NCBI RefSeq assembly: GCF_025384765.1
Contig: NZ_VHLL01000003.1
Location: 62,001 to 126,000 of the forward strand
From: Methanoculleus formosensis
GTDB lineage: Archaea > Halobacteriota > Methanomicrobia > Methanomicrobiales > Methanoculleaceae
Direction of reading: 5' to 3'
Length of the DNA: 64,000 bases
The position numbers were made by a program, and so were the translations under genes. The notes under the pieces were generated by a model. That model saw nothing but the letters and a program-made list of their open reading frames with translations, had not been told where the DNA came from and made no database searches. Shown here piece by piece: positions 1 to 64,000 of the stretch. The stretch's first letter is position 1, and each line of letters opens with the position of its first letter.

Positions 1-1
1 C

Positions 2-319
2 ATCTGCGGGGACATCTACCGCGCCGGGGACGACTGGGAGGAGGAACTACAGAGAGAGATCTGGTGCCGGGGCATGAAGCGGAGAGGAGCTTCCGACGAC
101 GTCGTCCGGGGAATGGTCGCGCAACGCGAGGCGAATATGCCCGCATTCACCACCGTTTCAGAGTTCCGCGATATGCTGGTGGAGTCGGGGTTCGACCGTG
201 CGGTTGCACCGTTCACCTCGGGCTCCGTGGGTCTGGTGGTGGGGTTTGCGGGAGAATGTCTCGAAGAGTTGATGAGAAAGAATACCGGTTCTCTCGAAGG
301 AAATGTCTGCCGTCCATAA
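2..319 (+). CDS. Methyltransferase-like protein, C-terminal fragment (5' end outside window)
   Basis: The frame is already open at the first bases of the window and stops at TAA 317-319, leaving about 105 C-terminal residues. The visible part resembles the C-terminal portion of class I SAM-dependent methyltransferases: a charged helical stretch (WEEELQREIWCRGMKRRG), then a 'FRDMLVESGFD' segment and a last hydrophobic strand (SVGLVVGFAGE). The SAM-binding glycine motif would lie upstream and cannot be checked, so the family is tentative. Codon use is GC-rich like the rest of the window, which supports it being coding. Confidence 0.5.
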   Translation: MCGDIYRAGDDWEEELQREIWCRGMKRRGASDDVVRGMVAQREANMPAFTTVSEFRDMLVESGFDRAVAPFTSGSVGLVVGFAGECLEELMRKNTGSLEGNVCRP

Positions 320-979
320 TGGAATAGGTATCGCATCTCAGCCATCCATACGTACCCATGGGAGGGCAACGATACCGCCTTGAAGCTCACCCCCCGAACA
401 CCGTGATTATCACCTATTCCACCTGGATCATCGGCTTGGACGGGTAGCCCCGCGTATCATAGGTGGAGACCCCTGTACGTTAATCGGCACTGGTCCGGGG
501 GTGCGGTTCTTGTCTTCACTACCGATAGTATACCGTCCAATGGTGCCATAGAAGGGAGAAAAAAGAAGGTTATTGAAAGGAAGAACGTGCAGTGGAACAC
601 CAGTAGCTGGACATGGAATGAGGCGATACGATTTCCATTATCCGGAATACATCTTGAGGGGTGATACCCTCGCACACATGTATTACGTAATTTAATAAAA
701 ATGTTACTAAGTACACTTTATTTTTAGATTTTTAATAAATGCGCAGAGGATGACCGCGCTTATCCTGACTATGCTCAGAGCGTTGGTCTTCATCGGGCTC
801 TCTGCGTATCTGCTCTCTGTTTGCCAGTCCCTTCAGCCTCGAGGAAGCGGAGAAATGGTGGGATCGTCACGGGACATATCAGGAGAGCGTGGCTGTGATA
901 CACCCGGCCGGACAAATCAGCGCACATATCTGCACCCGCCAGAGGATAGTATTCAGTCCTTGCACAACATAGATCTCTC
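320..979. other. Intergenic region, no convincing gene
   Basis: About 660 bases with only short overlapping frames in several phases. None has a ribosome site or recognisable product. An AT-rich patch at about 683-740 could hold a promoter, but it is far from the next start at 980. A 77-codon frame at 750-983 on the plus strand has a hydrophobic start followed by a non-protein-like tail, and I do not call it a gene. Confidence 0.5.
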
Positions 980-1576
980 ATGAACGAAGAGATCGCCGCA
1001 ATGCTCGACCACGTCCGGGCAGCACTCCCGGCATCAGGGGCGCATGGATTCGACCACACCCTCCGGGTCGTCCGCCTCTGTGAGAGACTCGGCGCCCGCG
1101 AAGGCGCGGATATGGCGGTCCTCATCCCGGCAGCCACCTTCCACGACATCACCCGGCCGCTTGAGGAGGAGACGGGCATCCCCCACGAAGAAGAGGGGGC
1201 ACGGATGGCAGCGGCGTATCTTGAGTCCATCCGCTATCCGGCAGACCTTGTCCCGGGCATCGTCCACGCCATCCGTGCGCACCGCTACTCCTCAGGCATC
1301 GCTCCCGAGACCCTTGAAGCCCGGGTGCTCTCCGACGCGGACAACCTGGACGCGATGGGTGCGGTCGGGATCGTGAGGACATTCATGCAGGCCGGGGAGC
1401 AAGGGCACGGCATCGAGGATGCAACCCGCCACTTCTATGACAAACTGCTCAACCTCAAAGACCGTATGTACACGGAGAGCGCCCGGGAGAGCGCCCGGGA
1501 GAGGCATGCGTTCCTCGTCGCGTTTCTCGATGCACTGGACGGCGAGACAGGCGCCAGAATCCCCCCGGATGCGTGA
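980..1576 (+). CDS. HD-domain metal-dependent phosphohydrolase
   Basis: A 198-residue protein with a complete HD signature: H26 in 'GFDHTLRV', the H55-D56 pair in 'ATFHDITRP', further His in 'HAIRAH' near 96-101, and D119/D121 in 'LSDADNLDAMG'. This order (H...HD...H...D) is that of small HD phosphohydrolases of the YedJ/uncharacterised type, which hydrolyse nucleotides or other phosphoesters using divalent metals. The substrate cannot be told from sequence. There is no membrane segment. It stands alone on the plus strand and is followed by the convergent SMR gene. The short in-frame repeat ESAR-ESAR near residue 168 is a local duplication of GAGAGCGCCCGG. Confidence 0.85.
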   Translation: MNEEIAAMLDHVRAALPASGAHGFDHTLRVVRLCERLGAREGADMAVLIPAATFHDITRPLEEETGIPHEEEGARMAAAYLESIRYPADLVPGIVHAIRAHRYSSGIAPETLEARVLSDADNLDAMGAVGIVRTFMQAGEQGHGIEDATRHFYDKLLNLKDRMYTESARESARERHAFLVAFLDALDGETGARIPPDA

Positions 1577-1611
1577 TCGAAGAGGATATCCCGGCGCGCG
1601 GGCCATGCCTC

Positions 1612-1941
1612 TCACGCATCCGAACAGACCTTCAGCCCGATGATCCCCGCTACGATCAGGAAGATGCAGAGGAGGCGGAGAATGCTCCTTGACTCACCGA
1701 AGAAGACGATCCCGGCGATGACCGTCCCGACCGCCCCGATGCCCGTCCAGACAGCATACGCCGTCCCAATCGGGAGGGTGGTGAGCGACCGCGAGAGGAG
1801 GTAAAAACTCCCGGCCATCAGGATGATGGTCGCCACCGACGGCCCAACCTTCGTGAACCCTTCGGTATACTTGAGGCCGATCGCCCAGCCGGTCTCCAGG
1901 AGCCCGGCAAAGAACAGAGTAATCCAGGCCGTATTCTGCAT
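1612..1941 (-). CDS. SMR-family small exporter, Gdx/SugE type
   Basis: A 109-residue protein with four predicted membrane helices, the usual length for small multidrug resistance transporters. The conserved membrane-embedded glutamate is in helix 1 ([16 protein letters not shown]), and '[25 protein letters not shown]' features (positions about 58-83) are the hallmark of the family. The [12 protein letters not shown] segment and the PS-I/T pattern resemble the SugE/Gdx branch, whose characterised members export guanidinium, rather than EmrE. A good ribosome site (GAGAGGA) lies just upstream of the ATG. The gene is divergent from the ferredoxin gene. I saw no guanidine riboswitch in the 125-base gap. 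Confidence 0.9.
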
Positions 1942-2066
1942 GATTCCTCTCTAATTTGGCCAGGAGAACGATATACTTTCTCCACCCCGAAATCATACGG
2001 GCCATCCGCTTCCGTCACGTTTAACAGGGAAGAGTGCCTTCCGGAGATCCAGAGGAGGTATGGAGT

Positions 2067-2294
2067 GTGGTGAAAGTTACCATCGACAGAGCGGGATGCA
2101 TCAGCTGCGAGTCGTGCTGGACGCTCTGTCCGGACGTCTTCGAACAGGATCCGGCCGATGACCTGAGCTCGGTCACGGAACAGTACCGGGTCGGCGGCAA
2201 CACCGCAGAGGGGGAGGTCCCCGACGGCCTCGCCGACTGCGCCGTAGAAGCCGCCGATTCGTGTCCGGTCACGGTCATCTTCGTCGAGGAATGA
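2067..2294 (+). CDS. 4Fe-4S ferredoxin (Pyrococcus type)
   Basis: A 75-residue electron carrier with 'GCISCESCWTLCPDVFE' followed near the C-terminus by 'DCAVEAADSCPVTVIFVEE'. This is the spacing of the single-cluster ferredoxins of thermophilic archaea. All four cluster cysteines are present, including the position that is Asp in Pyrococcus ferredoxin, and the two extra cysteines that form a disulfide in that family are also kept. The start is GTG 2067 or GTG 2070, because AGGAGGT at 2053-2059 sits 7-10 bases before them. The frame is open further upstream to GTG 2034, but that start has no ribosome site. Partners are unknown. Confidence 0.88.
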   Translation: MVKVTIDRAGCISCESCWTLCPDVFEQDPADDLSSVTEQYRVGGNTAEGEVPDGLADCAVEAADSCPVTVIFVEE

Positions 2295-2727
2295 GGCGAT
2301 CCGGACGCTTGCGCGTGTACCGGCGCCGGGCAATTGTTATTCTCATGGCCGAACAAGAACTATAACCTTCGAGGTCCATGGGGAGTTTGCCAGGGAGAGG
2401 GATCAAATCAGAGGGTGCATCACCATGATGCAGCAAGTTCACAGGCCAAGGCGGTTAAGGCCTGCGAACACAAAAAAGCTGCACACATGGGCCGAAACGC
2501 ACCCCGGACACGATCCCGCCTCCCGGGCACACCGATTCTTCAGACTCACCGGCATGGTTCTGCCACATCGGCGAGCGTTCCCACCCCGTCGTTACCTCCA
2601 CGGCGATTGTCCCACTGTCCGTTACAACGTGATACTTCCGTATTCCGATTGCGCTGTTGCTGACAGGGGAGGCGGCGGTACGGTCTCCAACAGAAGGGGC
2701 TCTCCGGAGCAAAAATAGAGGGTTGTA
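2295..2727. other. Intergenic region, no convincing gene
   Basis: About 430 bases between a plus-strand ferredoxin gene and the 3' end of a minus-strand peptidase gene. Short frames exist on both strands (for example 2425-2718 plus) but they overlap one another, lack ribosome sites and translate to Pro/Arg-rich low-quality sequence. No RNA gene or repeat was recognised. Confidence 0.5.
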
Positions 2728-3765
2728 TCAGAGCGCAGGTTTGCTCTTCAACGCCTCGACGAGGAGCCGGACCCCCGCCTCGATATCGGCGGTATCGACC
2801 ACCTCGACCGGGGAGTGGATATAGCGAGCCGGGATCGAGAACGGGATGCTCGGGATGCCGCCCCGCTCCAGGTGGATGATCGTCGCGTCGGTGTTGCCGC
2901 CGGTTCCGACCTCGAGCTGGCAGGGGATCTCGTTCTTCTCCGCGGTCTCCCGGAGCCACGCGGTCATCCTCGGGTCGGCCATCAGCCCGCGCCCGCTCGC
3001 GCTGACGATCACGAGGACCGGCCCCTTGCCCATCTCGACGCTCGCGTCTTTCTTCTCGATCCCGGGGTGATCGCCGGGGATGGTGACATCGGTCGCGATA
3101 GCGCAGTCGGGGTCCAAGGAATAGGCGCTCACCTTCGCGCCCTTGAGCCCCAGCTCCTCCTGGACGGTGAAGACGGCGTAGAGCGTATGAGGCGACTTCG
3201 CCTGCTGCAGCGCCCGGATGAGCATCGCGACGCCGACCCGGTTATCGAGCGCTTTGCCCGTGACACGGGTGCCGGCGAGTTCCGTGTACTCGCGGTCGAT
3301 GGTGATCGCCGTGCCGATCTCGATCCCGAGGTTCTTCACCTCCTCCTCGCTCGTCGCGCCCACGTCGACGAACATATTCTCGATCTTGATCTCCTTCTTG
3401 CGCTCGTCCTCCTTCATCACGTGCGGGGGCTTTGCGCCGAGAACGCCCGTGACCGGGCCGTTCTTCCCGTGTAGAACCACCCGCTGACAGTAGAGCACCG
3501 GTCCGAACCATCCCCCGATGGGGACGACCCGGATGAACCCCTTCTCATCGATGTACTGCACCATCAGGCCGATCTCGTCCATGTGGGCGGCGAGCATGAT
3601 CGAGAAGTCGTCGCCGCGCTTGACGGCGATCAGGTTCCCCATCGTGTCCTCGCGGATCTCGTCAACGACACCCGCAAGTTCCGCCCGGATGATCTCCCTG
3701 ATGTTTCCTTCATCGCTCGAGACGCCGTGGGCGTCCGAGAGTCTCCTGAGTAACTCTTTCACCAT
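2728..3765 (-). CDS. M42-family metalloaminopeptidase (TET/glutamyl aminopeptidase type)
   Basis: A 345-residue cytosolic peptidase. The M42 co-catalytic metal ligands are all visible: H in 'LAAHMDEIG' near residue 60, D in 'GKALDNRVG', the EE pair in 'TVQEELGLKGA', D in 'AIATDVTIPGD', and H in 'ARYIHSPVEVV' near the C-terminus. Members form dodecameric tetrahedral particles that trim peptides released by proteasomes. It is the last gene of a minus-strand operon, starting 7 bases after the aminotransferase stop, which fits peptide and amino-acid recycling. Length is typical for the family. Confidence 0.92.
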   Translation of the reverse strand: MVKELLRRLSDAHGVSSDEGNIREIIRAELAGVVDEIREDTMGNLIAVKRGDDFSIMLAAHMDEIGLMVQYIDEKGFIRVVPIGGWFGPVLYCQRVVLHGKNGPVTGVLGAKPPHVMKEDERKKEIKIENMFVDVGATSEEEVKNLGIEIGTAITIDREYTELAGTRVTGKALDNRVGVAMLIRALQQAKSPHTLYAVFTVQEELGLKGAKVSAYSLDPDCAIATDVTIPGDHPGIEKKDASVEMGKGPVLVIVSASGRGLMADPRMTAWLRETAEKNEIPCQLEVGTGGNTDATIIHLERGGIPSIPFSIPARYIHSPVEVVDTADIEAGVRLLVEALKSKPAL

Positions 3766-3772
3766 TTTTCTC

Positions 3773-4879
3773 TCACTCCATCAGTTTTCCGAGACGCTCG
3801 ACCGCACGGGAGAGGTTCCCCGGGGAGGTCGCGTAGCTGAAGCGCGCGTACTCGGGGGCCCTCGAGCCGAACGCCGAACCCGGCACGATGATGACGCCCG
3901 CATCAATGGCCTTCTCGATAAGGTTTCGCCCCATCGGGACGAACATGTAGAACGCGCCCTCCGGCCGGGGGAAATCGAACCCGAGATCGGTGAGGCCGTC
4001 GTAGAGGAGGTCGCGCCGGGCGCGGTATTCACTCCGCATCCGCGTGACCGGCTCCTGGTCGCCGGTGTAGGCGGCGACCGCCGCATACTGCGATATCGAG
4101 GTCGCGCACGCCTGGGCGTACTGGTGCACCTTGAGGAACTCCGGGATATAGTCCTCGGGCGCTGCAAGGTAGCCGACCCGCCACCCGGTCATGGCGTAGG
4201 TCTTGCTCGCGGCGTTGACGGTGATGACGTCGTCGCCGAACCGGGCCGCGCTGAAGTGTTCTTTCTCGTAGACGAAGTGCTCGTAGACCTCGTCGGAGAC
4301 GACCGTGACCTTACGATCGTTTGCGTACTCGACGAGGGCGCGGATCGACTCCTCGCTCTCAACGGCGCCTGTCGGATTTCCCGGGGTGTTCAGGACGAAG
4401 ATCCGTGCACCGTCCATCTGCTCCTTCGCCCGCTCGACGTCGATGTGCAGGGTTGCATCGAGCCCGACACCTTCGGGCTTTCCGCCGGCAATGGTCGCGA
4501 GCGCGGCGTAGGAAACAAAACCCGGGTCGGTGAAGAGGACGCGGTCGCCCGGGTCGACGAGCGCCTCCATCACGAGGTGGAGCGCCTCGCTTCCTCCCGC
4601 CGTGACCAGGATCTGCTCCGGCCGGCAGGCAAGGCTGTTCTCGCGCGCGAGTTTCTCGCAGATAGCCTCCCGGAGTTCAATGATCCCGGCGTTCGGGGTG
4701 TAACCGGTTCTCCCCTCCCGGATGGCGGCGATCGCGGCCATCTTGATGTGGTCGGGCGTATCGAAGTCCGGCTGCCCGATGCCGAGGTTGATCGCGTCCG
4801 GCCCTCCGGCTTCGAAGAGCTTGCGGATGCCCGACATCTCCACCGACCGGACCCGGTCGGCATACCTGTGTTCGCTCAT
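3773..4879 (-). CDS. Class I/II PLP-dependent aminotransferase
   Basis: A 368-residue fold-type I aminotransferase. The PLP lysine lies in 'NAASKTYAMTGWRVGYLA', preceded by 'NTPGNPTGA' and 'VVSDEVYEHFVYE', and there is a C-terminal substrate-carboxylate Arg region ('YARFSYATS'). I start at ATG 4879 (MSEHRYADRV) because GAGGGGAATC lies directly upstream and homologues begin near this point; the open frame runs 18 codons further upstream without a ribosome site. It is the middle gene of an operon with hexulose-phosphate isomerase (8-base gap) and the M42 peptidase (7-base gap). Probable substrates are aspartate, alanine or aromatic amino acids; the sequence alone does not decide. Confidence 0.9.
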   Translation of the reverse strand: MSEHRYADRVRSVEMSGIRKLFEAGGPDAINLGIGQPDFDTPDHIKMAAIAAIREGRTGYTPNAGIIELREAICEKLARENSLACRPEQILVTAGGSEALHLVMEALVDPGDRVLFTDPGFVSYAALATIAGGKPEGVGLDATLHIDVERAKEQMDGARIFVLNTPGNPTGAVESEESIRALVEYANDRKVTVVSDEVYEHFVYEKEHFSAARFGDDVITVNAASKTYAMTGWRVGYLAAPEDYIPEFLKVHQYAQACATSISQYAAVAAYTGDQEPVTRMRSEYRARRDLLYDGLTDLGFDFPRPEGAFYMFVPMGRNLIEKAIDAGVIIVPGSAFGSRAPEYARFSYATSPGNLSRAVERLGKLME

Positions 4880-4887
4880 GATTCCCC

Positions 4888-5487
4888 TCACTCGATGTTC
4901 GCGTGGCGGCACTGGAGGTCTTCGGGCCGGCACTGGGTGATCTCCATCAGCCGCGATATGATCGCGTCCGCAAAGACCATCGCGGTCGTCTCGAAGATGG
5001 TGCCGAGCGGCGCGAACGACTTGTGCTCGCCCATCATCTGCCGGATCTCGAACTCCGCAGACTCGTCGGCCACCTTGTCCCGCTGGCTCTCGATGATGAC
5101 GATGCAGTCGGCGATGCGCCCGATCCGCGAGTCTTTCTTCGAGGTGATGAGGCAGATCCTCCCGCCGATCTCCTTTGCAGTCTCCGAGATATCCGCAACC
5201 GTCTTGGTCGCGCCGGATCCGGAGAAGACGATAATGACGTCTCCCGGTTTCATGGCCGGGGTCACGGTCTCCCCGACGACGAATGCGGAGAGCCCGAGGT
5301 GCATCAGGCGCATGGCAAACGATTTCGCTACAAGCCCGGAGCGCCCGGCGCCCATGGTATAGATGCGGTTTGCATTCAGGATCTCGGTGAGGAGCGTATC
5401 GATCTCTTCGTCGGACATCACATCCGCGATCGTCCGGATCTTGGTCGCCATCAACCGCATCATGTTCTTAACCGGGTGATTTGTCAT
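4888..5487 (-). CDS. hxlB: 6-phospho-3-hexuloisomerase (SIS domain)
   Basis: A 199-residue single-SIS-domain protein. 'MGAGRSGLVAKSFAMRLMHLG' features near residues 45-65 and 'IVFSGSGATKTVADISETAKE' features near 86-106 form the sugar-phosphate binding site of PHI/HxlB proteins, which interconvert 3-hexulose-6-phosphate and fructose-6-phosphate. In archaea without an oxidative pentose pathway this reaction, run in reverse with hexulose-phosphate synthase, supplies ribulose-5-phosphate. The start ATG 5487 is preferred over GTG 5511, as the ATG begins the conserved region after a weak GTGGAAT site. It leads an operon with the aminotransferase and M42 peptidase. No hexulose-phosphate synthase is in the window. 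Confidence 0.88.
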   Translation of the reverse strand: MTNHPVKNMMRLMATKIRTIADVMSDEEIDTLLTEILNANRIYTMGAGRSGLVAKSFAMRLMHLGLSAFVVGETVTPAMKPGDVIIVFSGSGATKTVADISETAKEIGGRICLITSKKDSRIGRIADCIVIIESQRDKVADESAEFEIRQMMGEHKSFAPLGTIFETTAMVFADAIISRLMEITQCRPEDLQCRHANIE

Positions 5488-6028
5488 CGTAATTCCACTG
5501 TTAGGTTTCACGAGAACCTACATTAGAATATCCCAGACGCCCGGGGAGGGGGCAGCTATCCTCTTCCTCCCGGGGTAGCGGGGCCGGCGCGGGAGAGGAG
5601 GCAAGTATTGCCTGAAATGGCGGCAGTAAACTCCATCCTGCAGAGAAAGGGTCGGGGTAATGCATCCGATTGCCCCGGAGGTTCCAATGCCGCTGAAACA
5701 GACTAAAAACCTGATTTAAGCGCAATAAACCCGCATGATATCATCCGCCCGCCCCGAAAGATCGCTTCCCAAGATGCAAAAGACTATTGTTTATGGTTGC
5801 AAAATACATACAAAATTCGGCACGGCACTTCGGCCGCAACTGAAGGATTACAGCTGCCAAAAACTAGTTCTGCAGCATGATACCACGAATCCGATGCCCC
5901 AAAGCATCGATGCAGGTAAATTCTCCAGGATTAGGGGCAAATTCAGGGATTACGCGGACCTGCCGCGCCCCGCATCCATATGCGGGAGGGCGCACGGCGG
6001 GACTCAAGGGACGACAAGAGGTAACAGG
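5488..6028. other. Intergenic region between divergent operons
   Basis: About 540 bases separating hxlB (minus) and lhr (plus). The lhr frame stays open upstream to 5735, but that part has AT-rich, non-conserved content and better starts exist at 6029, so I treat it as non-coding. A lower-GC stretch at about 5775-5820 (GCAAAATACATAC) may contain the plus-strand promoter. No RNA or repeat was recognised. Confidence 0.45.
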
Positions 6029-8647
6029 ATGGAGAAGCGGCCGGAAAAGCATTCGAACGAGGAGATCCTCGATCTCCTCGACGAGAACGTACGGGAATGG
6101 TGCATACAAGAACTGGACGGGCGGTTCACCCCGCCGCAGCGGATGGCGGTCCCGCTCATCCACGAGAGAAAGAACGTCCTCATCTGCTCGCCGACCGGGT
6201 CTGGAAAGACCCTCTCTGCGTTCCTCGCGATCATCGACGACATCTTCGTCCGGGCGCGGGCAGGCGAACTCGAAGACAGCGTCTACTGCCTCTACATCTC
6301 GCCGCTCAAGTCGCTTGCAAACGACATCCATAAGAACCTCAGCCTGCCGCTCGACGGGATCGCTCGGGTCGCCAGCGAGCGCGGGATCGACCACACTCCG
6401 CTCCGCCATGCCATCCGGCACGGGGACGTCTCGCGGGCGGATAAGGCGAAGATGGCACGAAAACCCCCGCACATCCTCAACATAACCCCCGAGACGCTCG
6501 CGATCCTCTTGAACTCCCCGAAGTTCCGTGAGAGCCTCCGGACGGTCAGGTGGGTCGTCGTCGACGAGATCCACTCCCTTGCGGGCTCGAAGCGCGGCGT
6601 CCACCTCTCGGTGAGCCTTGAACGGCTCGAAGAACTGGTGAAGGAGACGGGAGGCGGCTTTACGCGGATAGGCTGCTCGGCGACGATCGAACCCCTCGCC
6701 GAGGTCGGCCAATTCCTGGTCGGCGCCGGACGCGACGTGGAGATCGTCGACACCCGGTTCGCCCGGGAGTTCGACCTGAAACTCCTCTGCCCGGTTTCCG
6801 ACCTGATCGACACCACCCCCGAAGACCTCGCGCGGCACCTCTACTCGACGATCCACCGTCTCGTCCAGGGACACAGCAATACGCTCGTCTTCACGAACAC
6901 CCGGAACGGTGCCGAACGGATCCTCCACAACCTCCGCGTCCGTTATCCTGAGTGGTATACGGAGGAGAACACGGGATGCCATCACGGCTCGATGGGGACG
7001 GAGGGGAGGCTCTCCGTCGAGGAGCGGCTCAAGTCCGGGAGGGTGAAGGTGGTGACGACCTCGACGTCGCTCGAACTCGGGGTCGACATGCCCCACGTCG
7101 ACCTCGTCCTCCAGGTAGGGTCCCCGAAGTCCGTCGCGGCGCTCCTCCAGCGGGTCGGGCGGGCCGGCCACCGTCTCGGCGAGGTGGTGAAAGGGCGGAT
7201 CGTCGTCCTCGACCGCGACGAACTCGTGGAGTGTGCGGTGATGCTCCGGGAGGGGCAGAACGGGTTTGTGGATAGGATCCATATCCCGGAGAACTGCCTC
7301 GATGTTCTCGCGCAGCACGTCTTCGGGATAGCACTTGAGGGCGAAGCGCAGATCGACCGGATGCTCGACGTGATCCGCCGGTCGTACTGCTACCGGGACC
7401 TCGAGGAGGAAGACCTGATGAGCGTCGTCCGCTACCTCGCCGGAGAGTACGCGGGGCTCGAGGAGCGACGGATCTACGCGAAGATCTGGCACGACGAGGA
7501 GACCGGAACCGTGCGAAAACGGGGGAGAAACGCCCGGATGATCTACTTCCTCAACTCCGGGACGATCCCGGACGAGTTCTCCTGCGACGTCCTCACCCGT
7601 GACGGGGTCTTTGCCGGCAACCTGGACGAGAAGTATCTGGAACGGATGAACAAGGGCGACGTCTTCGTCCTCGGCGGTCGGCGCTACCGGTTCGCCTACC
7701 GCCGGGGCGGAAAACTCTATGTCGACCCGACGACCGACCGGCCGACGATCCCGAGCTGGTTCTCGGAGAAACTCCCGCTCTCGTTCGACCTCGGGCTGCA
7801 CGTCCTCCGGTTCAAGGAGATGATGCTCCGAGCGCTGGAGACGGCGGGAACGGAAGAGGTCGTCGAGACTCTCCTCGCCGATTATCCCATCGACGAGAAC
7901 AGCGCCCGGAGCATCTGCGCGATCTTCGAGCAGCAGGTGCTCTATATGGGCGACAAAGCCGTCCCCACGCCCGGGAGGATCGTCATCGAGGAGCAGGTCG
8001 ACCGGGAAAACCAGCGCAGGCTCTACTACTTCATGACCAACTACGGGCTGCGGTTCAATGACGGGTTCTCCCGGATCGTCGCCTTCATGATCGCCCGGGA
8101 CGTGACGACGAACGTCTCGGTCGGGATCAGCGACACCGGGTTTCTGGTCTCGATCCCGCTCGAGAAGCAGGTCGATCCCGCACGCATCCTCCGGGGCATC
8201 CGGGCCGACGAGTGTAGCGAGATCCTCACAGAGGCCGTCGGGGACACCCAGCTCATAAAACGGGTCTTTCGGATCAACGCAGCCCGGTCGTTCATGATCC
8301 TCCGTAACTACATGGGGAGGCGGAGGAGCGCCAGGCGCCAGCAGGTGAGCGCCGACATGCTGATCTCGTTTGCAAAACGCCTCCCGGGTTTCGCCGTGAT
8401 GCGGGAGACCTACCGGGAGGTGATCGAGGACCGGTTCGAGGCGGAGAACATACGGCGGATCGTCGACGGGATCGGCGCGGGCGATATCGAGGTCGTCATG
8501 ACCCGCGCCGCGTCCCCGAGCCCGCTCGCGTTCGGGATCGCGACGCTCGGCGTCTCCGACGCGGTCTACGCGCAGGACAAACTCTCGATGCTCCGCGAGT
8601 TCCAGCGCCGGGTGATGAGCAGCATCGAAGGCGGGGCGGCGGCATGA
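6029..8647 (+). CDS. lhr: Lhr-type large superfamily 2 helicase
   Basis: An 872-residue ATP-dependent nucleic-acid helicase. Residues 54-61 are the Walker A motif SPTGSGKT, D179-E-I-H is the Walker B box (DEIH as in Lhr/Ski2 relatives), 'GCSATIEP' is motif III, and 'TTSTSLELGVDMPHVD' with 'LLQRVGRAGHRLGE' gives motifs V and VI. The roughly 400-residue C-terminal part matches the winged-helix and beta-barrel extension of the Lhr core. ATG 6029 is chosen because GAGGT at 6018-6022 precedes it and conserved sequence begins there. Archaeal Lhr proteins act at stalled forks and unwind branched DNA or RNA-DNA hybrids. It overlaps the next gene by 4 bases (ATGA). Confidence 0.93.
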   Translation: MEKRPEKHSNEEILDLLDENVREWCIQELDGRFTPPQRMAVPLIHERKNVLICSPTGSGKTLSAFLAIIDDIFVRARAGELEDSVYCLYISPLKSLANDIHKNLSLPLDGIARVASERGIDHTPLRHAIRHGDVSRADKAKMARKPPHILNITPETLAILLNSPKFRESLRTVRWVVVDEIHSLAGSKRGVHLSVSLERLEELVKETGGGFTRIGCSATIEPLAEVGQFLVGAGRDVEIVDTRFAREFDLKLLCPVSDLIDTTPEDLARHLYSTIHRLVQGHSNTLVFTNTRNGAERILHNLRVRYPEWYTEENTGCHHGSMGTEGRLSVEERLKSGRVKVVTTSTSLELGVDMPHVDLVLQVGSPKSVAALLQRVGRAGHRLGEVVKGRIVVLDRDELVECAVMLREGQNGFVDRIHIPENCLDVLAQHVFGIALEGEAQIDRMLDVIRRSYCYRDLEEEDLMSVVRYLAGEYAGLEERRIYAKIWHDEETGTVRKRGRNARMIYFLNSGTIPDEFSCDVLTRDGVFAGNLDEKYLERMNKGDVFVLGGRRYRFAYRRGGKLYVDPTTDRPTIPSWFSEKLPLSFDLGLHVLRFKEMMLRALETAGTEEVVETLLADYPIDENSARSICAIFEQQVLYMGDKAVPTPGRIVIEEQVDRENQRRLYYFMTNYGLRFNDGFSRIVAFMIARDVTTNVSVGISDTGFLVSIPLEKQVDPARILRGIRADECSEILTEAVGDTQLIKRVFRINAARSFMILRNYMGRRRSARRQQVSADMLISFAKRLPGFAVMRETYREVIEDRFEAENIRRIVDGIGAGDIEVVMTRAASPSPLAFGIATLGVSDAVYAQDKLSMLREFQRRVMSSIEGGAAA

Positions 8648-9360
8648 ACGTGGTCACGGAGGCCGATCTCCTCTCGCGGTTCGGCTTTTATGAAGGCGCG
8701 CTCTTTGTCCGGGAGCAGTCCCTCTGCGTCGTCTCCGACGTCCACATCGGGCTTTCCGAGGCGCTCTACCGGCAGGGGCTCCACTTTCCTCTCCACGAGG
8801 AGGAGACGCTCCTCGAGCGGTTCGAGGCGATTCTGGAGCGGTTCGCTCCGCAGGTCTTCGTCCTTGACGGGGACATCTTCCATGCCTTTGACCGGGTGAG
8901 CCGGGGCGTGAAGGAGACGCTCTCGACGGTCCTTGCGACGCTCCGGGCGGAGTGCGAGGTCGTCCTCGTCCGGGGATCGCACGACGTCATGCTCCCCGCT
9001 ATCATGGGAGGGACAGTCGAGCGCTACGATCGCGGCGGCTACACGGTGGTGCACGGGGATCAGGCGGTCGACGACCACGGGACGCTCATCATCGGGCACG
9101 ACCACCCGGCGATCGAGATCGACCTTGCCCGGTTCCCCTGCTTCCTCTACGGCCGGGGCGTGGCCCACGGGAAGGACCTCCTCGTAATGCCGGCGTTCAA
9201 CCCACTCTCCCCCGGCGTCGTGGTGAACTACGCAAGGAGCCGGGACTTCCTCTCCCCCATCCTCCGCCGCGTGGATGCGGGCAGCCTCCAGCCCGTGGTG
9301 GAGGTCGACGGCGAAGTGGTCGTCCTCCCGCCGCTCGCGGGCATCCGGCGGTTTGCATAA
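8644..9360 (+). CDS. Lhr-associated calcineurin-like metallophosphoesterase
   Basis: A 238-residue phosphoesterase with the full set of family motifs: D32-x-H34 in 'VVSDVHIG', 'VLDGDIFHAF' near 73-82, 'VRGSHDVM', 'VVHGDQ' and 'IIGHDHPAIE'. The usual GNHD box reads GSHD, so the Asn that contacts the substrate is replaced by Ser. Related proteins sit beside Lhr in many archaea and bacteria, where the pair is linked to DNA repair and the bacterial enzyme acts as a nuclease or phosphodiesterase. The 4-base ATGA overlap with lhr strongly suggests that the two products are made and act together. Confidence 0.88.
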   Translation: MNVVTEADLLSRFGFYEGALFVREQSLCVVSDVHIGLSEALYRQGLHFPLHEEETLLERFEAILERFAPQVFVLDGDIFHAFDRVSRGVKETLSTVLATLRAECEVVLVRGSHDVMLPAIMGGTVERYDRGGYTVVHGDQAVDDHGTLIIGHDHPAIEIDLARFPCFLYGRGVAHGKDLLVMPAFNPLSPGVVVNYARSRDFLSPILRRVDAGSLQPVVEVDGEVVVLPPLAGIRRFA

Positions 9361-9714
9361 GATTACGCCGCCGGGACCGGGACACTCATTCAAAACGTAT
9401 CGAGTTTTCATGCGAAGGACGACGGCCCTCTGGGCAGGAGTTCGAGCACCGTCAGGTGCGAAGAACGCGAAGTTCGGCATAATTATCTGTAACTCCCCTT
9501 CGCGGCTTCGCGTCTTTCGCGTGAGGCCGTATTGTTGCCCATCCCGGTTATCTTACGCGAAGCCGCGAAGGGCGACTTCACCGCAGGGTGCGACGGAGAC
9601 AGCCTGCATCTCCAGATTTGACGGCTTCGCGTGAGACATCAGTGTCCCCTCATGGACAGTGGGAAAACAGGGGTGTGAAACAGTCCTGTAGCACCCCGAT
9701 AACCTACAAAAGGC
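9361..9714. repeat. Intergenic dispersed repeats of the TTCGCG/CGCGAA family
   Basis: This gap contains at least three copies or fragments of a GC-rich repeat also found at 24357-24498. The fullest copy, inverted, is at about 9491-9527 and contains CCTTCGCGGCTTCGCG followed by TTTCGCGTGAGG. Partial copies lie at about 9456-9478 (GTGCGAAGAACGCGAAG) and 9552-9577 (TTACGCGAAGCCGCGAAGG), with a further scrap at about 9620-9636. Copies in both orientations can pair into hairpins. No protein gene is supported here. Confidence 0.75.
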
Positions 9715-10314
9715 TTACTTCCCCCTCCGGATGACCCTTCCGAAGGAGAATGGTGTCGGGCCCGGCACGGTTGCCGGAAACGTCCCTTCCGCCGCCCGCC
9801 GGATGTCCTCGATCGAGTAGAAGGCCTTCGGGTTGAACTCATGGATGGCGTCCTCCACGTCGCGCATGTTTTTGCGCTTGACCACCGAGAAGATGACCTT
9901 GCCCGGGCCCACCTTCCCCTGGGCGTCGAGGACGGTCACCCCGTAGCCTGCCGCACGGAGGTAGTCGATGAGGTTCGTCGCATCGCGCTGGGTGATGATC
10001 CGGATGAGCGCGAGCCCCATCGCCAGCCGCTCCTCGACAAGCATCCCGATGTAGTTCCCGGTGGCAAACCCGGCCGCGTAGGCGAAGTAGTTGAGAGGGT
10101 TCGTGAGGTTCTGAAAGATCTGGCCGACGGCGATGATCCAGATGAAGACTTCGACGAACCCCAGGATGGGGGCGATCAGTTTCATCCCGCGGGAGACGAA
10201 GATGATCCGCATCGTCCCGATGGTGACGTCACAGATACGTGCGAGGAAGATGAAGACCGGGACGACGACCAGGGAGAAGAACTCCGGGTCGATACCTGGG
10301 ACGGCACCGAGCAT
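9715..10314 (-). CDS. DUF2179/DUF5698 membrane protein (UPF0316 family)
   Basis: A 199-residue protein. The first about 95 residues carry three hydrophobic helices, with family motifs such as '[20 protein letters not shown]' and '[21 protein letters not shown]' features. Residues 100-175 form the soluble DUF2179 domain ([21 protein letters not shown]). Members are found in bacteria and archaea, and the C-terminal domain is thought to bind small molecules, but the function is unknown. An AT-rich box at about 10340-10349 lies 28 bases upstream of the ATG, so the mRNA may be leaderless. It is a single-gene unit. Confidence 0.85.
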
Positions 10315-10643
10315 GGATTATGGTTGACGAGCGGGTGATATATTATTATCCATATTCAAATATATGCCGGACACAGAAAGTCTCATAAAACCAATATCTG
10401 GAGATATTATCTGAAATAACAGGGAGAACCGGAGAACCAGAGACACTGATCGCACGGTAGAGCGCGGTACCCGGATCTCCGCCCGCCATACGCGCGAGCA
10501 GAGGAGCGCCGTGAGGCCCCTATAAACCGCGTTCCACCCACGTTCCCAATCGTTTTCTCTCTGCAACCGAGATTATTGCCGGATTTGTCATGAGATAACC
10601 TTATGGTATCAGGACCCAATCAGGCTCAGTGTGGTGATATGCC
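10315..10643. other. Intergenic region with a perfect palindrome
   Basis: About 330 bases between divergent genes. It holds AT-rich promoter-like sequence next to the DUF2179 start and, at 10393-10408, the perfect inverted repeat AATATCT-GG-AGATATT, which could be a protein-binding site. Overlapping minus-strand frames at 10318-10619 have no ribosome sites and look non-coding. Confidence 0.45.
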
Positions 10644-10772
10644 ATGCCGAAATGCTACAGCTGCGGAGCGGAGATCAACCCGAAGAAGACGCGATGTCCC
10701 CGGTGCGGGGCAAAAGTAGAAGCAGGAACGGGAAAACAACCACAGGCAGGAGTTGCAGGAGGGCGGCGGTAA
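10644..10772 (+). CDS. Tiny zinc-ribbon protein, 42 residues
   Basis: A 42-codon frame from ATG 10644 to TAA 10770-10772 that encodes 'CYSCGAEINPKKTRCPRCG', a complete treble-clef zinc ribbon with CxxC-x10-CxxC spacing, followed by a short Gly/Ala/Gln-rich basic tail. GGTGAT at about 10633-10638 is a plausible ribosome site. Such zinc-ribbon miniproteins are common in Methanomicrobiales genomes and are usually unannotated or called zinc-ribbon domain-containing protein. The function is unknown; the basic ribbon suggests nucleic-acid or protein binding. It is convergent with the winged-helix gene. Confidence 0.75.
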   Translation: MPKCYSCGAEINPKKTRCPRCGAKVEAGTGKQPQAGVAGGRR

Positions 10773-10799
10773 AGACCCCCTGAAACCTTCTTTTCCCGG

Positions 10800-10806
10800 A
10801 CCTTTT
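10800..10806 (+). terminator. T-rich terminator between convergent genes
   Basis: The sequence CCTTCTTTTCCCGGACCTTTTTTAG follows the zinc-ribbon gene by about 15-30 bases. Archaeal RNA polymerase terminates on oligo-T runs, so the T6 run at about 10801-10806 is the likely end of that transcript. It abuts the stop of the opposing winged-helix gene. Confidence 0.45.
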
Positions 10807-11439
10807 TTAGTCCTCCTCTTCTTCCATCCGGTAGCGCGGGGATGTGCGCCACCAGTAGTAGGCCTCGTAGATGAAGAGCGCGAGCAGCACCGCACAGGCG
10901 CCAAAGAAGAAGCCCATCACGAGATCGTGAACCGGCAGCGCCCCGGCGGCATCGGGAACGGGAGACTGGAGCGTCGAGAACTCCTCCCCGGGGTAGTTAT
11001 CCCCGTTGCCGGTCACCGACCTTGAGACAGGCGTAACGCCGTCGAACGGCAGCACCGCCGGAAGGATCGACCAGAGCCCGATGCTTGCGAGGACGACGAT
11101 CCCGAAGAGCGTCGTGTACTTCTTCAGCACCGACCGGAGGTCGCTCACCGGCGGCGCGATGATGAAGACCTGGTTCGCAAGCCCGTAGACCTTCACCTCG
11201 CGGCCCTTCTCGCTCCAGCGGGTCTCCATAACCTCGAGAAGTCCGGCGGCAAGAAGGTTATCGATGTGGTACGAAGCGGTGGTGATGGGGATCTTCATCC
11301 GCCGGGCAACCTCTGAGGACGTCAGCGGCCCGCTGCCGAAAGCCTGGATGACCGCGTTTGCCGTCTGGCTCGCCATCGCCCGGGCGATCTTCTGTGCCTG
11401 CTCATCGCCCGGCTGGATAACTACGACATCATTCGCCAT
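10807..11439 (-). CDS. Membrane-anchored ArsR-like winged-helix regulator
   Basis: A 210-residue protein. Residues about 20-85 form an ArsR-type winged helix ('LTSSEVARRMKIPITTASYHIDNLLAAGLLEV' features). A hydrophobic segment around 110-130 (LFGIVVLASIGLWSILPAVL), an extracytoplasmic loop, and a second segment (LVMGFFFGACAVLLALFIYEAYY) near 175-197 follow. The C-terminus ends in acidic residues. It looks like a one-component regulator held at the membrane, which may sense an external or membrane signal. The ATG 11439 start overlaps the alaS 3' end by 11 bases, so it is co-transcribed with alaS. The open frame runs upstream inside alaS, but MANDVVVIQPG begins the conserved part. Confidence 0.82.
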   Translation of the reverse strand: MANDVVVIQPGDEQAQKIARAMASQTANAVIQAFGSGPLTSSEVARRMKIPITTASYHIDNLLAAGLLEVMETRWSEKGREVKVYGLANQVFIIAPPVSDLRSVLKKYTTLFGIVVLASIGLWSILPAVLPFDGVTPVSRSVTGNGDNYPGEEFSTLQSPVPDAAGALPVHDLVMGFFFGACAVLLALFIYEAYYWWRTSPRYRMEEEED

Positions 11440-14176
11440 GGAGTGCTTCAATGATCCGGTTGCGCCCGTACTCGAGCGCCTCTTCGAGCCGGGAGGCGTC
11501 CGTGCCCGCGCCCTGTGCAAGGTTCGGCTTGCCGCCGCCCTTCCCGCCGAGGATGCCGCAGACCTCGCGCACGATCTCGACGGCGTTCACCGCCGGGGCG
11601 CCCGACGTCGCCACTACTTTCACCGCTCCGTCGCTCGATGCAAAGAGCGCCACGCCACCCTCTTCAGCGACAGTCGTGGCGAGTGCGACGAGCTCCTTGT
11701 GGGTTGCATCGAGCGTTCTGACGACGACACGGACCCCGTCCACCACCTCGCCGTCGAGGTTCTGCATCTCGAGGTCGACCACTTTCTTCTGGAGACGCTC
11801 GATCTCCTTCTTCTGTTCCTTCCATTCCGAGAAGAACCGCGCCGTCGTTGCCGGCAGGTTCTCGGGCTGGACGCTCACCACGTCGGCAGACTCCTGGAGG
11901 AGATCGGCCTGGTGCTGCATGGCATACACGGCGGCGACACCGGCCGCAAAGACCAGTCGCTCGACGCCGTCCTGGATATGCTCGACGCCGAGGACCCGGA
12001 TCGGCCCGATCTCGCCGGTTGCCCGGACGTGTGTTCCCGCACACGCCTGGACATCGGCACCGACCTGCACCGTCCTGATCTCACGACCCGGCGGGACGCC
12101 GCCCTGGTAGAGGCCGAACCCGTACTTCTGCTCGGCCTTCGTCCGCTCCTCAAGGTGGACGTAGACCGGTGTATCGACCATGACCAGTCGGTTCGCTTCG
12201 ATCTCGATCCGCTTGAGCTCTTCAGGCGTGATATGCTTGTAGTGCCGGACGTCCAGACGGGACACCTCGCTTCCTTTCTGGGCGCCCGCCTGGTGCACAT
12301 GGACGCCGAGCACCTCTTTTGCGGCGTGCAGGAGAACGTGGGTCGCCGTGTGGTGACGCATCAGCGACCGCCGGCGTTCCTCGTCCACCATACCCTTCAC
12401 CCGTTCACCGCGCTTCAGGGGGCCGCCCGTCACCCGGTGGAGGATCACCTCACCGAGTTTCACGACCTCCTCCACCCGCACCATGCTCTCGGGCGCCACC
12501 AGGGTGCCGGTATCGGACGGCTGGCCTCCTCCCTCGGGATAGAAGAGCGTCTGGTCGAGCACCACTGTCCCGTCGAAGTAATCCAGCACCATCGCCTCGA
12601 ACTCGACCTCGCAGGGCAGTTCATAGTAGAGCTTCTTCGTCGGAGGGAGGGAGGCTGCACGCTCGCGGTAGGCATCGAGCGGGTCATCTCCCTTCGCCTC
12701 TTTCTGCGCCTCCGAGTGTGTATCGGCGATCAGCGAGTAGAAGTTGTCGGGGATCTCCACGACGGCACCCTCGGCGGCAGCGACCTCCTTCACCATCTCA
12801 GGCGGGATGCCGTGCGAGTCGTAGAGGGTGATCACCTCATCGAGGGGAACCCGGGAACTCTTTGCCCTGTAGTTCCGGGCGATCTTCTGGACGATCCGGG
12901 TCCCGCGCTCAAGGGTGCTTGCGTATCTCGCCTCCTCGTTCTCCACGATCTCCCGGACTCTATCGACCTCCTGCCCGAAGGTCTCGACCCCCACGGCCTG
13001 CATCTGCGCCTCCACGAGGTCGGCGAGATCCTCGTCCATCGAGAGGTCGTTCATCATCCGGAGCGTCCGGCGAAGCACGAGCCGTGCGAGGTAGCCCTCG
13101 CGGACGTTCGAGGGGACGATGCAGTCCCCGAGCATATAGGCGAGGCAGCGGGTGTGGTCGGCGATCGAGTAGACCTTCTCGATCGGAACGACGATCCGCT
13201 CCAGCCGGTCGACGGGTACGTCGATAGCCTCCGCGACCTTCCTCCGGAGGTTATGGAGGTTCGTCCCGGAGATGTCCATCACCCCGGCGAACCGGGCGCT
13301 GAGCCCCATGATCTTCGTGAACTCCGGGCTGTCGAGGAGGTTCTCGAGGTGAGACGAACGCGTCAGGCGGCTCACCATCTCCGGGAAGACCGCATCGTAG
13401 ATCGTCGGCGAACCCTTCGAGGCCCAGACGAACCGCTCAAGGCCGTAGCCGGTGTCCACGATGTTCAGCCGCATCGGGTAGTAAGGCACCCCGTTCACGT
13501 CGACGGGCGGCTGATCGGTCTTCTGCCGTCCGAGGTTCATGAAGACCAGCGTCGCGACCTCAAGACCGCCGATCAGCACCTCGACGGACGCCCCGGCGTT
13601 CCCGCCGCCGTACCAGGGGTGCTCCTTGTAGCTGACACCGGTGGGATCGCCGCCGATGGACGTGATGAACTCGTCGCAGAGAGCGACCGTCTCGTCCTTC
13701 CAGTAGATCTGCTCCTCCGGGGTGTTGAAGGCGTGGTGTGCCATCATCTCAAAGAGCGTCAGGTGGCGCCCGGATCTCCCGACCGAGTCGAGGTCGTTCA
13801 AGCGGATGCAGGGCTGAGAGATGGTCAACGGGTTTGCCGGCGGAGGAACGACTCCGCTCGTGACGAACGGTTGAAAATCGGCGATAGACGCGATGGTGAG
13901 GTAGATATCGTCTCTCCACCGGGCGGCTACGGGATATCTTTCGAGGCGTGTATGACCGTGCCGCTCGAAGAACGAGAGAAACGCCTCCCGCATCTCATCA
14001 ACAGTATGGGGCCTGAAGACCGGGTTGCCGATGAAGTTGTACGTCACGCACGGGGCGTCGCCGCAGAACTCCTGTTCGGGGTCCCGGGTCCAGAAGGCCG
14101 ACCCGCAACTCTTGCAGACCTTCCGCTCAAACCCTTCTGACCTGAAATAATCGAGCGTATATTCATCCTCGAGCAT
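11429..14176 (-). CDS. alaS: Alanyl-tRNA synthetase, archaeal type
   Basis: A 915-residue class II synthetase. The N-terminal extension 'CKSCGSAFWTRDPEQEFCGD' and the insertion near 200-220 ('HPWYGGGNAGASVEVLIGG') are the archaeal AlaRS signature. Motif 2 (RLNDLDSVGRSGRHLT) and the aminoacylation core follow. The editing domain carries HTATH near residue 605 and CAGTH near 710, the four zinc ligands that hydrolyse Ser- and Gly-tRNA(Ala). The C-terminal domain follows. I start at ATG 14176; GTG 14185, three codons upstream, is also possible. It lies in an operon downstream of the SWIM and Nif3 genes and overlaps the winged-helix gene. Confidence 0.95.
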   Translation of the reverse strand: MLEDEYTLDYFRSEGFERKVCKSCGSAFWTRDPEQEFCGDAPCVTYNFIGNPVFRPHTVDEMREAFLSFFERHGHTRLERYPVAARWRDDIYLTIASIADFQPFVTSGVVPPPANPLTISQPCIRLNDLDSVGRSGRHLTLFEMMAHHAFNTPEEQIYWKDETVALCDEFITSIGGDPTGVSYKEHPWYGGGNAGASVEVLIGGLEVATLVFMNLGRQKTDQPPVDVNGVPYYPMRLNIVDTGYGLERFVWASKGSPTIYDAVFPEMVSRLTRSSHLENLLDSPEFTKIMGLSARFAGVMDISGTNLHNLRRKVAEAIDVPVDRLERIVVPIEKVYSIADHTRCLAYMLGDCIVPSNVREGYLARLVLRRTLRMMNDLSMDEDLADLVEAQMQAVGVETFGQEVDRVREIVENEEARYASTLERGTRIVQKIARNYRAKSSRVPLDEVITLYDSHGIPPEMVKEVAAAEGAVVEIPDNFYSLIADTHSEAQKEAKGDDPLDAYRERAASLPPTKKLYYELPCEVEFEAMVLDYFDGTVVLDQTLFYPEGGGQPSDTGTLVAPESMVRVEEVVKLGEVILHRVTGGPLKRGERVKGMVDEERRRSLMRHHTATHVLLHAAKEVLGVHVHQAGAQKGSEVSRLDVRHYKHITPEELKRIEIEANRLVMVDTPVYVHLEERTKAEQKYGFGLYQGGVPPGREIRTVQVGADVQACAGTHVRATGEIGPIRVLGVEHIQDGVERLVFAAGVAAVYAMQHQADLLQESADVVSVQPENLPATTARFFSEWKEQKKEIERLQKKVVDLEMQNLDGEVVDGVRVVVRTLDATHKELVALATTVAEEGGVALFASSDGAVKVVATSGAPAVNAVEIVREVCGILGGKGGGKPNLAQGAGTDASRLEEALEYGRNRIIEALHGE

Positions 14177-14236
14177 TAAAATCACGCAGCATAACTCTGT
14201 TGGGTTGTGCCGAATATAGTTGTTTGTGCAGGATAT

Positions 14237-14554
14237 TCATACTTTCCATGCATCTTGATACCAGAGGTCGTAGGATTCATATAATCCCGTCCTCTCGGCG
14301 ATGCGCACCGCAAGAATGTGCCAGCATTCGCGCCCCCGGAAAAGGAAATCGCTGCATGTGCAGAAGTCCTCTTCGACGATATACTCGCTGCTCCGACCCA
14401 CCACGACGAAGAAATCCAGGTAACGTTTCACCTGCCCTGCGTCGACAGCCTCGAGCGCCTTTCTCCCTCGCTCGCCGTAGACACGCTTGATGCAGGCGCG
14501 GAACTCCGGCGTCAGCGCCCGGTCATGCTCCATCTTCTGCCAGAGACCCCTCAT
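14237..14554 (-). CDS. SWIM zinc-finger protein
   Basis: A 105-residue protein with a SWIM-type zinc motif 'DFCTCSDFLFRGRECWHILAV', that is CxC followed by CxH. SWIM domains bind DNA or proteins. The N-terminal half is basic and helical (RGRKALEAVDAGQVKRYLDFFVV). No catalytic domain is present, so it is a stand-alone SWIM protein as seen in many methanogens. Its ATG overlaps the Nif3-like stop by 4 bases and alaS begins about 60 bases downstream, so it is part of a translation/metal-linked operon. The role is unknown. Confidence 0.8.
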   Translation of the reverse strand: MRGLWQKMEHDRALTPEFRACIKRVYGERGRKALEAVDAGQVKRYLDFFVVVGRSSEYIVEEDFCTCSDFLFRGRECWHILAVRIAERTGLYESYDLWYQDAWKV

Positions 14555-15261
14555 GGAACTACCACTACGTGTGGCGGATCAGGGATATAATGCCACCCCA
14601 TGCGGGACGCGAGAGCCTCCATGGCCGGGGCTTCGAGCGCGTAATGGGTGGCTTCGAGGCAGGGGATGGGCGATGCACGGGCTACGCTGTGCTTCAGTTC
14701 CGCCGAGAGGAACGCCTCCGCCCCGAGGTCGACGGCTTCCCCGATCAGGTCGGGGTCAAACCCGCTCCCGCCCACGACGGCGAGGCGGCGGATCGTTCCC
14801 ACTTCGCCGTAGACCCGGATCCCTCCGCCAGGGAGGCGGCGGGTGATCTCTCCGGCATCGAGGGAGCAGTCGCCGACGAGGCCGGCGGTCATCCGCTCGC
14901 ACCGGAGAAGGCCGAGTTTCGCCGCCAGGACGTCGTTGACGCCGCCCTCCGCATGGTCGAAGTTCGTGTGCATCACGTAGAGGTTCATGTCGGCGGAGAG
15001 GACGACCCGGAGAAGGTGCGAGATCGGGCCCCGAACCGCCGTGATCGGGTTCCAGATGGGGGGGTGGTGGACGACCAGCATATCCGCTCCGGCACGGACT
15101 GCAGCCTCCACCACCCTCTGCGTGGCATCGAGCGCAGTGCAGACGGTCGCGATCTCATCTTTTCCCTCGACGACGAGACCGATCTTCCCGGCGTCATATT
15201 CTTCGGCCAGATCAGGTGGAGCGACCTGCTCCAGCGCGGCGATAAACCTCCGGATATCCAT
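14551..15261 (-). CDS. Nif3-like dinuclear metal-centre protein
   Basis: A 236-residue NIF3/DUF34 protein. The metal site is visible in 'DMLVVHHPPIWNPI' (the HH pair near residues 64-65), in 'YVMHTNFDHAEGGVND' (near 95-110), and at the C-terminal 'AELKHSVA' and 'ALEATHYALEAPAM'-like segments. The family forms hexameric toroids with two metals per subunit. Members have been proposed to be GTP cyclohydrolase-like or metal-insertion factors, but the activity is not settled. It is the first gene of the operon with SWIM, alaS and the membrane regulator. Confidence 0.88.
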   Translation of the reverse strand: MDIRRFIAALEQVAPPDLAEEYDAGKIGLVVEGKDEIATVCTALDATQRVVEAAVRAGADMLVVHHPPIWNPITAVRGPISHLLRVVLSADMNLYVMHTNFDHAEGGVNDVLAAKLGLLRCERMTAGLVGDCSLDAGEITRRLPGGGIRVYGEVGTIRRLAVVGGSGFDPDLIGEAVDLGAEAFLSAELKHSVARASPIPCLEATHYALEAPAMEALASRMGWHYIPDPPHVVVVP

Positions 15262-15487
15262 ATGGTACCCCGTATGAACCTCACAGAATAAAAAGGGTGG
15301 ATGAGGAAGCCGTCCCCGGACCCGGTTCCCCCCCCGTCAAATACATTTCATACTCAGGAACATTTTGCATATCCCGGGAGTAAACGGGCCATTATCCTAT
15401 AAGGGCAATAGACATGGAGTAGATAAAATAGAAATAATTATTTCCCTGAAAAACCGAGATCCGATTATTATCTTTTGGAGACTGAAC

Positions 15488-16786
15488 ATGCTGAGGAATC
15501 TTATCATAGGAATGACGCTCCTCGTTCTCTGCGCTGGCATTCCGGCCGTATCCGCACAGATGGGAGGAGACCAGGCGTGGTACCGCATCCACTGCAACAT
15601 CGACGGTGCCAACGTCTACTTTGACGGGCAGTACCAGGGTACCACCTACGGAGGAACGCTCGACGTCCCGGTCTACACCACCGGGGCGCCCTACAACACC
15701 ATCCGGGTCGAGAAGAGCGGCTATCAGGCCTACTCCGCCAACCTGCCGTCGAGTCCCGCAGCAGGCGAGACCAGAGACGTCTACGCGACGCTGCAACCGG
15801 TCGAGACCGCCGGTTCGATCCACGTCACGTCAAGCCCCTCCGGCGCTGCGATCTACCTGAACGGGAACTACCGGGGCACGGCACCGCTCACGATTCAGAG
15901 CCTCTCCCCCGGCACCTACACTCTTGAAGCCGAACGCTCGGGCTACCGGTCTGATCTGAGCACGGTGACGGTCAGGGCTGGGCAGCAGTCGAACATCCAG
16001 TTCACCCTGACCCCGATAGAGCAGTACGGGGCGATCAAGGTCACCTCCAGCCCCTCCGGTGCATACGTCTACATGGACGGGGTCTACAAGGGCCGGACAC
16101 CCCTGACGCTCTCCAGCGTCTCGGCAGCGAAACACAACATCGAGCTCGATCTAGCCAACTACTATGACTGGAGGTCGACCGTGACCGTGAGCCCCGGCGT
16201 GACCAGTTACGTCAACGCGCACCTCACCTCCATCCCCTCCGAGACCGCCGGCGTCATCGACGTGGTCTCCTACCCGGCAGGCGCGGATGTCTTCCTCGAC
16301 AACAGGTACCAGGGTAAGACACCCGCGGCCGGAGTCTACACGATATCGAACGTCCCGGTCGGCTCCCACACGATGAGGGTAGCCCTCTCCGGCTACCAGG
16401 ACTACACGACGTCGGTCAGCGTCAGCGCCGCGACCACGAGCCACGTCACCGCGACGCTCCAGCCCGGCCAGTCGACCACAACCGGCTCGATCTCGGTCAC
16501 CTCCTCCCCGTCGGGGGCCGAGGTCTACATCGACAACGCCTATAAGGGCATCACCCCGCTGACCGTCGACGGCGTTGCCACCGGCACCCACGCGGTCAGG
16601 GTAGCGCTCAGCGGCTACGGCGACTGGGCGACCACCGTTCAGGTCGGCGCCGGAAGCACCGCCTCGGCCTCGGCCTCGCTCTCGCCCGTGCCGACAGAGG
16701 CCCCCCACGCAGGCGTGGCGCCCTTCGCCGTGATAGGCGCGCTCGGGATCCTCGGGCTTTCCGTCGCGCTCCGTAGACGGGACTGA
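15488..16786 (+). CDS. Secreted surface protein with five PEGA repeats
   Basis: A 432-residue exported protein. Residues 1-24 are a signal peptide (LIIGMTLLVLCAGIPAVSA). Five PEGA-type beta-sandwich repeats of about 75-80 residues follow, each recognisable by 'SSPSGAxVYxDGxYKGxTPLT' and a 'SGYxDW/Y' turn, with Thr/Ser-rich linkers. The C-terminal 35 residues are a PTEAP linker, a hydrophobic helix (APFAVIGALGILGLSVAL) and an RRRD tail, the form of an archaeal surface-anchor or sorting signal. GGAG about 8 bases upstream fixes ATG 15488. PEGA proteins are cell-surface adhesion or wall-binding proteins. The 226 bases upstream contain AT-rich promoter-like sequence. Confidence 0.88.
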   Translation: MLRNLIIGMTLLVLCAGIPAVSAQMGGDQAWYRIHCNIDGANVYFDGQYQGTTYGGTLDVPVYTTGAPYNTIRVEKSGYQAYSANLPSSPAAGETRDVYATLQPVETAGSIHVTSSPSGAAIYLNGNYRGTAPLTIQSLSPGTYTLEAERSGYRSDLSTVTVRAGQQSNIQFTLTPIEQYGAIKVTSSPSGAYVYMDGVYKGRTPLTLSSVSAAKHNIELDLANYYDWRSTVTVSPGVTSYVNAHLTSIPSETAGVIDVVSYPAGADVFLDNRYQGKTPAAGVYTISNVPVGSHTMRVALSGYQDYTTSVSVSAATTSHVTATLQPGQSTTTGSISVTSSPSGAEVYIDNAYKGITPLTVDGVATGTHAVRVALSGYGDWATTVQVGAGSTASASASLSPVPTEAPHAGVAPFAVIGALGILGLSVALRRRD

Positions 16787-16923
16787 ACACAAAAAATCCA
16801 TCCTTTTTTGGCGCAAAATCCAACAGACCCCCGCTACGCTTCTCCCGGAGGTTATACCGGACAGAACCTGCCTGGATGCACGCATATCCCGGCATGATAT
16901 TACCTAAAGTAATAATCAACACC

Positions 16924-16931
16924 TATAAATA
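16924..16931 (+). promoter_or_regulatory. TATA box of the homocysteine operon (near-leaderless)
   Basis: TATAAATA at 16924-16931 lies 23-30 bases before ATG 16954. With archaeal initiation about 25 bases downstream of the TATA centre, transcription would start at or within a few bases of the start codon. This agrees with the absence of a clear ribosome site there. Confidence 0.6.
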
Positions 16932-16953
16932 TTCTGAAAGAGAATATACGACC

Positions 16954-18462
16954 ATGGAAAAGTCCCTCGATCTCATCAATGCCCGGATACGCGACGGTAG
17001 TGCACGAGTTGTCACCGCCGACGAGATGCCGGGCATCGTCGACGAACTGGGAGAGGAAGGGGCACTGGCGGAGGTCGACGTCGTCACGACCGGGACGTTC
17101 GGGGCAATGTGCTCTTCCGGTGCCTTCTTCAACTTCGGGCACGCCGACCCCCCCATCCGGATGGAACATGTATGGCTCAACGACGTTGAGGCCTACGCGG
17201 GAATTGCAGCGGTCGACGCCTACCTGGGCGCAACCCAGGAGGCCGTGTCCAGGGACCAGGTCTACGGCGGCGCCCACGTCCTCGAGGAACTCGTCGCGGG
17301 AGGCACCGTCGAACTGCGGGCAACCTCCCACGGGACCGACTGCTACCCGCGCCGGAGCATCACGACCGAGCTGCTGCTCGAGGATATGAACCAGGCGATC
17401 ATGGTCAACCCGAGGAACTCCTACCAGCGCTACAACGCAGCCTCGAACACCACCGATCGGACGCTCAACACCTACATGGGCACCCTCCTCCCGCGGTGCG
17501 GCAACGTCTCCTACTCCGGCGCGGGGACCCTCTCCCCGCTCGTAAACGACCCCGAATTCCGGGTCATCGGGAGCGGCGTCCCGATCTTCCTTGCCGGTGC
17601 GGAAGGTATGATCGTCGGCGAGGGGACACAGCACTCCGCCGGAGGCGGATTCGGGACACTGATGGTGACCGGGGACATGAAGCAGATGCACCAGGAGTTC
17701 CTGCGTGCGGCGGTGATGAACGGTTACGGGGTGACGCTGTATCTCGGCGTCGGCGTCCCGATTCCGGTGCTCGATACCGGGATCGTCCGGAGCACCGCGG
17801 TGCGTGACGAGGATATCCTGACCGAGATCATTGATTACGGCACGCCCCGGCGCGACCGGCCGTCGCTTGCGAGGGTCAGCTATGCCGACTTGAAGAGCGG
17901 ATCGGTCGAGATCGACGGTGAGACCGTCCGGACGTCGCCGCTCTCCAGTTACCGGGGGGCCCGGGCGGTTGCGCAGGAACTCAAGGCACGGATCGAGGCG
18001 GGGAAGATGGAGCTTGCCCTTCCCACCCGCCGGATCGACCCGACGAAACGTGGAAGGCCGATGCGGGAGACTGCCGTCACCCCCCGCGTCCGCGACATCA
18101 TGAACCGGCAGGTGATCAGCATCACGGAGGACGAGGAGATCCGGGTGGCGGCAAAGCGGCTGCTCCGGGGCGAGACGAACCATCTCCCGGTCCTCGACGG
18201 CAATGGCACGCTGGTCGGGATCATCACCACCTACGACGTCTCGAAGGCGGTGGTGAACGACGGACGCCTCCGTCAGGTGAGAGATATCATGACCCGGAAC
18301 GTGATCAAGACGATACCCGACGAACCGGTGGACATCGCCGCCCAGAAACTGGAGCAGAACAACATCAGCGCTCTTCCCGTGGTGGACGCGACGAACCGGG
18401 TAGTCGGCATCCTCTCGGCGATCGATCTCGGGAAACTCTTCGGTGGGAGGCGGCGGCAATGA
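16954..18462 (+). CDS. Homocysteine biosynthesis protein, DUF39 plus two CBS domains
   Basis: A 502-residue protein. Residues about 1-370 are the DUF39/COG1900 domain ('TTGTFGAMCSSGAFFNFGH' features near residues 46-64 include the conserved Cys; also 'ATSHGTDCYPRR' and 'GEGTQHSAGGGFGT'). Residues about 385-500 are two CBS domains (VRDIMNRQVISITEDEEIRVAA and VRDIMTRNVIKTIPDEPVDIAA features). It corresponds to MA1821 of Methanosarcina acetivorans, which genetic work showed is needed, with its ferredoxin partner, to convert aspartate semialdehyde and sulfide to homocysteine. The CBS pair may sense SAM or a nucleotide. ATG 16954 follows a TATA box at leaderless spacing. It overlaps the next gene by ATGA. 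Confidence 0.92.
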   Translation: MEKSLDLINARIRDGSARVVTADEMPGIVDELGEEGALAEVDVVTTGTFGAMCSSGAFFNFGHADPPIRMEHVWLNDVEAYAGIAAVDAYLGATQEAVSRDQVYGGAHVLEELVAGGTVELRATSHGTDCYPRRSITTELLLEDMNQAIMVNPRNSYQRYNAASNTTDRTLNTYMGTLLPRCGNVSYSGAGTLSPLVNDPEFRVIGSGVPIFLAGAEGMIVGEGTQHSAGGGFGTLMVTGDMKQMHQEFLRAAVMNGYGVTLYLGVGVPIPVLDTGIVRSTAVRDEDILTEIIDYGTPRRDRPSLARVSYADLKSGSVEIDGETVRTSPLSSYRGARAVAQELKARIEAGKMELALPTRRIDPTKRGRPMRETAVTPRVRDIMNRQVISITEDEEIRVAAKRLLRGETNHLPVLDGNGTLVGIITTYDVSKAVVNDGRLRQVRDIMTRNVIKTIPDEPVDIAAQKLEQNNISALPVVDATNRVVGILSAIDLGKLFGGRRRQ

Positions 18463-18857
18463 AACTCCTGCTGACGTTCTCACGGAAAGGAAGAGCCGAT
18501 CCGGGCAGAGAACCGGTCATCGCCCGGGTGGTGAAGGAGACCGGCGTCCTCATCAACGTCGAGAAGGCCAACATCGACTCGATGGCCGGCGAGGTGCTGA
18601 TCGACGTCCCCGACAGGAGCGCAGACCAGATCCGGCAGCGCCTTGAGGAACTCGGAGTCTCGGTTCATGTGATGGAGAACGCTATCGCCCGCGACGAGGG
18701 GGAGTGCATCGACTGCGGGGCCTGCATCAGCATCTGTCCCCAGGAGGTCTTCTCCTTCGACGAGGAGTGGCAACTCCGGGTGAACTCCGAGCGCTGCGTC
18801 CTCTGCGGCAAGTGCATCCAGGCGTGCCCGCACGGCGCTCTCTCGCAACAGGGATGA
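18459..18857 (+). CDS. NIL-domain ferredoxin of homocysteine biosynthesis
   Basis: A 132-residue protein. Residues 1-75 form a NIL domain (a small ACT-like fold), followed by two 4Fe-4S motifs: 'CIDCGACISICPQEVF' and 'CVLCGKCIQACPHGAL'. It matches MA1822, the partner of the DUF39 protein in methanogen homocysteine synthesis, and probably supplies electrons or reduced sulfur. It overlaps the upstream gene (ATGA 18459-18462) and the downstream gene (ATGA 18854-18857), so all three are translationally coupled. Confidence 0.92.
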   Translation: MKLLLTFSRKGRADPGREPVIARVVKETGVLINVEKANIDSMAGEVLIDVPDRSADQIRQRLEELGVSVHVMENAIARDEGECIDCGACISICPQEVFSFDEEWQLRVNSERCVLCGKCIQACPHGALSQQG

Positions 18858-19570
18858 TCCGGGAACATTTCGAGTACCGGCAGACGATCGCGACGATCCT
18901 CGCGGACGACCCCCGCCAGACCGAGGCGGCGAAATCCGGCATGCTGATCGCCCGGCAGGAAGTCGAGCGGCAGATTGCCATAGATCCCTATTTTTCGGCG
19001 ACGTTCGAGCCGTATACCCCGAAGAACCCTGCAGAGATACCGGCGAGCATGGCCCGGGCGGCCACGGAGGCGGGAGTCGGGCCGATGGCGGCGGTGGCGG
19101 GCGCTATAGCCCGGGCAGGAGTGGAGGCGATGGTCGGGGCCGGCGCGACGTTCGGCCTCGTCGACAACGGCGGGGATATCGCCCTCGTGAGCGACCGCGA
19201 GGTGAAGGTCGGCATCTATGCAGGCACATCACCCCTGAGCGGGCGTTTTGCGCTCCTGATCCCTCCAGGAGAGGGAGTCCTCGGCATCTGCACCTCATCG
19301 GCGACGGTGGGCCCGTCGATCAGTTTCGGCATCGCCGACGCCGTGACGGTCATCTCCCCCGACGTCGTCGCCGCGGACGCGTGGGCGACGGCGATCTGCA
19401 ACCGGATCACGGCTGATGACACCTCCGTCCTTGACGGTCTTGGAGAGACGGAGATCTCGGGCGTGCTTGCCGTCATCGGTGATGCGGTGATCCGGTGGGG
19501 GGACCTCCCGCCGGTCGTCCGGGCAAGAGTGGACGAACGGCTGATCACCGCCGGCAAACAGCCGCTCTAG
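18854..19570 (+). CDS. UPF0280 / COG2122 protein, ApbE-like fold
   Basis: A 238-residue protein with 'AGATFGLVDNGGDIALVS', 'SGRFALLIPPGEGVLGICTSSATVGPS' features and 'ADAWATAICNRI' near 100-195. This is the UPF0280 family, distantly related to the FAD-binding and flavin-transferring ApbE/thiamin biosynthesis fold. In Methanosarcina a COG2122 protein is co-conserved with the homocysteine pair and contributes to the same pathway. The start ATG 18854 overlaps the ferredoxin stop (ATGA). A longer frame upstream lies inside the ferredoxin gene and is not used. It converges with, and overlaps by 4 bases, the next gene. Confidence 0.88.
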   Translation: MIREHFEYRQTIATILADDPRQTEAAKSGMLIARQEVERQIAIDPYFSATFEPYTPKNPAEIPASMARAATEAGVGPMAAVAGAIARAGVEAMVGAGATFGLVDNGGDIALVSDREVKVGIYAGTSPLSGRFALLIPPGEGVLGICTSSATVGPSISFGIADAVTVISPDVVAADAWATAICNRITADDTSVLDGLGETEISGVLAVIGDAVIRWGDLPPVVRARVDERLITAGKQPL

Positions 19571-19959
19571 AGACACTCCTCTATGTAGCGGGCAATCTTT
19601 GCGTATGCCTCCGGGCCGCTGAACCGTGCGAGCGTGCTCTCGCCGTCGGTGAGGAGGAGGACGGGTTCCCCATCTTCCATCGAGAAGATCACCTCGTAGA
19701 TATCAACCTCGTCGATGACGAGTCCCCGCGCGAGGTCGGATGCGGCGTGGAGCTGCAGCCGCTCCATCGTCAACTCGTCCGGCGTCTCCCGGAAGTAGTA
19801 GTAAAAGACCTGGTAGGCGTTGAGGAGGTCAGAGGAGAGCAGCGCCCCCCGGGTCTCTTCGTCAACCGTATCCAGCATCTTCCCGAGAAGCTCGTCGTCA
19901 TCGTCGCTCGCCTCAAAGAGGCTGTCGGCGAATTCCGCCAGTTCCATATAATCGACCAT
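19567..19959 (-). CDS. Conserved hypothetical acidic protein
   Basis: A 130-residue acidic cytosolic protein that I do not recognise as a named family. It starts with a DDDDE stretch (residues about 16-21) and has an alternating helical/strand pattern, including 'NAYQVFYYYFRETPDELTMERL' features and 'VDIYEVIFSMEDGEPVLLLTD'. There are no cysteines or catalytic motifs. GAGGTG lies about 8-10 bases before ATG 19959. The open frame extends upstream to 20295, but that part crosses the divergent gene and has no ribosome site. It overlaps the UPF0280 stop by 4 bases on the opposite strand. It is divergent from the wHTH-Trm56 operon. Confidence 0.7.
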   Translation of the reverse strand: MVDYMELAEFADSLFEASDDDDELLGKMLDTVDEETRGALLSSDLLNAYQVFYYYFRETPDELTMERLQLHAASDLARGLVIDEVDIYEVIFSMEDGEPVLLLTDGESTLARFSGPEAYAKIARYIEECL

Positions 19960-20079
19960 ACCCGGTTCCCACCTCGATAGTTCCAATCTCTCGCACCGGC
20001 AAACTGCGCCGATAGCGGCCGACAGAGCCGGAACGGTGCATGAATAAGTATATCGGTCTCCCCGGAAAAAAGAATAGGT

Positions 20080-20361
20080 GTGCGTGAGGAAGATCTGGAC
20101 TGGGCCGTATATCACCGGATTCCCGAAACCGGCGACAGTACGGTCGAAGACCTGGTAGCAGCCACCGGATGTGAGCCCGGTGTGGTGACGGCATCGCTTG
20201 AGCGTCTTGAACGCTACCTTCTCATCAGGCGGTCGGGAGATACGGTGCGCCATCTCTCGATCCAGGAATCGCTGATCGAGTGCCAGTGTCGCCACACCAG
20301 AGACGACCTGCCGTTCGTCATCGAGAACGGGGTAATACGGGCAAAAAGGAGCGAAGAATGA
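20080..20361 (+). CDS. Small winged-helix protein
   Basis: A 93-residue basic/acidic protein with a helix-turn-helix pattern: '[32 protein letters not shown]' features (residues about 19-50) look like a winged-helix recognition region, followed by a wing and 'ECQCRH' near residue 67. It begins at GTG 20080, about 25-30 bases after a TATA-like GTATATC, so it may be leaderless. It leads an operon with aTrm56 (ATGA overlap) and an ATP-grasp gene. It is probably a transcription factor or RNA-binding subunit; the target is unknown. Confidence 0.75.
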
Positions 20362-20891
20362 GCGGCGCGCCCGAAGTGGCCGTGCTCCGGATAGGCCACC
20401 GGCCCGAACGCGATCAAAGGGTGACGACCCACGTCGGGCTCGCGGCGCGGGCGCTCGGTGCCCGAGGGATGTACCTCGCCGCAGACGATCCCGGTGTCGC
20501 CAGGAGCATAACGGACGTGGCCTCCCGGTGGGGAGGAGACTTCTTCATCGAGAACGACGTGAAGTGGCGGCGGTGCATCCTGGACTGGAAAGCCGCCGGC
20601 GGCAAGGTCGCCCACCTCACGATGTACGGGCTCCGGATGACCGACGTCATCGACGAGATCCGCGCAGAGGAGCGGGTGCTCGTCGTGGTGGGGGCGGAGA
20701 AGGTGCCGGGCGACATCTACGGGCTCGCCGACTACAACGTCTCGGTGACCACCCAGCCCCACTCCGAGATATCGAGCCTCGCCCTCTTCCTCGACCACCT
20801 CTACGAGGGGAAGGAACTCAACCGGGAGTACCCGGACGCGAAGATCCGGATCGAGCCGGCAAAAGCAGGTAAGAAGACGGTGGAGCGGTGA
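20358..20891 (+). CDS. tRNA (cytidine(56)-2'-O)-methyltransferase
   Basis: A 177-residue SPOUT-superfamily enzyme of the archaeal aTrm56 family (COG1303). Characteristic segments are '[20 protein letters not shown]', '[19 protein letters not shown]', '[23 protein letters not shown]' features and '[21 protein letters not shown]' features, the last forming the trefoil-knot SAM site. It methylates the 2'-OH of C56 in the T loop of all archaeal tRNAs and stabilises the L shape. ATG 20358 overlaps the upstream stop (ATGA), and its TGA overlaps the GTG of the ATP-grasp gene (GTGA). Confidence 0.93.
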
Positions 20892-21964
20892 AGGGCCGGG
20901 TTCTGGTTGCGGGGTTCGCCACGCGGCATGTGGCGCAGTCGGCCCACCGGGCGGGCTACATGGTTTACGCCGTCGACCACTTCTGCGACCGGGATCTCGG
21001 CTGGTACACAGAGGACTGCCTGACGTTTGACGAACTCGACGAACTCCCGGAGAAGATCGCTGAGTTCGCCGCCCGTCACCCGGTCGATGCGCTGGTCGTC
21101 GCATCAGGCGCCGAAGCCGTCGGGACGACGATCCCGCTCTGCGGCACGCCGCCCGCGAAGGTGGAGCGGTTTCTCGACAAACTGGAGATCCAGCGGTTCT
21201 TCGAGGGGCTGGACGTGCCGGTTCCGCCGCTTGCGGGGGAAGGCCGTTACCCGGCAATGATCAAGCCGCGCAGGGGAGCGGGCGGATGGAGGAACGCAGT
21301 CGTGAGAGCAGAGGAGGAACTCCGCCGGTGGGAGGAGGTCTGGCCGGACGTGCCCTACATCGCGCAGGACCTCGTCGACGGGATACCGTCGAGTGTCTCC
21401 TGCATCGCGGACGGCCGGTGCGCGCGGGCAATCGCAGTCAACCGGCAGATCCTCAGGGGCGACGGGGAGAGCGCACACGGGTTTGCCGGGTCGGTCACGC
21501 CGTTCTCCCACCCCCTTACCAGGGAGATGATCGCAGCGGCGGAGCGGATTGCCGCCGCAAGCGGGTGCGTGGGCTCGATCGGAATCGATTTTGTTGCAGG
21601 AGAAAAACCCTGGGCGATCGAGATCAACCCCAGATTCCAGGCCACGCTCGACACGGTCGAGATGGCGACCGGAAAAAGTGTCTTTGCCATGCACATGGAC
21701 GCCTGCCGCGGGGTGATCCCGGCGGCGATGCCTGCACCCCGACAGGTCGCCGTCCGGCGGATCCTCTTTGCCGACCGGGACATGCGGCTTGACGCCGACC
21801 TCTCGGACCTTGCGCCCCGCATCGCCGATATCCCCTGGCCCGGAACCGAGTTCGAGGAGGGGCAGGCCGTCGTGAGCGTCTACGGCTGCGGCAAGACGGA
21901 AGAGGAGGCGTATGCCGATCTCGAGAGGAACACAGCGGCCGTCCGGGAGCAGGTCGGAAGATGA
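20888..21964 (+). CDS. ATP-grasp ligase, COG2232 type
   Basis: A 358-residue ATP-dependent carboxylate ligase. The N-terminal Rossmann-like domain starts '[21 protein letters not shown]'-like. '[15 protein letters not shown]' (near 118-135) is the ATP-grasp lysine and glycine loop, and '[17 protein letters not shown]' (near 238-255) supplies the metal-binding Glu and Asn. The family is archaeal and most members are uncharacterised; some methanogen ATP-grasp enzymes make amide bonds in cofactor synthesis. GTG 20888 overlaps the aTrm56 stop by 4 bases, so it is a co-translated operon member. The substrate is unknown. Confidence 0.87.
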
Positions 21965-22032
21965 GCGCGCCCCTCGAAGGCAGGGTAAGTAAATTAAAGG
22001 TTAAGAACAGAGTATGGTAACCATCGATGCGG

Positions 22033-22042
22033 CATATAAATT
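22033..22042 (+). promoter_or_regulatory. TATA box upstream of tfe
   Basis: CATATAAATT at 22033-22042 predicts initiation near 22063, leaving a leader of about 15 bases that contains the ribosome site GGGAGAG (22064-22070) before ATG 22079. Confidence 0.55.
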
Positions 22043-22078
22043 CTTATACGTTTATTCTGTTATGGGAGAGATTTGAGC

Positions 22079-22600
22079 ATGGTATCCGTCACTGAACTGC
22101 TGGACGATCCGGCAATCAACGCCTATGTCCTGCGCATGATCGGGGAGGCGGGAATCGAACTTCTCAGGCGGTTCCCTGAAGATGGTGAGCACAGTGACGA
22201 GGAACTTGCCGAGATTACCGGGGTCAACCTCAACACCGTCCGCCATACCCTTTACACGCTCTACGAGCGGCGCCTTGCCGAGTACCGGCGGCTGAAGAAC
22301 TCCGAGACCGGCTGGCTCACCTACCTCTGGCACCTCCGCCTCGACCGTATCCACGACGTGATCGAGGAGCAGGTTCGCGATGCGCTTGAGCACCTTGACG
22401 CCCGGCTTGCCTACGAGGAGAAGAACGACTTTTACATGTGCAGGAACTGCAGCGTCATCTACACCTTCACGGACGCGGCGAACTGGAACTTCGAGTGTCC
22501 AAACTGCGAGGAGATGCTCGAACATTTCGACAACGAACTCATCGCCGTCGCTCTCAGGAAGAGAATCGACAGAATCAAGGAGAGCCTCGGGAGTGCGTGA
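22079..22600 (+). CDS. tfe: Transcription factor E, alpha subunit
   Basis: A 173-residue archaeal homologue of TFIIE-alpha. Residues about 1-85 form the extended winged helix ([30 protein letters not shown] features) that binds RNA polymerase and the open bubble. Residues about 120-150 form the zinc ribbon '[23 protein letters not shown]'-like, with CxxC at both ends. The length is typical. ATG 22079 is set by GGGAGAG 8 bases upstream; the frame also contains TTG 22073, which is unlikely. It overlaps the next gene by 8 bases. Confidence 0.94.
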
Positions 22601-23078
22601 AGAAGACTGCATCGATCTTCTCAGGCGGGCTGGGTGTTCCGACGGAGTCATCGCACACTGCCGGGCGGTGCGCGACCTTGCGCTCGCCTATGCATCCGAT
22701 CCCCTTGTTGACCGCGACCTGGTCGAGACCGGCGCCCTCCTCCACGACATCGGCCGCGGGGTGACGCATGACCTCTGTCACGCCGAAGCGGGCGGGGAGA
22801 TATGCCGGTCGTTCGGTCTCGACGAGGCAGTCGCCGCCATCGTCGAGCGGCACATCGGGGCCGGGCTGACGGCCGACGAGGCTTCGCTTCTGGGCCTCGT
22901 CCCGCGCGACTGCATGCCCCGTACGCTCGAAGAGAAGATCGTCGCTCACGCGGATAACCTGGTGAAGGGAACCCGCGTCATCGCGCTCGAAGAGCGGCTG
23001 CAACGTGCAGCCGCCCTCCCGCGAAGGCAGAGGAAGCGGATCTGCCGGCTCGGGCAGGAGATGGAACTCTTCATATAA
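22593..23078 (+). CDS. HD-domain protein, TIGR00295-like
   Basis: A 161-residue archaeal HD hydrolase. '[12 protein letters not shown]' supplies the first His region, '[21 protein letters not shown]' the HD pair and further His, '[15 protein letters not shown]' another His, and '[15 protein letters not shown]' the final HxD. The start is GTG 22593, since AGGAGAG at 22579-22585 precedes it; this lies inside the last codons of tfe. The family is conserved in archaea and probably hydrolyses nucleotides or phosphodiesters. Coupling with tfe is notable but unexplained. Confidence 0.87.
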
Positions 23079-23574
23079 CCAGCTGTTTTACCTGCGGAAG
23101 AGCCCGCATCTCCTCGTAGACCGAAGCCGGGATCCGCGGTTCGTCGACGATCATTACGAGTCTGGGCGCCTCTGCGAGGTAGGGGTCGGTGACAAAGATC
23201 TGGCGGATGGAAAGGTTGTGCTCGACGAGGACTTCGACCGCCGCGCCGACGATCCCTTTCTGTTGCGCGTCCTTCGGGTAGAGCGTGATGACCGAGAGGC
23301 CGAGGGCCTCGGCGACCCGGGTGAGATCGGGGGCGGCGCGCATACGGATGAAGACCTCGCGCAGTTCGGGTTTTTCGAGGATGCGGCGGGCGGTGGCGTC
23401 GACGACTCTCCGGTCGGTCTCGATCGCCCTGCCGATGTGCGTCGCGGGGATCTCGATGCCGTTGCAGACGATGCGCCCCTCTTCGTTGATGCCGAACCCG
23501 TTCTCCAGCAGAAAACGGACAACCCTGCCCTGGGACGGCGAATCAGCAAACTCCCGTGAGATGTCAGCCCACAT
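23071..23574 (-). CDS. ACT-domain regulator (COG1707-like)
   Basis: A 167-residue protein. The N-terminal half is helical with a DNA-binding look ('SQGRVVRFLLENGFGINEEGRIV', 'IPATHIGRAIETDRRVVDATARRIL' features). Residues about 90-165 form an ACT-like ligand domain ('GLSVITLYPKDAQQKGIVGAAVEVLVEHNLSIRQIFV' features). This matches archaeal proteins annotated as predicted regulators of amino-acid metabolism. It is convergent with the HD gene and overlaps it by 8 bases. The ligand and targets are unknown. It is a single-gene unit. Confidence 0.82.
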   Translation of the reverse strand: MWADISREFADSPSQGRVVRFLLENGFGINEEGRIVCNGIEIPATHIGRAIETDRRVVDATARRILEKPELREVFIRMRAAPDLTRVAEALGLSVITLYPKDAQQKGIVGAAVEVLVEHNLSIRQIFVTDPYLAEAPRLVMIVDEPRIPASVYEEMRALPQVKQLVI

Positions 23575-24088
23575 GCGGGATCGTTGGAACCGGGCGCATA
23601 AATACGCATCGAAGACGATTCCGGGACGCTGGGGTACAGGTACAGGCCCAGTACTTCGCTAAAACGATTGAGGTAATCTTTGAGAGGTCAACCCATCGAC
23701 CTCTCTTCGCGTTCTCCCGCGTGCTTCCGCGTAAGTTCATGGGCGAAGATAGCAATATGCTGAGGTCATCCCAAAAAGATCTCCGAACCTTCGGTATACC
23801 CTAACCAGAGCCCTTAATTCCCAGGTATCCGCCATCTGAGCCACATCCTGAGCCAGGGGGATGAAACGGCTTCCCATTGGGTATCGCCACTCGGGGGAGG
23901 GTCCGGGAGGGGGTGTCCCCCTCCCGGTAACGGTGTTTTGGGACAACTTCGCTCTCACGCGTTGCCGCGAAGTCCAGTGCCCGGAGGGTCTCTCCAGGGA
24001 GCAGTTCCCTGCCTCGCGCCCGCAGGAGACCGGGTCCCGGCGGAGCAAGATATTTCTGGTTGCACCGCATTGTATAGAGAAGACCGGA
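23575..24088. other. Intergenic region with hairpins, upstream of tRNA-Leu
   Basis: No protein gene is supported. Structured elements include the perfect 8-bp inverted repeat GAGAGGTC/GACCTCTC at 23682-23705 and a GC hairpin at 23903-23927, listed separately. A TTCGCG-rich stretch at about 23703-23732 looks like degenerate members of the dispersed repeat family. The sequence immediately before the tRNA carries AT-rich boxes (AAGATATTT at about 24047 and TGTATAGAG at about 24071) that may be its promoter. Confidence 0.55.
23876..23927. repeat. GC-rich hairpin element, copy A
   Basis: TATCGCCACTCGGGGGAGGG at 23882-23901 is followed by the perfect 11-bp inverted repeat CCGGGAGGGGG-TGT-CCCCCTCCCGG at 23903-23927. 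The same arrangement (TATCGCCACT, G-rich run, then a GGGGAGGGGGG hairpin) recurs at 56964-57016, so this is one copy of a dispersed element. It is probably non-coding. Confidence 0.65.
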
Positions 24089-24173
24089 GCGAGGGTTGCC
24101 AAGCCAGGTCAAAGGCGCCAGGTTGAGGGCCTGGTCTCGTAGGAGTTCGTGAGTTCGAATCTCACCCCTCGCA
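24089..24173 (+). tRNA. tRNA-Leu (anticodon GAG)
   Basis: The cloverleaf is complete: acceptor GCGAGGG (24089-24095) pairs with CCCTCGC (24166-24172), and A24173 is the discriminator base. The D stem is GCC/GGC. The anticodon stem CCAGG/CCTGG flanks the loop TTGAGGG, giving anticodon GAG (codon CUC). The long variable arm has a CTC/GAG stem as in type II tRNAs. The T arm is GTGAG-TTCGAAT-CTCAC. CCA is not encoded and no intron is seen. The T-rich ATTTTTGTTTTAG just downstream (about 24178-24190) is a likely terminator. Confidence 0.95.
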
Positions 24174-24789
24174 TGCAATTTTTGTTTTAGATGTTTCCCG
24201 GGCAGATCCGGCACCGATCAGTCAGTAATCAGTCTTCACCGAATCCCCCCGATTCTGCCGGTAGTGCTTGTTGCCGCTTAAATCTATAAATCTCGCACTG
24301 CCACCTATCACATCCTTCGCACCTTTTGCGTGAGGCGTTGATGCTCTCTATTACTCCTCACGCGAAGAGCGCGAAGCCGCGAAGGGGAGTAACTCACAAC
24401 CAAACGGTTCTTCGCGTTCTTCGCGGCTTCGCGTGAGCTGACAGTTTATAGGCGATGATACGGCCTCACGCGAAGAACGCGAAGCCGCGAAGGGGCGTTG
24501 CATTTCACGCACCGGAATCTCCAAATTAAAGTGGCACGATCCAGTAATTATCCCAGGACTCTGCCATTACTTCGCAACCCATAAGGGACAGAAGAGCCGG
24601 TAATCCCGGCAAGAGAGGGCAGGGCTACAACATCGGTAAATCAGGAGCCTATTTACCCCGGGCTGGCCGGGCATGACGCAGATCTGATCCGGGCGACTCT
24701 CCCGCGGGTATTTTATTTCTGCGATGATTATGATTGGATAACGAGCATGTTCGCACGTCAAATGCCCCGTATCCGGGGAGACGGTCGCC
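24174..24789. repeat. Intergenic region with three copies of the dispersed TTCGCG repeat
   Basis: Copies lie at about 24357-24393 (direct), 24408-24437 (inverted) and 24463-24498 (direct). The shared core reads CCTCACGCGAAGARCGCG then AAGCCGCGAAGGGG. The same sequence occurs at 9491-9527 upstream of a different gene. The alternating orientation allows long hairpins. No open frame here is supported as a gene. Confidence 0.8.
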
Positions 24790-24825
24790 ATGGCGTGTAG
24801 GTGCTGCCAGTGCGGCAGCTGCTGA
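24790..24825 (+). other. Possible Cys-rich upstream mini-ORF (11 residues)
   Basis: ATG 24790 to TGA 24823-24825 encodes MACRCCQCGSC, in which 5 of 11 residues are Cys. It ends 5 bases before the ATG 24831 of the next small gene. It may be a leader peptide that couples or attenuates translation, or chance. There is no strong ribosome site. Confidence 0.25.
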
Positions 24826-24830
24826 GCAGC

Positions 24831-25037
24831 ATGAGAGACGTCCACACGGTCATCGAAGAGCGCGGCAACCACACCTTCGTCGTCCGCAACGCCTACAGCG
24901 GGGACGTGAAGGAGGTGCGGGTCGACCCGGACAAGATCGCCCTCTTCGAGGATGCGAGCAGCATCGTAGAACCGCCAGACGCATGCCCCTTCCTGAGGTT
25001 CGAAACCCCGGGGGGTTCCTCCTGCTCCGTTCCATAG
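24831..25037 (+). CDS. Small hypothetical protein
   Basis: A 68-residue protein from ATG 24831 with protein-like content, 'HTVIEERGNHTFVVRNAYSG' and 'VRVDPDKIALFEDASSIVEP' features, ending 'FETPGGSSCSVP'. The third codon position is strongly GC-rich, as in neighbouring genes, which supports translation. It could instead begin at GTG 24801. I do not recognise a family. It follows the Cys-rich mini-ORF by 5 bases. The ribosome site is weak. Confidence 0.5.
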   Translation: MRDVHTVIEERGNHTFVVRNAYSGDVKEVRVDPDKIALFEDASSIVEPPDACPFLRFETPGGSSCSVP

Positions 25038-25431
25038 GAACATCGCATTTGACAGGAAGATAGGGAAGGCATGGTGCACGGTCCACCTGACGCACCCCGA
25101 GATTTGCCCCGATTACTGCTGATGGCGTCTTCTCATCCTCGATTCGCAGGGCAGAAGGGCCGGGCGCGTGATGTACCGGACACCGACGAACTCCGCCGGC
25201 TCTGGGAACGGGTGCAGCCGACGCTGAACGGGCTCTCCGGAACCGAATGGGACGATGCCGTATCGATATTCTCACGGCGGCCGGATACCGTGTCCGCCGG
25301 TAACTGCCGGGATTGCGGGCGCTCCCGCCGCCTGCGAGTGAAAGGAGACAGAAACTCTTCCCATCACCTGCCGGCGATCTGCACAACCCTGATATACCAG
25401 GATACCGATACACCCGGCCGAGGTCGAGCAT
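25038..25431. other. Intergenic region, nothing recognised
   Basis: About 390 bases between a small hypothetical gene and a secreted-protein gene. The long frame spanning 25071-25826 on the plus strand is mostly a shadow of the real gene at 25432 and has no recognisable start region. No RNA or repeat was found. Confidence 0.45.
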
Positions 25432-26241
25432 ATGAGAGCATCGATGAGACTGCTGGCGGGCTGTTGCCTGTTGCTGATAGTGTGCCAGGTCTCCGCCATG
25501 GCCCCGCCCGCCTGGGCGCAGCCCGGGACGAAGGTGACGTATCAGGCCGCGCTGACCCCGTACTACGCCATCGAACCCGACGACCCGATGGACCGGTGGG
25601 TGCATCACGAGGGGACCGGGGTATTCGGGTATCTGACCGATACGATCACCGCCGGGGACGCCGCGGGCGGCTATTCCGGCGACTCGGTGGTGGTGAGCGG
25701 CATCGACGGGGGCATCCTGTACACGGGTTCGTGGTCATACCTGCCGGGGGACCCGGGGATGGGGCTCGTACCGTTCTGGGTCGACCTCGACAGTCCTGCC
25801 TTCAGCCCCGAGTTCATGGTTCTTGAGGGGCCGCTGGAACTCGCCGGTACGGAATGGAATGCACAGGTGTATTACTATGCAAACCTCGGGACGAGTTTTG
25901 ACATACGCTACGTCGTCGATAAGGAGAGCGGCCTCGTGCTGATCAAGAACGCGGGGCTGACGGGCGCAAACAACCAGATGCAGAGGGAGATCTACATCCT
26001 GCAGTCGCTTGAGACCGGATACCCCGGAAGCGGTATGCCGGAGAACGACACCTTCCCCATCATCTGGAACTCCACGCACCCGGAGCGCGGTATGCCGGAG
26101 AACGTCACCTCGCCTCTCGGTGAAATAGTCGGGAACTCCGGGTGGTCAATGAGGCATCTGGGAGAGGGAACGCCACCCCTTCACCATGCCTCTCATGATG
26201 GCGCCGGACATATCTACAATCCTGACGGTGACGAGAACTAA
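25432..26241 (+). CDS. Secreted protein of unknown function
   Basis: A 269-residue exported protein. Residues 1-29 are a signal peptide (LLAGCCLLLIVCQVSAMAPPAWA). The mature part is rich in Gly, Tyr and Asp, with beta-strand patterns such as 'GGILYTGSWSYLPGD' and 'WNAQVYYYANLGTSFDIRYVVDKESG' features. A short duplicated segment 'GMPENDTFP' / 'GMPENVTSP' lies near residues 204 and 223 and contains N-glycosylation sequons. The last 30 residues are His/Gly-rich (PLHHASHDGAGHIYNPDG). No anchor helix follows, so it is probably released or cell-associated. I do not recognise the family. Confidence 0.75.
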   Translation: MRASMRLLAGCCLLLIVCQVSAMAPPAWAQPGTKVTYQAALTPYYAIEPDDPMDRWVHHEGTGVFGYLTDTITAGDAAGGYSGDSVVVSGIDGGILYTGSWSYLPGDPGMGLVPFWVDLDSPAFSPEFMVLEGPLELAGTEWNAQVYYYANLGTSFDIRYVVDKESGLVLIKNAGLTGANNQMQREIYILQSLETGYPGSGMPENDTFPIIWNSTHPERGMPENVTSPLGEIVGNSGWSMRHLGEGTPPLHHASHDGAGHIYNPDGDEN

Positions 26242-26388
26242 GGGAAGAATCCCTGGATCCTGTCAAGGCGACAATTGAGGACCGGGATCTCCCGTTCCCG
26301 GAACTCCTGCGAGAGGAGAAAGTAAAGCCTCCGGTAGAAGATGGTAAACGAGCGCGGCCCCACGGGATACTTATGCTCTATAGTCGGG

Positions 26389-29300
26389 TCATACGGCAAG
26401 CCGCTCCCGGATCCGCTTCACCGCATCCTCGGCGGCCTTCCGGGCGTACCAGTCCTCATCGTCAAAGATGCGCTCGAGGGGCGCAATCGCCCGTACATCC
26501 CCGATCTCGGCGAGCACGTCCGCCGCACGTTTCCGGACATCGCCGTCCGGGTCGTCGAGCGCGGAGACGACCAGTTCCACCGCCGGGGTTCCTATGGCGA
26601 TGAGCGCCGCTCCCGCCTCCCGCCGGACGCTGTAGTAGTCGTCGTGGAGGAGGCTCATGAGCCCCGGAGTCGCACGCGGGTCGCCGATCTCACCGAGGAT
26701 CATCGCCGCACGCCGCCGGATGCTGTCGTCGCGGTCGTCGAGCACCGCGAGCAGCGGTTCGACCGCGGCCGCTCCTGCCCGGGCGAGATCGCCCCATCGC
26801 TCCTTTGCGATCAGGTAGACGACCGATTCCTTCCCCGCCGCGGGCGACCAGCCCAGGCGATCAAGGGCGTCCGCAGCCCCGCAACGGACGCGGAAATGCT
26901 CATCGGCGAGCGCACCGGGGAGCAGGTGTGCTGCGGGCTCGTCGATCAGCACAAGTGCCGCCACCGCACCCTTCCGGGACGCCTCGTTCCCGTCCCTGAG
27001 AACCCGCAGGAGCGGCAGAACCGCCGGTTCGCCCATCAGGCCGAGCGCCCGCACCACGACGCGCCCCAGGCGCTGGTCGTCGTGCAGGAGCGCATCGATC
27101 AGCGGTTCGATGGCCGCCGGGTTCCCGATCTTGCCGAGCGTCGCGGCCGCTCCCACCCGTATCGTCGGGGGGGCAGCGCGGAGAGCCTTGACCAGTGGTT
27201 CGACTGCCGGATCCCCGATGCCGACGAGCGCCCGCGCCGCACCCAGGCGGATCTGCCAGTCGCGGTCCTGGAGAGCCTCGATGAGCGGCAGGACCGCCGG
27301 TTCACCCATCATTTTGAGCGCCTCGACCGCCTTTCTCTGCGTGCCGTCCTGTTCGGTGCGGAGCTCGTAGATCAGCCTCTCGACCGCGGGAGCCCCGATC
27401 AGCCCGAGCGCCCGCGCCGCACCGATCTGGATTGCGCTGTCGGGGTCGTTGAGCGTCCGGATCAACGGCTCGACCGCACCGGGCCCGATCCCGGCGACGA
27501 AAGTCCACTGTTCCTTCGCAATCAGGTAGCTGACGGTCTCGCTCTCGGTTTGCGGCTCCCATCCAGTCCTGCCGAGAACCTCTGCCGCGCCCAACCGTAC
27601 CGGGTAGCGTTCATCGTTGAGCGCCTGCACAAGCAGATCGACGACCGGGCCCCCGAGGCGGGTGAGGGCATCGATCGCCCCGAGCCTGAGGGTATCGTCG
27701 GGGTGTCCCAGTGCCCCGATGAGCGGGGCGGCAGCCGCCTCTCCAAGACCGGCAAGCAGATCTCCCGCCCGCTGCCGGATCAGGGCGTCGTCGCTCCCGA
27801 GCGCCTCGATCAACGCTTCGAAGGCCGCCATCCCCATCGCCTCAATGACACCGACGACGGTCTGTCCGATCTCGGGATCTCCGAGAACCGGGACGAGCGC
27901 GCCGGCCGCAGGACTTCCGATCCGGACAAGCACTCCGGCGGCCGTCTTGCGAAGCCGGGTCTTCTTCAGGGCCTGGATCAGCGGTTCCACTGCAACTTCG
28001 CCGATCCCGACAAGCGTCTCTTCCGCCGGCTCGCGGAGCGCCTTTCTGCCGAGCAGAAGGATCAGGGAGGGAACTGCAGGAGCCCCGATGCCGACGAGCG
28101 CCTTCATTGCTCCGGCCTGCACCACCGGGTCAAGGTCACCGAACCGCGCCACCAGGAGATCGACAGCGGGAGCGCCGAGACCCACGACCTCCACCCATCG
28201 CTGCAGCGCGATCAGGTAGACAATCTCCTCCGTTCCCCCTTCGGGGACCCACCCGAGCTGCTCGAGTACCCTCGCGGCTCCCATGCGGATCGACGAGGAC
28301 TCGTTGCTGAGTGCCCCGGCAAGCGGTTTGAGGGCCGGTTCACCGATCCCGGCGAGCGCCGCCGCCGCTCCTCCCTGACCGTCGCCCTCCTCGCCGAGGA
28401 GAGGGATAAGGGCATCTACCGCGGACGCACCGATCCCGATCAGGGCGTCGACGGCTTTTCGGTGAAGATGGTCTTCACCGGCCCTGACCAGTTCGACGAT
28501 GGCCGGAACCGCCTCAGACGCCCCGAGTCGGCCCAGAACCTCGACGGCGCTCTCCCTGGCGGCCCCGACCCCGCCTTCAAGCAGTTCGAGAACGGGCGCC
28601 ACGGCCGGTTCCCCAATGGCAACAAGCGCATCCGCCGCCACCGGGGCGACGTCCTCGTCAGCGAGGACACTCACGAGCGGCCCTACCGCCGCCGGATCGC
28701 CGATCTCGCCGAGCGTCGCTGCAGCCTCGCAGCGTATACGGGCGTCATCGGCGTTGAGCATCCGGATCAACGGCTCAACGGCCTGTGAGCCCATCAGAGC
28801 AAGTTCCATCCACTCCTCCCGGGCGATCAGGTACCAGGCCCGTTCGGAGTCGCTCCAGGGTTCCCAGTTCATCCCGCTGAGAATTTCAGCGACCTGAGAG
28901 CGAATGCGGGACTTTCTGGACGTCAGAGACTGGATCAGGGCCGGCACCGCCGGCTCACCGAGCGCACCGAGAACATGTAAAAGTGCCTCCTGCGCCTCCC
29001 CGTCCGTGGAGTCCAGGGCGCGAATACACGTCTCCACCGCGGGTTCGCCGATCTTCGCCAGAGCCCCCGCCGCAGTCCTGCGAAGGGAAGGGACAGAGAG
29101 GAGCCCGACGAGCGGCTCGACCGCAGGAGAACCGATCTCCGTGAGCGCCATGGCCGCCAGCGGGCGGATCTCGTCGCCCGCTTCGTGCAGAAGCTCGACC
29201 AGGGGATCGACCGCGGCCCCGCCGATCTCCCCGAGAGTCCGGGCGGCGTTCCACCACACCCCCTTATCGGGGGACTTCAGAATGCAGATGAGGGGCTCGA

Positions 29301-30651
29301 TCGCGGTCTCACCGTAATCCGCAACGTCGAGCCACGCCTCGTCGGCAATGAGGTAGCGTATTGCACCGGCGTCGTCAGGGGCTTTCCACCCGAGCTCCCG
29401 GAGAACGGAGGCCGCCGACCTTCGGATGCTCCGCTCAGGCGCATCGATGGCCTCGATGAGGAAGGGGATTGCTTCGTCACCGATCTCCCGGAGCGCGTAG
29501 CGGGCGCCGAACTGCACCTCGCCGTCGCCGTCGGCAAGCGCTGCGATGAGAGGCGGCACAGCGGGGCTCCCGATGCGCACGAGCGTGGCAGCCGCCCCGA
29601 TCTGCGCCGTGACGTCCCCGAGCGCAGCAATCAATGCAGGGATCGATTCCTCGCCGATCAGGGCAAGGGCTTCGGCGAAGCACCATCGCTCCCCGTCGCC
29701 CGCAAGAGCAAGCGCCCGGACCAGGGGCTCCACGGCATCGGCCCCACGCTCTGCGACGGCACTGGCGGCACGTCCGCGAACCCCGGCATCGTCGCTCCCG
29801 AGGTCATCGATGAGCGACTCTATCGGGCGTTCATCGTCTCCCCCCGCAGCCTCAGAAATGGGAGGGGGGGAGGCGTTCACGACCGCCAGATCTTCTTCAG
29901 AGAGATCGAGTTCGGCAAGCCCGGAAAAGGGGTCGAGATCTCCGTCCTCAAACCCCGGCATCTCCCTGAGTTCATCGGCGCCGAAGGAGGCAGGGTGCGG
30001 TGCAGGCTGGTCGTCCGGAACGCCGGGCATGCCGTCATCCAGGAGAGAATAGTCCGGGAGGTCTTCTGCCGCAGGATCCTCCGTGGGGGAGAGAGCATAG
30101 AGTTCGTCCGAGGAGGCGAGACCTGCGGGGCCATTCGCAGAAGGCTCCGTTGGGGGAGGAACAGTAGCCGTCTCGCCCGGCGAGATGAGTTCGTCGAACC
30201 GTCGGAGGGCATCAGGGATCCTCTCGATTCTCTCGAGGACGCTCGTCCCATCGTCGGCCGGGACATGCCTGCGCGGGGGTGTCTCAGCGGACAAACCGGC
30301 GACCGGGGGTTTGGGGTCGTCCTTGCTATCACTCTCTTCGGTATTCTTCGTCATCCAGTGCCTGATGAGCGAAGAACCGTTCGGGCCAAAGAGCCCGGGC
30401 AGGAAAACGATGGGAAATGCAGATTCAACCGCCGGCATACCCGGTACTCCCGCACCGGGCAGCAGGAGGAACAGGCATACGGTCCCGAAGATCGCACAGA
30501 GCAGAGCACGTAACGCCGGAAGAGATACACGATAGTCACCGGGTACACCGCCATCCATGGATACCGGCAGCACCATCACTACATCACAGATTCCGACTGC
30601 CGGATCGGCGGATGGACTGTCCGGGAATGCTCGTCGGCCCTCCATGCGCAT
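26389..30651 (-). CDS. Giant membrane-anchored HEAT-repeat protein (1420 aa)
   Basis: A 1420-residue protein. Residues about 40-95 contain two hydrophobic segments (ALRALLCAIFGTVCLFLLLPG and AFPIVFLPGLFG). Residues about 100-265 are an acidic, Pro-rich linker. The rest is a solenoid of PBS-lyase/HEAT repeats of about 30 residues ('AVEPLIxxLxDxxxxVRxxAAxALGxIG'). Five times, at about residues 430, 604, 810, 1040 and 1277, the solenoid is interrupted by a module reading GW-x-P-x(8-10)-YLIA-x3-W. HEAT scaffolds bind protein partners; here the scaffold would face the cytoplasm from the membrane. A TATA-like TTTAATTTTTA lies upstream of ATG 30651. It is a single-gene unit. Confidence 0.9.
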   Translation of the reverse strand: MRMEGRRAFPDSPSADPAVGICDVVMVLPVSMDGGVPGDYRVSLPALRALLCAIFGTVCLFLLLPGAGVPGMPAVESAFPIVFLPGLFGPNGSSLIRHWMTKNTEESDSKDDPKPPVAGLSAETPPRRHVPADDGTSVLERIERIPDALRRFDELISPGETATVPPPTEPSANGPAGLASSDELYALSPTEDPAAEDLPDYSLLDDGMPGVPDDQPAPHPASFGADELREMPGFEDGDLDPFSGLAELDLSEEDLAVVNASPPPISEAAGGDDERPIESLIDDLGSDDAGVRGRAASAVAERGADAVEPLVRALALAGDGERWCFAEALALIGEESIPALIAALGDVTAQIGAAATLVRIGSPAVPPLIAALADGDGEVQFGARYALREIGDEAIPFLIEAIDAPERSIRRSAASVLRELGWKAPDDAGAIRYLIADEAWLDVADYGETAIEPLICILKSPDKGVWWNAARTLGEIGGAAVDPLVELLHEAGDEIRPLAAMALTEIGSPAVEPLVGLLSVPSLRRTAAGALAKIGEPAVETCIRALDSTDGEAQEALLHVLGALGEPAVPALIQSLTSRKSRIRSQVAEILSGMNWEPWSDSERAWYLIAREEWMELALMGSQAVEPLIRMLNADDARIRCEAAATLGEIGDPAAVGPLVSVLADEDVAPVAADALVAIGEPAVAPVLELLEGGVGAARESAVEVLGRLGASEAVPAIVELVRAGEDHLHRKAVDALIGIGASAVDALIPLLGEEGDGQGGAAAALAGIGEPALKPLAGALSNESSSIRMGAARVLEQLGWVPEGGTEEIVYLIALQRWVEVVGLGAPAVDLLVARFGDLDPVVQAGAMKALVGIGAPAVPSLILLLGRKALREPAEETLVGIGEVAVEPLIQALKKTRLRKTAAGVLVRIGSPAAGALVPVLGDPEIGQTVVGVIEAMGMAAFEALIEALGSDDALIRQRAGDLLAGLGEAAAAPLIGALGHPDDTLRLGAIDALTRLGGPVVDLLVQALNDERYPVRLGAAEVLGRTGWEPQTESETVSYLIAKEQWTFVAGIGPGAVEPLIRTLNDPDSAIQIGAARALGLIGAPAVERLIYELRTEQDGTQRKAVEALKMMGEPAVLPLIEALQDRDWQIRLGAARALVGIGDPAVEPLVKALRAAPPTIRVGAAATLGKIGNPAAIEPLIDALLHDDQRLGRVVVRALGLMGEPAVLPLLRVLRDGNEASRKGAVAALVLIDEPAAHLLPGALADEHFRVRCGAADALDRLGWSPAAGKESVVYLIAKERWGDLARAGAAAVEPLLAVLDDRDDSIRRRAAMILGEIGDPRATPGLMSLLHDDYYSVRREAGAALIAIGTPAVELVVSALDDPDGDVRKRAADVLAEIGDVRAIAPLERIFDDEDWYARKAAEDAVKRIRERLAV

Positions 30652-30957
30652 AATGAAACCTTTACGTCTAAAAATTAAATATGTTTGTTTCTCTTGCCCG
30701 GGAAATAAAAAGAATCATTATATATAACCTGTTTCAGGAACGAATATTAGCTTCACGGGCCCCGAGGCCACCGGGCAGCGCCTGCATCGGACCGCCAGGG
30801 CATACCAGGCGGCGGTCGCGGGTATGGTGCCGCACAGATCGCTACAGCGGCGTGATCGGTCAACCGCTACCTGCGGCATGGGCGGGGAGATCCGGTGAAT
30901 ACGGCCTTGCTGCCGGATCAACCCCATCAGCGCATGAATGCACCCACGAGCGACCGA
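30652..30957. other. Intergenic region, AT-rich promoter area then nothing recognised
   Basis: The first about 80 bases are AT-rich and hold the probable promoter of the minus-strand HEAT gene. The remaining sequence has only short overlapping frames with no ribosome sites. No RNA gene or repeat was recognised. Confidence 0.45.
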
Positions 30958-31563
30958 TCAGAATCCTTCGTTCATGATCCGGTCGAGTTCCGAGCGCTTG
31001 ATCCGCCAGGATCCCCCGCACTTGACCGCCGGAATCCGCTCCTCCCGGATGAACTCCCGGATCCGGCCGGGGGTGAAGTTCAGGGTCGAAGCAACGTCGT
31101 CGACGGTGAGCATTGCGTCTCCCGTGGCATGATGGTGGCCGCGCCCGATCGTCTCCCAGTTTTCGTCCGGCAGCATGATGGTGATGACCGGTTCGCCGTC
31201 GTCCCCCGGGGAGACCGCAGCCTTGAAGGTCAGGGTGGGAACAATGCCGTTCTGGTAGAGGCTGACCTGAAACTCGAACTCCTCCTCGGTCGTCGTGCGG
31301 GCTTTGGCCCTGAATGCATGAAGGGTGTCCCAGAGGTTCTCCGTAACGGTCTCCTGCGGAATGTTCGGAAACGGAACCATGCTCTGTGCAGCCCGTGCCG
31401 AGACCGCAAGGGGGATCATGATGCCTATATCCCTTCCCATCCGGGTGATCTCGACCAGATCGCCGTCGTCGATGGCGTCCTGGCGCATCTTCCTCTGCTG
31501 TTCCGGGTCGGCCAGTCCCCAGATCTCTTCCGGTGTTCGCGATCGTAGTCTTCGTATCTCCAT
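30958..31563 (-). CDS. DNA-binding protein with C-terminal excisionase-type HTH
   Basis: A 201-residue protein. Residues about 145-195 match the excisionase/MerR-like helix-turn-helix: 'LTVDDVASTLNFTPGRIREFIREERIPAVKCGGSWRIKRSELDRIM' features. The N-terminal 140 residues contain an alpha/beta domain I do not recognise, with 'GDLVEITRMGRDIGIMIPLAVSARAA' features and a strand-rich part 'TLTFKAAVSPGDDGEPVITIML'. The domain order (sensor or partner domain first, HTH last) suggests a regulator rather than a phage excisionase. No integrase or other mobile gene lies nearby. Confidence 0.75.
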   Translation of the reverse strand: MEIRRLRSRTPEEIWGLADPEQQRKMRQDAIDDGDLVEITRMGRDIGIMIPLAVSARAAQSMVPFPNIPQETVTENLWDTLHAFRAKARTTTEEEFEFQVSLYQNGIVPTLTFKAAVSPGDDGEPVITIMLPDENWETIGRGHHHATGDAMLTVDDVASTLNFTPGRIREFIREERIPAVKCGGSWRIKRSELDRIMNEGF

Positions 31564-31871
31564 GGGCGTATCTCTCCAGAATAATTTCGCGCTCTACTAT
31601 ACCACTATAGGAATATCGATGATAAAAAATTTGCCAAAAATTTCAGAGTATTTTACGATTTCCTCTGTGTTAAAGGGATATTCGGGGGGCCCGGCAGGCG
31701 AAATGCCGCCATGATCGGGCATGAACCGTCATGTGACATCAGATAAGCCGGATTAAGGGCCAATAATCCAAATATAATGAATTAATGGGCTCGGAATTCC
31801 GGCTACCAACCCCGATACCGGGAGGGCTGCTCCGACAAAGCCTATATAGCATCAGGGTGAGTCTTGAAGCA
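31564..31871. other. Intergenic region with divergent promoters
   Basis: About 300 bases between divergent genes. AT-rich sequence at about 31600-31665 may serve the minus-strand HTH gene. AAATATAATGAATTAATGG at about 31769-31787 is a TATA-like region for the CARF operon. An in-frame ATG 31785 exists, but it lies too close to that box to be the main start. Confidence 0.45.
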
Positions 31872-32384
31872 GTGATTCCCCCCGTGACACCCGCTTCTCG
31901 CGACGCCTACATAACACTTCTCGGGCGCTCGACATGGGCGCTCGTCAACGCTTACCACGCAGTCCTGCATGAGAAGGAGCTGCGCCCCGAACGGGTCATT
32001 ATCGTCACCGAAGAACCCTACGCGCAGGAAGCATCGGTCGCGGCCAGGGCGATTGGAGCCATCTCGGAGGGATATGGGTTCGTCCCCGCGATCGAGACGG
32101 AGATCCTGCCCGAAGCGGACTTTGTACGGGCCGGGCAGACGATACGGGCGCTTGCCGGCGACCTCATCGAGCAGGGACTCGACGTGGCGATCGATATCAC
32201 CTCCGGCAGGAAGGTCACGGTCGCCGGGGCGCTCATCGCGGTCTCGGTCGCGGGGCTCGATATCCGGCACATCTATTATCTTGCCATGAAGAACACCGAC
32301 GACGTTGCAAAGCCCTATATGATGATCCCGCACCAGATCCAGCAGATCCGGGATATCATGGAGGATGCGGGGGAGATAAGATGA
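31872..32384 (+). CDS. CARF-like Rossmann sensor protein
   Basis: A 170-residue single-domain protein with the layout of CARF domains that sense cyclic oligonucleotides: 'AYITLLGRSTWALVNAYHAVL' features (residues 12-32) as the first strand and ligand loop, 'RVIIVTEEPYAQEASVAARAI' features, then 'AIDITSGRKVTVAGAL' (D108 to K114) in place of the usual D-x-T/S-G-G-x-K loop, and 'IRHIYYL'. I start at GTG 31872 because AGGGTGAG lies about 10 bases upstream; ATG 31785 and GTG 31857 are alternatives. It overlaps the PIN-like gene by ATGA. There is no CRISPR array or cas gene in the window. The CARF call is by motif reading and could be another Rossmann-like family. Confidence 0.65.
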   Translation: MIPPVTPASRDAYITLLGRSTWALVNAYHAVLHEKELRPERVIIVTEEPYAQEASVAARAIGAISEGYGFVPAIETEILPEADFVRAGQTIRALAGDLIEQGLDVAIDITSGRKVTVAGALIAVSVAGLDIRHIYYLAMKNTDDVAKPYMMIPHQIQQIRDIMEDAGEIR

Positions 32385-33388
32385 ACGACGCGGTCATCAG
32401 GGAGGAGCACCTGCAGGTTCTCATCAACAGCCTCGACGAGATCCGCGTCACCTACCCGCTCTACGAGGGCGAGATCCTGGTCGCACGCCCCGAAGGCACC
32501 GGATTCTCGCTCGAACTGCCCGCGTCCCGCGAGACCTTCAAAGACTGGGTTGCCGGATACGAACCCGTCTCCGCGGAGCTCCCATCGTATGCCGATCTCC
32601 AGGAGTGCATGTTTGCAAGCGGGATAGCCCGCTACGTGAACCATGCCGCTTTTGAATCGATGCTTGCTTCGTATGGGCAGCTCAAGAAGGCCGTCTTCTT
32701 CGGTCTCGATACGAACCTCTTCTATCACGGGTTTGCATCGAACAACCCGCAGATCGAGCACGCTTCATACCTGATCGTCGATACCGTCCGCGACGAGATC
32801 GCGTATGCCATCAACCGCAAGTACCCGGCAAAGACGATCGGTGAGATGACGGCGCTGGCGCCCGACTGCCGGGAGTACATCGCGGAACTCGAGAACAAGC
32901 GGACGAAGCGGTCACGCAAAGCAGCGTATCTTGCGCTGAAAGAGTACAGCACCATCCGTGACCGGGCGACGGAGATCGCGGCCCCGGGCACGCATACGCA
33001 CCTCTCCGAGGAGAACGATTACAATATCGTCCGGGCGCTGCGCAAGTTCGAGGAAGAGCGGTACGCCCTCCCGGTCCTCCTGACCGCCGACACCTACATG
33101 GCCGACCTCTGCATGGCCGAGGGGCTCGAGTACTTTTACTTCGACCGCCCATATAGATTAGAGGTAACAGCCTGCACGGCGCCGGCGTTCCGGCGACTGC
33201 TCTTCAACCTTGCCGCCGTCTTCGGGTTCGTGAACTGTAGCGAAATCGCGATCTTCGGCGAGTATGGCGGGAAGGGCAACGAACTCGACGAACTCAAAGT
33301 CCGTTTCCGGGACGACGGGGCGTACCGTGCATTCATGAGGGAACTCAAGATATGCAGGCACCTTACGGCACTCGGCATAAGACGGTAG
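32381..33388 (+). CDS. PIN-like nuclease candidate, partner of the CARF-like protein
   Basis: A 335-residue protein. Residues about 103-255 have PIN-domain landmarks: 'AVFFGLDTNLFYHGF' (D110), 'YLIVDTVRDEIAYAI' (E139), 'EENDYNIVRALRKF' (D213) and 'PVLLTADTYMADLCMAEGLEYFYF' features (D237, D242), the acidic quartet of VapC-like RNases. An N-terminal domain (1-100) and a C-terminal domain (about 256-335, 'AAVFGFVNCSEIAIFGEYGGKG') are unassigned. PIN domains cleave RNA. It is co-translated with the CARF-like sensor (ATGA) and overlaps the HAD gene by 37 bases, so signal-controlled nuclease activity is a reasonable inference. Confidence 0.68.
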   Translation: MNDAVIREEHLQVLINSLDEIRVTYPLYEGEILVARPEGTGFSLELPASRETFKDWVAGYEPVSAELPSYADLQECMFASGIARYVNHAAFESMLASYGQLKKAVFFGLDTNLFYHGFASNNPQIEHASYLIVDTVRDEIAYAINRKYPAKTIGEMTALAPDCREYIAELENKRTKRSRKAAYLALKEYSTIRDRATEIAAPGTHTHLSEENDYNIVRALRKFEEERYALPVLLTADTYMADLCMAEGLEYFYFDRPYRLEVTACTAPAFRRLLFNLAAVFGFVNCSEIAIFGEYGGKGNELDELKVRFRDDGAYRAFMRELKICRHLTALGIRR

Positions 33389-34047
33389 AGGCGGTCCTCT
33401 GCGACATGGACAACACCCTCTTCGACTTTGTCGGAGCGAAGCGGGAGGCGTGCCGGTGCGTCGTCGACTGCATCGGAACCGGCGACCCTGAAGCCCTCTT
33501 TTCCCAGTTTCTCCGGGGGGTTCACGGGTTCGAGGACTATGAGAACATACGCGACTATCTTGTAGACCTCGGGGTGTACGAGGAGCGGACGTTCGAGGTC
33601 TGCTGCCGCACCTATGAGGACGTGAAACTCGGCCTGGTCGAACCGTACCCGCGCGTCGAGGAGACGCTCCGGTGCCTCCGGGACGCCGGGATCTCTCTCG
33701 CGGTCGTGACCGACGCGGAGTCTTTCCATGCGCGCCGGCGGCTCGAGAAGACCGGACTCATCGATTACTTCGAAACGGTGGTGACCCCTGATATTTCGGG
33801 CAGGCGGAAACCGGAGCCCGACTCACTCGTCTACGCCCTCCGGCGGCTCGATGCGGCTCCGGCAAGGGCGATGATGGTCGGCGACAGCCTGGTCCGCGAC
33901 ATCGCTCCGGGGAGGCGTCTCGGAATGGTGACCGCGTTTGCCGCCTACGGAGACTGGCGCGACAGCAGCCCGGCGGAGATCGAGGCCGACATCGTTCTCG
34001 CAGAGTTCGCCGAACTCACCGCCCACCTGAACATACCGGGCCGGTGA
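33352..34047 (+). CDS. HAD-superfamily phosphatase
   Basis: A 231-residue HAD hydrolase. Motif I is 'VLCDMDNTLFDF' (D18, D20), motif II 'LAVVTDAESF', motif III the lysine in 'SGRRKPEPDS', and motif IV 'MMVGDSLVRDIAPGRRLGM'. A helical cap lies between motifs I and II, so it belongs with phosphoglycolate-phosphatase-like enzymes. The start ATG 33352 is inside the last 37 bases of the PIN-like gene, an unusually deep overlap. It may dephosphorylate a nucleotide or repair product linked to the operon, but housekeeping phosphatase is equally possible. Confidence 0.85.
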   Translation: MQAPYGTRHKTVEAVLCDMDNTLFDFVGAKREACRCVVDCIGTGDPEALFSQFLRGVHGFEDYENIRDYLVDLGVYEERTFEVCCRTYEDVKLGLVEPYPRVEETLRCLRDAGISLAVVTDAESFHARRRLEKTGLIDYFETVVTPDISGRRKPEPDSLVYALRRLDAAPARAMMVGDSLVRDIAPGRRLGMVTAFAAYGDWRDSSPAEIEADIVLAEFAELTAHLNIPGR

Positions 34048-34905
34048 TCACCGGAGCGGCGAGGGCGACTGCGATCCCGGCACCGGGAGGCGCGCTGTGT
34101 GGACGATGACCTGCTGGTCGGTCTCCATGATCTTGCCGAGGATGATCGCCTTCCCCGCGGTCGTCATTGCAAAGACCGGAATAGACGTTCCCGCCTGCAG
34201 GAGCGCGGCCTTTGCTGCCACATCCCGGATATGCTTCGAGGCGCAGGCGGTGATGATATCGGCCGAGCGGGCCATCAGGGCGGCGTCCTCCGGCGAGATC
34301 CCGGTCGTGTGGACGGCGACGATCACGGCATCAGGGAAACGCTTCCGGATAGCCGCCGCCTCGGCGGCAACGGCGGTGGTCACGGCGATCCGGCGGTGGC
34401 CGAGTTCTGCCGCCAGGGCGACGCCGGCCGCCTGGTCGATCGCGGCGTTCTCCGCATCAAGGACGACGCCTCCGTTCTCCTCGATCCGCGCGATCACCTC
34501 CGGGATCGGGCTTGTTTTGACGAGACCCGACATACGGCCGCCGATACCCTGGATGAGGGCGGGGTTCGCTGCAACCAGCGTCCCCGCCCCGTCAGAGGCG
34601 ATCACCGCAACGTCGAGGTCGCCCCGCCGGACGGCGCTGCTCAGGAGTTCCGATGCCCCGAAGATGACGAAGTCCGGCCCGGCAAGGACCTCGCGCTTTG
34701 GCGTGCACATCCCGAACGACCTGATGCGTCCTTCGATGTTCTCGCGTATCGCCTCCGGCGTCATCTCCTTGACCGGGAAGGCGAACCGCCGCGCCAGCGG
34801 ACAGACCTCTATCTGCGGCGCTCCGACCTCGACCACCCGGCCGTCCCGGATCACGACCCGGCATCTGCCGGCGGCCTCTACGATATGCTCGTCACGATCG
34901 CTCAT
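34048..34905 (-). CDS. Methanogenesis marker protein 8 (DUF2099)
   Basis: A 285-residue protein matching the methanogenesis marker 8 family: 'CRVVIRDGRVVEVGAPQIEVCPL' features, 'SFGMCTPKREVLAGPDFVIFGASELLSSA' features, 'VQGIGGRMSGLVKTSPIPEVIARIEENGG'-like central block and 'HTTGISPEDAALMARSADIITACASKHIRD'-like segment. Members occur almost only in methane-producing and methane-oxidising archaea. The role is unknown, though co-occurrence suggests methyl-coenzyme M reductase maturation or methanogenesis cofactors. It is convergent with the HAD gene, with which it is adjacent end to end. It is the strongest single sign that this organism is a methanogen. Confidence 0.92.
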   Translation of the reverse strand: MSDRDEHIVEAAGRCRVVIRDGRVVEVGAPQIEVCPLARRFAFPVKEMTPEAIRENIEGRIRSFGMCTPKREVLAGPDFVIFGASELLSSAVRRGDLDVAVIASDGAGTLVAANPALIQGIGGRMSGLVKTSPIPEVIARIEENGGVVLDAENAAIDQAAGVALAAELGHRRIAVTTAVAAEAAAIRKRFPDAVIVAVHTTGISPEDAALMARSADIITACASKHIRDVAAKAALLQAGTSIPVFAMTTAGKAIILGKIMETDQQVIVHTARLPVPGSQSPSPLR

Positions 34906-35040
34906 GAAAGAACATAGAACGGGCAGGGGAATAATGGTACCTCACCCCAAACCCCGGGGGTAAACCCTTATCAGATGACCCTGCCATGAGATTGTAGGCA
35001 ATCATGATACGCTTACAGCAGCGGGGCGGGGTGAGGGGAG

Positions 35041-35199
35041 ATGGGCAGGATCTGTAGCCCGTTCGTCGTGATCGAGTGCAGTCGGCAGTGCGGCTTCTCC
35101 CGGCTCTACAACGAGCCCACCGAAGAGCAGGAGAGGGAGATATCCGATACGAAGACCTGCCCCGCCTGCGGCGCCCCCGTCCGGCGAAGGCTCTTCTGA
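35041..35199 (+). CDS. Tiny zinc-ribbon protein, 52 residues
   Basis: A 52-codon frame from ATG 35041 to TGA 35197-35199 with cysteines at 5, 13, 17, 40 and 43. 'IECSRQCGF' and 'KTCPACGAPVRRRLF' make a CxxxC/CxxC zinc-binding pair, and the C-terminus is basic. GGTGAGGGGAG directly before the ATG is an excellent ribosome site. It ends 10 bases before the acyltransferase gene and is probably co-transcribed with it. The function is unknown. Confidence 0.7.
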   Translation: MGRICSPFVVIECSRQCGFSRLYNEPTEEQEREISDTKTCPACGAPVRRRLF

Positions 35200-35209
35200 C
35201 GGCGGGAGC

Positions 35210-35956
35210 ATGCCGGGAGAGCGCTACTGGGAGATCGACCTCGCCCGGGGCATCGCTGTCGTGACGATGATCGTCTTCCACGCAGCCTTCGATCTCAACT
35301 TCTTCGGCGTCCTGCCGCTCGACGTCTCCGGGGGGTTCCTCCGGATGCTCGCCTACCTGACCGCATCGACGTTCATCTTCCTCGTCGGGGTCTCCTTCAC
35401 CATCAGTTACGCGCGTTCTTCGCGGCGGCTTGACGGGCGCGGGCTCGCGCTCAAGTACGCCCGGCGCGGCCTCACCATCTTCGGCTACGGCCTCATCATC
35501 ACCGCCGTCACCTGGTTCTTCCTGCCGTCGGTCTTCATCGTCTTCGGCATCCTGCACTTCATCGGGATCGCGATCCTGCTCGCGCCGCTCTTCGCCCGGT
35601 TCGATGCGGAGAAACTCATCGCCGCAAGCATCGCTTTCCTCATCGCGGGCTACGCGGCAAGCCTGGTCTCAGGCCCCTGGCCGCTCCTCTGGCTCGGGGT
35701 TCGGCCGGAATCCTTCACAAGTCTCGACTACGTCCCGCTCCTCCCCTGGTTCGGTCTCGTCCTGGTCGGGATGGCAGTCGGTCGCCTCTACTACCCTGAC
35801 GGGCGGCGGGGGTTCGCGTTCACGGTTGCAGAGCCGGGACTCTTGCGGTCGCTCTCGTTCCTCGGCCGGCACTCGCTCTTCATCTACTTCCTGCACCAGC
35901 CCATCATCCTTCTTGCGATAGCAGTGCTGGCACCGGAGGCGATGGGGCTCGGGTGA
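35210..35956 (+). CDS. DUF1624 membrane protein, heparan-alpha-glucosaminide N-acetyltransferase-like
   Basis: A 248-residue integral membrane protein with about seven hydrophobic helices. 'RYWEIDLARGIAVVTMIVFH' at residues 5-24 contains the conserved D-RG and His of the HGSNAT/DUF1624 acyltransferases, and 'SLSFLGRHSLFIYFLHQPIILL' features near the C-terminus are the other family mark. Members acetylate or acylate sugars from cytosolic acyl-CoA across the membrane, so modification of surface glycans is likely. GGCGGGAG directly precedes ATG 35210. It lies next to the tiny zinc-ribbon gene. Confidence 0.85.
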   Translation: MPGERYWEIDLARGIAVVTMIVFHAAFDLNFFGVLPLDVSGGFLRMLAYLTASTFIFLVGVSFTISYARSSRRLDGRGLALKYARRGLTIFGYGLIITAVTWFFLPSVFIVFGILHFIGIAILLAPLFARFDAEKLIAASIAFLIAGYAASLVSGPWPLLWLGVRPESFTSLDYVPLLPWFGLVLVGMAVGRLYYPDGRRGFAFTVAEPGLLRSLSFLGRHSLFIYFLHQPIILLAIAVLAPEAMGLG

Positions 35957-36088
35957 GGGTGTGCGGGTGGCACGTATCGTAGCGCGCACGGCAGAAGGAA
36001 TTAATCGCTTGAGCAGAAATAATACAGAGAGACGAGGTAGCGCAGAAAGACCGGCGAAAAGCCGGGAAAACCTTGACCGGGTGAGCCC

Positions 36089-37183
36089 ATGGTAGTAGCA
36101 ACAGAAACAGCGTGGATCATATTCTTCATCAGCATAGCGGCACTCCTGGCACTCGACCTCGGCGTCTTCAACCGCAAGGCCCATGTGATAAAACCGAGAG
36201 AGGCGCTCCTGCAGTCCGCCACCTTCATCGCCGCCGCGGTGATCTTCAACATCGGGGTATACATCTGGATGGGGCCCCAGGCGGGGCTCGAGTTCACCAC
36301 CGGCTACATCATGGAACTGATGCTGAGCGTCGACAACCTCTTCGTCTTCGTAATCGTCTTCGCCTCATTCTGCGTGCCAGCAGAGGACCAGCACAAGGTG
36401 TTGTTCTACGGCATCATGGGGGCTCTGGTCTTTCGCTTTGCGTTTATCATAGCGGGTGTGGCGCTGGTGGAGACGTTCTCCTGGGTGCTCTACATCTTCG
36501 GCGCCTTCCTGATCTACACCGCCATCAAGATGGTGCTCAAGAAGGAGGAAGTAGCGGTCGAACCGGACAAGAACGTCCTGGTCCGCGCGTTCCGGAAGAT
36601 CATGCCGGTCACCAGGGGTTATGAAGGCGACAGGTTCTTCGTCAGGAAGCCCGATGCGACCGGCAAGATGGTGACCTGGGCCACTCCCATGGTCGTGGTC
36701 CTGCTGGTGGTGGAGACCACCGATATCATGTTCGCCGTCGATTCTATCCCTGCAATCCTCGGCATCACCACAAACCCGTTCATCGTCTTCAGCTCCAACG
36801 CCTTCGCCATCCTCGGCCTGAGGTCGATGTACTTCGCGCTGGCGCACATCATGAACGCGTTCTACTACCTGAAGTACGCCCTGGCCGGCATCCTCAGTTT
36901 TGTCGGCGTCAAGATGCTGATCGCCGACATTTACCACATCCCGGTGGAGATCTCGCTCGCCATCATCATCCTGATCCTGGTCGTGGCCATCATCGCGTCC
37001 CTGATCCGGAACCGGCGTGCCGGAAGGCATCCGGCGGCGGAGACTGGAAAGGCTCCGGATGGAGAGGAAGTGCAGACCGAGGCCTGCCCCGCCCTTGCGA
37101 GCCTCCAGGCGGATGACACCTCGATAGAATCGGATCGCTCTGTATCAAAAGACTCCGGGAAGACCAGAAAAGGGGATGAGTGA
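36089..37183 (+). CDS. TerC-family membrane protein
   Basis: A 364-residue protein with about nine membrane helices of the TerC/Alx family. 'MELMLSVDNLFVFVIVF' (near 72-88) and 'VVLLVVETTDIMFAVDSIPAIL' features (near 200-220) carry the paired acidic membrane residues typical of the family, which is linked to Mn2+ export and tellurite resistance. The last about 55 residues are a charged cytosolic tail (TEACPALASL...SKDSGKTRKGDE). GGTGAG lies 6 bases before ATG 36089. I found no yybP-ykoY-type manganese riboswitch in the upstream 130 bases. It is a single-gene unit. Confidence 0.9.
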   Translation: MVVATETAWIIFFISIAALLALDLGVFNRKAHVIKPREALLQSATFIAAAVIFNIGVYIWMGPQAGLEFTTGYIMELMLSVDNLFVFVIVFASFCVPAEDQHKVLFYGIMGALVFRFAFIIAGVALVETFSWVLYIFGAFLIYTAIKMVLKKEEVAVEPDKNVLVRAFRKIMPVTRGYEGDRFFVRKPDATGKMVTWATPMVVVLLVVETTDIMFAVDSIPAILGITTNPFIVFSSNAFAILGLRSMYFALAHIMNAFYYLKYALAGILSFVGVKMLIADIYHIPVEISLAIIILILVVAIIASLIRNRRAGRHPAAETGKAPDGEEVQTEACPALASLQADDTSIESDRSVSKDSGKTRKGDE

Positions 37184-37290
37184 CCTCCGGCCCGGAGCGG
37201 GTCACCATCCTTCCTCTCTTTTCAATGCCTGATATTATACGGTTGGAACCCTGAGCATGAGCGAAGAGAGAGCCCAACCGGGTGCTCTCC

Positions 37291-38949
37291 TCACTCAGAA
37301 AAGAGCGAGACGTCCGCAAATGCCCCGACGTCAAAGACCCCCCGCTCCGTGACCCGGAGATCGGGGATGACCGTCAGGGCGAGGAACGAGAGGTACATGA
37401 ACGGGTTCACGATAGACCCGAGCCGCCGGGCATGGGCCTCGATAGCCGCGAGGCGACTCACAACCTCGTCATAGGGAAGGGCCGACATCAGCCCGGCGCA
37501 CTCGAGGGGGAGTGCGGTCATCTCGCTACCGGAGACCACCACGAGACCCCCGCCGAGCCGGACCACCTCGGCGACGGCACGGACGATATCGGCGTCGCTC
37601 GCCCCCACGGCAACGATGTTGTGGGAGTCGTGGGAGACCGACCCGGCGATCGCCCCCTCCTTCAGGCCGAACCCGTTGACAAGCCCGACGCCTGAACCGG
37701 TCGCCCGGTAACGGTCGGTGACGACCGCTTTGAGGATGTCGCGGTCGAGGTCCGGGATCGCGGCAGCATCGACCGGACAGCGCAGGTCACGGGTCGTGAT
37801 CTGGCCGGGCACGATCTCGATCACCCGCGCCTCCCCCCGCCCGGTCATCCGGATCTCGCCGGGTTCCGGCACGCGGACGTGCATGGGGGACGCGGGGCAG
37901 GCGGGAGGCCGGTATCCGGCGTCGACCACCTCGACACCGCGCTTGAACGTCCGGATGACCTTGAAGCGGTCGGGATCGTCGACGACACAGAAGTCGGCAA
38001 GCTTTCCCGGTGCAAGAGCGCCCCGGTCGTGGAGCCCGAACCTTCCGGCGGCGGAGAGCGTGGCCATACGGAGCGCCTGCTCGACCTCAAGACCGTATGC
38101 GACCGCTTTTCGGATGCAGTCGTCGATGTGGCCCTCCCCGGCGAGCATGTCGGCGTGCCGGTCGTCGGTGGCAAAGCAGCACCGCGGCGCCGTGCAGGCA
38201 TCGACGACCGGGAGGAGTTCGCGGAGGTTTCGCTCCGTCGAGCCCTCGCGGATCATGATATACATCCCCCGGAGGAGTTTCTCCCGCGCCTCGGTCAGCG
38301 TCGTACACTCGTGGTCGCTCTGGACGCCGGCATAGATGTAGGCGTTCAGGTCCTTTCCCGAGAGGAACGGTGCATGCCCGTCGACAACATCAAAGAGGTC
38401 CACCTTCGCCCGGAGGTCTTCGTCGCCGGAGAGGACGCCGGGGACGTTCATCACCTCGGCGAGCCCGACGACCCCCTCCCATCCCCGGAACCGGGCGAGA
38501 TCGGCGGCCATGAGCACGGCGCCGCCCGCATCGAGGGGGGTCGACGGGACACAGGAGGGGAGCATGACCAGGATGTCGAGCGGCGTCCGGGTTCCTTCGG
38601 CGAGCATGTACTCGATCCCCGGAGCCCCGCAGACGTTTGCTATCTCGTGGGGGTCGGCGATCACCGTCGTCGTGCCGTGCGAAAGGACGAGCCGCGCATA
38701 CTCCGACGGTGCGAGGAGCGAACTCTCGATGTGGACGTGAGCGTCGATCAATCCGGGCACCACGTAAGCGCCCGAAAGGTCGTACCCCCGCGCGCCCTGG
38801 TAGTCCCCGAAGCCGACGATACGGCCGCCCTTCACCGCGAAGTCCACGCACTCCCAGGTACACGCGAACGGGTTGAAGACCTCTGCTCCGGAGAAGACGG
38901 CGTCCGCAGGCTCAAGCCCCCGCGCCGCCGCGAGTCCCGCCGGGATCAG
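37291..38949 (-). CDS. ade: Adenine deaminase, probable CUG start
   Basis: A 552-residue amidohydrolase that converts adenine to hypoxanthine in purine salvage. 'GLIDAHVHIESSLL' is the metal-binding HxH, 'EVMNVPGVLSGD' and 'FATDDRHADML' follow, and the C-terminal half has 'VSHDSHNIVAVG'. ATG or GTG starts only exist from GTG 38847, but the frame upstream (ARGLEPADAVFSGAEVFNPF, VDFAVKGGRIVGFGDY) is the conserved adenine deaminase N-terminus. The frame begins at CTG 38949, preceded by GGAGGT at 38961-38956 with a 6-base spacer, and no ATG, GTG or TTG occurs in frame for at least 80 bases upstream. The CTG overlaps the stop of the lipoprotein gene (CTGA), so translation is coupled. Confidence 0.9.
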   Translation of the reverse strand: MIPAGLAAARGLEPADAVFSGAEVFNPFACTWECVDFAVKGGRIVGFGDYQGARGYDLSGAYVVPGLIDAHVHIESSLLAPSEYARLVLSHGTTTVIADPHEIANVCGAPGIEYMLAEGTRTPLDILVMLPSCVPSTPLDAGGAVLMAADLARFRGWEGVVGLAEVMNVPGVLSGDEDLRAKVDLFDVVDGHAPFLSGKDLNAYIYAGVQSDHECTTLTEAREKLLRGMYIMIREGSTERNLRELLPVVDACTAPRCCFATDDRHADMLAGEGHIDDCIRKAVAYGLEVEQALRMATLSAAGRFGLHDRGALAPGKLADFCVVDDPDRFKVIRTFKRGVEVVDAGYRPPACPASPMHVRVPEPGEIRMTGRGEARVIEIVPGQITTRDLRCPVDAAAIPDLDRDILKAVVTDRYRATGSGVGLVNGFGLKEGAIAGSVSHDSHNIVAVGASDADIVRAVAEVVRLGGGLVVVSGSEMTALPLECAGLMSALPYDEVVSRLAAIEAHARRLGSIVNPFMYLSFLALTVIPDLRVTERGVFDVGAFADVSLFSE

Positions 38950-39305
38950 GCTGTTACCTCCAGGTCGCGGATGACGGATCCCCTCCGTTCGTTGCCGACG
39001 AATACGGTCGGGTAGACACGGTATGAACCGGGCTGCAGGTCTACCGATATCGTGTATTCGTTCTCTCCCCGTTCGAGGTCGATGTAACGCGCTTCGGAGA
39101 AGACCTCGTGCTGTTCGAGCGCGCTCACCTCCATGATCCTGATCTGGAGCACAGCGTTCTCGACGGGCTCGCCGGTGTTCTCTACCTGGACCTGCAGGGT
39201 GCCGCCGCTGTAGGTTACCTCACCAAATGACGTGGAGAGGCATCCGGCAGCCCCGGTGAGGGCGGCAACGGCCAGTATCAGAAAGATCGTATATTTTCCG
39301 GACAT
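38946..39305 (-). CDS. Small secreted lipoprotein
   Basis: A 119-residue protein. Residues 1-22 are a signal peptide ending in an AAGC-type lipobox (FLILAVAALTGAAGC), so the mature Cys is probably lipid-linked on the outer face. The mature part has alternating strands ('GGTLQVQVENTGEPVENAVLQIRIMEV' features) like small immunoglobulin-like or CARDB-type domains. ATG 39305 starts the signal peptide; an extension to 39347 is unlikely. Its stop overlaps the CTG start of adenine deaminase. I see no functional link between the two products. Confidence 0.72.
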   Translation of the reverse strand: MSGKYTIFLILAVAALTGAAGCLSTSFGEVTYSGGTLQVQVENTGEPVENAVLQIRIMEVSALEQHEVFSEARYIDLERGENEYTISVDLQPGSYRVYPTVFVGNERRGSVIRDLEVTA

Positions 39306-39707
39306 CTGCTCGGAGGACCGGGGATCCGCACACCGTGCCGGGCGCAAGCACGGCCGTATGGCTCCCTCCAGCCCTCCAGATTCACCTCCACTCTATTCAT
39401 TCAGAATTTTGGTTGCTATTATTAAAATATTGTGAAAAAAACGGAGATCGTAGATGTTTCAAATCCGGAGCCCGAAACCACAGGACGCGGTGTGAGATAC
39501 GCACGGGTTCATGGAGGCCGTGCAGGCGCATCCCCCTTCTCCTCAGAGGTTGCCCGGGAGAAGGGACTGCACCAGGCCGGGCAATGCTTCTCCGGGAGAG
39601 ACCAGTACCGGGGGATTACTGCTGGCGAAATCAGAAAATTGCCGGGGAAGAGGCGATCTGATCCGGAGCAATATTTAATATATGACAAGTATTATAATTA
39701 AGTGGTA
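39306..39707. other. Intergenic region
   Basis: About 400 bases. A plus-strand frame at 39432-39701 (89 codons, GTG start) has no ribosome site and translates to low-quality charged sequence, so I do not call it. AT-rich boxes at about 39405-39430 and 39673-39683 could be promoters; the latter serves the M48-type gene. Confidence 0.45.
39673..39683 (+). promoter_or_regulatory. TATA box of the M48-type protease gene (near-leaderless)
   Basis: ATTTAATATAT at 39673-39683 lies 25-35 bases before ATG 39708, the spacing of a leaderless or nearly leaderless archaeal mRNA. Confidence 0.5.
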
Positions 39708-40355
39708 ATGATAAGAGCCGACAGCGATCCCCGCCTGTACCGGATATTCCGGGAACTTCAGGAGAAGGGGTTGATCGACCGAAAGACGAGACTGGTGAGA
39801 TGCCCTCTCACCGTCTCCATACGGGGATCACCGGCACTCAACTGTATCCGCTACCGGCATTCATTCTACGAGAGATATCTCTCAGGGGCAAGCGACGATG
39901 CGCTCCGGTTCATGCTCCTCCACGAAGAGGGGCACGTAAGAAAGGGCTCCTCTCTCCTCTCTGCCCTCCCGGCCCTCCCGCTTCTCCTCTGCCTCGCCTT
40001 CCTCGGGCACCCTCCCCTGCTGGCGGGAGCACTCCCGCTTGCAAAACCGGTCTTCGTCGTCCTCCTCCTCCTGACCGTCTTCTTCGCCTACCGGACCTAC
40101 TACCGCTGCATGGACAATGAGGAGTTTACCGCCGACCACTATGCCGCCGATGCGATGAGGCGCTGCTACCGGACGAGGGACCCCGGAGCCCTCCTCCAGA
40201 ACCTTCTCTTCGGCCTGCGGAGAGGGGCATCACTTCGTTCCGGGTCCGATTATCGGCCATCGATCTCCGAGCGCGTGCAGAGGCTCCGGGCTGCAAGCGA
40301 TCACGGAGAGAGAAGGCCCATTATACGCTCTACTGAAAGCGAATTCCTTCGGTGA
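39708..40355 (+). CDS. M48-type membrane metalloprotease
   Basis: A 215-residue protein. 'FMLLHEEGHVRKGS' carries the zinc-binding HExxH box (HEEGH). Two hydrophobic segments (LPALPLLLCLAFLGHPPLLAG and KPVFVVLLLLTVFFAY) form a hairpin, and 'NEEFTADHYAADAM' supplies the third ligand Glu and the family ExxxD pattern. This is a short M48/HtpX-like protease, which would cut membrane or misfolded proteins at the cytoplasmic face. The C-terminal 60 residues are basic. The initiator is ATG 39708, with GTG 39702 possible. It is a single-gene unit. Confidence 0.82.
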   Translation: MIRADSDPRLYRIFRELQEKGLIDRKTRLVRCPLTVSIRGSPALNCIRYRHSFYERYLSGASDDALRFMLLHEEGHVRKGSSLLSALPALPLLLCLAFLGHPPLLAGALPLAKPVFVVLLLLTVFFAYRTYYRCMDNEEFTADHYAADAMRRCYRTRDPGALLQNLLFGLRRGASLRSGSDYRPSISERVQRLRAASDHGERRPIIRSTESEFLR

Positions 40356-40560
40356 GATCTGTTGCCGGACTTCCCGGGAGCGATCGGCATACACGCCGCC
40401 CTCTTCCGCACCCCTCGGAGCCCTTGAGACACAGTGGTGAAGATACCTTTGATCCCCCCTTTCTAACGAAAAAATATTTCAAAAAACATAAGGCGCCCAG
40501 AATATATCGTTTTAGAAAAGTAAGTTTAATAACACCTATTTCAAATAAGGATACTGAGGG

Positions 40561-41442
40561 GTGCTGGACATTACGATTATAGCGTTCGCTCATCATAAAG
40601 GCGGCACAGGAAAGACGACATCATGTCTCAACATTGCAGGATACCTCCAGAAAGATGGAAAAAGCGTCCTGGTTGTAGACTGCGATCCACAGGCCAATGC
40701 CACCACGGGTCTCGGAATCAACCCCGAAACCCTTGAACTGAGCATGTATGACGTCTTCATGAGCATCTTTGAGGGCTTTCCCAACGTCGCTATCACCGAC
40801 GTGATCGTCCCCACGGCGTCGGGGATCAATCTCGCTCCGTCGACCCTCGATCTCGTAGGGGTTGAGCCCTACCTCTACGGCATCGATGACCGGGCGGGGA
40901 TACTCAGGGAGGCACTCGCGCAGGTAAGGGACGCCTACGACTTCATACTGATCGACACGCCCCCGAGCATGGGCCAGTTCGTCATCAACGGCCTCGTCGC
41001 AGCGGACCACACTGTCGTCACCCTCGATTCCGGCACGTTCGCCCTGAAAGGCATGGAAGCCCTGTCCACGATCTTTGATGACATCAGGCAGATGCTCGGG
41101 GAAGACGTCGCCGCAGATTTTGCCATCCTGACTCGCTGGAAAGGATCAGGCGATCCGGCTGCCGGAACAGGCGGGCTTGCGTTCTTCCTGAAGCGGATCT
41201 TCTCGCCCGCTTCCGCCGCAGAAGAGGAACGGGAGAGGGAGCGGCTGAAGGCGTTCGAGTTCGAGGTAAAAAAAGCGTTCAAGCAGGTCTTTGCAGTTCC
41301 ATACTCCCCTGCAATCTATGAGACGCAGCAAAAGGGGCTTCCAATCTCCCATTACGCGCCCGAGAGCGATGCCGGCAGGGAATATCGGGCAATAGCAACA
41401 GCGATTGCCGGGCGGGACAAAAATCATGCTGAGGATGTGTAA
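40561..41442 (+). CDS. ParA/MinD-like ATPase of a chemoreceptor cluster
   Basis: A 293-residue deviant Walker-A ATPase: 'FAHHKGGTGKTTSCLNIA' (K-GG-GKT), 'VLVVDCDPQANATTGLG' as the A' box and 'FILIDTPPSMGQFV' as Walker B. An acidic insert at about 215-235 ('ASAAEEERERERLKAFEFEVKKAF' features) is coiled-coil-like and unusual. No partner parB gene follows; instead MCP, cheW and cheR lie downstream on the same strand, so this protein probably positions chemoreceptor arrays, as ParC does in bacteria. The start is GTG 40561, about 30 bases after a TATA-like GTTTAATAA. Confidence 0.85.
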   Translation: MLDITIIAFAHHKGGTGKTTSCLNIAGYLQKDGKSVLVVDCDPQANATTGLGINPETLELSMYDVFMSIFEGFPNVAITDVIVPTASGINLAPSTLDLVGVEPYLYGIDDRAGILREALAQVRDAYDFILIDTPPSMGQFVINGLVAADHTVVTLDSGTFALKGMEALSTIFDDIRQMLGEDVAADFAILTRWKGSGDPAAGTGGLAFFLKRIFSPASAAEEERERERLKAFEFEVKKAFKQVFAVPYSPAIYETQQKGLPISHYAPESDAGREYRAIATAIAGRDKNHAEDV

Positions 41443-41445
41443 TCA

Positions 41446-43926
41446 ATGATCGACAAACCTGGAAGGAAAGCACTATTTACCGGGCCGGTTGTGCCGGGTA
41501 CGACGGGACAGGCGCAGGAACAGGGGGCGGCGGTGCTGCCCGAGGCGCTCGAGGCCGCACTCCATGCAGCGCTTGAAGGCGAGGACTCCGTTCAGATCGA
41601 CCTTGCGGGCGTTCCGGAGAACTACCGGCCGCTGGCCGCCTCGATCAACGCGCTGCTCGATAAGAAGGAGGAGGAGAAGCAACGCTTCAAGCGCCGGCTG
41701 GACGAGGCCAAGATGCTGCTGAAGGGGTCCGATACGGTCATTCAGGAGAACCCGATGCCTATGCTGGTCGTCGATCCGGACTTCAAGGTAACCATGGTAA
41801 ATGCTGCCTACGGCGAGATGAGCGGAATCCCGACGGACAAGATGCTCGGCAGGAGCCTGAGAGACTTCAAGATAACGTCACAGACGGGGTCCGGCCTCCG
41901 GCAGGCAGTCGAAGGGAAGAAGCGCGTCTCCGGGGAAGTCATCGTCGAACTGCCCTCGGGCACCCATGTCCTCGAGCAGTACGGCATCCCGCTGCTCGAC
42001 AACGAGAATGCGATCGAGAGTATCCTCATCGTCTATAACGACCTCACCGAGAAGCGGAAAGAAGAGGACGAGATCCGGAGGATGCAGTACCGCATCGACA
42101 CGATGATCAAGCAGAACCCGCTCGCTATCGCGACGCTCCGCGCGGACAAGAGCCGGATCGACATCAACGACGAATACGCCCGGATGTGGCGGGGAACCCG
42201 GGAAGAGACCCTCGCAAAGAAACTCTACGACTACGACATCACCGTCGTCGGCGGCGACCACTTCTACGCCTGCTACGAGACGAAAAAACCCGCGCGGACC
42301 GACGTCATGGTCAAGTGGCCCGACGGCGTCAGGAAGTACCTCACCTTAAACGCCATCCCCATCCTCGATAAGGCCGGCGCGATCGAGATGGCCTTCTACG
42401 TCTGGAACGACTGGACCGACCTGAAGAAGAAGGAAGAGGAGGTCAAGGATACCGAGCACCGGGTGGATGCGATGATCAAGCAGAACCCGCTCGCTATCGC
42501 GACCCTTCGTCCCGACAAGAGCCGGATCGACATCAACGACGAGTACGCCCGGATGTGGCGGGGAACCCGGGAAGAGACCCTCGCAAAGAAACTCTACGAC
42601 TACGACATCACCATCCTCAACGGTGAAGACTTCTACGCCTGCTACGAGACGAAGAAACTCGCCCGGACGGACGTCATGGTCAAGTGGCCCGACGGCGCCA
42701 GGAAGTATCTCACCTTAAACGCCATCCCCATCCTCGATAAGAGCGGCGCGATCGAGATGGCCTTCTACGTCTGGAACGACTGGACCGAGCAGCGGGAGAG
42801 AGAAGACCAGATCCGGGACCTGATGGAGACCGCAAAGACGGAGAGCGAGAGGCTTGGAGCGAGCGCCAGGGAACTCGGGGGCGCACTCGCCGCCATGGCA
42901 AAGGGCGACCTGACGGCGTTCGTGGAAGCGGGAACCGACGACCCCCTCCACGCAGTCAAGAACGACTACAACGCCTCCCTGACCGCTATGCGCGCGCTCC
43001 TCGCCGATGTGGCGAAAGCCGCCCGGCAGGTGGACCTGACGACGAAGGAGGTCAGCAAGAGCACCGACGAGATCATCCGGGCGACAGAGCAGGTCGCCGT
43101 CTCGACGCAGCAGTCGTCAGAGGACGCACGCCGCCAGCTCGAGAAGCTCGAGGAGATTGGGACGGATATCAACGACCTCTCGGCATCCATCGAGGAGATT
43201 GCAAGCACGACGCAGTCGGTCATGGATCAGGCATCGAAGGCATCGAAGGAAGGAAACGACGCGGCAACGCTTGGTGAAGTCGCGACGAAGAAGATGCAGC
43301 TCGTTGAGGAGATCTCCACGCAGACCGTGGGGGAGATCAGCACCCTCAACAACCAGATGCGGGAGATCAACAACATCGTCAAACTGATCGCCGACATCGC
43401 AAACCAGACCAACCTTCTCGCGCTGAACGCTGCGATCGAGGCCGCCCGTGCCGGGGAGCACGGCCGCGGATTCGCTGTGGTCGCCGGCGAGATCAGGAAT
43501 CTCGCCGGAGAGTCCAAGCGCGCGAGCCAGGACATCGAGGACCTGATCCGGACAATCCAGGCAAGCACCGAGAAGACCACCGACTCAATGCAGGCGTCTC
43601 ACCAGGAGATCCAGGCAGGCATCGAGAGCGTCAACAAGGTTATCGTGAGCCTGAACCGGATCGTCGACAGCGTGGCGGTGGTCACCGGCGGCATCTCCGA
43701 GATAACCAGGGCTACCGAGGACCAGGCGAACTCCACCAACAACGTCATGCAGAAGATGGACGAGTCCACCCACATGACCAAGGAGAGCCTGAACCGCACC
43801 GAGGACATGGCGGCACTCGCCGAAGAGGTCAGCGCATCGACCGAGGAAGTCGGAAGTGCTTCACACGAACTGGCAGGCATGGCCGGACAACTCGAGACGG
43901 TGATGAAGCAGTTCAAGATCAACTGA
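41446..43926 (+). CDS. Soluble methyl-accepting chemotaxis protein with three PAS domains
   Basis: An 826-residue cytoplasmic receptor with no membrane helix. PAS 1 covers about residues 95-205 ('[28 protein letters not shown]' features). PAS 2 (about 220-330) and PAS 3 (about 343-453) are nearly identical copies starting '[13 protein letters not shown]' and ending 'FYVWNDWT'. A HAMP-like linker and the signalling coiled coil follow; its tip '[29 protein letters not shown]' features lie near residue 650. It should control a CheA kinase not present here. It is the second gene after parA and is followed 12 bases later by cheW. Confidence 0.93.
42103..42795 (+). repeat. Direct duplication of a PAS module inside the MCP gene
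   Basis: The 12-residue string [12 protein letters not shown] begins at 42103 and again at 42472, an offset of 369 bases (123 codons). Long stretches of DNA are identical between the two units, including silent positions (for example CGGATGTGGCGGGGAACCCG), so the duplication is recent or kept uniform by gene conversion. Confidence 0.85.
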
Positions 43927-43938
43927 ACGGAGGAGAAG

Positions 43939-44430
43939 ATGGCAGCATCCGTAGATGTGGTAGAATTTCAGCTCGGGGCAGAGCACTACGCACTGGATAT
44001 CCAGATTGCAAGAGAGATCGTGGAGATGATGCCGATCACTCCCCTCCCCCGTGCTCCCGAGTACCTCGCGGGCATCATCAACCTCCGAGGCGAGATCACG
44101 AACATCATCGATCTCCGTGATCTTCTCGGGCTCCCTGCATCGGAGGAGGCCGAGAACCGAAAGATCGTCGTGTTGATGCCGGACGTGACGAACGGGTCGA
44201 ACGTAGGGATCATCGTCGACGACGTTCACAGTGTCGTATCGGTCAGAGATGACCAGATCGAGCGTATCAGCGACGGCATCACGTCGTCTATCAGCAGTTA
44301 CGTCAAAGCAATCATCAAGATAGGGGATGAAGAGGACGGGAAGGCCCAGACCCTCATCATATGGCTCGATGTCCAGAAAGTAATCGACGAACTCGGCGGC
44401 GACACGCAACTCACTAGAACGTCTCTGTGA
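43939..44430 (+). CDS. cheW: CheW adaptor
   Basis: A 163-residue CheW-like protein. 'VEFQLGAEHYALDIQIAREIVEMMPITPLPRAPEYLAGIINLRGEI' features in the first 55 residues and 'VGIIVDDVHSVVSV' in the middle are the family landmarks. It couples receptors to CheA. GGAGGAGAAG directly precedes the ATG. Its stop overlaps the GTG of cheR (GTGA), so the two are coupled. Confidence 0.93.
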   Translation: MAASVDVVEFQLGAEHYALDIQIAREIVEMMPITPLPRAPEYLAGIINLRGEITNIIDLRDLLGLPASEEAENRKIVVLMPDVTNGSNVGIIVDDVHSVVSVRDDQIERISDGITSSISSYVKAIIKIGDEEDGKAQTLIIWLDVQKVIDELGGDTQLTRTSL

Positions 44431-45254
44431 ATCAGCACCCGGCACAAACAGGTAATCCCATGGACGAATTCGCATCGCTCCAGCAGAGCATCGAGAGACT
44501 GATCCGGATCAAATGCTCGAACTACAAAGAGGACTACATCAAACGGCGCATCCTCTCGCGGATGCGCCTGACGAACACCGCAGATTTCGAGGCTTACCAT
44601 AAGTACCTTCTCGCAAATCCCCAGGAACACGACCTGCTCAGGAACGCACTCACCATCAACGTCACCAAATTTTTCCGTGACCCGGAGGTCTTCGAAGTGA
44701 TACGCCGGGAGATACTGCCGGATCTCGCCCGCCGCAAGAACGCAATCAGGATCTGGTGTGCCGGTTGCTCCACGGGCGAGGAGCCCTATTCCCTCGCCAT
44801 CCTCGCGCACGAACTGATGGCTCTTCATCAAAATGTCACAATAACGATACACGCGACCGATATCGATACCGGGGTTCTGCAGAAGGCCATGGCCGGGATT
44901 TACGACAGAAAGACGCTCGAGAACGTCGATGAGAGGAGGCTCCGAAAGCACTTCATCGCGCACGAAGACGGCACGTTCGAAGTTCGCCCCCATCTCAAAA
45001 ACCTGGTTAAATTCCGGGAGCACGACCTGATGTCTGGCGTCCCCATCTCCCGGTACCTCGACGCCGTCACCTGCCGCAACGTCACCATCTACTTCACCGA
45101 GAAGCAGAAGAACGACCTTACGCATCTATTTCACTCTGCACTTGCCGTCGATGGTTACTATGTCATAGGAAAGACCGAGTACCTGGCAAGAGAGGTGGAG
45201 CACCTTTTCGTGCCGTACAACGCCGTGCAGAAGGTACTGCGCAAGGCTGCCTGA
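44427..45254 (+). CDS. cheR: CheR chemoreceptor methyltransferase
   Basis: A 275-residue protein glutamate methyltransferase. 'NVTKFFRDPEVFEVIRREILPDL' features, 'IRIWCAGCSTGEEPYSLAILAHEL' (SAM-binding loop, near 105-128), 'IHATDIDTGVLQKAMAGIYD' and 'LDAVTCRNVTIYFTEKQK' are all present. It methylates the MCP. GTG 44427 overlaps the cheW stop. No CheB, CheA or CheY is visible, so these must lie elsewhere in the genome. Confidence 0.94.
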   Translation: MNQHPAQTGNPMDEFASLQQSIERLIRIKCSNYKEDYIKRRILSRMRLTNTADFEAYHKYLLANPQEHDLLRNALTINVTKFFRDPEVFEVIRREILPDLARRKNAIRIWCAGCSTGEEPYSLAILAHELMALHQNVTITIHATDIDTGVLQKAMAGIYDRKTLENVDERRLRKHFIAHEDGTFEVRPHLKNLVKFREHDLMSGVPISRYLDAVTCRNVTIYFTEKQKNDLTHLFHSALAVDGYYVIGKTEYLAREVEHLFVPYNAVQKVLRKAA

Positions 45255-45257
45255 GCA

Positions 45258-45515
45258 TCACCAGAGGTAGCCGGATTCCACGTCCGTCTCGTCCTCTTCA
45301 AACTGCGACATCCGATGCATGAAGGCCCTCCGGGCCTGATAACGCTTCAATTCGGAGAAGAGCAGGTAAAAATTTACACCGACGACGATGATGATGAGCA
45401 TCAGGCTGATCCAGAGCTGGCTACCGCTCTGGGTTGTGATGAAGGTCGCCGCAAGGAGCACCACGAAGGAGATCAGGTAAAATATCACCCATGTGCGCAC
45501 CTCAGTGACATCCAT
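45258..45515 (-). CDS. Small two-helix membrane protein
   Basis: An 85-residue protein with two hydrophobic segments (WVIFYLISFVVLLAATFI and LWISLMLIIIVVGVNFYLLF), joined by a short polar loop, and an acidic C-terminal tail (FEEDETDVESGYLW). It converges with cheR with a 3-base gap. The family is not recognised; a membrane-associated accessory or regulatory protein is possible. Confidence 0.7.
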   Translation of the reverse strand: MDVTEVRTWVIFYLISFVVLLAATFITTQSGSQLWISLMLIIIVVGVNFYLLFSELKRYQARRAFMHRMSQFEEDETDVESGYLW

Positions 45516-45689
45516 GCTATCAGAGGATTGTGGTCGCGGCTTCTTATTAACGGTTCCGTTTTAGACGCTCTATCATGAAGACAGGTTCTGAAAAATCTGG
45601 TCAATCCAGCCCACAAAGGACCTTCTCCTTCGATCTCCGGGCAAGGTCAAACCCGAAGAGCTTTTTACCCCGTACATCCACTTTAATCT

Positions 45690-46289
45690 GTGGATAGAGG
45701 CGACGTCTTCAGCATTCTTGCTGCCCTGGTTATCGTCTCCATGCTGGTGCTGCTCGTTCGGCCGCCCATAGCGGAGGCCGGACCGGAGGCACCGGAGATC
45801 CCGGACCCGACGCCTCCCGTCACCATCTCCCCCACACAGACACCTGGCGCGCCGTTCGAACCAACCAGGCTCTCCTACGCGACCGGGGTATGGGACTACC
45901 CCCTCTGCCGTCTCCCCGGCAACCTCACGCTTTACGGTGGTTCCGACCCCCCATGGAAAGGCACTCAGAAGATCATCCCGTTCGCTTACATCGAGGAGGG
46001 GCGAGGCGGCATCACCGAGGTCTTCCATGTGCCCTACGCGGTGTGGAGGCTTAACTGCAGTGTCTCCTCGACGGTACGACCCCAGGCGGCGCATTTCAGG
46101 ATGGCACTTGTGGAGTTTGAGAGCGGAACCGTCGTCGAGGGGGCCGACCTGCACTATCCCGGCAGCATCATCAAAAACGTCGAGAGGGGAGGAAAGGACT
46201 TTTACCTCATCGTCAGCGTGGACGATGTGGACTCCTACCGCATTACCCTGGAGACGCTCCCCGAATACTTCTCCACTCCTCTCGGGTGA
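45690..46289 (+). CDS. Membrane-anchored extracytoplasmic protein
   Basis: A 199-residue protein. One N-terminal helix (FSILAALVIVSMLVLLV) anchors it. A Pro/Thr-rich spacer (PEIPDPTPPVTISPTQTPG) follows, then a globular domain of about 130 residues with a strand pattern ('RLNCSVSSTVRPQAAHFRMALVEF' features; 'DFYLIVSVDDVDSYRITLETL' features). There is no lipobox. It begins at GTG 45690; a weak TATA-like box lies about 28 bases upstream. I do not recognise the family; similar anchored spacer-plus-domain proteins are common in methanogens. Confidence 0.72.
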   Translation: MDRGDVFSILAALVIVSMLVLLVRPPIAEAGPEAPEIPDPTPPVTISPTQTPGAPFEPTRLSYATGVWDYPLCRLPGNLTLYGGSDPPWKGTQKIIPFAYIEEGRGGITEVFHVPYAVWRLNCSVSSTVRPQAAHFRMALVEFESGTVVEGADLHYPGSIIKNVERGGKDFYLIVSVDDVDSYRITLETLPEYFSTPLG

Positions 46290-46334
46290 GACCGGGGATG
46301 CCCCGGCGAAAAGCAGTTGCAGTTGTGGAACCTT

Positions 46335-46520
46335 TTAGATCTTTTCGACGGTCACCCTGACCCGGTCGCCTGCCTGCACGCCATGTCCCTTGGGGACATC
46401 GATGTTGAACCAGAGCACCTCCGGGTTCTCGTGGTTCTTGTCCTGGGACATGAGGCAGTCTTTGTGCTCGTTGATATTGGCTACAAATTCAATGGGTGCT
46501 TCGAACTCAATGATCTTCAT
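46335..46520 (-). CDS. Small conserved hypothetical protein
   Basis: A 61-residue protein starting ATG 46520 with 'IIEFEAPIEFVANINEHKD' and ending 'GHGVQAGDRVRVTVEKI', a compact beta-rich pattern. ATTTTATCC on the minus strand at 46543-46550 lies 25-30 bases upstream, so the mRNA is probably leaderless. The longer frame to 46577 lacks support. Codon use is less GC-rich than the neighbours. The function is unknown. Confidence 0.65.
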   Translation of the reverse strand: MKIIEFEAPIEFVANINEHKDCLMSQDKNHENPEVLWFNIDVPKGHGVQAGDRVRVTVEKI

Positions 46521-46549
46521 ATCGTAGAATAGAGCGTTCCAGGATAAAA

Positions 46550-46801
46550 TTATGATGCACGGGAGGTGACACGCCACGTCGTGCTGTTCGAATAACTCCA
46601 GCGCCGGATATCCAACTCATCGCAGATCTCGGAGAGGATAGCAAGGTTGATGCCGACCTCTTTTGCGGAAAGACCAAGATCGGTTGCGATGTACTTGGAT
46701 TTGAAGTAAGATTTCCCGGCTCGCAGTCCTGTCTTGAGGTGGTACAGGATCCTTCGCTGGGTGTCGCTATATTTCTCTTTAATACGATCTTTTGTCGACA
46801 T
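46550..46801 (-). CDS. Small helix-turn-helix protein (DUF7123-like)
   Basis: An 83-residue basic protein: 'STKDRIKEKYSDTQRRILYHLKTGLRAGKSYFKSKYIATDLGLSAKEVGINLAIL' features form a helical N-terminus and a winged-helix-like DNA-binding region ('YIATDLGLSAKEVGINLAIL'), ending 'YSNSTTWRVT'. It resembles small HTH proteins conserved in methanogens and haloarchaea; the exact family name is tentative. ATG 46801 is chosen because GAGGG lies 7-9 bases upstream and a TATA box (46842-46853) would give a short leader. It is probably a transcription regulator. Confidence 0.75.
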   Translation of the reverse strand: MSTKDRIKEKYSDTQRRILYHLKTGLRAGKSYFKSKYIATDLGLSAKEVGINLAILSEICDELDIRRWSYSNSTTWRVTSRAS

Positions 46802-47077
46802 CGACTGTTTCCCTCGTGAGCATGTCTTTTTTGACCAGATCAATATTTATAACTACCTATTTGTGCCCAAAAAATAATACAGCAGATATACTAATCAGTG
46901 CATATAATTGAGCATCGTCGTGCCGATCGGGCAGGCAGGGAGCACCAGCTGCAGCCCCGAGAACGGAGCATGGTTTCCGCGAGCGCGGGAACCGGAAGGG
47001 GGTGGGGTGCTCCCGGCAGCCCCGCCCCCCCCGGGTCTCGAACGGCACCGGGCGACTGCTCTCCCGGCATACCGCCG

Positions 47078-47689
47078 TCACCTCCGGTTCCGCCCGAAGA
47101 CGACGACGAGCGCAGCGGCGAGAACAGCCAGGACGGCCCCGGCGAGCGAGAGGGGGGCGGCCTGTGTCGCACTCCCGTTGACCTGTGCCGCCTGGATCGG
47201 CGTGAACGTCGGTAACTCGGTCGTGGCGGTATCTGCCGCCGTCATCTCCGGCGTTGCCTCGTCCGTCTCGACTACGACAGGAGGACCGGTCTCGTTGGTC
47301 GTATTGTTGCCTGTCACAGCCAGAGTCTCTTCGGGAGTCTCGTTTTCCACCGGCGTAAGTTCGGGAGTCTCATCCTCCGTTATCCCGGCCAGAGTCTCCT
47401 CGGGCGTCTCGTTCTCGTCCGGTGTAAGTTCGGGTGTCGCATCCTCCGCTATCCCGGCCAGAGTCTCCTCGGGCGTCTCGCTCTCGTCCGGCGTAAGATC
47501 GGGCGTCTCGTCGTCGGGGATCTCCTCCGGAGTCTCCTCCGTCACGGTCTCGCCGGGTGTCGGAGCGAGCGTCCAGGTCAACGGTTCCGTGGCTGTCGTG
47601 CTCTGGGCTGCTGCGGGGAGCATGACGACCGCTGCCCCCAGAAGCAGCACGGCCAGGAGTGCTCTCCACGCCCGTAGATTTCCTGTCAT
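47078..47689 (-). CDS. Thr/Glu/Pro-rich surface protein with tandem 23-residue repeats
   Basis: A 203-residue secreted protein. A signal peptide (AWRALLAVLLLGAAVVMLPAAAQ) is followed by an acidic low-complexity region with about three tandem copies of a 23-residue unit, ETPEETLAGIAED-type followed by TPELTPDEN. It ends with a membrane helix (LAGAVLAVLAAALVVVFG) and NRR, an archaeal surface-anchor form. N-x-T/S sequons (NET, NTT, NGS) suggest glycosylation. ATG 47689 follows a TATA-like box at 47715-47726. It probably spans the S-layer as a stalk or spacer. Confidence 0.75.
   Translation of the reverse strand: MTGNLRAWRALLAVLLLGAAVVMLPAAAQSTTATEPLTWTLAPTPGETVTEETPEEIPDDETPDLTPDESETPEETLAGIAEDATPELTPDENETPEETLAGITEDETPELTPVENETPEETLAVTGNNTTNETGPPVVVETDEATPEMTAADTATTELPTFTPIQAAQVNGSATQAAPLSLAGAVLAVLAAALVVVFGRNRR
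47310..47530 (-). repeat. Tandem 69-bp repeats in a surface-protein gene
   Basis: ATCCCGGCC occurs at 47382 and 47451 (offset 69), and the surrounding TCTCCTCGGGCGTCTCG block repeats with the same period. This gives in-frame 23-residue protein repeats and is a likely site of length variation. Confidence 0.75.
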
Positions 47690-47920
47690 GAGAGCCCACA
47701 TGGGAAATATACCTATTTTTATATTTCGGTCATCATCAAAATTGCACCGACGGTTACCCACCCGATGCGCCCCGCAATGTGGCGACAGCAGGCATCGCTT
47801 CATAGCGGCGATGCTCTGAGAAGAGAATGAAGCGGCAATGCTGTATCGGCTTCTGATGGCCCTGAATGCGGTTAATCCCGGATTGAGCCGGCTTTCGGGC
47901 CGCAACTAAAGAAGTAGCGA

Positions 47921-49756
47921 TCAGATTGGTGCTTCACCAATCTTCTGGATCAGGCTTTCGAGCACCACATCGCGCATCCCTTCCACGAACTTGATGCTCC
48001 CGACGACAAGGTGGCCGCCGCCGCTCACTCCCCCACCGGAGATCTCGCTATGGAGCTCGCGCACCATCCGGGGTATGTTCATCATGACGCCACGGGAACG
48101 CAGGACAGCAAAGTCCGGCCCGAACCCGAGCGTGACGATCGGTTCTCCCGGGTGCGCCCGGACCAGCCGGTCATGCACCTCCCCGGAAGTCTTCCCGGGC
48201 GGCGGGAATGTGAACCGGTGAGCGAAGAGCTCCACATCGAGCATGAAGAGATGAGCGCCGTTTGCGAGCATCCGGCTCTCGACGTGAGGCATGATGGCCT
48301 CGAGCTGCTCCTCGATCGCGTGATTCGCCTCTTCGACAAGCAGGTTGACGAACATTTCGTGGCGCTCGGGGTTGCCGGAGAGGTTCAGGATCTCCTTGAC
48401 GATCTCTCTCCCGTCGCTGAACCGGAGCCAGAACTGCTCGTAGTCGAGTGCGAGCGCGATGTTGCGGCAATCATCCTCCGAGTATTCGGGCGCAGCAACC
48501 GCGAGGTAGCGGGCACGCTCCGGCGCTTCACTCCGGTCGCCGACACCCGCGATCGCCGGCAGGTGCCGGATCTGGTCCTCGACCGCCGGGTTGACCATCC
48601 GGGCGACCTCTGTCCCGAGCATCCCGGCCGTGACCCCGTAATCGCCGCCCACATGGTAGGGGTTGACGTGCCCGATCAGGTAATCGTCCACGATCTCGTC
48701 GGGGTGATGGTGGTCGACGACCATCACCGGGAGATCGAAGATCCGGGTCACCTTCAGCGACGGCATATCTTCCTCGGTCGATCCGTTGTCCATCAGGAGG
48801 ATCATCGGCATCTTCTGCCCGTAGCGGGCGTTGTCCTTGAGGCCGAAGTCGAGATCCCGCGTGATATCCTCTATCTCGTAGAAAGGAGCCTTGGATGGCG
48901 AGCGCTTGAAGAGGAAGTACTCTGCGTCGAAGTCACCGCCGCTCTCCCGGATCAGCGCGGTCACAGCCTGCTCGACAGCAACGGCGGCGCAGATACCGTC
49001 CGCATCCGCATGGTGCCGGAGGATGATCGGCCGCGCGGTCAGGACGGCTTTCCTTATCTCCTTTGCCACTTTCCGCATCTGCGGCCTCAGGGCTTCGAGA
49101 ACCTCGCTCTCCACCAGGAACGGGAGGTCTACCGGCTCCGCCCGCTCATCGAGCGCCGCGTCGATGCGCTCCCTGACCCGGGCCGCATCCTCCGACTCCA
49201 TGACTGTCACGGACGAGGCCTCGATCTGGAGCTGGTTATTGCGCTGCATTACCTCGCCCGTGAGAGCGACGATATCCCCGAGTTCCACCTCGGGATACGC
49301 GCGGACGCCCGCCTCGACGAACGCAGCGGCGTTCGCGGTGCCTGATGCGTCCACGACCGTGAAGATCGTCGGACCGGACGTCTGCTTGATCTGGGCGATC
49401 TCACCCTCGATCAGTACCGTCCTGCCGATCTTCTTCCCGATATCGGCAATAAGCACGGCGGTCGTCGTTTTAGTCACGTTCTGTGTCTGGTAGACAGTCG
49501 GCGTGACCTCCTCGAGGTCGATGTTGCCGTTGCTCCGGATCTGGAGGACGTGAACGATGATCGGGTCGCGTTCGGCATGCTGCACCTTCACGTTGCTCTT
49601 ATGAACGAGCCCTTTGACCCGGTCATTTAACTGGACGAAAACGCCGAACGGGGCAAACCCCTGCACCCGCCCGAGGTAGGATTTCCCTTCCTCCACCTCG
49701 TCGAGACTGCAGTTCGCACCGAGACGATAAACAATTGTATCTTCAGTATCTCCCAT
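47921..49756 (-). CDS. RecJ-like DHH phosphoesterase with S1 and OB domains
   Basis: A 611-residue protein. Residues about 20-80 are an S1-like RNA/DNA-binding domain ('SYLGRVQGFAPFGVFVQLND' features). Residues about 110-185 form an OB-type domain. From about 240, the DHH nuclease follows: 'ILRHHADADGICAAVAVEQAV' features, 'ILLMDNGSTEED', 'VMVVDHHHPDEI' (the DHH box) and 'AGVGDRSEAPE', then a DHHA1-like C-terminal domain with 'GGGVSGGGHLVVGSIKF'. It resembles archaeal RecJ-like (COG1107-type) exonucleases, but without the DnaJ-type zinc finger of that group. GGGAGAA precedes ATG 49756. It is the last gene of the minus-strand operon. Confidence 0.87.
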   Translation of the reverse strand: MGDTEDTIVYRLGANCSLDEVEEGKSYLGRVQGFAPFGVFVQLNDRVKGLVHKSNVKVQHAERDPIIVHVLQIRSNGNIDLEEVTPTVYQTQNVTKTTTAVLIADIGKKIGRTVLIEGEIAQIKQTSGPTIFTVVDASGTANAAAFVEAGVRAYPEVELGDIVALTGEVMQRNNQLQIEASSVTVMESEDAARVRERIDAALDERAEPVDLPFLVESEVLEALRPQMRKVAKEIRKAVLTARPIILRHHADADGICAAVAVEQAVTALIRESGGDFDAEYFLFKRSPSKAPFYEIEDITRDLDFGLKDNARYGQKMPMILLMDNGSTEEDMPSLKVTRIFDLPVMVVDHHHPDEIVDDYLIGHVNPYHVGGDYGVTAGMLGTEVARMVNPAVEDQIRHLPAIAGVGDRSEAPERARYLAVAAPEYSEDDCRNIALALDYEQFWLRFSDGREIVKEILNLSGNPERHEMFVNLLVEEANHAIEEQLEAIMPHVESRMLANGAHLFMLDVELFAHRFTFPPPGKTSGEVHDRLVRAHPGEPIVTLGFGPDFAVLRSRGVMMNIPRMVRELHSEISGGGVSGGGHLVVGSIKFVEGMRDVVLESLIQKIGEAPI

Positions 49757-49770
49757 AGTAATTCTCCCAA

Positions 49771-50973
49771 TTATTCTTCGGACACCTCGGCGGTGTGCCC
49801 GGCAAGTTCGTAGAGCCGGCACTCACCGTCCCGCCTGCCCTTCGCGATGATGGTATCGCCGCTCTGCAGTCGGACGCTCTTTCCCGGGCGGTAGACCCAC
49901 CGGTCGCCGTGCTTGATGGCGAGCACGACCATCCCGGTAACCGTCGCAAGTGACATCTCCCTGAGCGTCCTCCCTGCAAGCGGCGACGACGGTGTCACGG
50001 TCATCCGGGTGATGATCTCATCTGATTCCCGGACGATCTTCTTGAATATCGGCGGGATCTCGATATCGCGCAGCAGGACGTCGACAATTGAGTGGGCTGA
50101 GTCGCTGATCGCCTGCGCGAACGATGTCATATACAGCAGGCCGCGAAGATAGCGCACATCCTCGATCTTTCGAGCCGCTTCAAGGACCCAGAGATCCAGG
50201 TCGTAGCGCATATCGTCGAGCGTCGAGTCGAGGGCGACCACCTCGTGCGCCACCTCCATGTTGTTGAAGAGGAGAGACGTGTATGCCAGCCCGACGGAGA
50301 GTTCCGAGAGGTTCTTCATCTCGATGATCAACTGGACTGCCCGATCGAGATCGTCGACATCGCCCGCGGACGAGGGTTCGCCCCGGGGACGCTCCATCGA
50401 CCCCGCCATCTCAGAGAGGATCTCCTCTCCGGCCTCCGGGCCTCGCGCTATCAGGATATCTTCGCTCTCCACCCGGGTGGTCCTGTCGGGGTCGTAGATC
50501 CAGCCTCTCCCGCGTCGGATGGCGATCACCTGCATACCCGTCGTGCTCTGGACTTTGAGGTCGCCGAGCGTGTGGCCGACAAGCTCGCTTCCCTGGCTGA
50601 CGATAACCCGGGTGACGATCTCTTCGGCCTCCGGGAAGACCCGCTTGAGTTTCGCGGGGAACCGGATGTCTTTTAAGATGAGTTTTGCTATATCCGAGGC
50701 CGAGTTCGCGATCCTCTCCGCCGCTTCGGCCACCTGGAGCATACCGCTCATCGCCTCGGCCTCTTCGATCCTTCTCGCGCCGAGGACACTCTGAATTCTG
50801 GCCTGGTAAACCAGATTGTTCATCCTCTCCTCGAGGTTGATCACCTCGAGCGCTATCTCTTTGCTGTCGAAGAGGATCGCTGAATAAGAAAGATCGACCA
50901 TCAGCTCGGAGACGTCTTTCATCTCGATCAGGACGTCTTTGAAGCTGATCGGCTGATATTCATGTTCCATCAT
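49771..50973 (-). CDS. Duplicated PhoU / TrkA-C regulatory protein
   Basis: A 400-residue protein with two copies of the same unit: a PhoU-type helical bundle (about 10-105 and about 215-310) followed by a TrkA-C/RCK-C domain (about 110-190, 'GSELVGHTLGDLKVQSTTGMQVIAIRRG' features; and about 315-390, 'SSPLAGRTLREMSLATVTGMVVLAIKHG' features). RCK-C domains bind small ligands, often cyclic di-AMP or nucleotides, and control ion transport. It lies between an MgtE-like permease (30-base gap) and a DHH protein (14-base gap), so it is probably the regulator of the permease. ATG 50973 or 50970 starts it. Confidence 0.87.
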   Translation of the reverse strand: MMEHEYQPISFKDVLIEMKDVSELMVDLSYSAILFDSKEIALEVINLEERMNNLVYQARIQSVLGARRIEEAEAMSGMLQVAEAAERIANSASDIAKLILKDIRFPAKLKRVFPEAEEIVTRVIVSQGSELVGHTLGDLKVQSTTGMQVIAIRRGRGWIYDPDRTTRVESEDILIARGPEAGEEILSEMAGSMERPRGEPSSAGDVDDLDRAVQLIIEMKNLSELSVGLAYTSLLFNNMEVAHEVVALDSTLDDMRYDLDLWVLEAARKIEDVRYLRGLLYMTSFAQAISDSAHSIVDVLLRDIEIPPIFKKIVRESDEIITRMTVTPSSPLAGRTLREMSLATVTGMVVLAIKHGDRWVYRPGKSVRLQSGDTIIAKGRRDGECRLYELAGHTAEVSEE

Positions 50974-51003
50974 GGCTTTTAACCGTCGTTCTCCGTTCTT
51001 TCA

Positions 51004-52200
51004 CTACAGTAGCAGGCCTATCGCAGTCACGAGCGCGGCTGCACCGATCAGGTCGATCAGGCTTGTGATGACAGGGACTCCGAAGTTGTCGGGATCGAGG
51101 CCGTACCGGAATGAAAGGCTCGCGGTGACGTATGCCACCCCGTTCACCAGTGTCATGACGACCAGACCCGCCGCAAGGCTGACGATGACCAGCATCCCGA
51201 GACCCGGGCTGTTCAGCCCCATGAGCACCGCCGCACCATGCGCGATGAGCGCCAGCAGTGGAAGCAGTATCAACGTATAGAGGTAGGAAATAATAAAATG
51301 ATGCACCACGCTGCGCTCGGGGAGGAACGAGGGGTTGAGCTCGCCGGTGTGCATTCCCGTCGAGAGGCGGCAGCCGAGTATGCCGCCAATCGACCCGAGA
51401 ATGCCCATGAACGGCGGTATCAGGATGAGAAAGGCTGCAAACGTCACCAGGTCCTCAAGGTTGAGCGAGTAGGTCAGTCCGGCAAGCGTGCCGAAGACGC
51501 TGAGCGGGATGAGGAGAGAGATGTTCTCCCGGACAATCGGCCCGACACCCTCCGGCCGACGCCGGGTGTAGAGGATGGCGGCGACGGCAACGGCGACCGC
51601 GATACCCCCGAGCGCCAGGCGTATCGAGGGCGGGAGGAGCATAACGAACGTCGCGGAGAGCACGAGGATCGGGAGCGTGACGAGATCCCCCGAGGTGGTA
51701 ACGGTCGGAGCGCCGATCATGTCGAGATCGAGATCGTAGCGATAACTCACGAGCACGATGACCAGAGTGATCCCCATCACCACGAGTCCCGAGACCACGC
51801 CGCTGATGACCGAGATCAGCACGAGATCGGTTATGCCCACCACGGGAAGCCCGAAAAGAGTACTTCCTGCGTAGGCGGAGATGCCGAGAACGAACGCTAT
51901 GAGAATCGTTATCGCAAACGAGGCGCGGATGTTGTCGCCGAGAACGCAGCCCTCTTGAAACTCGATGGAGAATTCTCCAAGGTGCATCGCCGAGGAGAGG
52001 CGGGAGGCAAAGACGCCGGCGATGTTCCCCCGCATATCGATGATCGACGGCAGGAGCACCATCAGGCCGGGTATCAGGGCAAGGAGTTCGCTAACGGAGC
52101 CAAGATAGATGCCTGCAACGCTGGAAGCAGCGGCACTGACGAGCAGGGCGCCGAGACCCGTAAGTATCAGGCGGCTCTGGCTGGATAGGCCCCGCTCCAT
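51004..52200 (-). CDS. MgtE/SLC41-like divalent cation permease
   Basis: A 398-residue integral membrane protein made of two homologous halves, each with about five helices. The family marks are 'LMVLLPSIIDMRGNIAGVFASRLSSAMHLGEF' features in the first half and 'GILGSIGGILGCRLSTGMHTGEL' features in the second. It lacks the cytosolic N and CBS domains of MgtE, so it is of the COG1824 type, and probably carries Mg2+ or another divalent cation. ATG 52200 is set by GGTGATGG upstream. It is followed by the PhoU/TrkA-C protein, its likely partner. Confidence 0.88.
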   Translation of the reverse strand: MERGLSSQSRLILTGLGALLVSAAASSVAGIYLGSVSELLALIPGLMVLLPSIIDMRGNIAGVFASRLSSAMHLGEFSIEFQEGCVLGDNIRASFAITILIAFVLGISAYAGSTLFGLPVVGITDLVLISVISGVVSGLVVMGITLVIVLVSYRYDLDLDMIGAPTVTTSGDLVTLPILVLSATFVMLLPPSIRLALGGIAVAVAVAAILYTRRRPEGVGPIVRENISLLIPLSVFGTLAGLTYSLNLEDLVTFAAFLILIPPFMGILGSIGGILGCRLSTGMHTGELNPSFLPERSVVHHFIISYLYTLILLPLLALIAHGAAVLMGLNSPGLGMLVIVSLAAGLVVMTLVNGVAYVTASLSFRYGLDPDNFGVPVITSLIDLIGAAALVTAIGLLL

Positions 52201-52221
52201 CACCATCACCGTCCATCTCGA

Positions 52222-53175
52222 TCAACTCCTGTACGGGATCTCCAGCACGGTCAGATCGGCCGGTAGAATCACGTCTCCCTCATAATATCGCTTTGCATCC
52301 TGTATATGATTTGCTGTGCTTGTATAACGGGAGCTTATGTGCATCAGGGCGAGCATACGGGCGCCCAGCGCCGTCGCGGCTTCTCCTGCCTCCCCGGCGG
52401 TCGAGTGCAGAACTTCGCGGGCGCGATCGCTCTCCTGGTCGTCGAAGGTGGCGTCGTGGATCAGGAGATCGGCGCCCCGGATCATCGCTGCGGTCCCGGG
52501 CTGGTCCTGGAGCGGGCGGGTGTCGCCGGTATAGGCGATCTTCCTGCCCGGGCGCGACTCTCCCATCACGTCGGCGGGCCTGACCAGGGTCTCGACGCCG
52601 TCGCGGACGATACGGACCTCTTCCCCGCGCTGCAGCCGCCCGAAGAGCGGGCCCGGCGGGACGCCGAGCTCGATCGCCCGTTCACGGTCGAACCGCCCTG
52701 GTCGCTCGTCCTCCTCCAGCACGTAGCCGAGCCCGGGGATGCCGTGGGACACCGCGAACGCCCGGACGGTGTAGCCGTTGAAGGGCACGACGGAACCGTG
52801 CTCGAGGGGGTGGGCGGTGACGGAGAAACCCCGGGTGTGGCGGCTGATCCTCTGCACGAGATCGACGAACTCGCCGACCCAGGGAGGGCCATAGATCGGG
52901 AGTGACTCGGTCCGCCCCATGAACGCAAGCGTCTCGACGAGCCCGAAGACGCCGAGGAAGTGGTCGGCGTGCCAGTGGGTGATGAAGACGGCGTTCACCG
53001 TAAACCCGGTCCGGGCGCGCATCATCTGCTGCTGGGTGCCCTCTCCGCAGTCGAAGAGCAGGGTGTCGGAACCCCGCCGGATCAGGACTGAGGAGGGATT
53101 CCTCTGCGGCGAGGGGAGCGCCCCTGCCGTCCCGAGGAAGTGAACGTGGAGGGTCTCGCCGGCTATACGAACCAC
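52222..53175 (-). CDS. rnz: Ribonuclease Z (tRNA 3'-end endonuclease)
   Basis: A 317-residue metallo-beta-lactamase nuclease. 'FITHWHADHFLGV' (HxHxDH) lies near residues 64-76. 'IAYTGDTRPL', 'IHDATFDDQE' and 'ALMHISSRYT' provide the remaining metal ligands, and the flexible arm region around 170-215 ('GVPPGPLFGRLQRGEEV' features) is typical. It cuts the 3' trailer from pre-tRNA; here the tRNA-Leu gene lacks CCA, so RNase Z and CCA addition would be needed. It overlaps the TIM-barrel gene by 13 bases and is followed 21 bases later by the permease. Confidence 0.95.
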   Translation of the reverse strand: MVRIAGETLHVHFLGTAGALPSPQRNPSSVLIRRGSDTLLFDCGEGTQQQMMRARTGFTVNAVFITHWHADHFLGVFGLVETLAFMGRTESLPIYGPPWVGEFVDLVQRISRHTRGFSVTAHPLEHGSVVPFNGYTVRAFAVSHGIPGLGYVLEEDERPGRFDRERAIELGVPPGPLFGRLQRGEEVRIVRDGVETLVRPADVMGESRPGRKIAYTGDTRPLQDQPGTAAMIRGADLLIHDATFDDQESDRAREVLHSTAGEAGEAATALGARMLALMHISSRYTSTANHIQDAKRYYEGDVILPADLTVLEIPYRS

Positions 53176-53936
53176 TCCCTGAATGCTGCGAGGCTCCGCT
53201 TTGCCTCCTCAAGCGATCTCCCCTCGATAACGACCGGGCCGGAGTAGTCCCGGGCAATGACCCTTCCGGCCTTCTCCCAGGGGATGGTTCCCTCGCCGAG
53301 CGCAAGGTGCTCGTCCGAGCGCCCGTGGTTATCGTGGATGTGCAGGTGATCGACCTCCCGGACGTGCCCGAGGAATGCGTCCACGAGTCCGTTGGTGTTT
53401 GCGTGCCCGAGATCGAGCGTGACCCCGATCCCCGCGATCCCTTCGGTGAGTCCGAGAACCTCCTCGGGGTAGCGGCAGAGGAAGTCTTTGATGCTGATCA
53501 TGTTCTCGACGCACGCAAGGACGCCATGCTCCTCTGCGTACCCCCCGATCTCAACGAGCGCGGTCTTCTGCATCTCCCAGACCTTCTCAGGGACGAGCTT
53601 GCCTACCGGGGAGACGAAACCCGGGTGAATGGTCACCCGGTCGGTCAGTTCGGCCGCGTGCTGGATGCAGCAGCAGGTCTGGCGGATCGATTCGCGCCAG
53701 ATCGGGTAGTTCAAGGACGCGAGGTTTAAGTCGCTGTAGGGCGCGTGCACGGTCGCGAGAAGGCCGGTGGTATCGAGGATCTCCCGGACAGCGGCAGAGT
53801 TCTCCGGGTTGTCCAGGCGATACTTCCCGTCGGCGACGATCTCCCATCCGGCATACCCGATCTCTTCAAGCCCGTAGACCCACTCGCGCGATGCCCAGAT
53901 CTTCGATGAGGCTGAAAAATACGGGACAAGACTCAT
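53163..53936 (-). CDS. Xylose-isomerase-like TIM-barrel sugar-phosphate isomerase/epimerase
   Basis: A 257-residue protein of the AP endonuclease 2/xylose isomerase-like superfamily. 'ATVHAPYSDLNLAS', 'VTIHPGFVSPVGKL', 'LACVENMISIKDF', 'GVTLDLGHANTNG' and 'VDHLHIHDNHGRSDEHLALGEG' supply His, Glu and Asp metal ligands at strand ends. The reaction is unknown; similar archaeal proteins are called sugar phosphate isomerase/epimerase. Its ATG overlaps the UPF0200 stop (ATGA) and it runs into rnz, so it is the second gene of this operon. Confidence 0.86.
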   Translation of the reverse strand: MSLVPYFSASSKIWASREWVYGLEEIGYAGWEIVADGKYRLDNPENSAAVREILDTTGLLATVHAPYSDLNLASLNYPIWRESIRQTCCCIQHAAELTDRVTIHPGFVSPVGKLVPEKVWEMQKTALVEIGGYAEEHGVLACVENMISIKDFLCRYPEEVLGLTEGIAGIGVTLDLGHANTNGLVDAFLGHVREVDHLHIHDNHGRSDEHLALGEGTIPWEKAGRVIARDYSGPVVIEGRSLEEAKRSLAAFREWFV

Positions 53937-54484
53937 TCTTCTCCACCCCCGAGGCGGCAGAGGAGGGCGCGAACCTCTGCGGCGAACTCTTCGAGCGATC
54001 CTTCGTTCGTGACCCGGCAGTCCGCCCCCTCAAGGGCACGCCCGAGCCCCCACCCGAGTTCCCGCTCATCGCGGGCCCGGAGTTCGTCGGGGGTGAGGGA
54101 GTCGTCTGACCGGCCGCGGTTCGCGAGCCGCCGGTAACGCGTCTCAAACGACGAATCGATCCCGATGAGCGTGAAGTCCGGGAAGTGCCCCTTGAACGCC
54201 GTCACCTCATAATCTCCCCGGATGCCGTCCACGAGCACCACCAGGGCGCCCGTCGCCTCGATCCTCGGGATGGTGATCCGGGCGATGGCATCCATGCCGA
54301 GGTCTGCGCGCAATTTCCCGGCGATTGTGCCGCAGTTCGCATCGGTCAGGGGAAGCCCGGCTTCCTTCACCCGTTCCCGTATCGCATCGCCCATGACCAC
54401 GACCGGTATCCCGAGGTCCCGGGCGATCCTCGATGCCTCTCCCTTCCCGCTTGCCGGCATACCAACAATTCCAATGACCTTCAT
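53933..54484 (-). CDS. UPF0200 P-loop kinase-like protein
   Basis: A 183-residue nucleoside/dephospho-CoA kinase-like ATPase. 'VIGIVGMPASGKGEASRIARDL' features are the Walker A loop (residues about 3-24), 'VVVMGDAIRERV' follows, 'VVLVDGIRGDYEV' is Walker B, and the lid 'YRRLANRGRSDDS' is basic. UPF0200 proteins are archaeal and the substrate is unknown. ATG 54484 is fixed by AGGAGAA 6-7 bases upstream; the longer frame to 54622 is not used. It is the first gene of the minus-strand operon. Confidence 0.87.
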   Translation of the reverse strand: MKVIGIVGMPASGKGEASRIARDLGIPVVVMGDAIRERVKEAGLPLTDANCGTIAGKLRADLGMDAIARITIPRIEATGALVVLVDGIRGDYEVTAFKGHFPDFTLIGIDSSFETRYRRLANRGRSDDSLTPDELRARDERELGWGLGRALEGADCRVTNEGSLEEFAAEVRALLCRLGGGEE

Positions 54485-54631
54485 CAGGTTTCTCCTATAT
54501 TCCAGAACAGCGAGCCGTGCCGGCGAGAGACCGGCTGCAGGATCCCGGCGGTGCAGGGTGCAGCGGCCGCCACAAATGTCTTCATAGACGTGCGTTCCCG
54601 TCGATATTATGCTTAACGTCACCAGAACGGG

Positions 54632-55330
54632 TCAGGGCTCCGGACCGTAGGCGACCTCACCGTCTTCCCGGGTCCGGATATAGACCCTGCGGCCGAGCGG
54701 TGCCGCTGCCGCCTTGAGTTCCTGCCGGGTCAGGGGCACGAAGCCCGGGGCCACCCCCTGCTGGAGCACGAGGTCGAGTCCGCGGGTATCCTCTGCGATG
54801 GCCGGGAGGTCTTCTTCGCGGCCCCGAAAGAGGGTGACCACGGCCAGGCAGGTCTCAAGGCGGCCGTCGGCCTTCGCGCGTCTGCAGGCGGCGAGCGACT
54901 GCTTCACAGCATCGGCGGCGGTGAGTCCCAGAAGGTCGTCGTAACGCTCCCACGTTGTCTTGATATCGAGCGAGATCATCTCCACAAGGCCCCCGTCGAG
55001 GAGGTCCTCGATCACCCGGGGAAATATGCCGTTTGTGTGCAGCCCGACAGAGAACCCCATCCTGCGGGCGGCGGCGGCGAGGTGGACGAGTGCCGCCCCC
55101 TGCAGGGTCGGCTCCCCCCCGGAGAAGACCACGGCGCCCGCAACCGTGCGGGACTCCCGGATCATCGCGAGGATATCATCGGCGTCGCGGAGATCCTCGC
55201 CACCCTGGATGGCGACGTTGTGGCAGTAGAAGCAGCGCGCGGGGCACCCCCGGAGAAAGACGGTGCAGGCCGCCCGCCCTCGCCAGTCGACGGTGCTGAT
55301 CGGGACAAAACCTCCGAAATTGACGTACAA
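54632..55330 (-). CDS. Anaerobic ribonucleotide reductase activating protein, radical SAM
   Basis: A 232-residue radical SAM enzyme. 'RGCPARCFYCHNVAIQ' is the CxxxCxxC cluster site, 'VVFSGGEPTLQG' is the SAM-binding GGEP motif, and 'LHTNGIFPRVIEDLL' and 'ISLDIKTTWERYDDLLG' follow. It matches the NrdG2/TIGR02495 type, which activates class III ribonucleotide reductase or a pyruvate-formate-lyase-like enzyme by generating a glycyl radical. It lies upstream of the operon starting at 54484 with a gap of about 150 bases and is probably its own unit. The partner reductase is not in the window. Confidence 0.87.
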   Translation of the reverse strand: MYVNFGGFVPISTVDWRGRAACTVFLRGCPARCFYCHNVAIQGGEDLRDADDILAMIRESRTVAGAVVFSGGEPTLQGAALVHLAAAARRMGFSVGLHTNGIFPRVIEDLLDGGLVEMISLDIKTTWERYDDLLGLTAADAVKQSLAACRRAKADGRLETCLAVVTLFRGREEDLPAIAEDTRGLDLVLQQGVAPGFVPLTRQELKAAAAPLGRRVYIRTREDGEVAYGPEP

Positions 55331-55411
55331 ATGATCACCAGGCGATAAAGAGATGCTCCGTTATTTCTTGTAAGCCTTGGCTTTCCGGCTATGAAACAAG
55401 ATCTGAATAAG

Positions 55412-55443
55412 GTAAAGTCAAGTTTACTTGTTGAGATAACAAG
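55412..55443. promoter_or_regulatory. Nested palindromes upstream of thiC, possible operator
   Basis: GTAAA-N6-TTTAC (55412-55427), CAAGT-TT-ACTTG (55419-55430) and CTTGTT-GAGAT-AACAAG (55427-55443) are adjacent perfect inverted repeats. They lie about 30-60 bases upstream of the probable thiC TATA box and may bind a dimeric regulator such as the archaeal thiamin regulator ThiR. Binding is not shown here. Confidence 0.4.
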
Positions 55444-55473
55444 CAGAATTTAGCCCAAATCTCAAAAACGAGC

Positions 55474-55482
55474 CTTTATCAA
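55474..55482 (+). promoter_or_regulatory. Probable TATA box of thiC (near-leaderless)
   Basis: CTTTATCAA at 55474-55482 is 24-32 bases before ATG 55506, as expected for a leaderless mRNA. No clear ribosome site precedes the ATG. Confidence 0.45.
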
Positions 55483-55505
55483 CTCTTTTCTGCAAATATA
55501 GGGCC

Positions 55506-56780
55506 ATGGGTCTCATAGAAGACGCCCGGCGCGGCGTCGTCACCGAAGAGATGCGGATCGTCGCAGCAGCGGAAGGGGTTACCGAAGATTTCGTCCGGCG
55601 CGGCGTGGCCGACGGCCATATCGTCATCCCGGTCTCCCCTTACCGGAAGGTGAAGATCTGCGGTATCGGCGAAGGGCTCCGCACGAAGGTCAACGCGAGC
55701 ATCGGGACGTCGACAGATATGGTCGACGTCGATATGGAGATCGAGAAGGTGCGGCAGGCAGAGCGTGCCGGTGCCGATACGCTGATGGAACTCTCTACCG
55801 GCGGCGATTTCATGGAGATCCGGCGCCGGGTCGTCGAGGCGACCACCCTCTCGGTCGGGTCGGTCCCGCTCTACCAGGCATTCATCGAGGCCGCCCGGAA
55901 GCACGGGGCAGTCGTCCACATGGAAGAGGACGACCTCTTCCGCATCACGGCGGAGCAGGCAAAGGCCGGAACCAACTTCATGGCGATCCATACCGGGATC
56001 AACTACGAGACGATGAAGCGCCTGCAGAACCAGGGGCGGCACGGCGGGCTCGTCTCCCGGGGCGGGGCGTTCATGACCGCGTGGATGCTCCACAACGAGA
56101 AGGAGAATCCGCTGTATTCTGAGTTCGACTACCTCGTCGAGATCTTGAAGGAGCACGAGGTCACCCTCTCCTTCGGCAACGGTATGCGGGCGGGCGCCGT
56201 CCACGACGCGACCGACCGTGCCCAGATCCAGGAACTGCTCATCAACGCGGAGCTCGCCGACAAGGCACACGAGCAGGGCGTGCAGGCGATCATCGAGGGG
56301 CCGGGGCATATCCCGATCGACGAGATCCAGACCAACGTCGTCCTGCAGAAGCGCGTCACGAACCGGAAGCCGTTCTACATGCTCGGGCCCCTGGTCACCG
56401 ACATCGCGCCCGGCTACGACGACCGGGTTGCCGCTATCGGCGCCGCGCTCTCCTCCTCTTACGGCGCCGACTTCATCTGCTACGTGACGCCGGCGGAGCA
56501 CCTGGCACTCCCCACCCCCGAGGAGGTCTACGAGGGCGTCATGAGCTCGAGGATCGCCGCCCACGTCGGGGATATGATCAAGCTCAAGAAGCGCGACGCC
56601 GACCTCGAGATGGGCCACGCCCGCCGCGACCTCGACTGGGAGCGGCAGTTTGCGGTCGCGATGAACCCCGAGCGCGCCCGGGCGATCCGGGCCGAGCGGA
56701 TGCCGGCCGATACCGACGGCTGCACGATGTGCGGGGACTACTGCGCGTTGAAGATCGTCGGCCGGCATTTTAATTTCTGA
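55506..56780 (+). CDS. thiC: Phosphomethylpyrimidine synthase
   Basis: A 424-residue radical SAM enzyme that converts aminoimidazole ribotide to HMP phosphate in thiamin synthesis. 'GTSTDMVDVDMEIEKVRQAERAGADTLMELSTGGD' features near 65-100, 'QGRHGGLVSRGGAFMTAWM' features, 'DIAPGYDDRVAAIGAALSSSYGADFICYVTPAEHL' features, and the C-terminal cluster motif 'CTMCGDYCALK' (CxxCxxxC) are all present. It is the short archaeal form. No TPP riboswitch is visible upstream. Palindromes and a TATA box lie upstream. It is a single-gene unit. Confidence 0.96.
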   Translation: MGLIEDARRGVVTEEMRIVAAAEGVTEDFVRRGVADGHIVIPVSPYRKVKICGIGEGLRTKVNASIGTSTDMVDVDMEIEKVRQAERAGADTLMELSTGGDFMEIRRRVVEATTLSVGSVPLYQAFIEAARKHGAVVHMEEDDLFRITAEQAKAGTNFMAIHTGINYETMKRLQNQGRHGGLVSRGGAFMTAWMLHNEKENPLYSEFDYLVEILKEHEVTLSFGNGMRAGAVHDATDRAQIQELLINAELADKAHEQGVQAIIEGPGHIPIDEIQTNVVLQKRVTNRKPFYMLGPLVTDIAPGYDDRVAAIGAALSSSYGADFICYVTPAEHLALPTPEEVYEGVMSSRIAAHVGDMIKLKKRDADLEMGHARRDLDWERQFAVAMNPERARAIRAERMPADTDGCTMCGDYCALKIVGRHFNF

Positions 56781-57261
56781 GTGGGATGGGGAGGGGGCTC
56801 CCTCCGGGATCTCGTTTTTAGGTTTTTTCGGGTAGCGGAGGGTGTTCGTTCTTCCGGGTGGTAGACTGCATGAGCTGCAGAGCCAGTCTTATCGTGCTTC
56901 CTTGCTCTTTGCACATATCTGAACGGCCACCATGGGCAAGTCCCAGTACAGTGGACCGTGGGGATATCGCCACTGGGGGAGGGGCTGACGGGGAGGGGGG
57001 TGCAGCCCCCCTCCCCTGTCTCCACTCTACAGATTTGCCTTGTAACCCCCACCCCACCCGGCCTCCGGCCTCCTCCCCCGCCTCTGGGGGGCGGGGGCAG
57101 TGCGTGGCGATATCCCCACGAAAACCGCGGATGGGGCTGTGCGACGAGCCAGGAGGGAGATTACGAGGATCGTGGGTTTTTTTGCCCCCACCGACGCCGC
57201 CCGAACCAAAAACCGCACCATTATCGCCTCCCTCACCCACATCCCCATACAAGGACAGCCC
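56781..57261. other. Intergenic region with inverted-repeat element
   Basis: About 480 bases without a protein gene. The first part has a T-rich stretch at about 56814-56828 (CGTTTTTAGGTTTTTTCGG), a likely terminator for thiC. The central part is a repeat element with 16-bp perfect inverted ends at 56958-56973 and 57104-57119. The last 100 bases hold an AT-rich TATGC/TTATCG-type region before the CMD-family gene. Confidence 0.6.
56958..57119. repeat. GC-rich inverted-repeat element, copy B (MITE-like)
   Basis: GTGGGGATATCGCCAC at 56958-56973 and its exact reverse complement at 57104-57119 bound a 162-base element. Inside is the perfect hairpin GGGGAGGGGGG-TGCAG-CCCCCCTCCCC at 56990-57016. 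A related copy with the same order (TATCGCCACT, G-run, GC hairpin) is at 23876-23927. No gene lies inside. It may be a miniature mobile or structural element. Confidence 0.7.
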
Positions 57262-57678
57262 ATGAAGCCTGAAAACGAACAGATAGTCAAAAGTTTTCTC
57301 GCCCACGCCGACGACCTCAGCGATGATATCACGGACGACGTAGAAGAGATGCTCGGCGTCGTGCCGTTCATCTTCTCTATCCTCCGCGACCGGCCCGAAT
57401 CCTTCGCGCTCTCCACTCTCGCCGACTACCGGTTCTCCCGGCCCGCCTCGCTTGATGCAAAGACCGCGGAACTCATCGCCGTTGCAGCCGCTGCAAGTGC
57501 CGGGGCGGACAGTTGCCTGAAGGTGCATATCGGGGCCGCGCTGAAAGAGGGCGCATCCCGCGACGAGGTCCTCGACGTCCTCCTCATCGCCGCGATGATT
57601 GGAAAGACCCGCGTCCTTGCATCCTCTCTCCGCCAGTTCCGGGAGGTCTGCGGCAAGGAGCAGGGGACCGGGAGGTAA
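57262..57678 (+). CDS. Carboxymuconolactone decarboxylase-family (AhpD-like) protein
   Basis: A 138-residue helical protein. 'LDAKTAELIAVAAAASAGADSCLKVHIGAALKEGASRDEVLDVLLIA' features are the CMD core. The usual CxxC pair reads AxSC, so only the second cysteine and the following His (CLKVH) remain; thiol-disulfide peroxidase activity is therefore doubtful. ATG 57262 starts the conserved part; the frame runs upstream into the repeat element without a better start. It is followed about 60 bases later by the folate gene. The function is unknown. Confidence 0.82.
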   Translation: MKPENEQIVKSFLAHADDLSDDITDDVEEMLGVVPFIFSILRDRPESFALSTLADYRFSRPASLDAKTAELIAVAAAASAGADSCLKVHIGAALKEGASRDEVLDVLLIAAMIGKTRVLASSLRQFREVCGKEQGTGR

Positions 57679-57740
57679 GCGGCCCGCCCTCATGTCGGAC
57701 GCGCATGCTTTATGGTGTGATTCACCAAAAACTCCCTGTA

Positions 57741-58316
57741 ATGAGCCAGACAAAGGCAGCCCTCCGCCTGCGGGCAAAAGAGGCCCGTTTCCTCCTCTCG
57801 CCCTCACAGCTCGCCGAATACAGCAGCAGCATAACTGAGCGGCTCCTCGATCTCCTCGACGGCTTTGAGACCGTCATGGTCTATGCCGCAAAAGCCCCGG
57901 AGGTCGAGACCTCCAACCTTATCGCGGCCCTGAACCGCCGGGGCGTGCGGGTCGTCGTTCCCATCATCGAGCGGGAGACCTGCGGCCTTCGCCTCTCCTA
58001 CCTCCCCGACCCCGGAGTCCTCGTCCCGAGCACGTTTGGCGTTCCTGAGCCGATCGGCCGCGAACTTCCGGCCCGGCCGGAGGATGTGGAAGTCGTCGTC
58101 CTGCCGATGCTCGCCTTCGACGCCGAAGGGAACCGGCTCGGCTACGGTGCGGGATACTACGACCGCTTCCTCTGCCGGTATCCCCACCCGAAGAAGATCG
58201 GCATCGCATACTCTTGCCAGCAGGCAGAGTGCATTCCCGCCGAGGAAAACGATGTGAAGATGGATTGCATCGTTACGGAAAAAGGGATCAACCGCCACAA
58301 CGGAAGTGGGCCCTAG
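57741..58316 (+). CDS. 5-formyltetrahydrofolate cyclo-ligase family protein
   Basis: A 191-residue protein of the 5-FTHF cyclo-ligase/MTHFS family: 'LRLRAKEARFLLSPSQLAEYSSSITERLLDL' features at the start, 'RGVRVVVPIIE' in the middle and the nucleotide-binding 'DAEGNRLGYGAGYYDRFLCR' near residues 130-150. It makes 5,10-methenyl folate from 5-formyl folate; methanogens use tetrahydromethanopterin, so the real substrate may be a related pterin or an off-path folate. ATG 57741 lies about 30 bases after a CTTTATGG box. The frame is open upstream without a better start. Confidence 0.85.
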   Translation: MSQTKAALRLRAKEARFLLSPSQLAEYSSSITERLLDLLDGFETVMVYAAKAPEVETSNLIAALNRRGVRVVVPIIERETCGLRLSYLPDPGVLVPSTFGVPEPIGRELPARPEDVEVVVLPMLAFDAEGNRLGYGAGYYDRFLCRYPHPKKIGIAYSCQQAECIPAEENDVKMDCIVTEKGINRHNGSGP

Positions 58317-58320
58317 GGAA

Positions 58321-58335
58321 AATTATATATATTAA
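58321..58335 (+). promoter_or_regulatory. TATA box and leader of the CDC48 gene
   Basis: AATTATATATATTAA at 58321-58335 predicts initiation near 58350-58355. The short leader carries the strong ribosome site GGGAGGAG at about 58365-58372, about 8-10 bases before ATG 58381. Confidence 0.65.
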
Positions 58336-60804
<2,469 letters not shown>

Positions 60805-60880
60805 CGGGAGCGCCCCCTGCCCGTGAGGCGCTCCCTCCGGGGGATCCGACCCCCACCAACTGGAATGGAATGTGATGCAC

Positions 60881-61333
60881 ATGAGTGACAGTCCAGCAGA
60901 CATCTTCGAGCAACTCAATGAACTGATGAAACGTCTCATGGAGCAGGGGCTCAAAGAGCAGGGAGAACAGAACAGACCGTTTGCCTACGGATTCAAGATC
61001 GTCCTACACGAGGCCGGAAAGCCTGAGATCCCGGCAACGGAAGCAACCCCCGTGGCAGAGCAGGAAGAACCCTCGTCCGAGGGGGCCATCGAGCCGATTG
61101 CAGAGATGTACACGACCGATGAAGACGTGATGGTGGCGATCGATCTCCCGGGCGCCGAGAAGGAGAACATTCACCTGTCACTCAACAACGGGACGCTGAC
61201 GATCATTGCAGGCGGCAACCAGCTGACTTCGGTGGAGATGCCGGCCGTAGATGCCGACTCAATGCAGTCGAGTTACAAGCACGGCGTCCTGGAAGTCAAA
61301 TTCTCCCGGGGCAAGTCGATCAGGATCGACTGA
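60881..61333 (+). CDS. Hsp20/alpha-crystallin small heat-shock protein
   Basis: A 150-residue chaperone. The N-terminal about 60 residues are variable and charged (NELMKRLMEQGLKEQGEQNRP). The alpha-crystallin-like core follows with 'EMYTTDEDVMVAIDLPGAEKENIHLSLNNGTLTI' features and 'SSYKHGVLEVKFSRG'. It lacks the C-terminal IxI motif, ending KSIRID. The start is ATG 60881, with GTGAT about 5 bases before it; ATG 60875 is an alternative. It lies 76 bases after CDC48, so the two proteostasis genes may be co-expressed. Confidence 0.88.
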   Translation: MSDSPADIFEQLNELMKRLMEQGLKEQGEQNRPFAYGFKIVLHEAGKPEIPATEATPVAEQEEPSSEGAIEPIAEMYTTDEDVMVAIDLPGAEKENIHLSLNNGTLTIIAGGNQLTSVEMPAVDADSMQSSYKHGVLEVKFSRGKSIRID

Positions 61334-61758
61334 GGCACCGGGGTGCCTGCCGGTCCGGCATCCCGGCAGCACCGCAATATTTTCGCCGGGAGCGGCATTC
61401 ACACGTGTTGGAACCGCCATTATCATGCGTGGCCCACCTCAGAGCGTCATCTCAGAAATACCTCCCCGGGAGGACGCGCGAGCATCACCAGGGCCGCCGA
61501 GGGCGGTTCCCTGAAATGCCGCTCCAGACAGGGCTTCTATACCGGAACCTTTCATCAAAATCTGCACGACACGTAAACGGCAGCATAGGAGCGTTGCTGC
61601 CCCCATTGGGTGCATCCATCGTGGAGGGTTGCCGGGAAGGATGAACCTGCAGACGGACTGCCGCAGCCAACCCTTTTTCAAGGCATCAACACCTACATAT
61701 ACAGTAATACCTATCTACTAGTCGTAGGGGCATTTGCCCGCCAGGTAGTGGTGATTAA
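61334..61758. other. Intergenic region with leader hairpins upstream of the FBP gene
   Basis: About 425 bases. Frames at 61251-61644 are non-coding in appearance. ACATATACA at about 61695-61703 is a probable TATA box for the FBP gene. The predicted leader (about 61722 to 61758) contains two short perfect hairpins, CTAC-TAGTC-GTAG and GGGCA-TT-TGCCC, before GGTGATT and ATG 61759. Confidence 0.5.
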
Positions 61759-62856
61759 ATGGTCAAAACCACCGTGTCCGTGATCAAAGCAGATGTAGGC
61801 AGTCTTCCGGGGCACTCCCGTACCCACCCGAAGCTCCTTGAAACAGCCGCCCGGATGCTCAAGGAGGCAGAAGGCAGCATCATCATCGACTCACACGTCA
61901 CCCATTGCGGCGACGACCTCGAGTTGATCATGACGCACACCAGGGGCGAGGATAACGAAGAGATCCACAAACTTGCGTGGAACGTCTTCACGGAATGTGC
62001 CCGGATCGCCAAGGAGATGAAACTCTACGGCGCCGGTCAGGACCTGCTCGCAGATGCGTTCAGCGGCAACGTCAAGGGCATGGGGCCCGGGGTTGCCGAG
62101 ATGGAGTTTGAAGAGCGCGGCTCAGACCCGGTTCTTGTCTTCATGGCCGACAAGACCGAACCTGGAGCGTGGAACTACTTCCTCTACCGGATCTTTGCCG
62201 ATCCCTTCAGCACGTCCGGCCTCGTCATCGACCCCTCGATGCATGACGGGTTCACCTTCGAGGTCCATGACGTCATCGAGAAGCGCAAGATCCTCTTCAA
62301 CACACCCGAAGAGTCGTACAGCCTTCTCGCTTACATCGGAGCGCCGAGCCGCTACGTGATCAAGTATGTCTGGAAGAGGAACGGCGAAATTGCTGCATCC
62401 ACCAGCACCCAGCGCCTGAACCTGATGGCCGGCCGCTATGTCGGGAAGGACGACCCGGTCATGGTCATCAGGGCACAGAGCGGGTTCCCCTCGGTCGGTG
62501 AGGTCATCGACCCCTTCAGGACACCGATCCTCGTGGCCGGCTGGATGCGCGGCTCGCACCACGGGCCGTTCATGCCGGTGGGCGTCTGCGATGCAAACTG
62601 CACCGCGTTTGACGGACCGCCGCGAGTCATCTGCCTCGGGTTCCAGATCTGCAACGGGAAGTTGATCGGGCCCGCGGATATGTTCGACGACCCGGCGTTC
62701 GACCGCGTCCGCGACCGGTGCTGCGAGCTCACCGACGTGCTCAGGGCCCACGGGCCGTTTGAACCGCACCGCCTCTCGCTTGAGGAGATGGAGTACACCA
62801 CCCTCCCCGGCGTCGAGAAGCAGTTCAAAGACCGCTGGGAAGACATCCCCGAGTAA
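61759..62856 (+). CDS. Fructose-1,6-bisphosphate aldolase/phosphatase, archaeal type
   Basis: A 365-residue bifunctional gluconeogenic enzyme (class V FBPase). 'TTVSVIKADVGSLPGHSRTHP' features at the N-terminus, 'DSHVTHCGDDLELIMTH' features (about 44-60) with the Mg2+ Asp residues, 'LADAFSGNVKGMGPGVAEMEFEER' features, and 'GMPSGEV/VIDPF' region are typical. 'YVGKDDPVMVIRAQSGFPSVGE' supplies the conserved Lys region for Schiff-base formation with DHAP, and 'WMRGSHHGPFMPVG' follows. Length is normal. GGTGATT lies 5 bases before the ATG. It is a single-gene unit with a short structured leader. Confidence 0.95.
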   Translation: MVKTTVSVIKADVGSLPGHSRTHPKLLETAARMLKEAEGSIIIDSHVTHCGDDLELIMTHTRGEDNEEIHKLAWNVFTECARIAKEMKLYGAGQDLLADAFSGNVKGMGPGVAEMEFEERGSDPVLVFMADKTEPGAWNYFLYRIFADPFSTSGLVIDPSMHDGFTFEVHDVIEKRKILFNTPEESYSLLAYIGAPSRYVIKYVWKRNGEIAASTSTQRLNLMAGRYVGKDDPVMVIRAQSGFPSVGEVIDPFRTPILVAGWMRGSHHGPFMPVGVCDANCTAFDGPPRVICLGFQICNGKLIGPADMFDDPAFDRVRDRCCELTDVLRAHGPFEPHRLSLEEMEYTTLPGVEKQFKDRWEDIPE

Positions 62857-63008
62857 CCTTTTTTTCCGACGCTGTTTTATCGGCTCCCGTAACGCTTCCG
62901 CCTTCGTGACATACCCCCCCGCACCCGACAGGCTTCCCCGGAGTCAAACGGCCGTCGGTGGTCGGTCAACGAAAACCTTAATGCATGAACATAACCATAT
63001 AAGAACAG

Positions 63009-63245
63009 ATGGTTAACGGTATCGTACTCCCTGTTAAGAAGGTTTTTTCGCTCGTAGACTCTAAAATCACCGTCGAGATCAAGGACGACGGCAGGAAACT
63101 CCAGGGACGGCTCGTTGCAGTGGATGAACACCTGAACCTGCATATGGACGAGACCACGGAGTATACCGGAGAACAGCGGGGCCGCGCCCTCGGGACCGTC
63201 GTCATCCGCGGCAATAATATCCTGACCATTGCACCCCTGCTCTGA
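63009..63245 (+). CDS. Sm-like RNA-binding protein
   Basis: A 78-residue archaeal Sm protein (SmAP). 'IVLPVKKVFSLVDSKITVEIKDDGRKLQGRLVAVDEHLNLHMDETTEY' features are Sm1 motif, and 'GRALGTVVIRGNNILTIAPL' is the Sm2 motif with the IRGNNI/V core. It forms heptameric rings that bind U-rich RNA. CCTTAATGC at 62977-62985 lies about 27 bases before ATG 63009, so it may be leaderless. It is followed by the Cys-rich winged-helix gene after 5 bases. Confidence 0.93.
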   Translation: MVNGIVLPVKKVFSLVDSKITVEIKDDGRKLQGRLVAVDEHLNLHMDETTEYTGEQRGRALGTVVIRGNNILTIAPLL

Positions 63246-63250
63246 TAGCC

Positions 63251-63592
63251 ATGTCCGACCAGGAGGAAGAAGCACTCAAGGTAATCCAGTCCCATCGTCA
63301 GGGAGTCCTCCAGAGCGAGCTCTGGAAACTTCTTGATATCGACAGCAGGAAGTGCTCGAGGATCGTGAAGAGGCTGCTTGATGCCGGGCTGATCGAGCGC
63401 ATCGAGTTTCGCAGCGACGGCATCAAGACTTACCTGCTGCGCGCGAAGAAGCGCGCGATCGACCCCTGCGTCATCCTTGCGGGAGGAGAGGTTCTCCCCT
63501 GCATCGGCTGCGATCAGGAGTGCACCCCGGAAGAGTGCGCGCTCCTCCTCGACTGGATGTACCAGCTTGCTCTTGAAGAGTATCAGGAGTAA
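63251..63592 (+). CDS. Winged-helix protein with C-terminal Cys cluster
   Basis: A 113-residue protein. Residues 1-65 are a winged helix ('ALKVIQSHRQGVLQSELWKLLDIDSRKCSRIVKRLLDAGLIERIEFRSDGIKTYLLR' features). Cysteines at 73, 84, 87, 91 and 96 (C-x10-C-x2-C-x3-C-x4-C) follow, in a segment 'PCIGCDQECTPEECALLL'. Such clusters can bind Fe-S or zinc, so it could be a redox or metal sensing regulator. It starts 5 bases after the Sm gene stop, suggesting one transcript. Its homologues are known only as archaeal HTH proteins, to my knowledge. Confidence 0.8.
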   Translation: MSDQEEEALKVIQSHRQGVLQSELWKLLDIDSRKCSRIVKRLLDAGLIERIEFRSDGIKTYLLRAKKRAIDPCVILAGGEVLPCIGCDQECTPEECALLLDWMYQLALEEYQE

Positions 63593-63673
63593 GGCATCTT
63601 TTTTTACCGTTTTTCGCGAGCTGCCGCACCCGATTGGCTGCTCAAACCCGGGCCCATCGTCCTCTGCACGCCG

Positions 63674-64000
63674 TCATGCTCTGGCGACGATCACCGTGGC
63701 ATTATCGGTGCTTGCCGCGTCCCTGGCGGAATCGATCAATCTCCGGCATGCAGCATCAGGGTCGCGATCGAGCACGATCCCCCTGATGACGCTCTCCGGG
63801 ACGTGGTCGTGCAGCCCGTCCGAACTGAGCAGGAGAACCCCACCGGCGAGTTCCACGATATCGAGGTCGACCTGCACCCGGGCCGAGAGGCCGAGCGCCT
63901 GGGTCAGGACGTTCTTTCGCGGGTGGAGCATCGCCTCTGCCGGGGAGATGACTCCCGATTCGACCAGGCCCTGGACATAGGTCTGGTCGCGCGTATGCCA
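63674..64000 (-). CDS. PP2C-type serine/threonine phosphatase, C-terminal part (truncated by window end)
   Basis: The minus-strand frame is open at the window end and covers about 108 C-terminal residues. 'HTRDQTYVQGLVESGVISPAEAMLHPRKNVLTQALG' features and 'GVLLLSSDGLHDHVPESVI' features, ending in 'STDNATVIVARA', are the PP2C motifs (the SDGL Asp and the final DN pair bind metal). The N-terminus and first metal Asp lie outside. It probably removes phosphate from Ser/Thr in a signalling system with FHA or kinase genes nearby, but those are not visible. Confidence 0.85.
   Translation of the reverse strand, partial: WHTRDQTYVQGLVESGVISPAEAMLHPRKNVLTQALGLSARVQVDLDIVELAGGVLLLSSDGLHDHVPESVIRGIVLDRDPDAACRRLIDSARDAASTDNATVIVARA

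Follow-up and report, generated by a model that had tools for sequence, protein, structure and literature searches.

To our knowledge, CARF domains have been met almost wholly through type III CRISPR systems, with Cas10, the known cyclic oligoadenylate (cOA) synthase, as the maker of their signal. The CARF_m1 family among them was reportedly set up by Makarova et al. 2020 (NAR gkaa635) in their classification of CARF proteins. In SiRe_0806 of Sulfolobus islandicus, a CARF and a PIN domain are fused in one polypeptide of 429 residues; structures are available in the apo form (PDB 9JXW) and with cA4 (PDB 9JXX) under the label 'PIN domain-containing protein', and our literature search returned no paper describing the protein. 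Crn1 (Sso2081, Sis0455) is a stand-alone single CARF domain, and in Sso2081 R105 and K106 contact cA4, the R105A substitution abolishing binding (PMC10018336). Chp, a CARF-HAD effector, is a single membrane protein found beside type III-A CRISPR (PMC12715507).

Here we report an operon in which the CARF and PIN proteins are encoded by two genes and are followed by a gene for a HAD phosphatase. It lies in what we call the window, the whole 64-kb stretch of DNA that was analysed. On balance, we think it probable that the operon encodes an RNase of two subunits, gated by a cyclic (oligo)adenylate, and has come to serve housekeeping or innate defence.

Organization and genomic setting of the operon

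All three ORFs are present on the plus strand and are tightly packed, as claimed in a preliminary description (Table 1). The CARF and PIN genes are joined by a 4-base ATGA overlap, and the HAD gene starts 37 bases within the end of the PIN gene, in agreement with the overlap first reported. The CARF ORF spans 31785-32384. The preliminary description gave its product 170 aa, which a GTG start at 31872 would yield; that start is possible, but the start codon of the 166-aa version (also GTG, and ATG in several relatives) is better kept across the genus. The relatives that bear names belong to Methanoculleus and share 75-92% identity. The TATA-like element upstream is probably an archaeal promoter.

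Table 1. Features of the window, with positions counted from its first base
Feature	Position	Strand	Basis or remark
TATA-like element AAAGCCTATATAG	31840..31849	+	about 30 bases 5' of the CARF start; kept in genus upstream alignments
Stand-alone CARF_m1 sensor (predicted), 166 aa	31884..32384	+	start by genus conservation; alternatives GTG 31872 and ATG 31785
PIN-domain nuclease (predicted), 335 aa	32381..33388	+	PADLOC, AlphaFold, Foldseek, invariant quartet
HAD subclass IA phosphatase (predicted), 231 aa	33352..34047	+	Pfam and conserved motifs
DUF6573 and excisionase-like HTH gene	30958..31563	-	upstream; neighbour in most genus and family members
1420-aa ORF with many HEAT-like repeats	26389..30651	-	
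69-base unit, three copies in tandem	47314..47520		copies 78-84% similar; likely a protein repeat kept in frame

In composition the operon matches the window, with GC contents of 0.61 (CARF), 0.60 (PIN) and 0.64 (HAD) against 0.62. It is flanked by the HTH/DUF6573 gene on one side and by methanogenesis marker 8 on the other, and the locus is not in an evident defence island.

The CARF sensor

The product of the first gene matches the PADLOC model CARF_m1--CARF with an E value of 2e-63, the best model outside CARF_m1/CARF_PIN reaching 9e-7, while Pfam returned only a sub-threshold Csa3_N. Its AlphaFold model has a pLDDT of 89.4, and the best Foldseek matches are Cam1, Csm6, SiRe_0806, Csa3 and ring nucleases including Crn1 (E from 4.6e-8). 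There were 67 matches in the PDB at E ≤ 0.001; the 50 listed are all CARF proteins, and the best are all cyclic-oligoadenylate sensors. On the evidence of this predicted structure, the protein is a stand-alone CARF with a Rossmann-like CARF fold, and the alternative of a non-CARF Rossmann domain is not borne out.

The CARF-like loop singled out in the preliminary description, AIDITSGRKVTVAG, is found in this protein. Among 33 diverse relatives the loop that follows strand 4 reads DIT[SP]GRK, with Lys at position 110 in 33/33 and Arg or Lys at position 109 in 33/33. Y132 and P149 are, like K110, invariant in this set, and D104, T106 and G108 are nearly so. A profile limited to residues 66-135 aligns D-I-T-x-G-R-K with D100-K106 of Sso2081, so that G-R-K corresponds to G104-R105-K106. 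R109 is replaced by Lys in 4 of the 33 relatives, and D79, a possible counterpart of Sso2081 D75 (which falls beyond the local alignment), varies among them; this variation speaks against a settled cA4 specificity.

PDB profile searches with the CARF alignment were topped by TAL-effector repeats. These were rejected as artefacts, being sums of many weak repeats with no single significant stretch; they vanish when the profile is limited to residues 66-135. Single-sequence searches of the PDB gave nothing useful.

The PIN nuclease

The second protein comprises an N-terminal extra domain (~1-100), a PIN core (~105-255) and a C-terminal domain in which a GEYxGKG motif is conserved. Within the PADLOC profile CARF_m1--CARF_PIN, it is the PIN half that the protein matches (E 3e-18); Pfam PIN_4 is weak alone (E 0.12). 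The AlphaFold model (pLDDT 94.2) has SiRe_0806 with cA4 as its best Foldseek match (E 4e-7), and the PIN domains 3i8o, SMG6 and AF0591 are among the top matches, in support of the PIN fold proposed earlier.

The acidic quartet consists of D110, E139, D213 and D237. None of the four varies in an alignment of 31 close relatives or in one of 33 diverse relatives, whose identity falls as low as 19%; the latter alignment has only 11 invariant columns, the quartet among them. The first three acids are those originally named; for the fourth, D237 and D242 had both been offered, and D242 is not conserved. By fold and quartet, the protein appears to be a PIN nuclease, with metal-dependent RNase activity predicted. 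The CARF and PIN profiles show no homology to each other, and at the sensitivity used our search for the PIN family in viral contigs found none.

Both proteins can be laid against the fused homologue. Window CARF profiles match SiRe_0806 residues 5-134 with E values of 2.8e-7 and 3.8e-6, and the PIN profile matches residues 263-356 weakly (E 0.13). The existence of a cA4-bound CARF-PIN fusion supplies a Rosetta-stone argument that the window CARF and PIN act as one machine.

A small gene upstream of a PIN gene, overlapping it by ATGA, is also what a toxin-antitoxin operon of VapBC layout would offer, with the CARF protein as antitoxin to a PIN toxin. We hold this to be very improbable. VapBC places a DNA-binding antitoxin 5' of a small PIN toxin, but the CARF protein has no HTH or DNA-binding domain and carries a conserved ligand loop, and the PIN proteins, at 335 aa, have extra conserved domains. 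VapBC modules, moreover, are mobile, whereas the pair is fixed in the genus at one copy per genome.

The HAD phosphatase and its overlap with the PIN gene

Pfam assigns the third protein to Hydrolase (E 1.8e-26) and HAD_2 (E 2e-24), and the motifs D18xD20, T120, K153 and G177-D178 are conserved at at least 97% (48 rows). Going by its sequence, it is an HAD-IA phosphatase with four intact motifs and a C1 cap.

Of the 64 loci with an adjacent HAD gene, 58 have a PIN/HAD overlap of exactly 37 bases, among them loci from Methanomicrobiales, Methanosarcinaceae and some genomes of family f9; six f9 genomes have an overlap of 17 bases and a HAD gene starting with TTG. At the 37-base joint the HAD start codon is built from the final A of one PIN codon and the TGC or TGT of a conserved PIN cysteine. 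Since the ATG reads across this cysteine codon, part of the conservation of the cysteine may reflect the overlap. At one locus (L062, genome G145) the HAD gene has been relocated ~7 kb away, and the PIN gene retains the GTA-TGC of the former HAD start.

HAD homologues occur in 183 of 198 class genomes, mostly without the CARF-PIN pair, and the pairs of Thermococcus and Sigynarchaeum lack a HAD gene. As the homologues are so common without the pair, HAD is best described as a frequent but not obligate partner, and it may be only loosely associated with the pair. In the HAD tree, from which one mis-framed sequence (L066) was disregarded, operonic copies were not separated from solo copies, and a single operonic clade was not resolved.

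Conservation, spread and selection

Of the 199 class genomes, 59 carry the CARF gene and exactly these carry the PIN gene; the two are neighbours in every case, which bears out the suggestion that the genes are co-conserved in related genomes. In the genus, the PIN gene is present in 34 of 35 genomes and in all 24 of the good ones. The few CARF-profile matches that lack a PIN neighbour are weak matches, fragments or at contig ends. The pair is not confined to the class: Methanolobus and Methanosalsum (Methanosarcinaceae), Thermococcus, Candidatus Sigynarchaeum (an Asgard archaeon) and several other families of the phylum have it too. Together, the CARF_m1 match (E 2e-63), the occurrence in the same 59/199 genomes and the overlap fixed in 58/64 loci place the three-gene pattern far beyond chance.

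The CARF and PIN gene trees each contain a core clade that holds the window, a clade from families f13, f17, f21 and f27, and a Cas10-linked clade, although long branches leave deep placement unsure. The second of these (L161-L166 and L215) consists of diverged, acidic CARF-PIN proteins, probably haloarchaeal, with no HAD and from genomes without Cas10; the L161 pair adjoins an integrase gene. Two distant relatives within the core clade lie, unlike the Methanoculleus locus, beside restriction genes, one of McrBC type (L167:2750-10856) and one of Eco57I-type restriction-modification (L130:2829-5441). At an f9 locus (L211:4402-6537, genome G229), a small second PIN protein (PF01850) lies between the CARF and large PIN genes, and the gap between CARF and PIN at L210 resembles it.

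Median dN/dS is 0.17 for CARF, 0.19 for PIN and 0.26 for HAD, with 0.17 for the core gene methanogenesis marker 8. Values so near that of marker 8 indicate core-gene constraint rather than decay.

Such conservation and selection suit a housekeeping role. In one reading of that kind, the CARF would bind an RNA fragment or a 2',3'-cyclic-phosphate end, and PIN and HAD would help to survey RNA or to process its ends. RNA decay is a process in which PIN domains are met repeatedly, and exosome RRP44 gives a weak match to the PIN profile (E 0.0075). A CARF working free of Cas10 has a precedent in RtcR, whose divergent CARF responds to damaged tRNA (PMC7790460). We nevertheless consider an RNA-end sensor rather unlikely here: the GRK loop and the single-domain CARF look like those of cOA binders, the fused homologue was solved with cA4, and no RNA ligase or cyclase gene is present alongside the operon. 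The motif spacing of the HAD protein, too, points to a C1-capped small-molecule enzyme and not to one of the RNA 3'-phosphatase type.

Relation to type III CRISPR and other signal sources

Two models detected no Cas10 in the host genome, which is 99% complete, and mCpol is absent from it. The preliminary description stated that the window has no CRISPR array or cas gene; we likewise found no CRISPR-like array within the 64 kb, but the genome is not CRISPR-free, as it has two cas1 genes elsewhere. Across the class, Cas10 occurs in 5 of 59 genomes with the pair and in 15 of 139 without it (p = 0.80). Phylum-wide, the figures are 16/54 and 39/241 (p = 0.03), an excess that is gone (p = 0.67) once seven genomes are removed in which Cas10 and the pair share a contig.

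One distant clade of the split pair is truly ancillary to type III systems, and the window's clade is unlinked. At L175:6154-13977 (genome G339), for example, a type III locus runs in the order Cas10, RAMPs, CARF, PIN and a Csm6-type protein; split CARF-PIN pairs also lie inside type III CRISPR loci at L177, L203 and L176. Cas10 nearby or in the genome, which would mark a type III ancillary, is found only for that clade and not for the window. Type III CRISPR as a general partner of the window's clade was rejected, there being no host Cas10 and no class-wide association.

The physical linkage of that distant clade to Cas10, and the presence of Cas10 in 2 of 34 genus members, would fit an orphan type III effector that works in trans with Cas10 (supplied by other loci, by mobile elements or through horizontal transfer), its presence being a remnant of lost type III systems. 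We judge this quite improbable, given that Cas10 is alike in frequency in class genomes with and without the pair, and that a long branch separates the window's clade from the Cas10-linked one. A useless remnant, moreover, would retain neither fixation in the genus nor a core-gene dN/dS.

Cyclic adenylate could be available without Cas10, as a DAC-domain cyclase is encoded in 195 of 198 class genomes, including the host. The CARF might accordingly sense a core cyclic dinucleotide of the c-di-AMP type and serve not immunity but a switch of RNA decay tied to stress or osmolytes. This seems to us clearly unlikely. DAC is equally frequent where CARF-PIN is absent, so its co-occurrence is uninformative, and our literature search found no c-di-AMP-binding CARF protein.

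Proposed mechanism

We return to the gated RNase that we favour. Backed by the fused, cA4-bound homologue 9JXX, the stand-alone signal-controlled RNase proposed in the preliminary description is the best reading of the pair. The CARF protein would most likely dimerise and bind a ligand of the cyclic adenylate type, and the dimer would form a complex with the separately encoded PIN protein. Ligand-bound CARF could then switch on, or de-repress, the metal-dependent RNase of PIN, with RNA as the presumed substrate. The co-translated HAD protein would most likely clear the nucleotide product or signal, or could be a second effector. The operon is a permanent chromosomal gene set of these methanogens and would work without Cas10. 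Candidates for the ligand itself are a cOA whose source has escaped detection, c-di-AMP or, on the RtcR model, RNA ends. This reading draws on the folds, the invariant catalytic and ligand-loop residues, the obligate pairing, the operon overlaps, the core-gene conservation and the lack of a Cas10 association in the class, all obtained by computation.

A fuller version is more tentative, a real possibility that stops short of being probable: an RNA-decay switch, fixed in methanogens and independent of CRISPR, that is gated by a cyclic nucleotide. In it, a non-Cas10 adenylate would reach the CARF, PIN would cut RNA and HAD would reset the signal. If true, this switch would be a housekeeping or innate relative of the type III CARF-PIN effectors, either their source or their domesticated form. 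A sensor-nuclease pair kept as a core operon in mostly Cas10-less methanogens raises the testable question of what a CARF senses without Cas10. Owing to the split architecture, sensor and nuclease can be purified separately and mixed, and the type III-linked split pair (e.g. at L175) offers a direct comparison for ligand specificity.

Comparison with known systems

CARF, PIN, CARF_m1 and fused CARF-PIN proteins are known already. What appears to be new is a core operon, independent of Cas10, in which CARF and PIN are split and the joint to HAD is fixed; we found no description of it in the literature searched, and Makarova 2020 may note part of it. The PADLOC CARF_m1 models (PDLC01971 and 01972, CARF; PDLC01973, CARF_PIN) name parts only; the window CARF matches CARF_m1--CARF, and the window PIN matches the PIN half of CARF_m1--CARF_PIN.

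Like Crn1, the window CARF is a stand-alone single domain, with its DITxGRK aligned to G104-R105-K106; the N-terminal Ser of the GRS motif is aligned by profile offset only. Ring nucleases of the Crn1 type cleave cA4 by means of a catalytic Ser and a lid Tyr. In contrast to Crn1, the gene of the window CARF is paired with that of a nuclease, and the helical insert bearing the lid tyrosine of Sso2081 (Tyr133) was not identified in the window CARF. Chp resembles the operon in that a CARF sensor is functionally tied to a HAD phosphatase, whereas in the operon the HAD protein is soluble and separately encoded, and the genome has no Cas10. SiRe_0806 is matched by both window proteins in fold, and by the CARF in profile as well. 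Identity is low (12-21%), and the window pair, divided between two genes, is accompanied by a HAD gene and by no Cas10.
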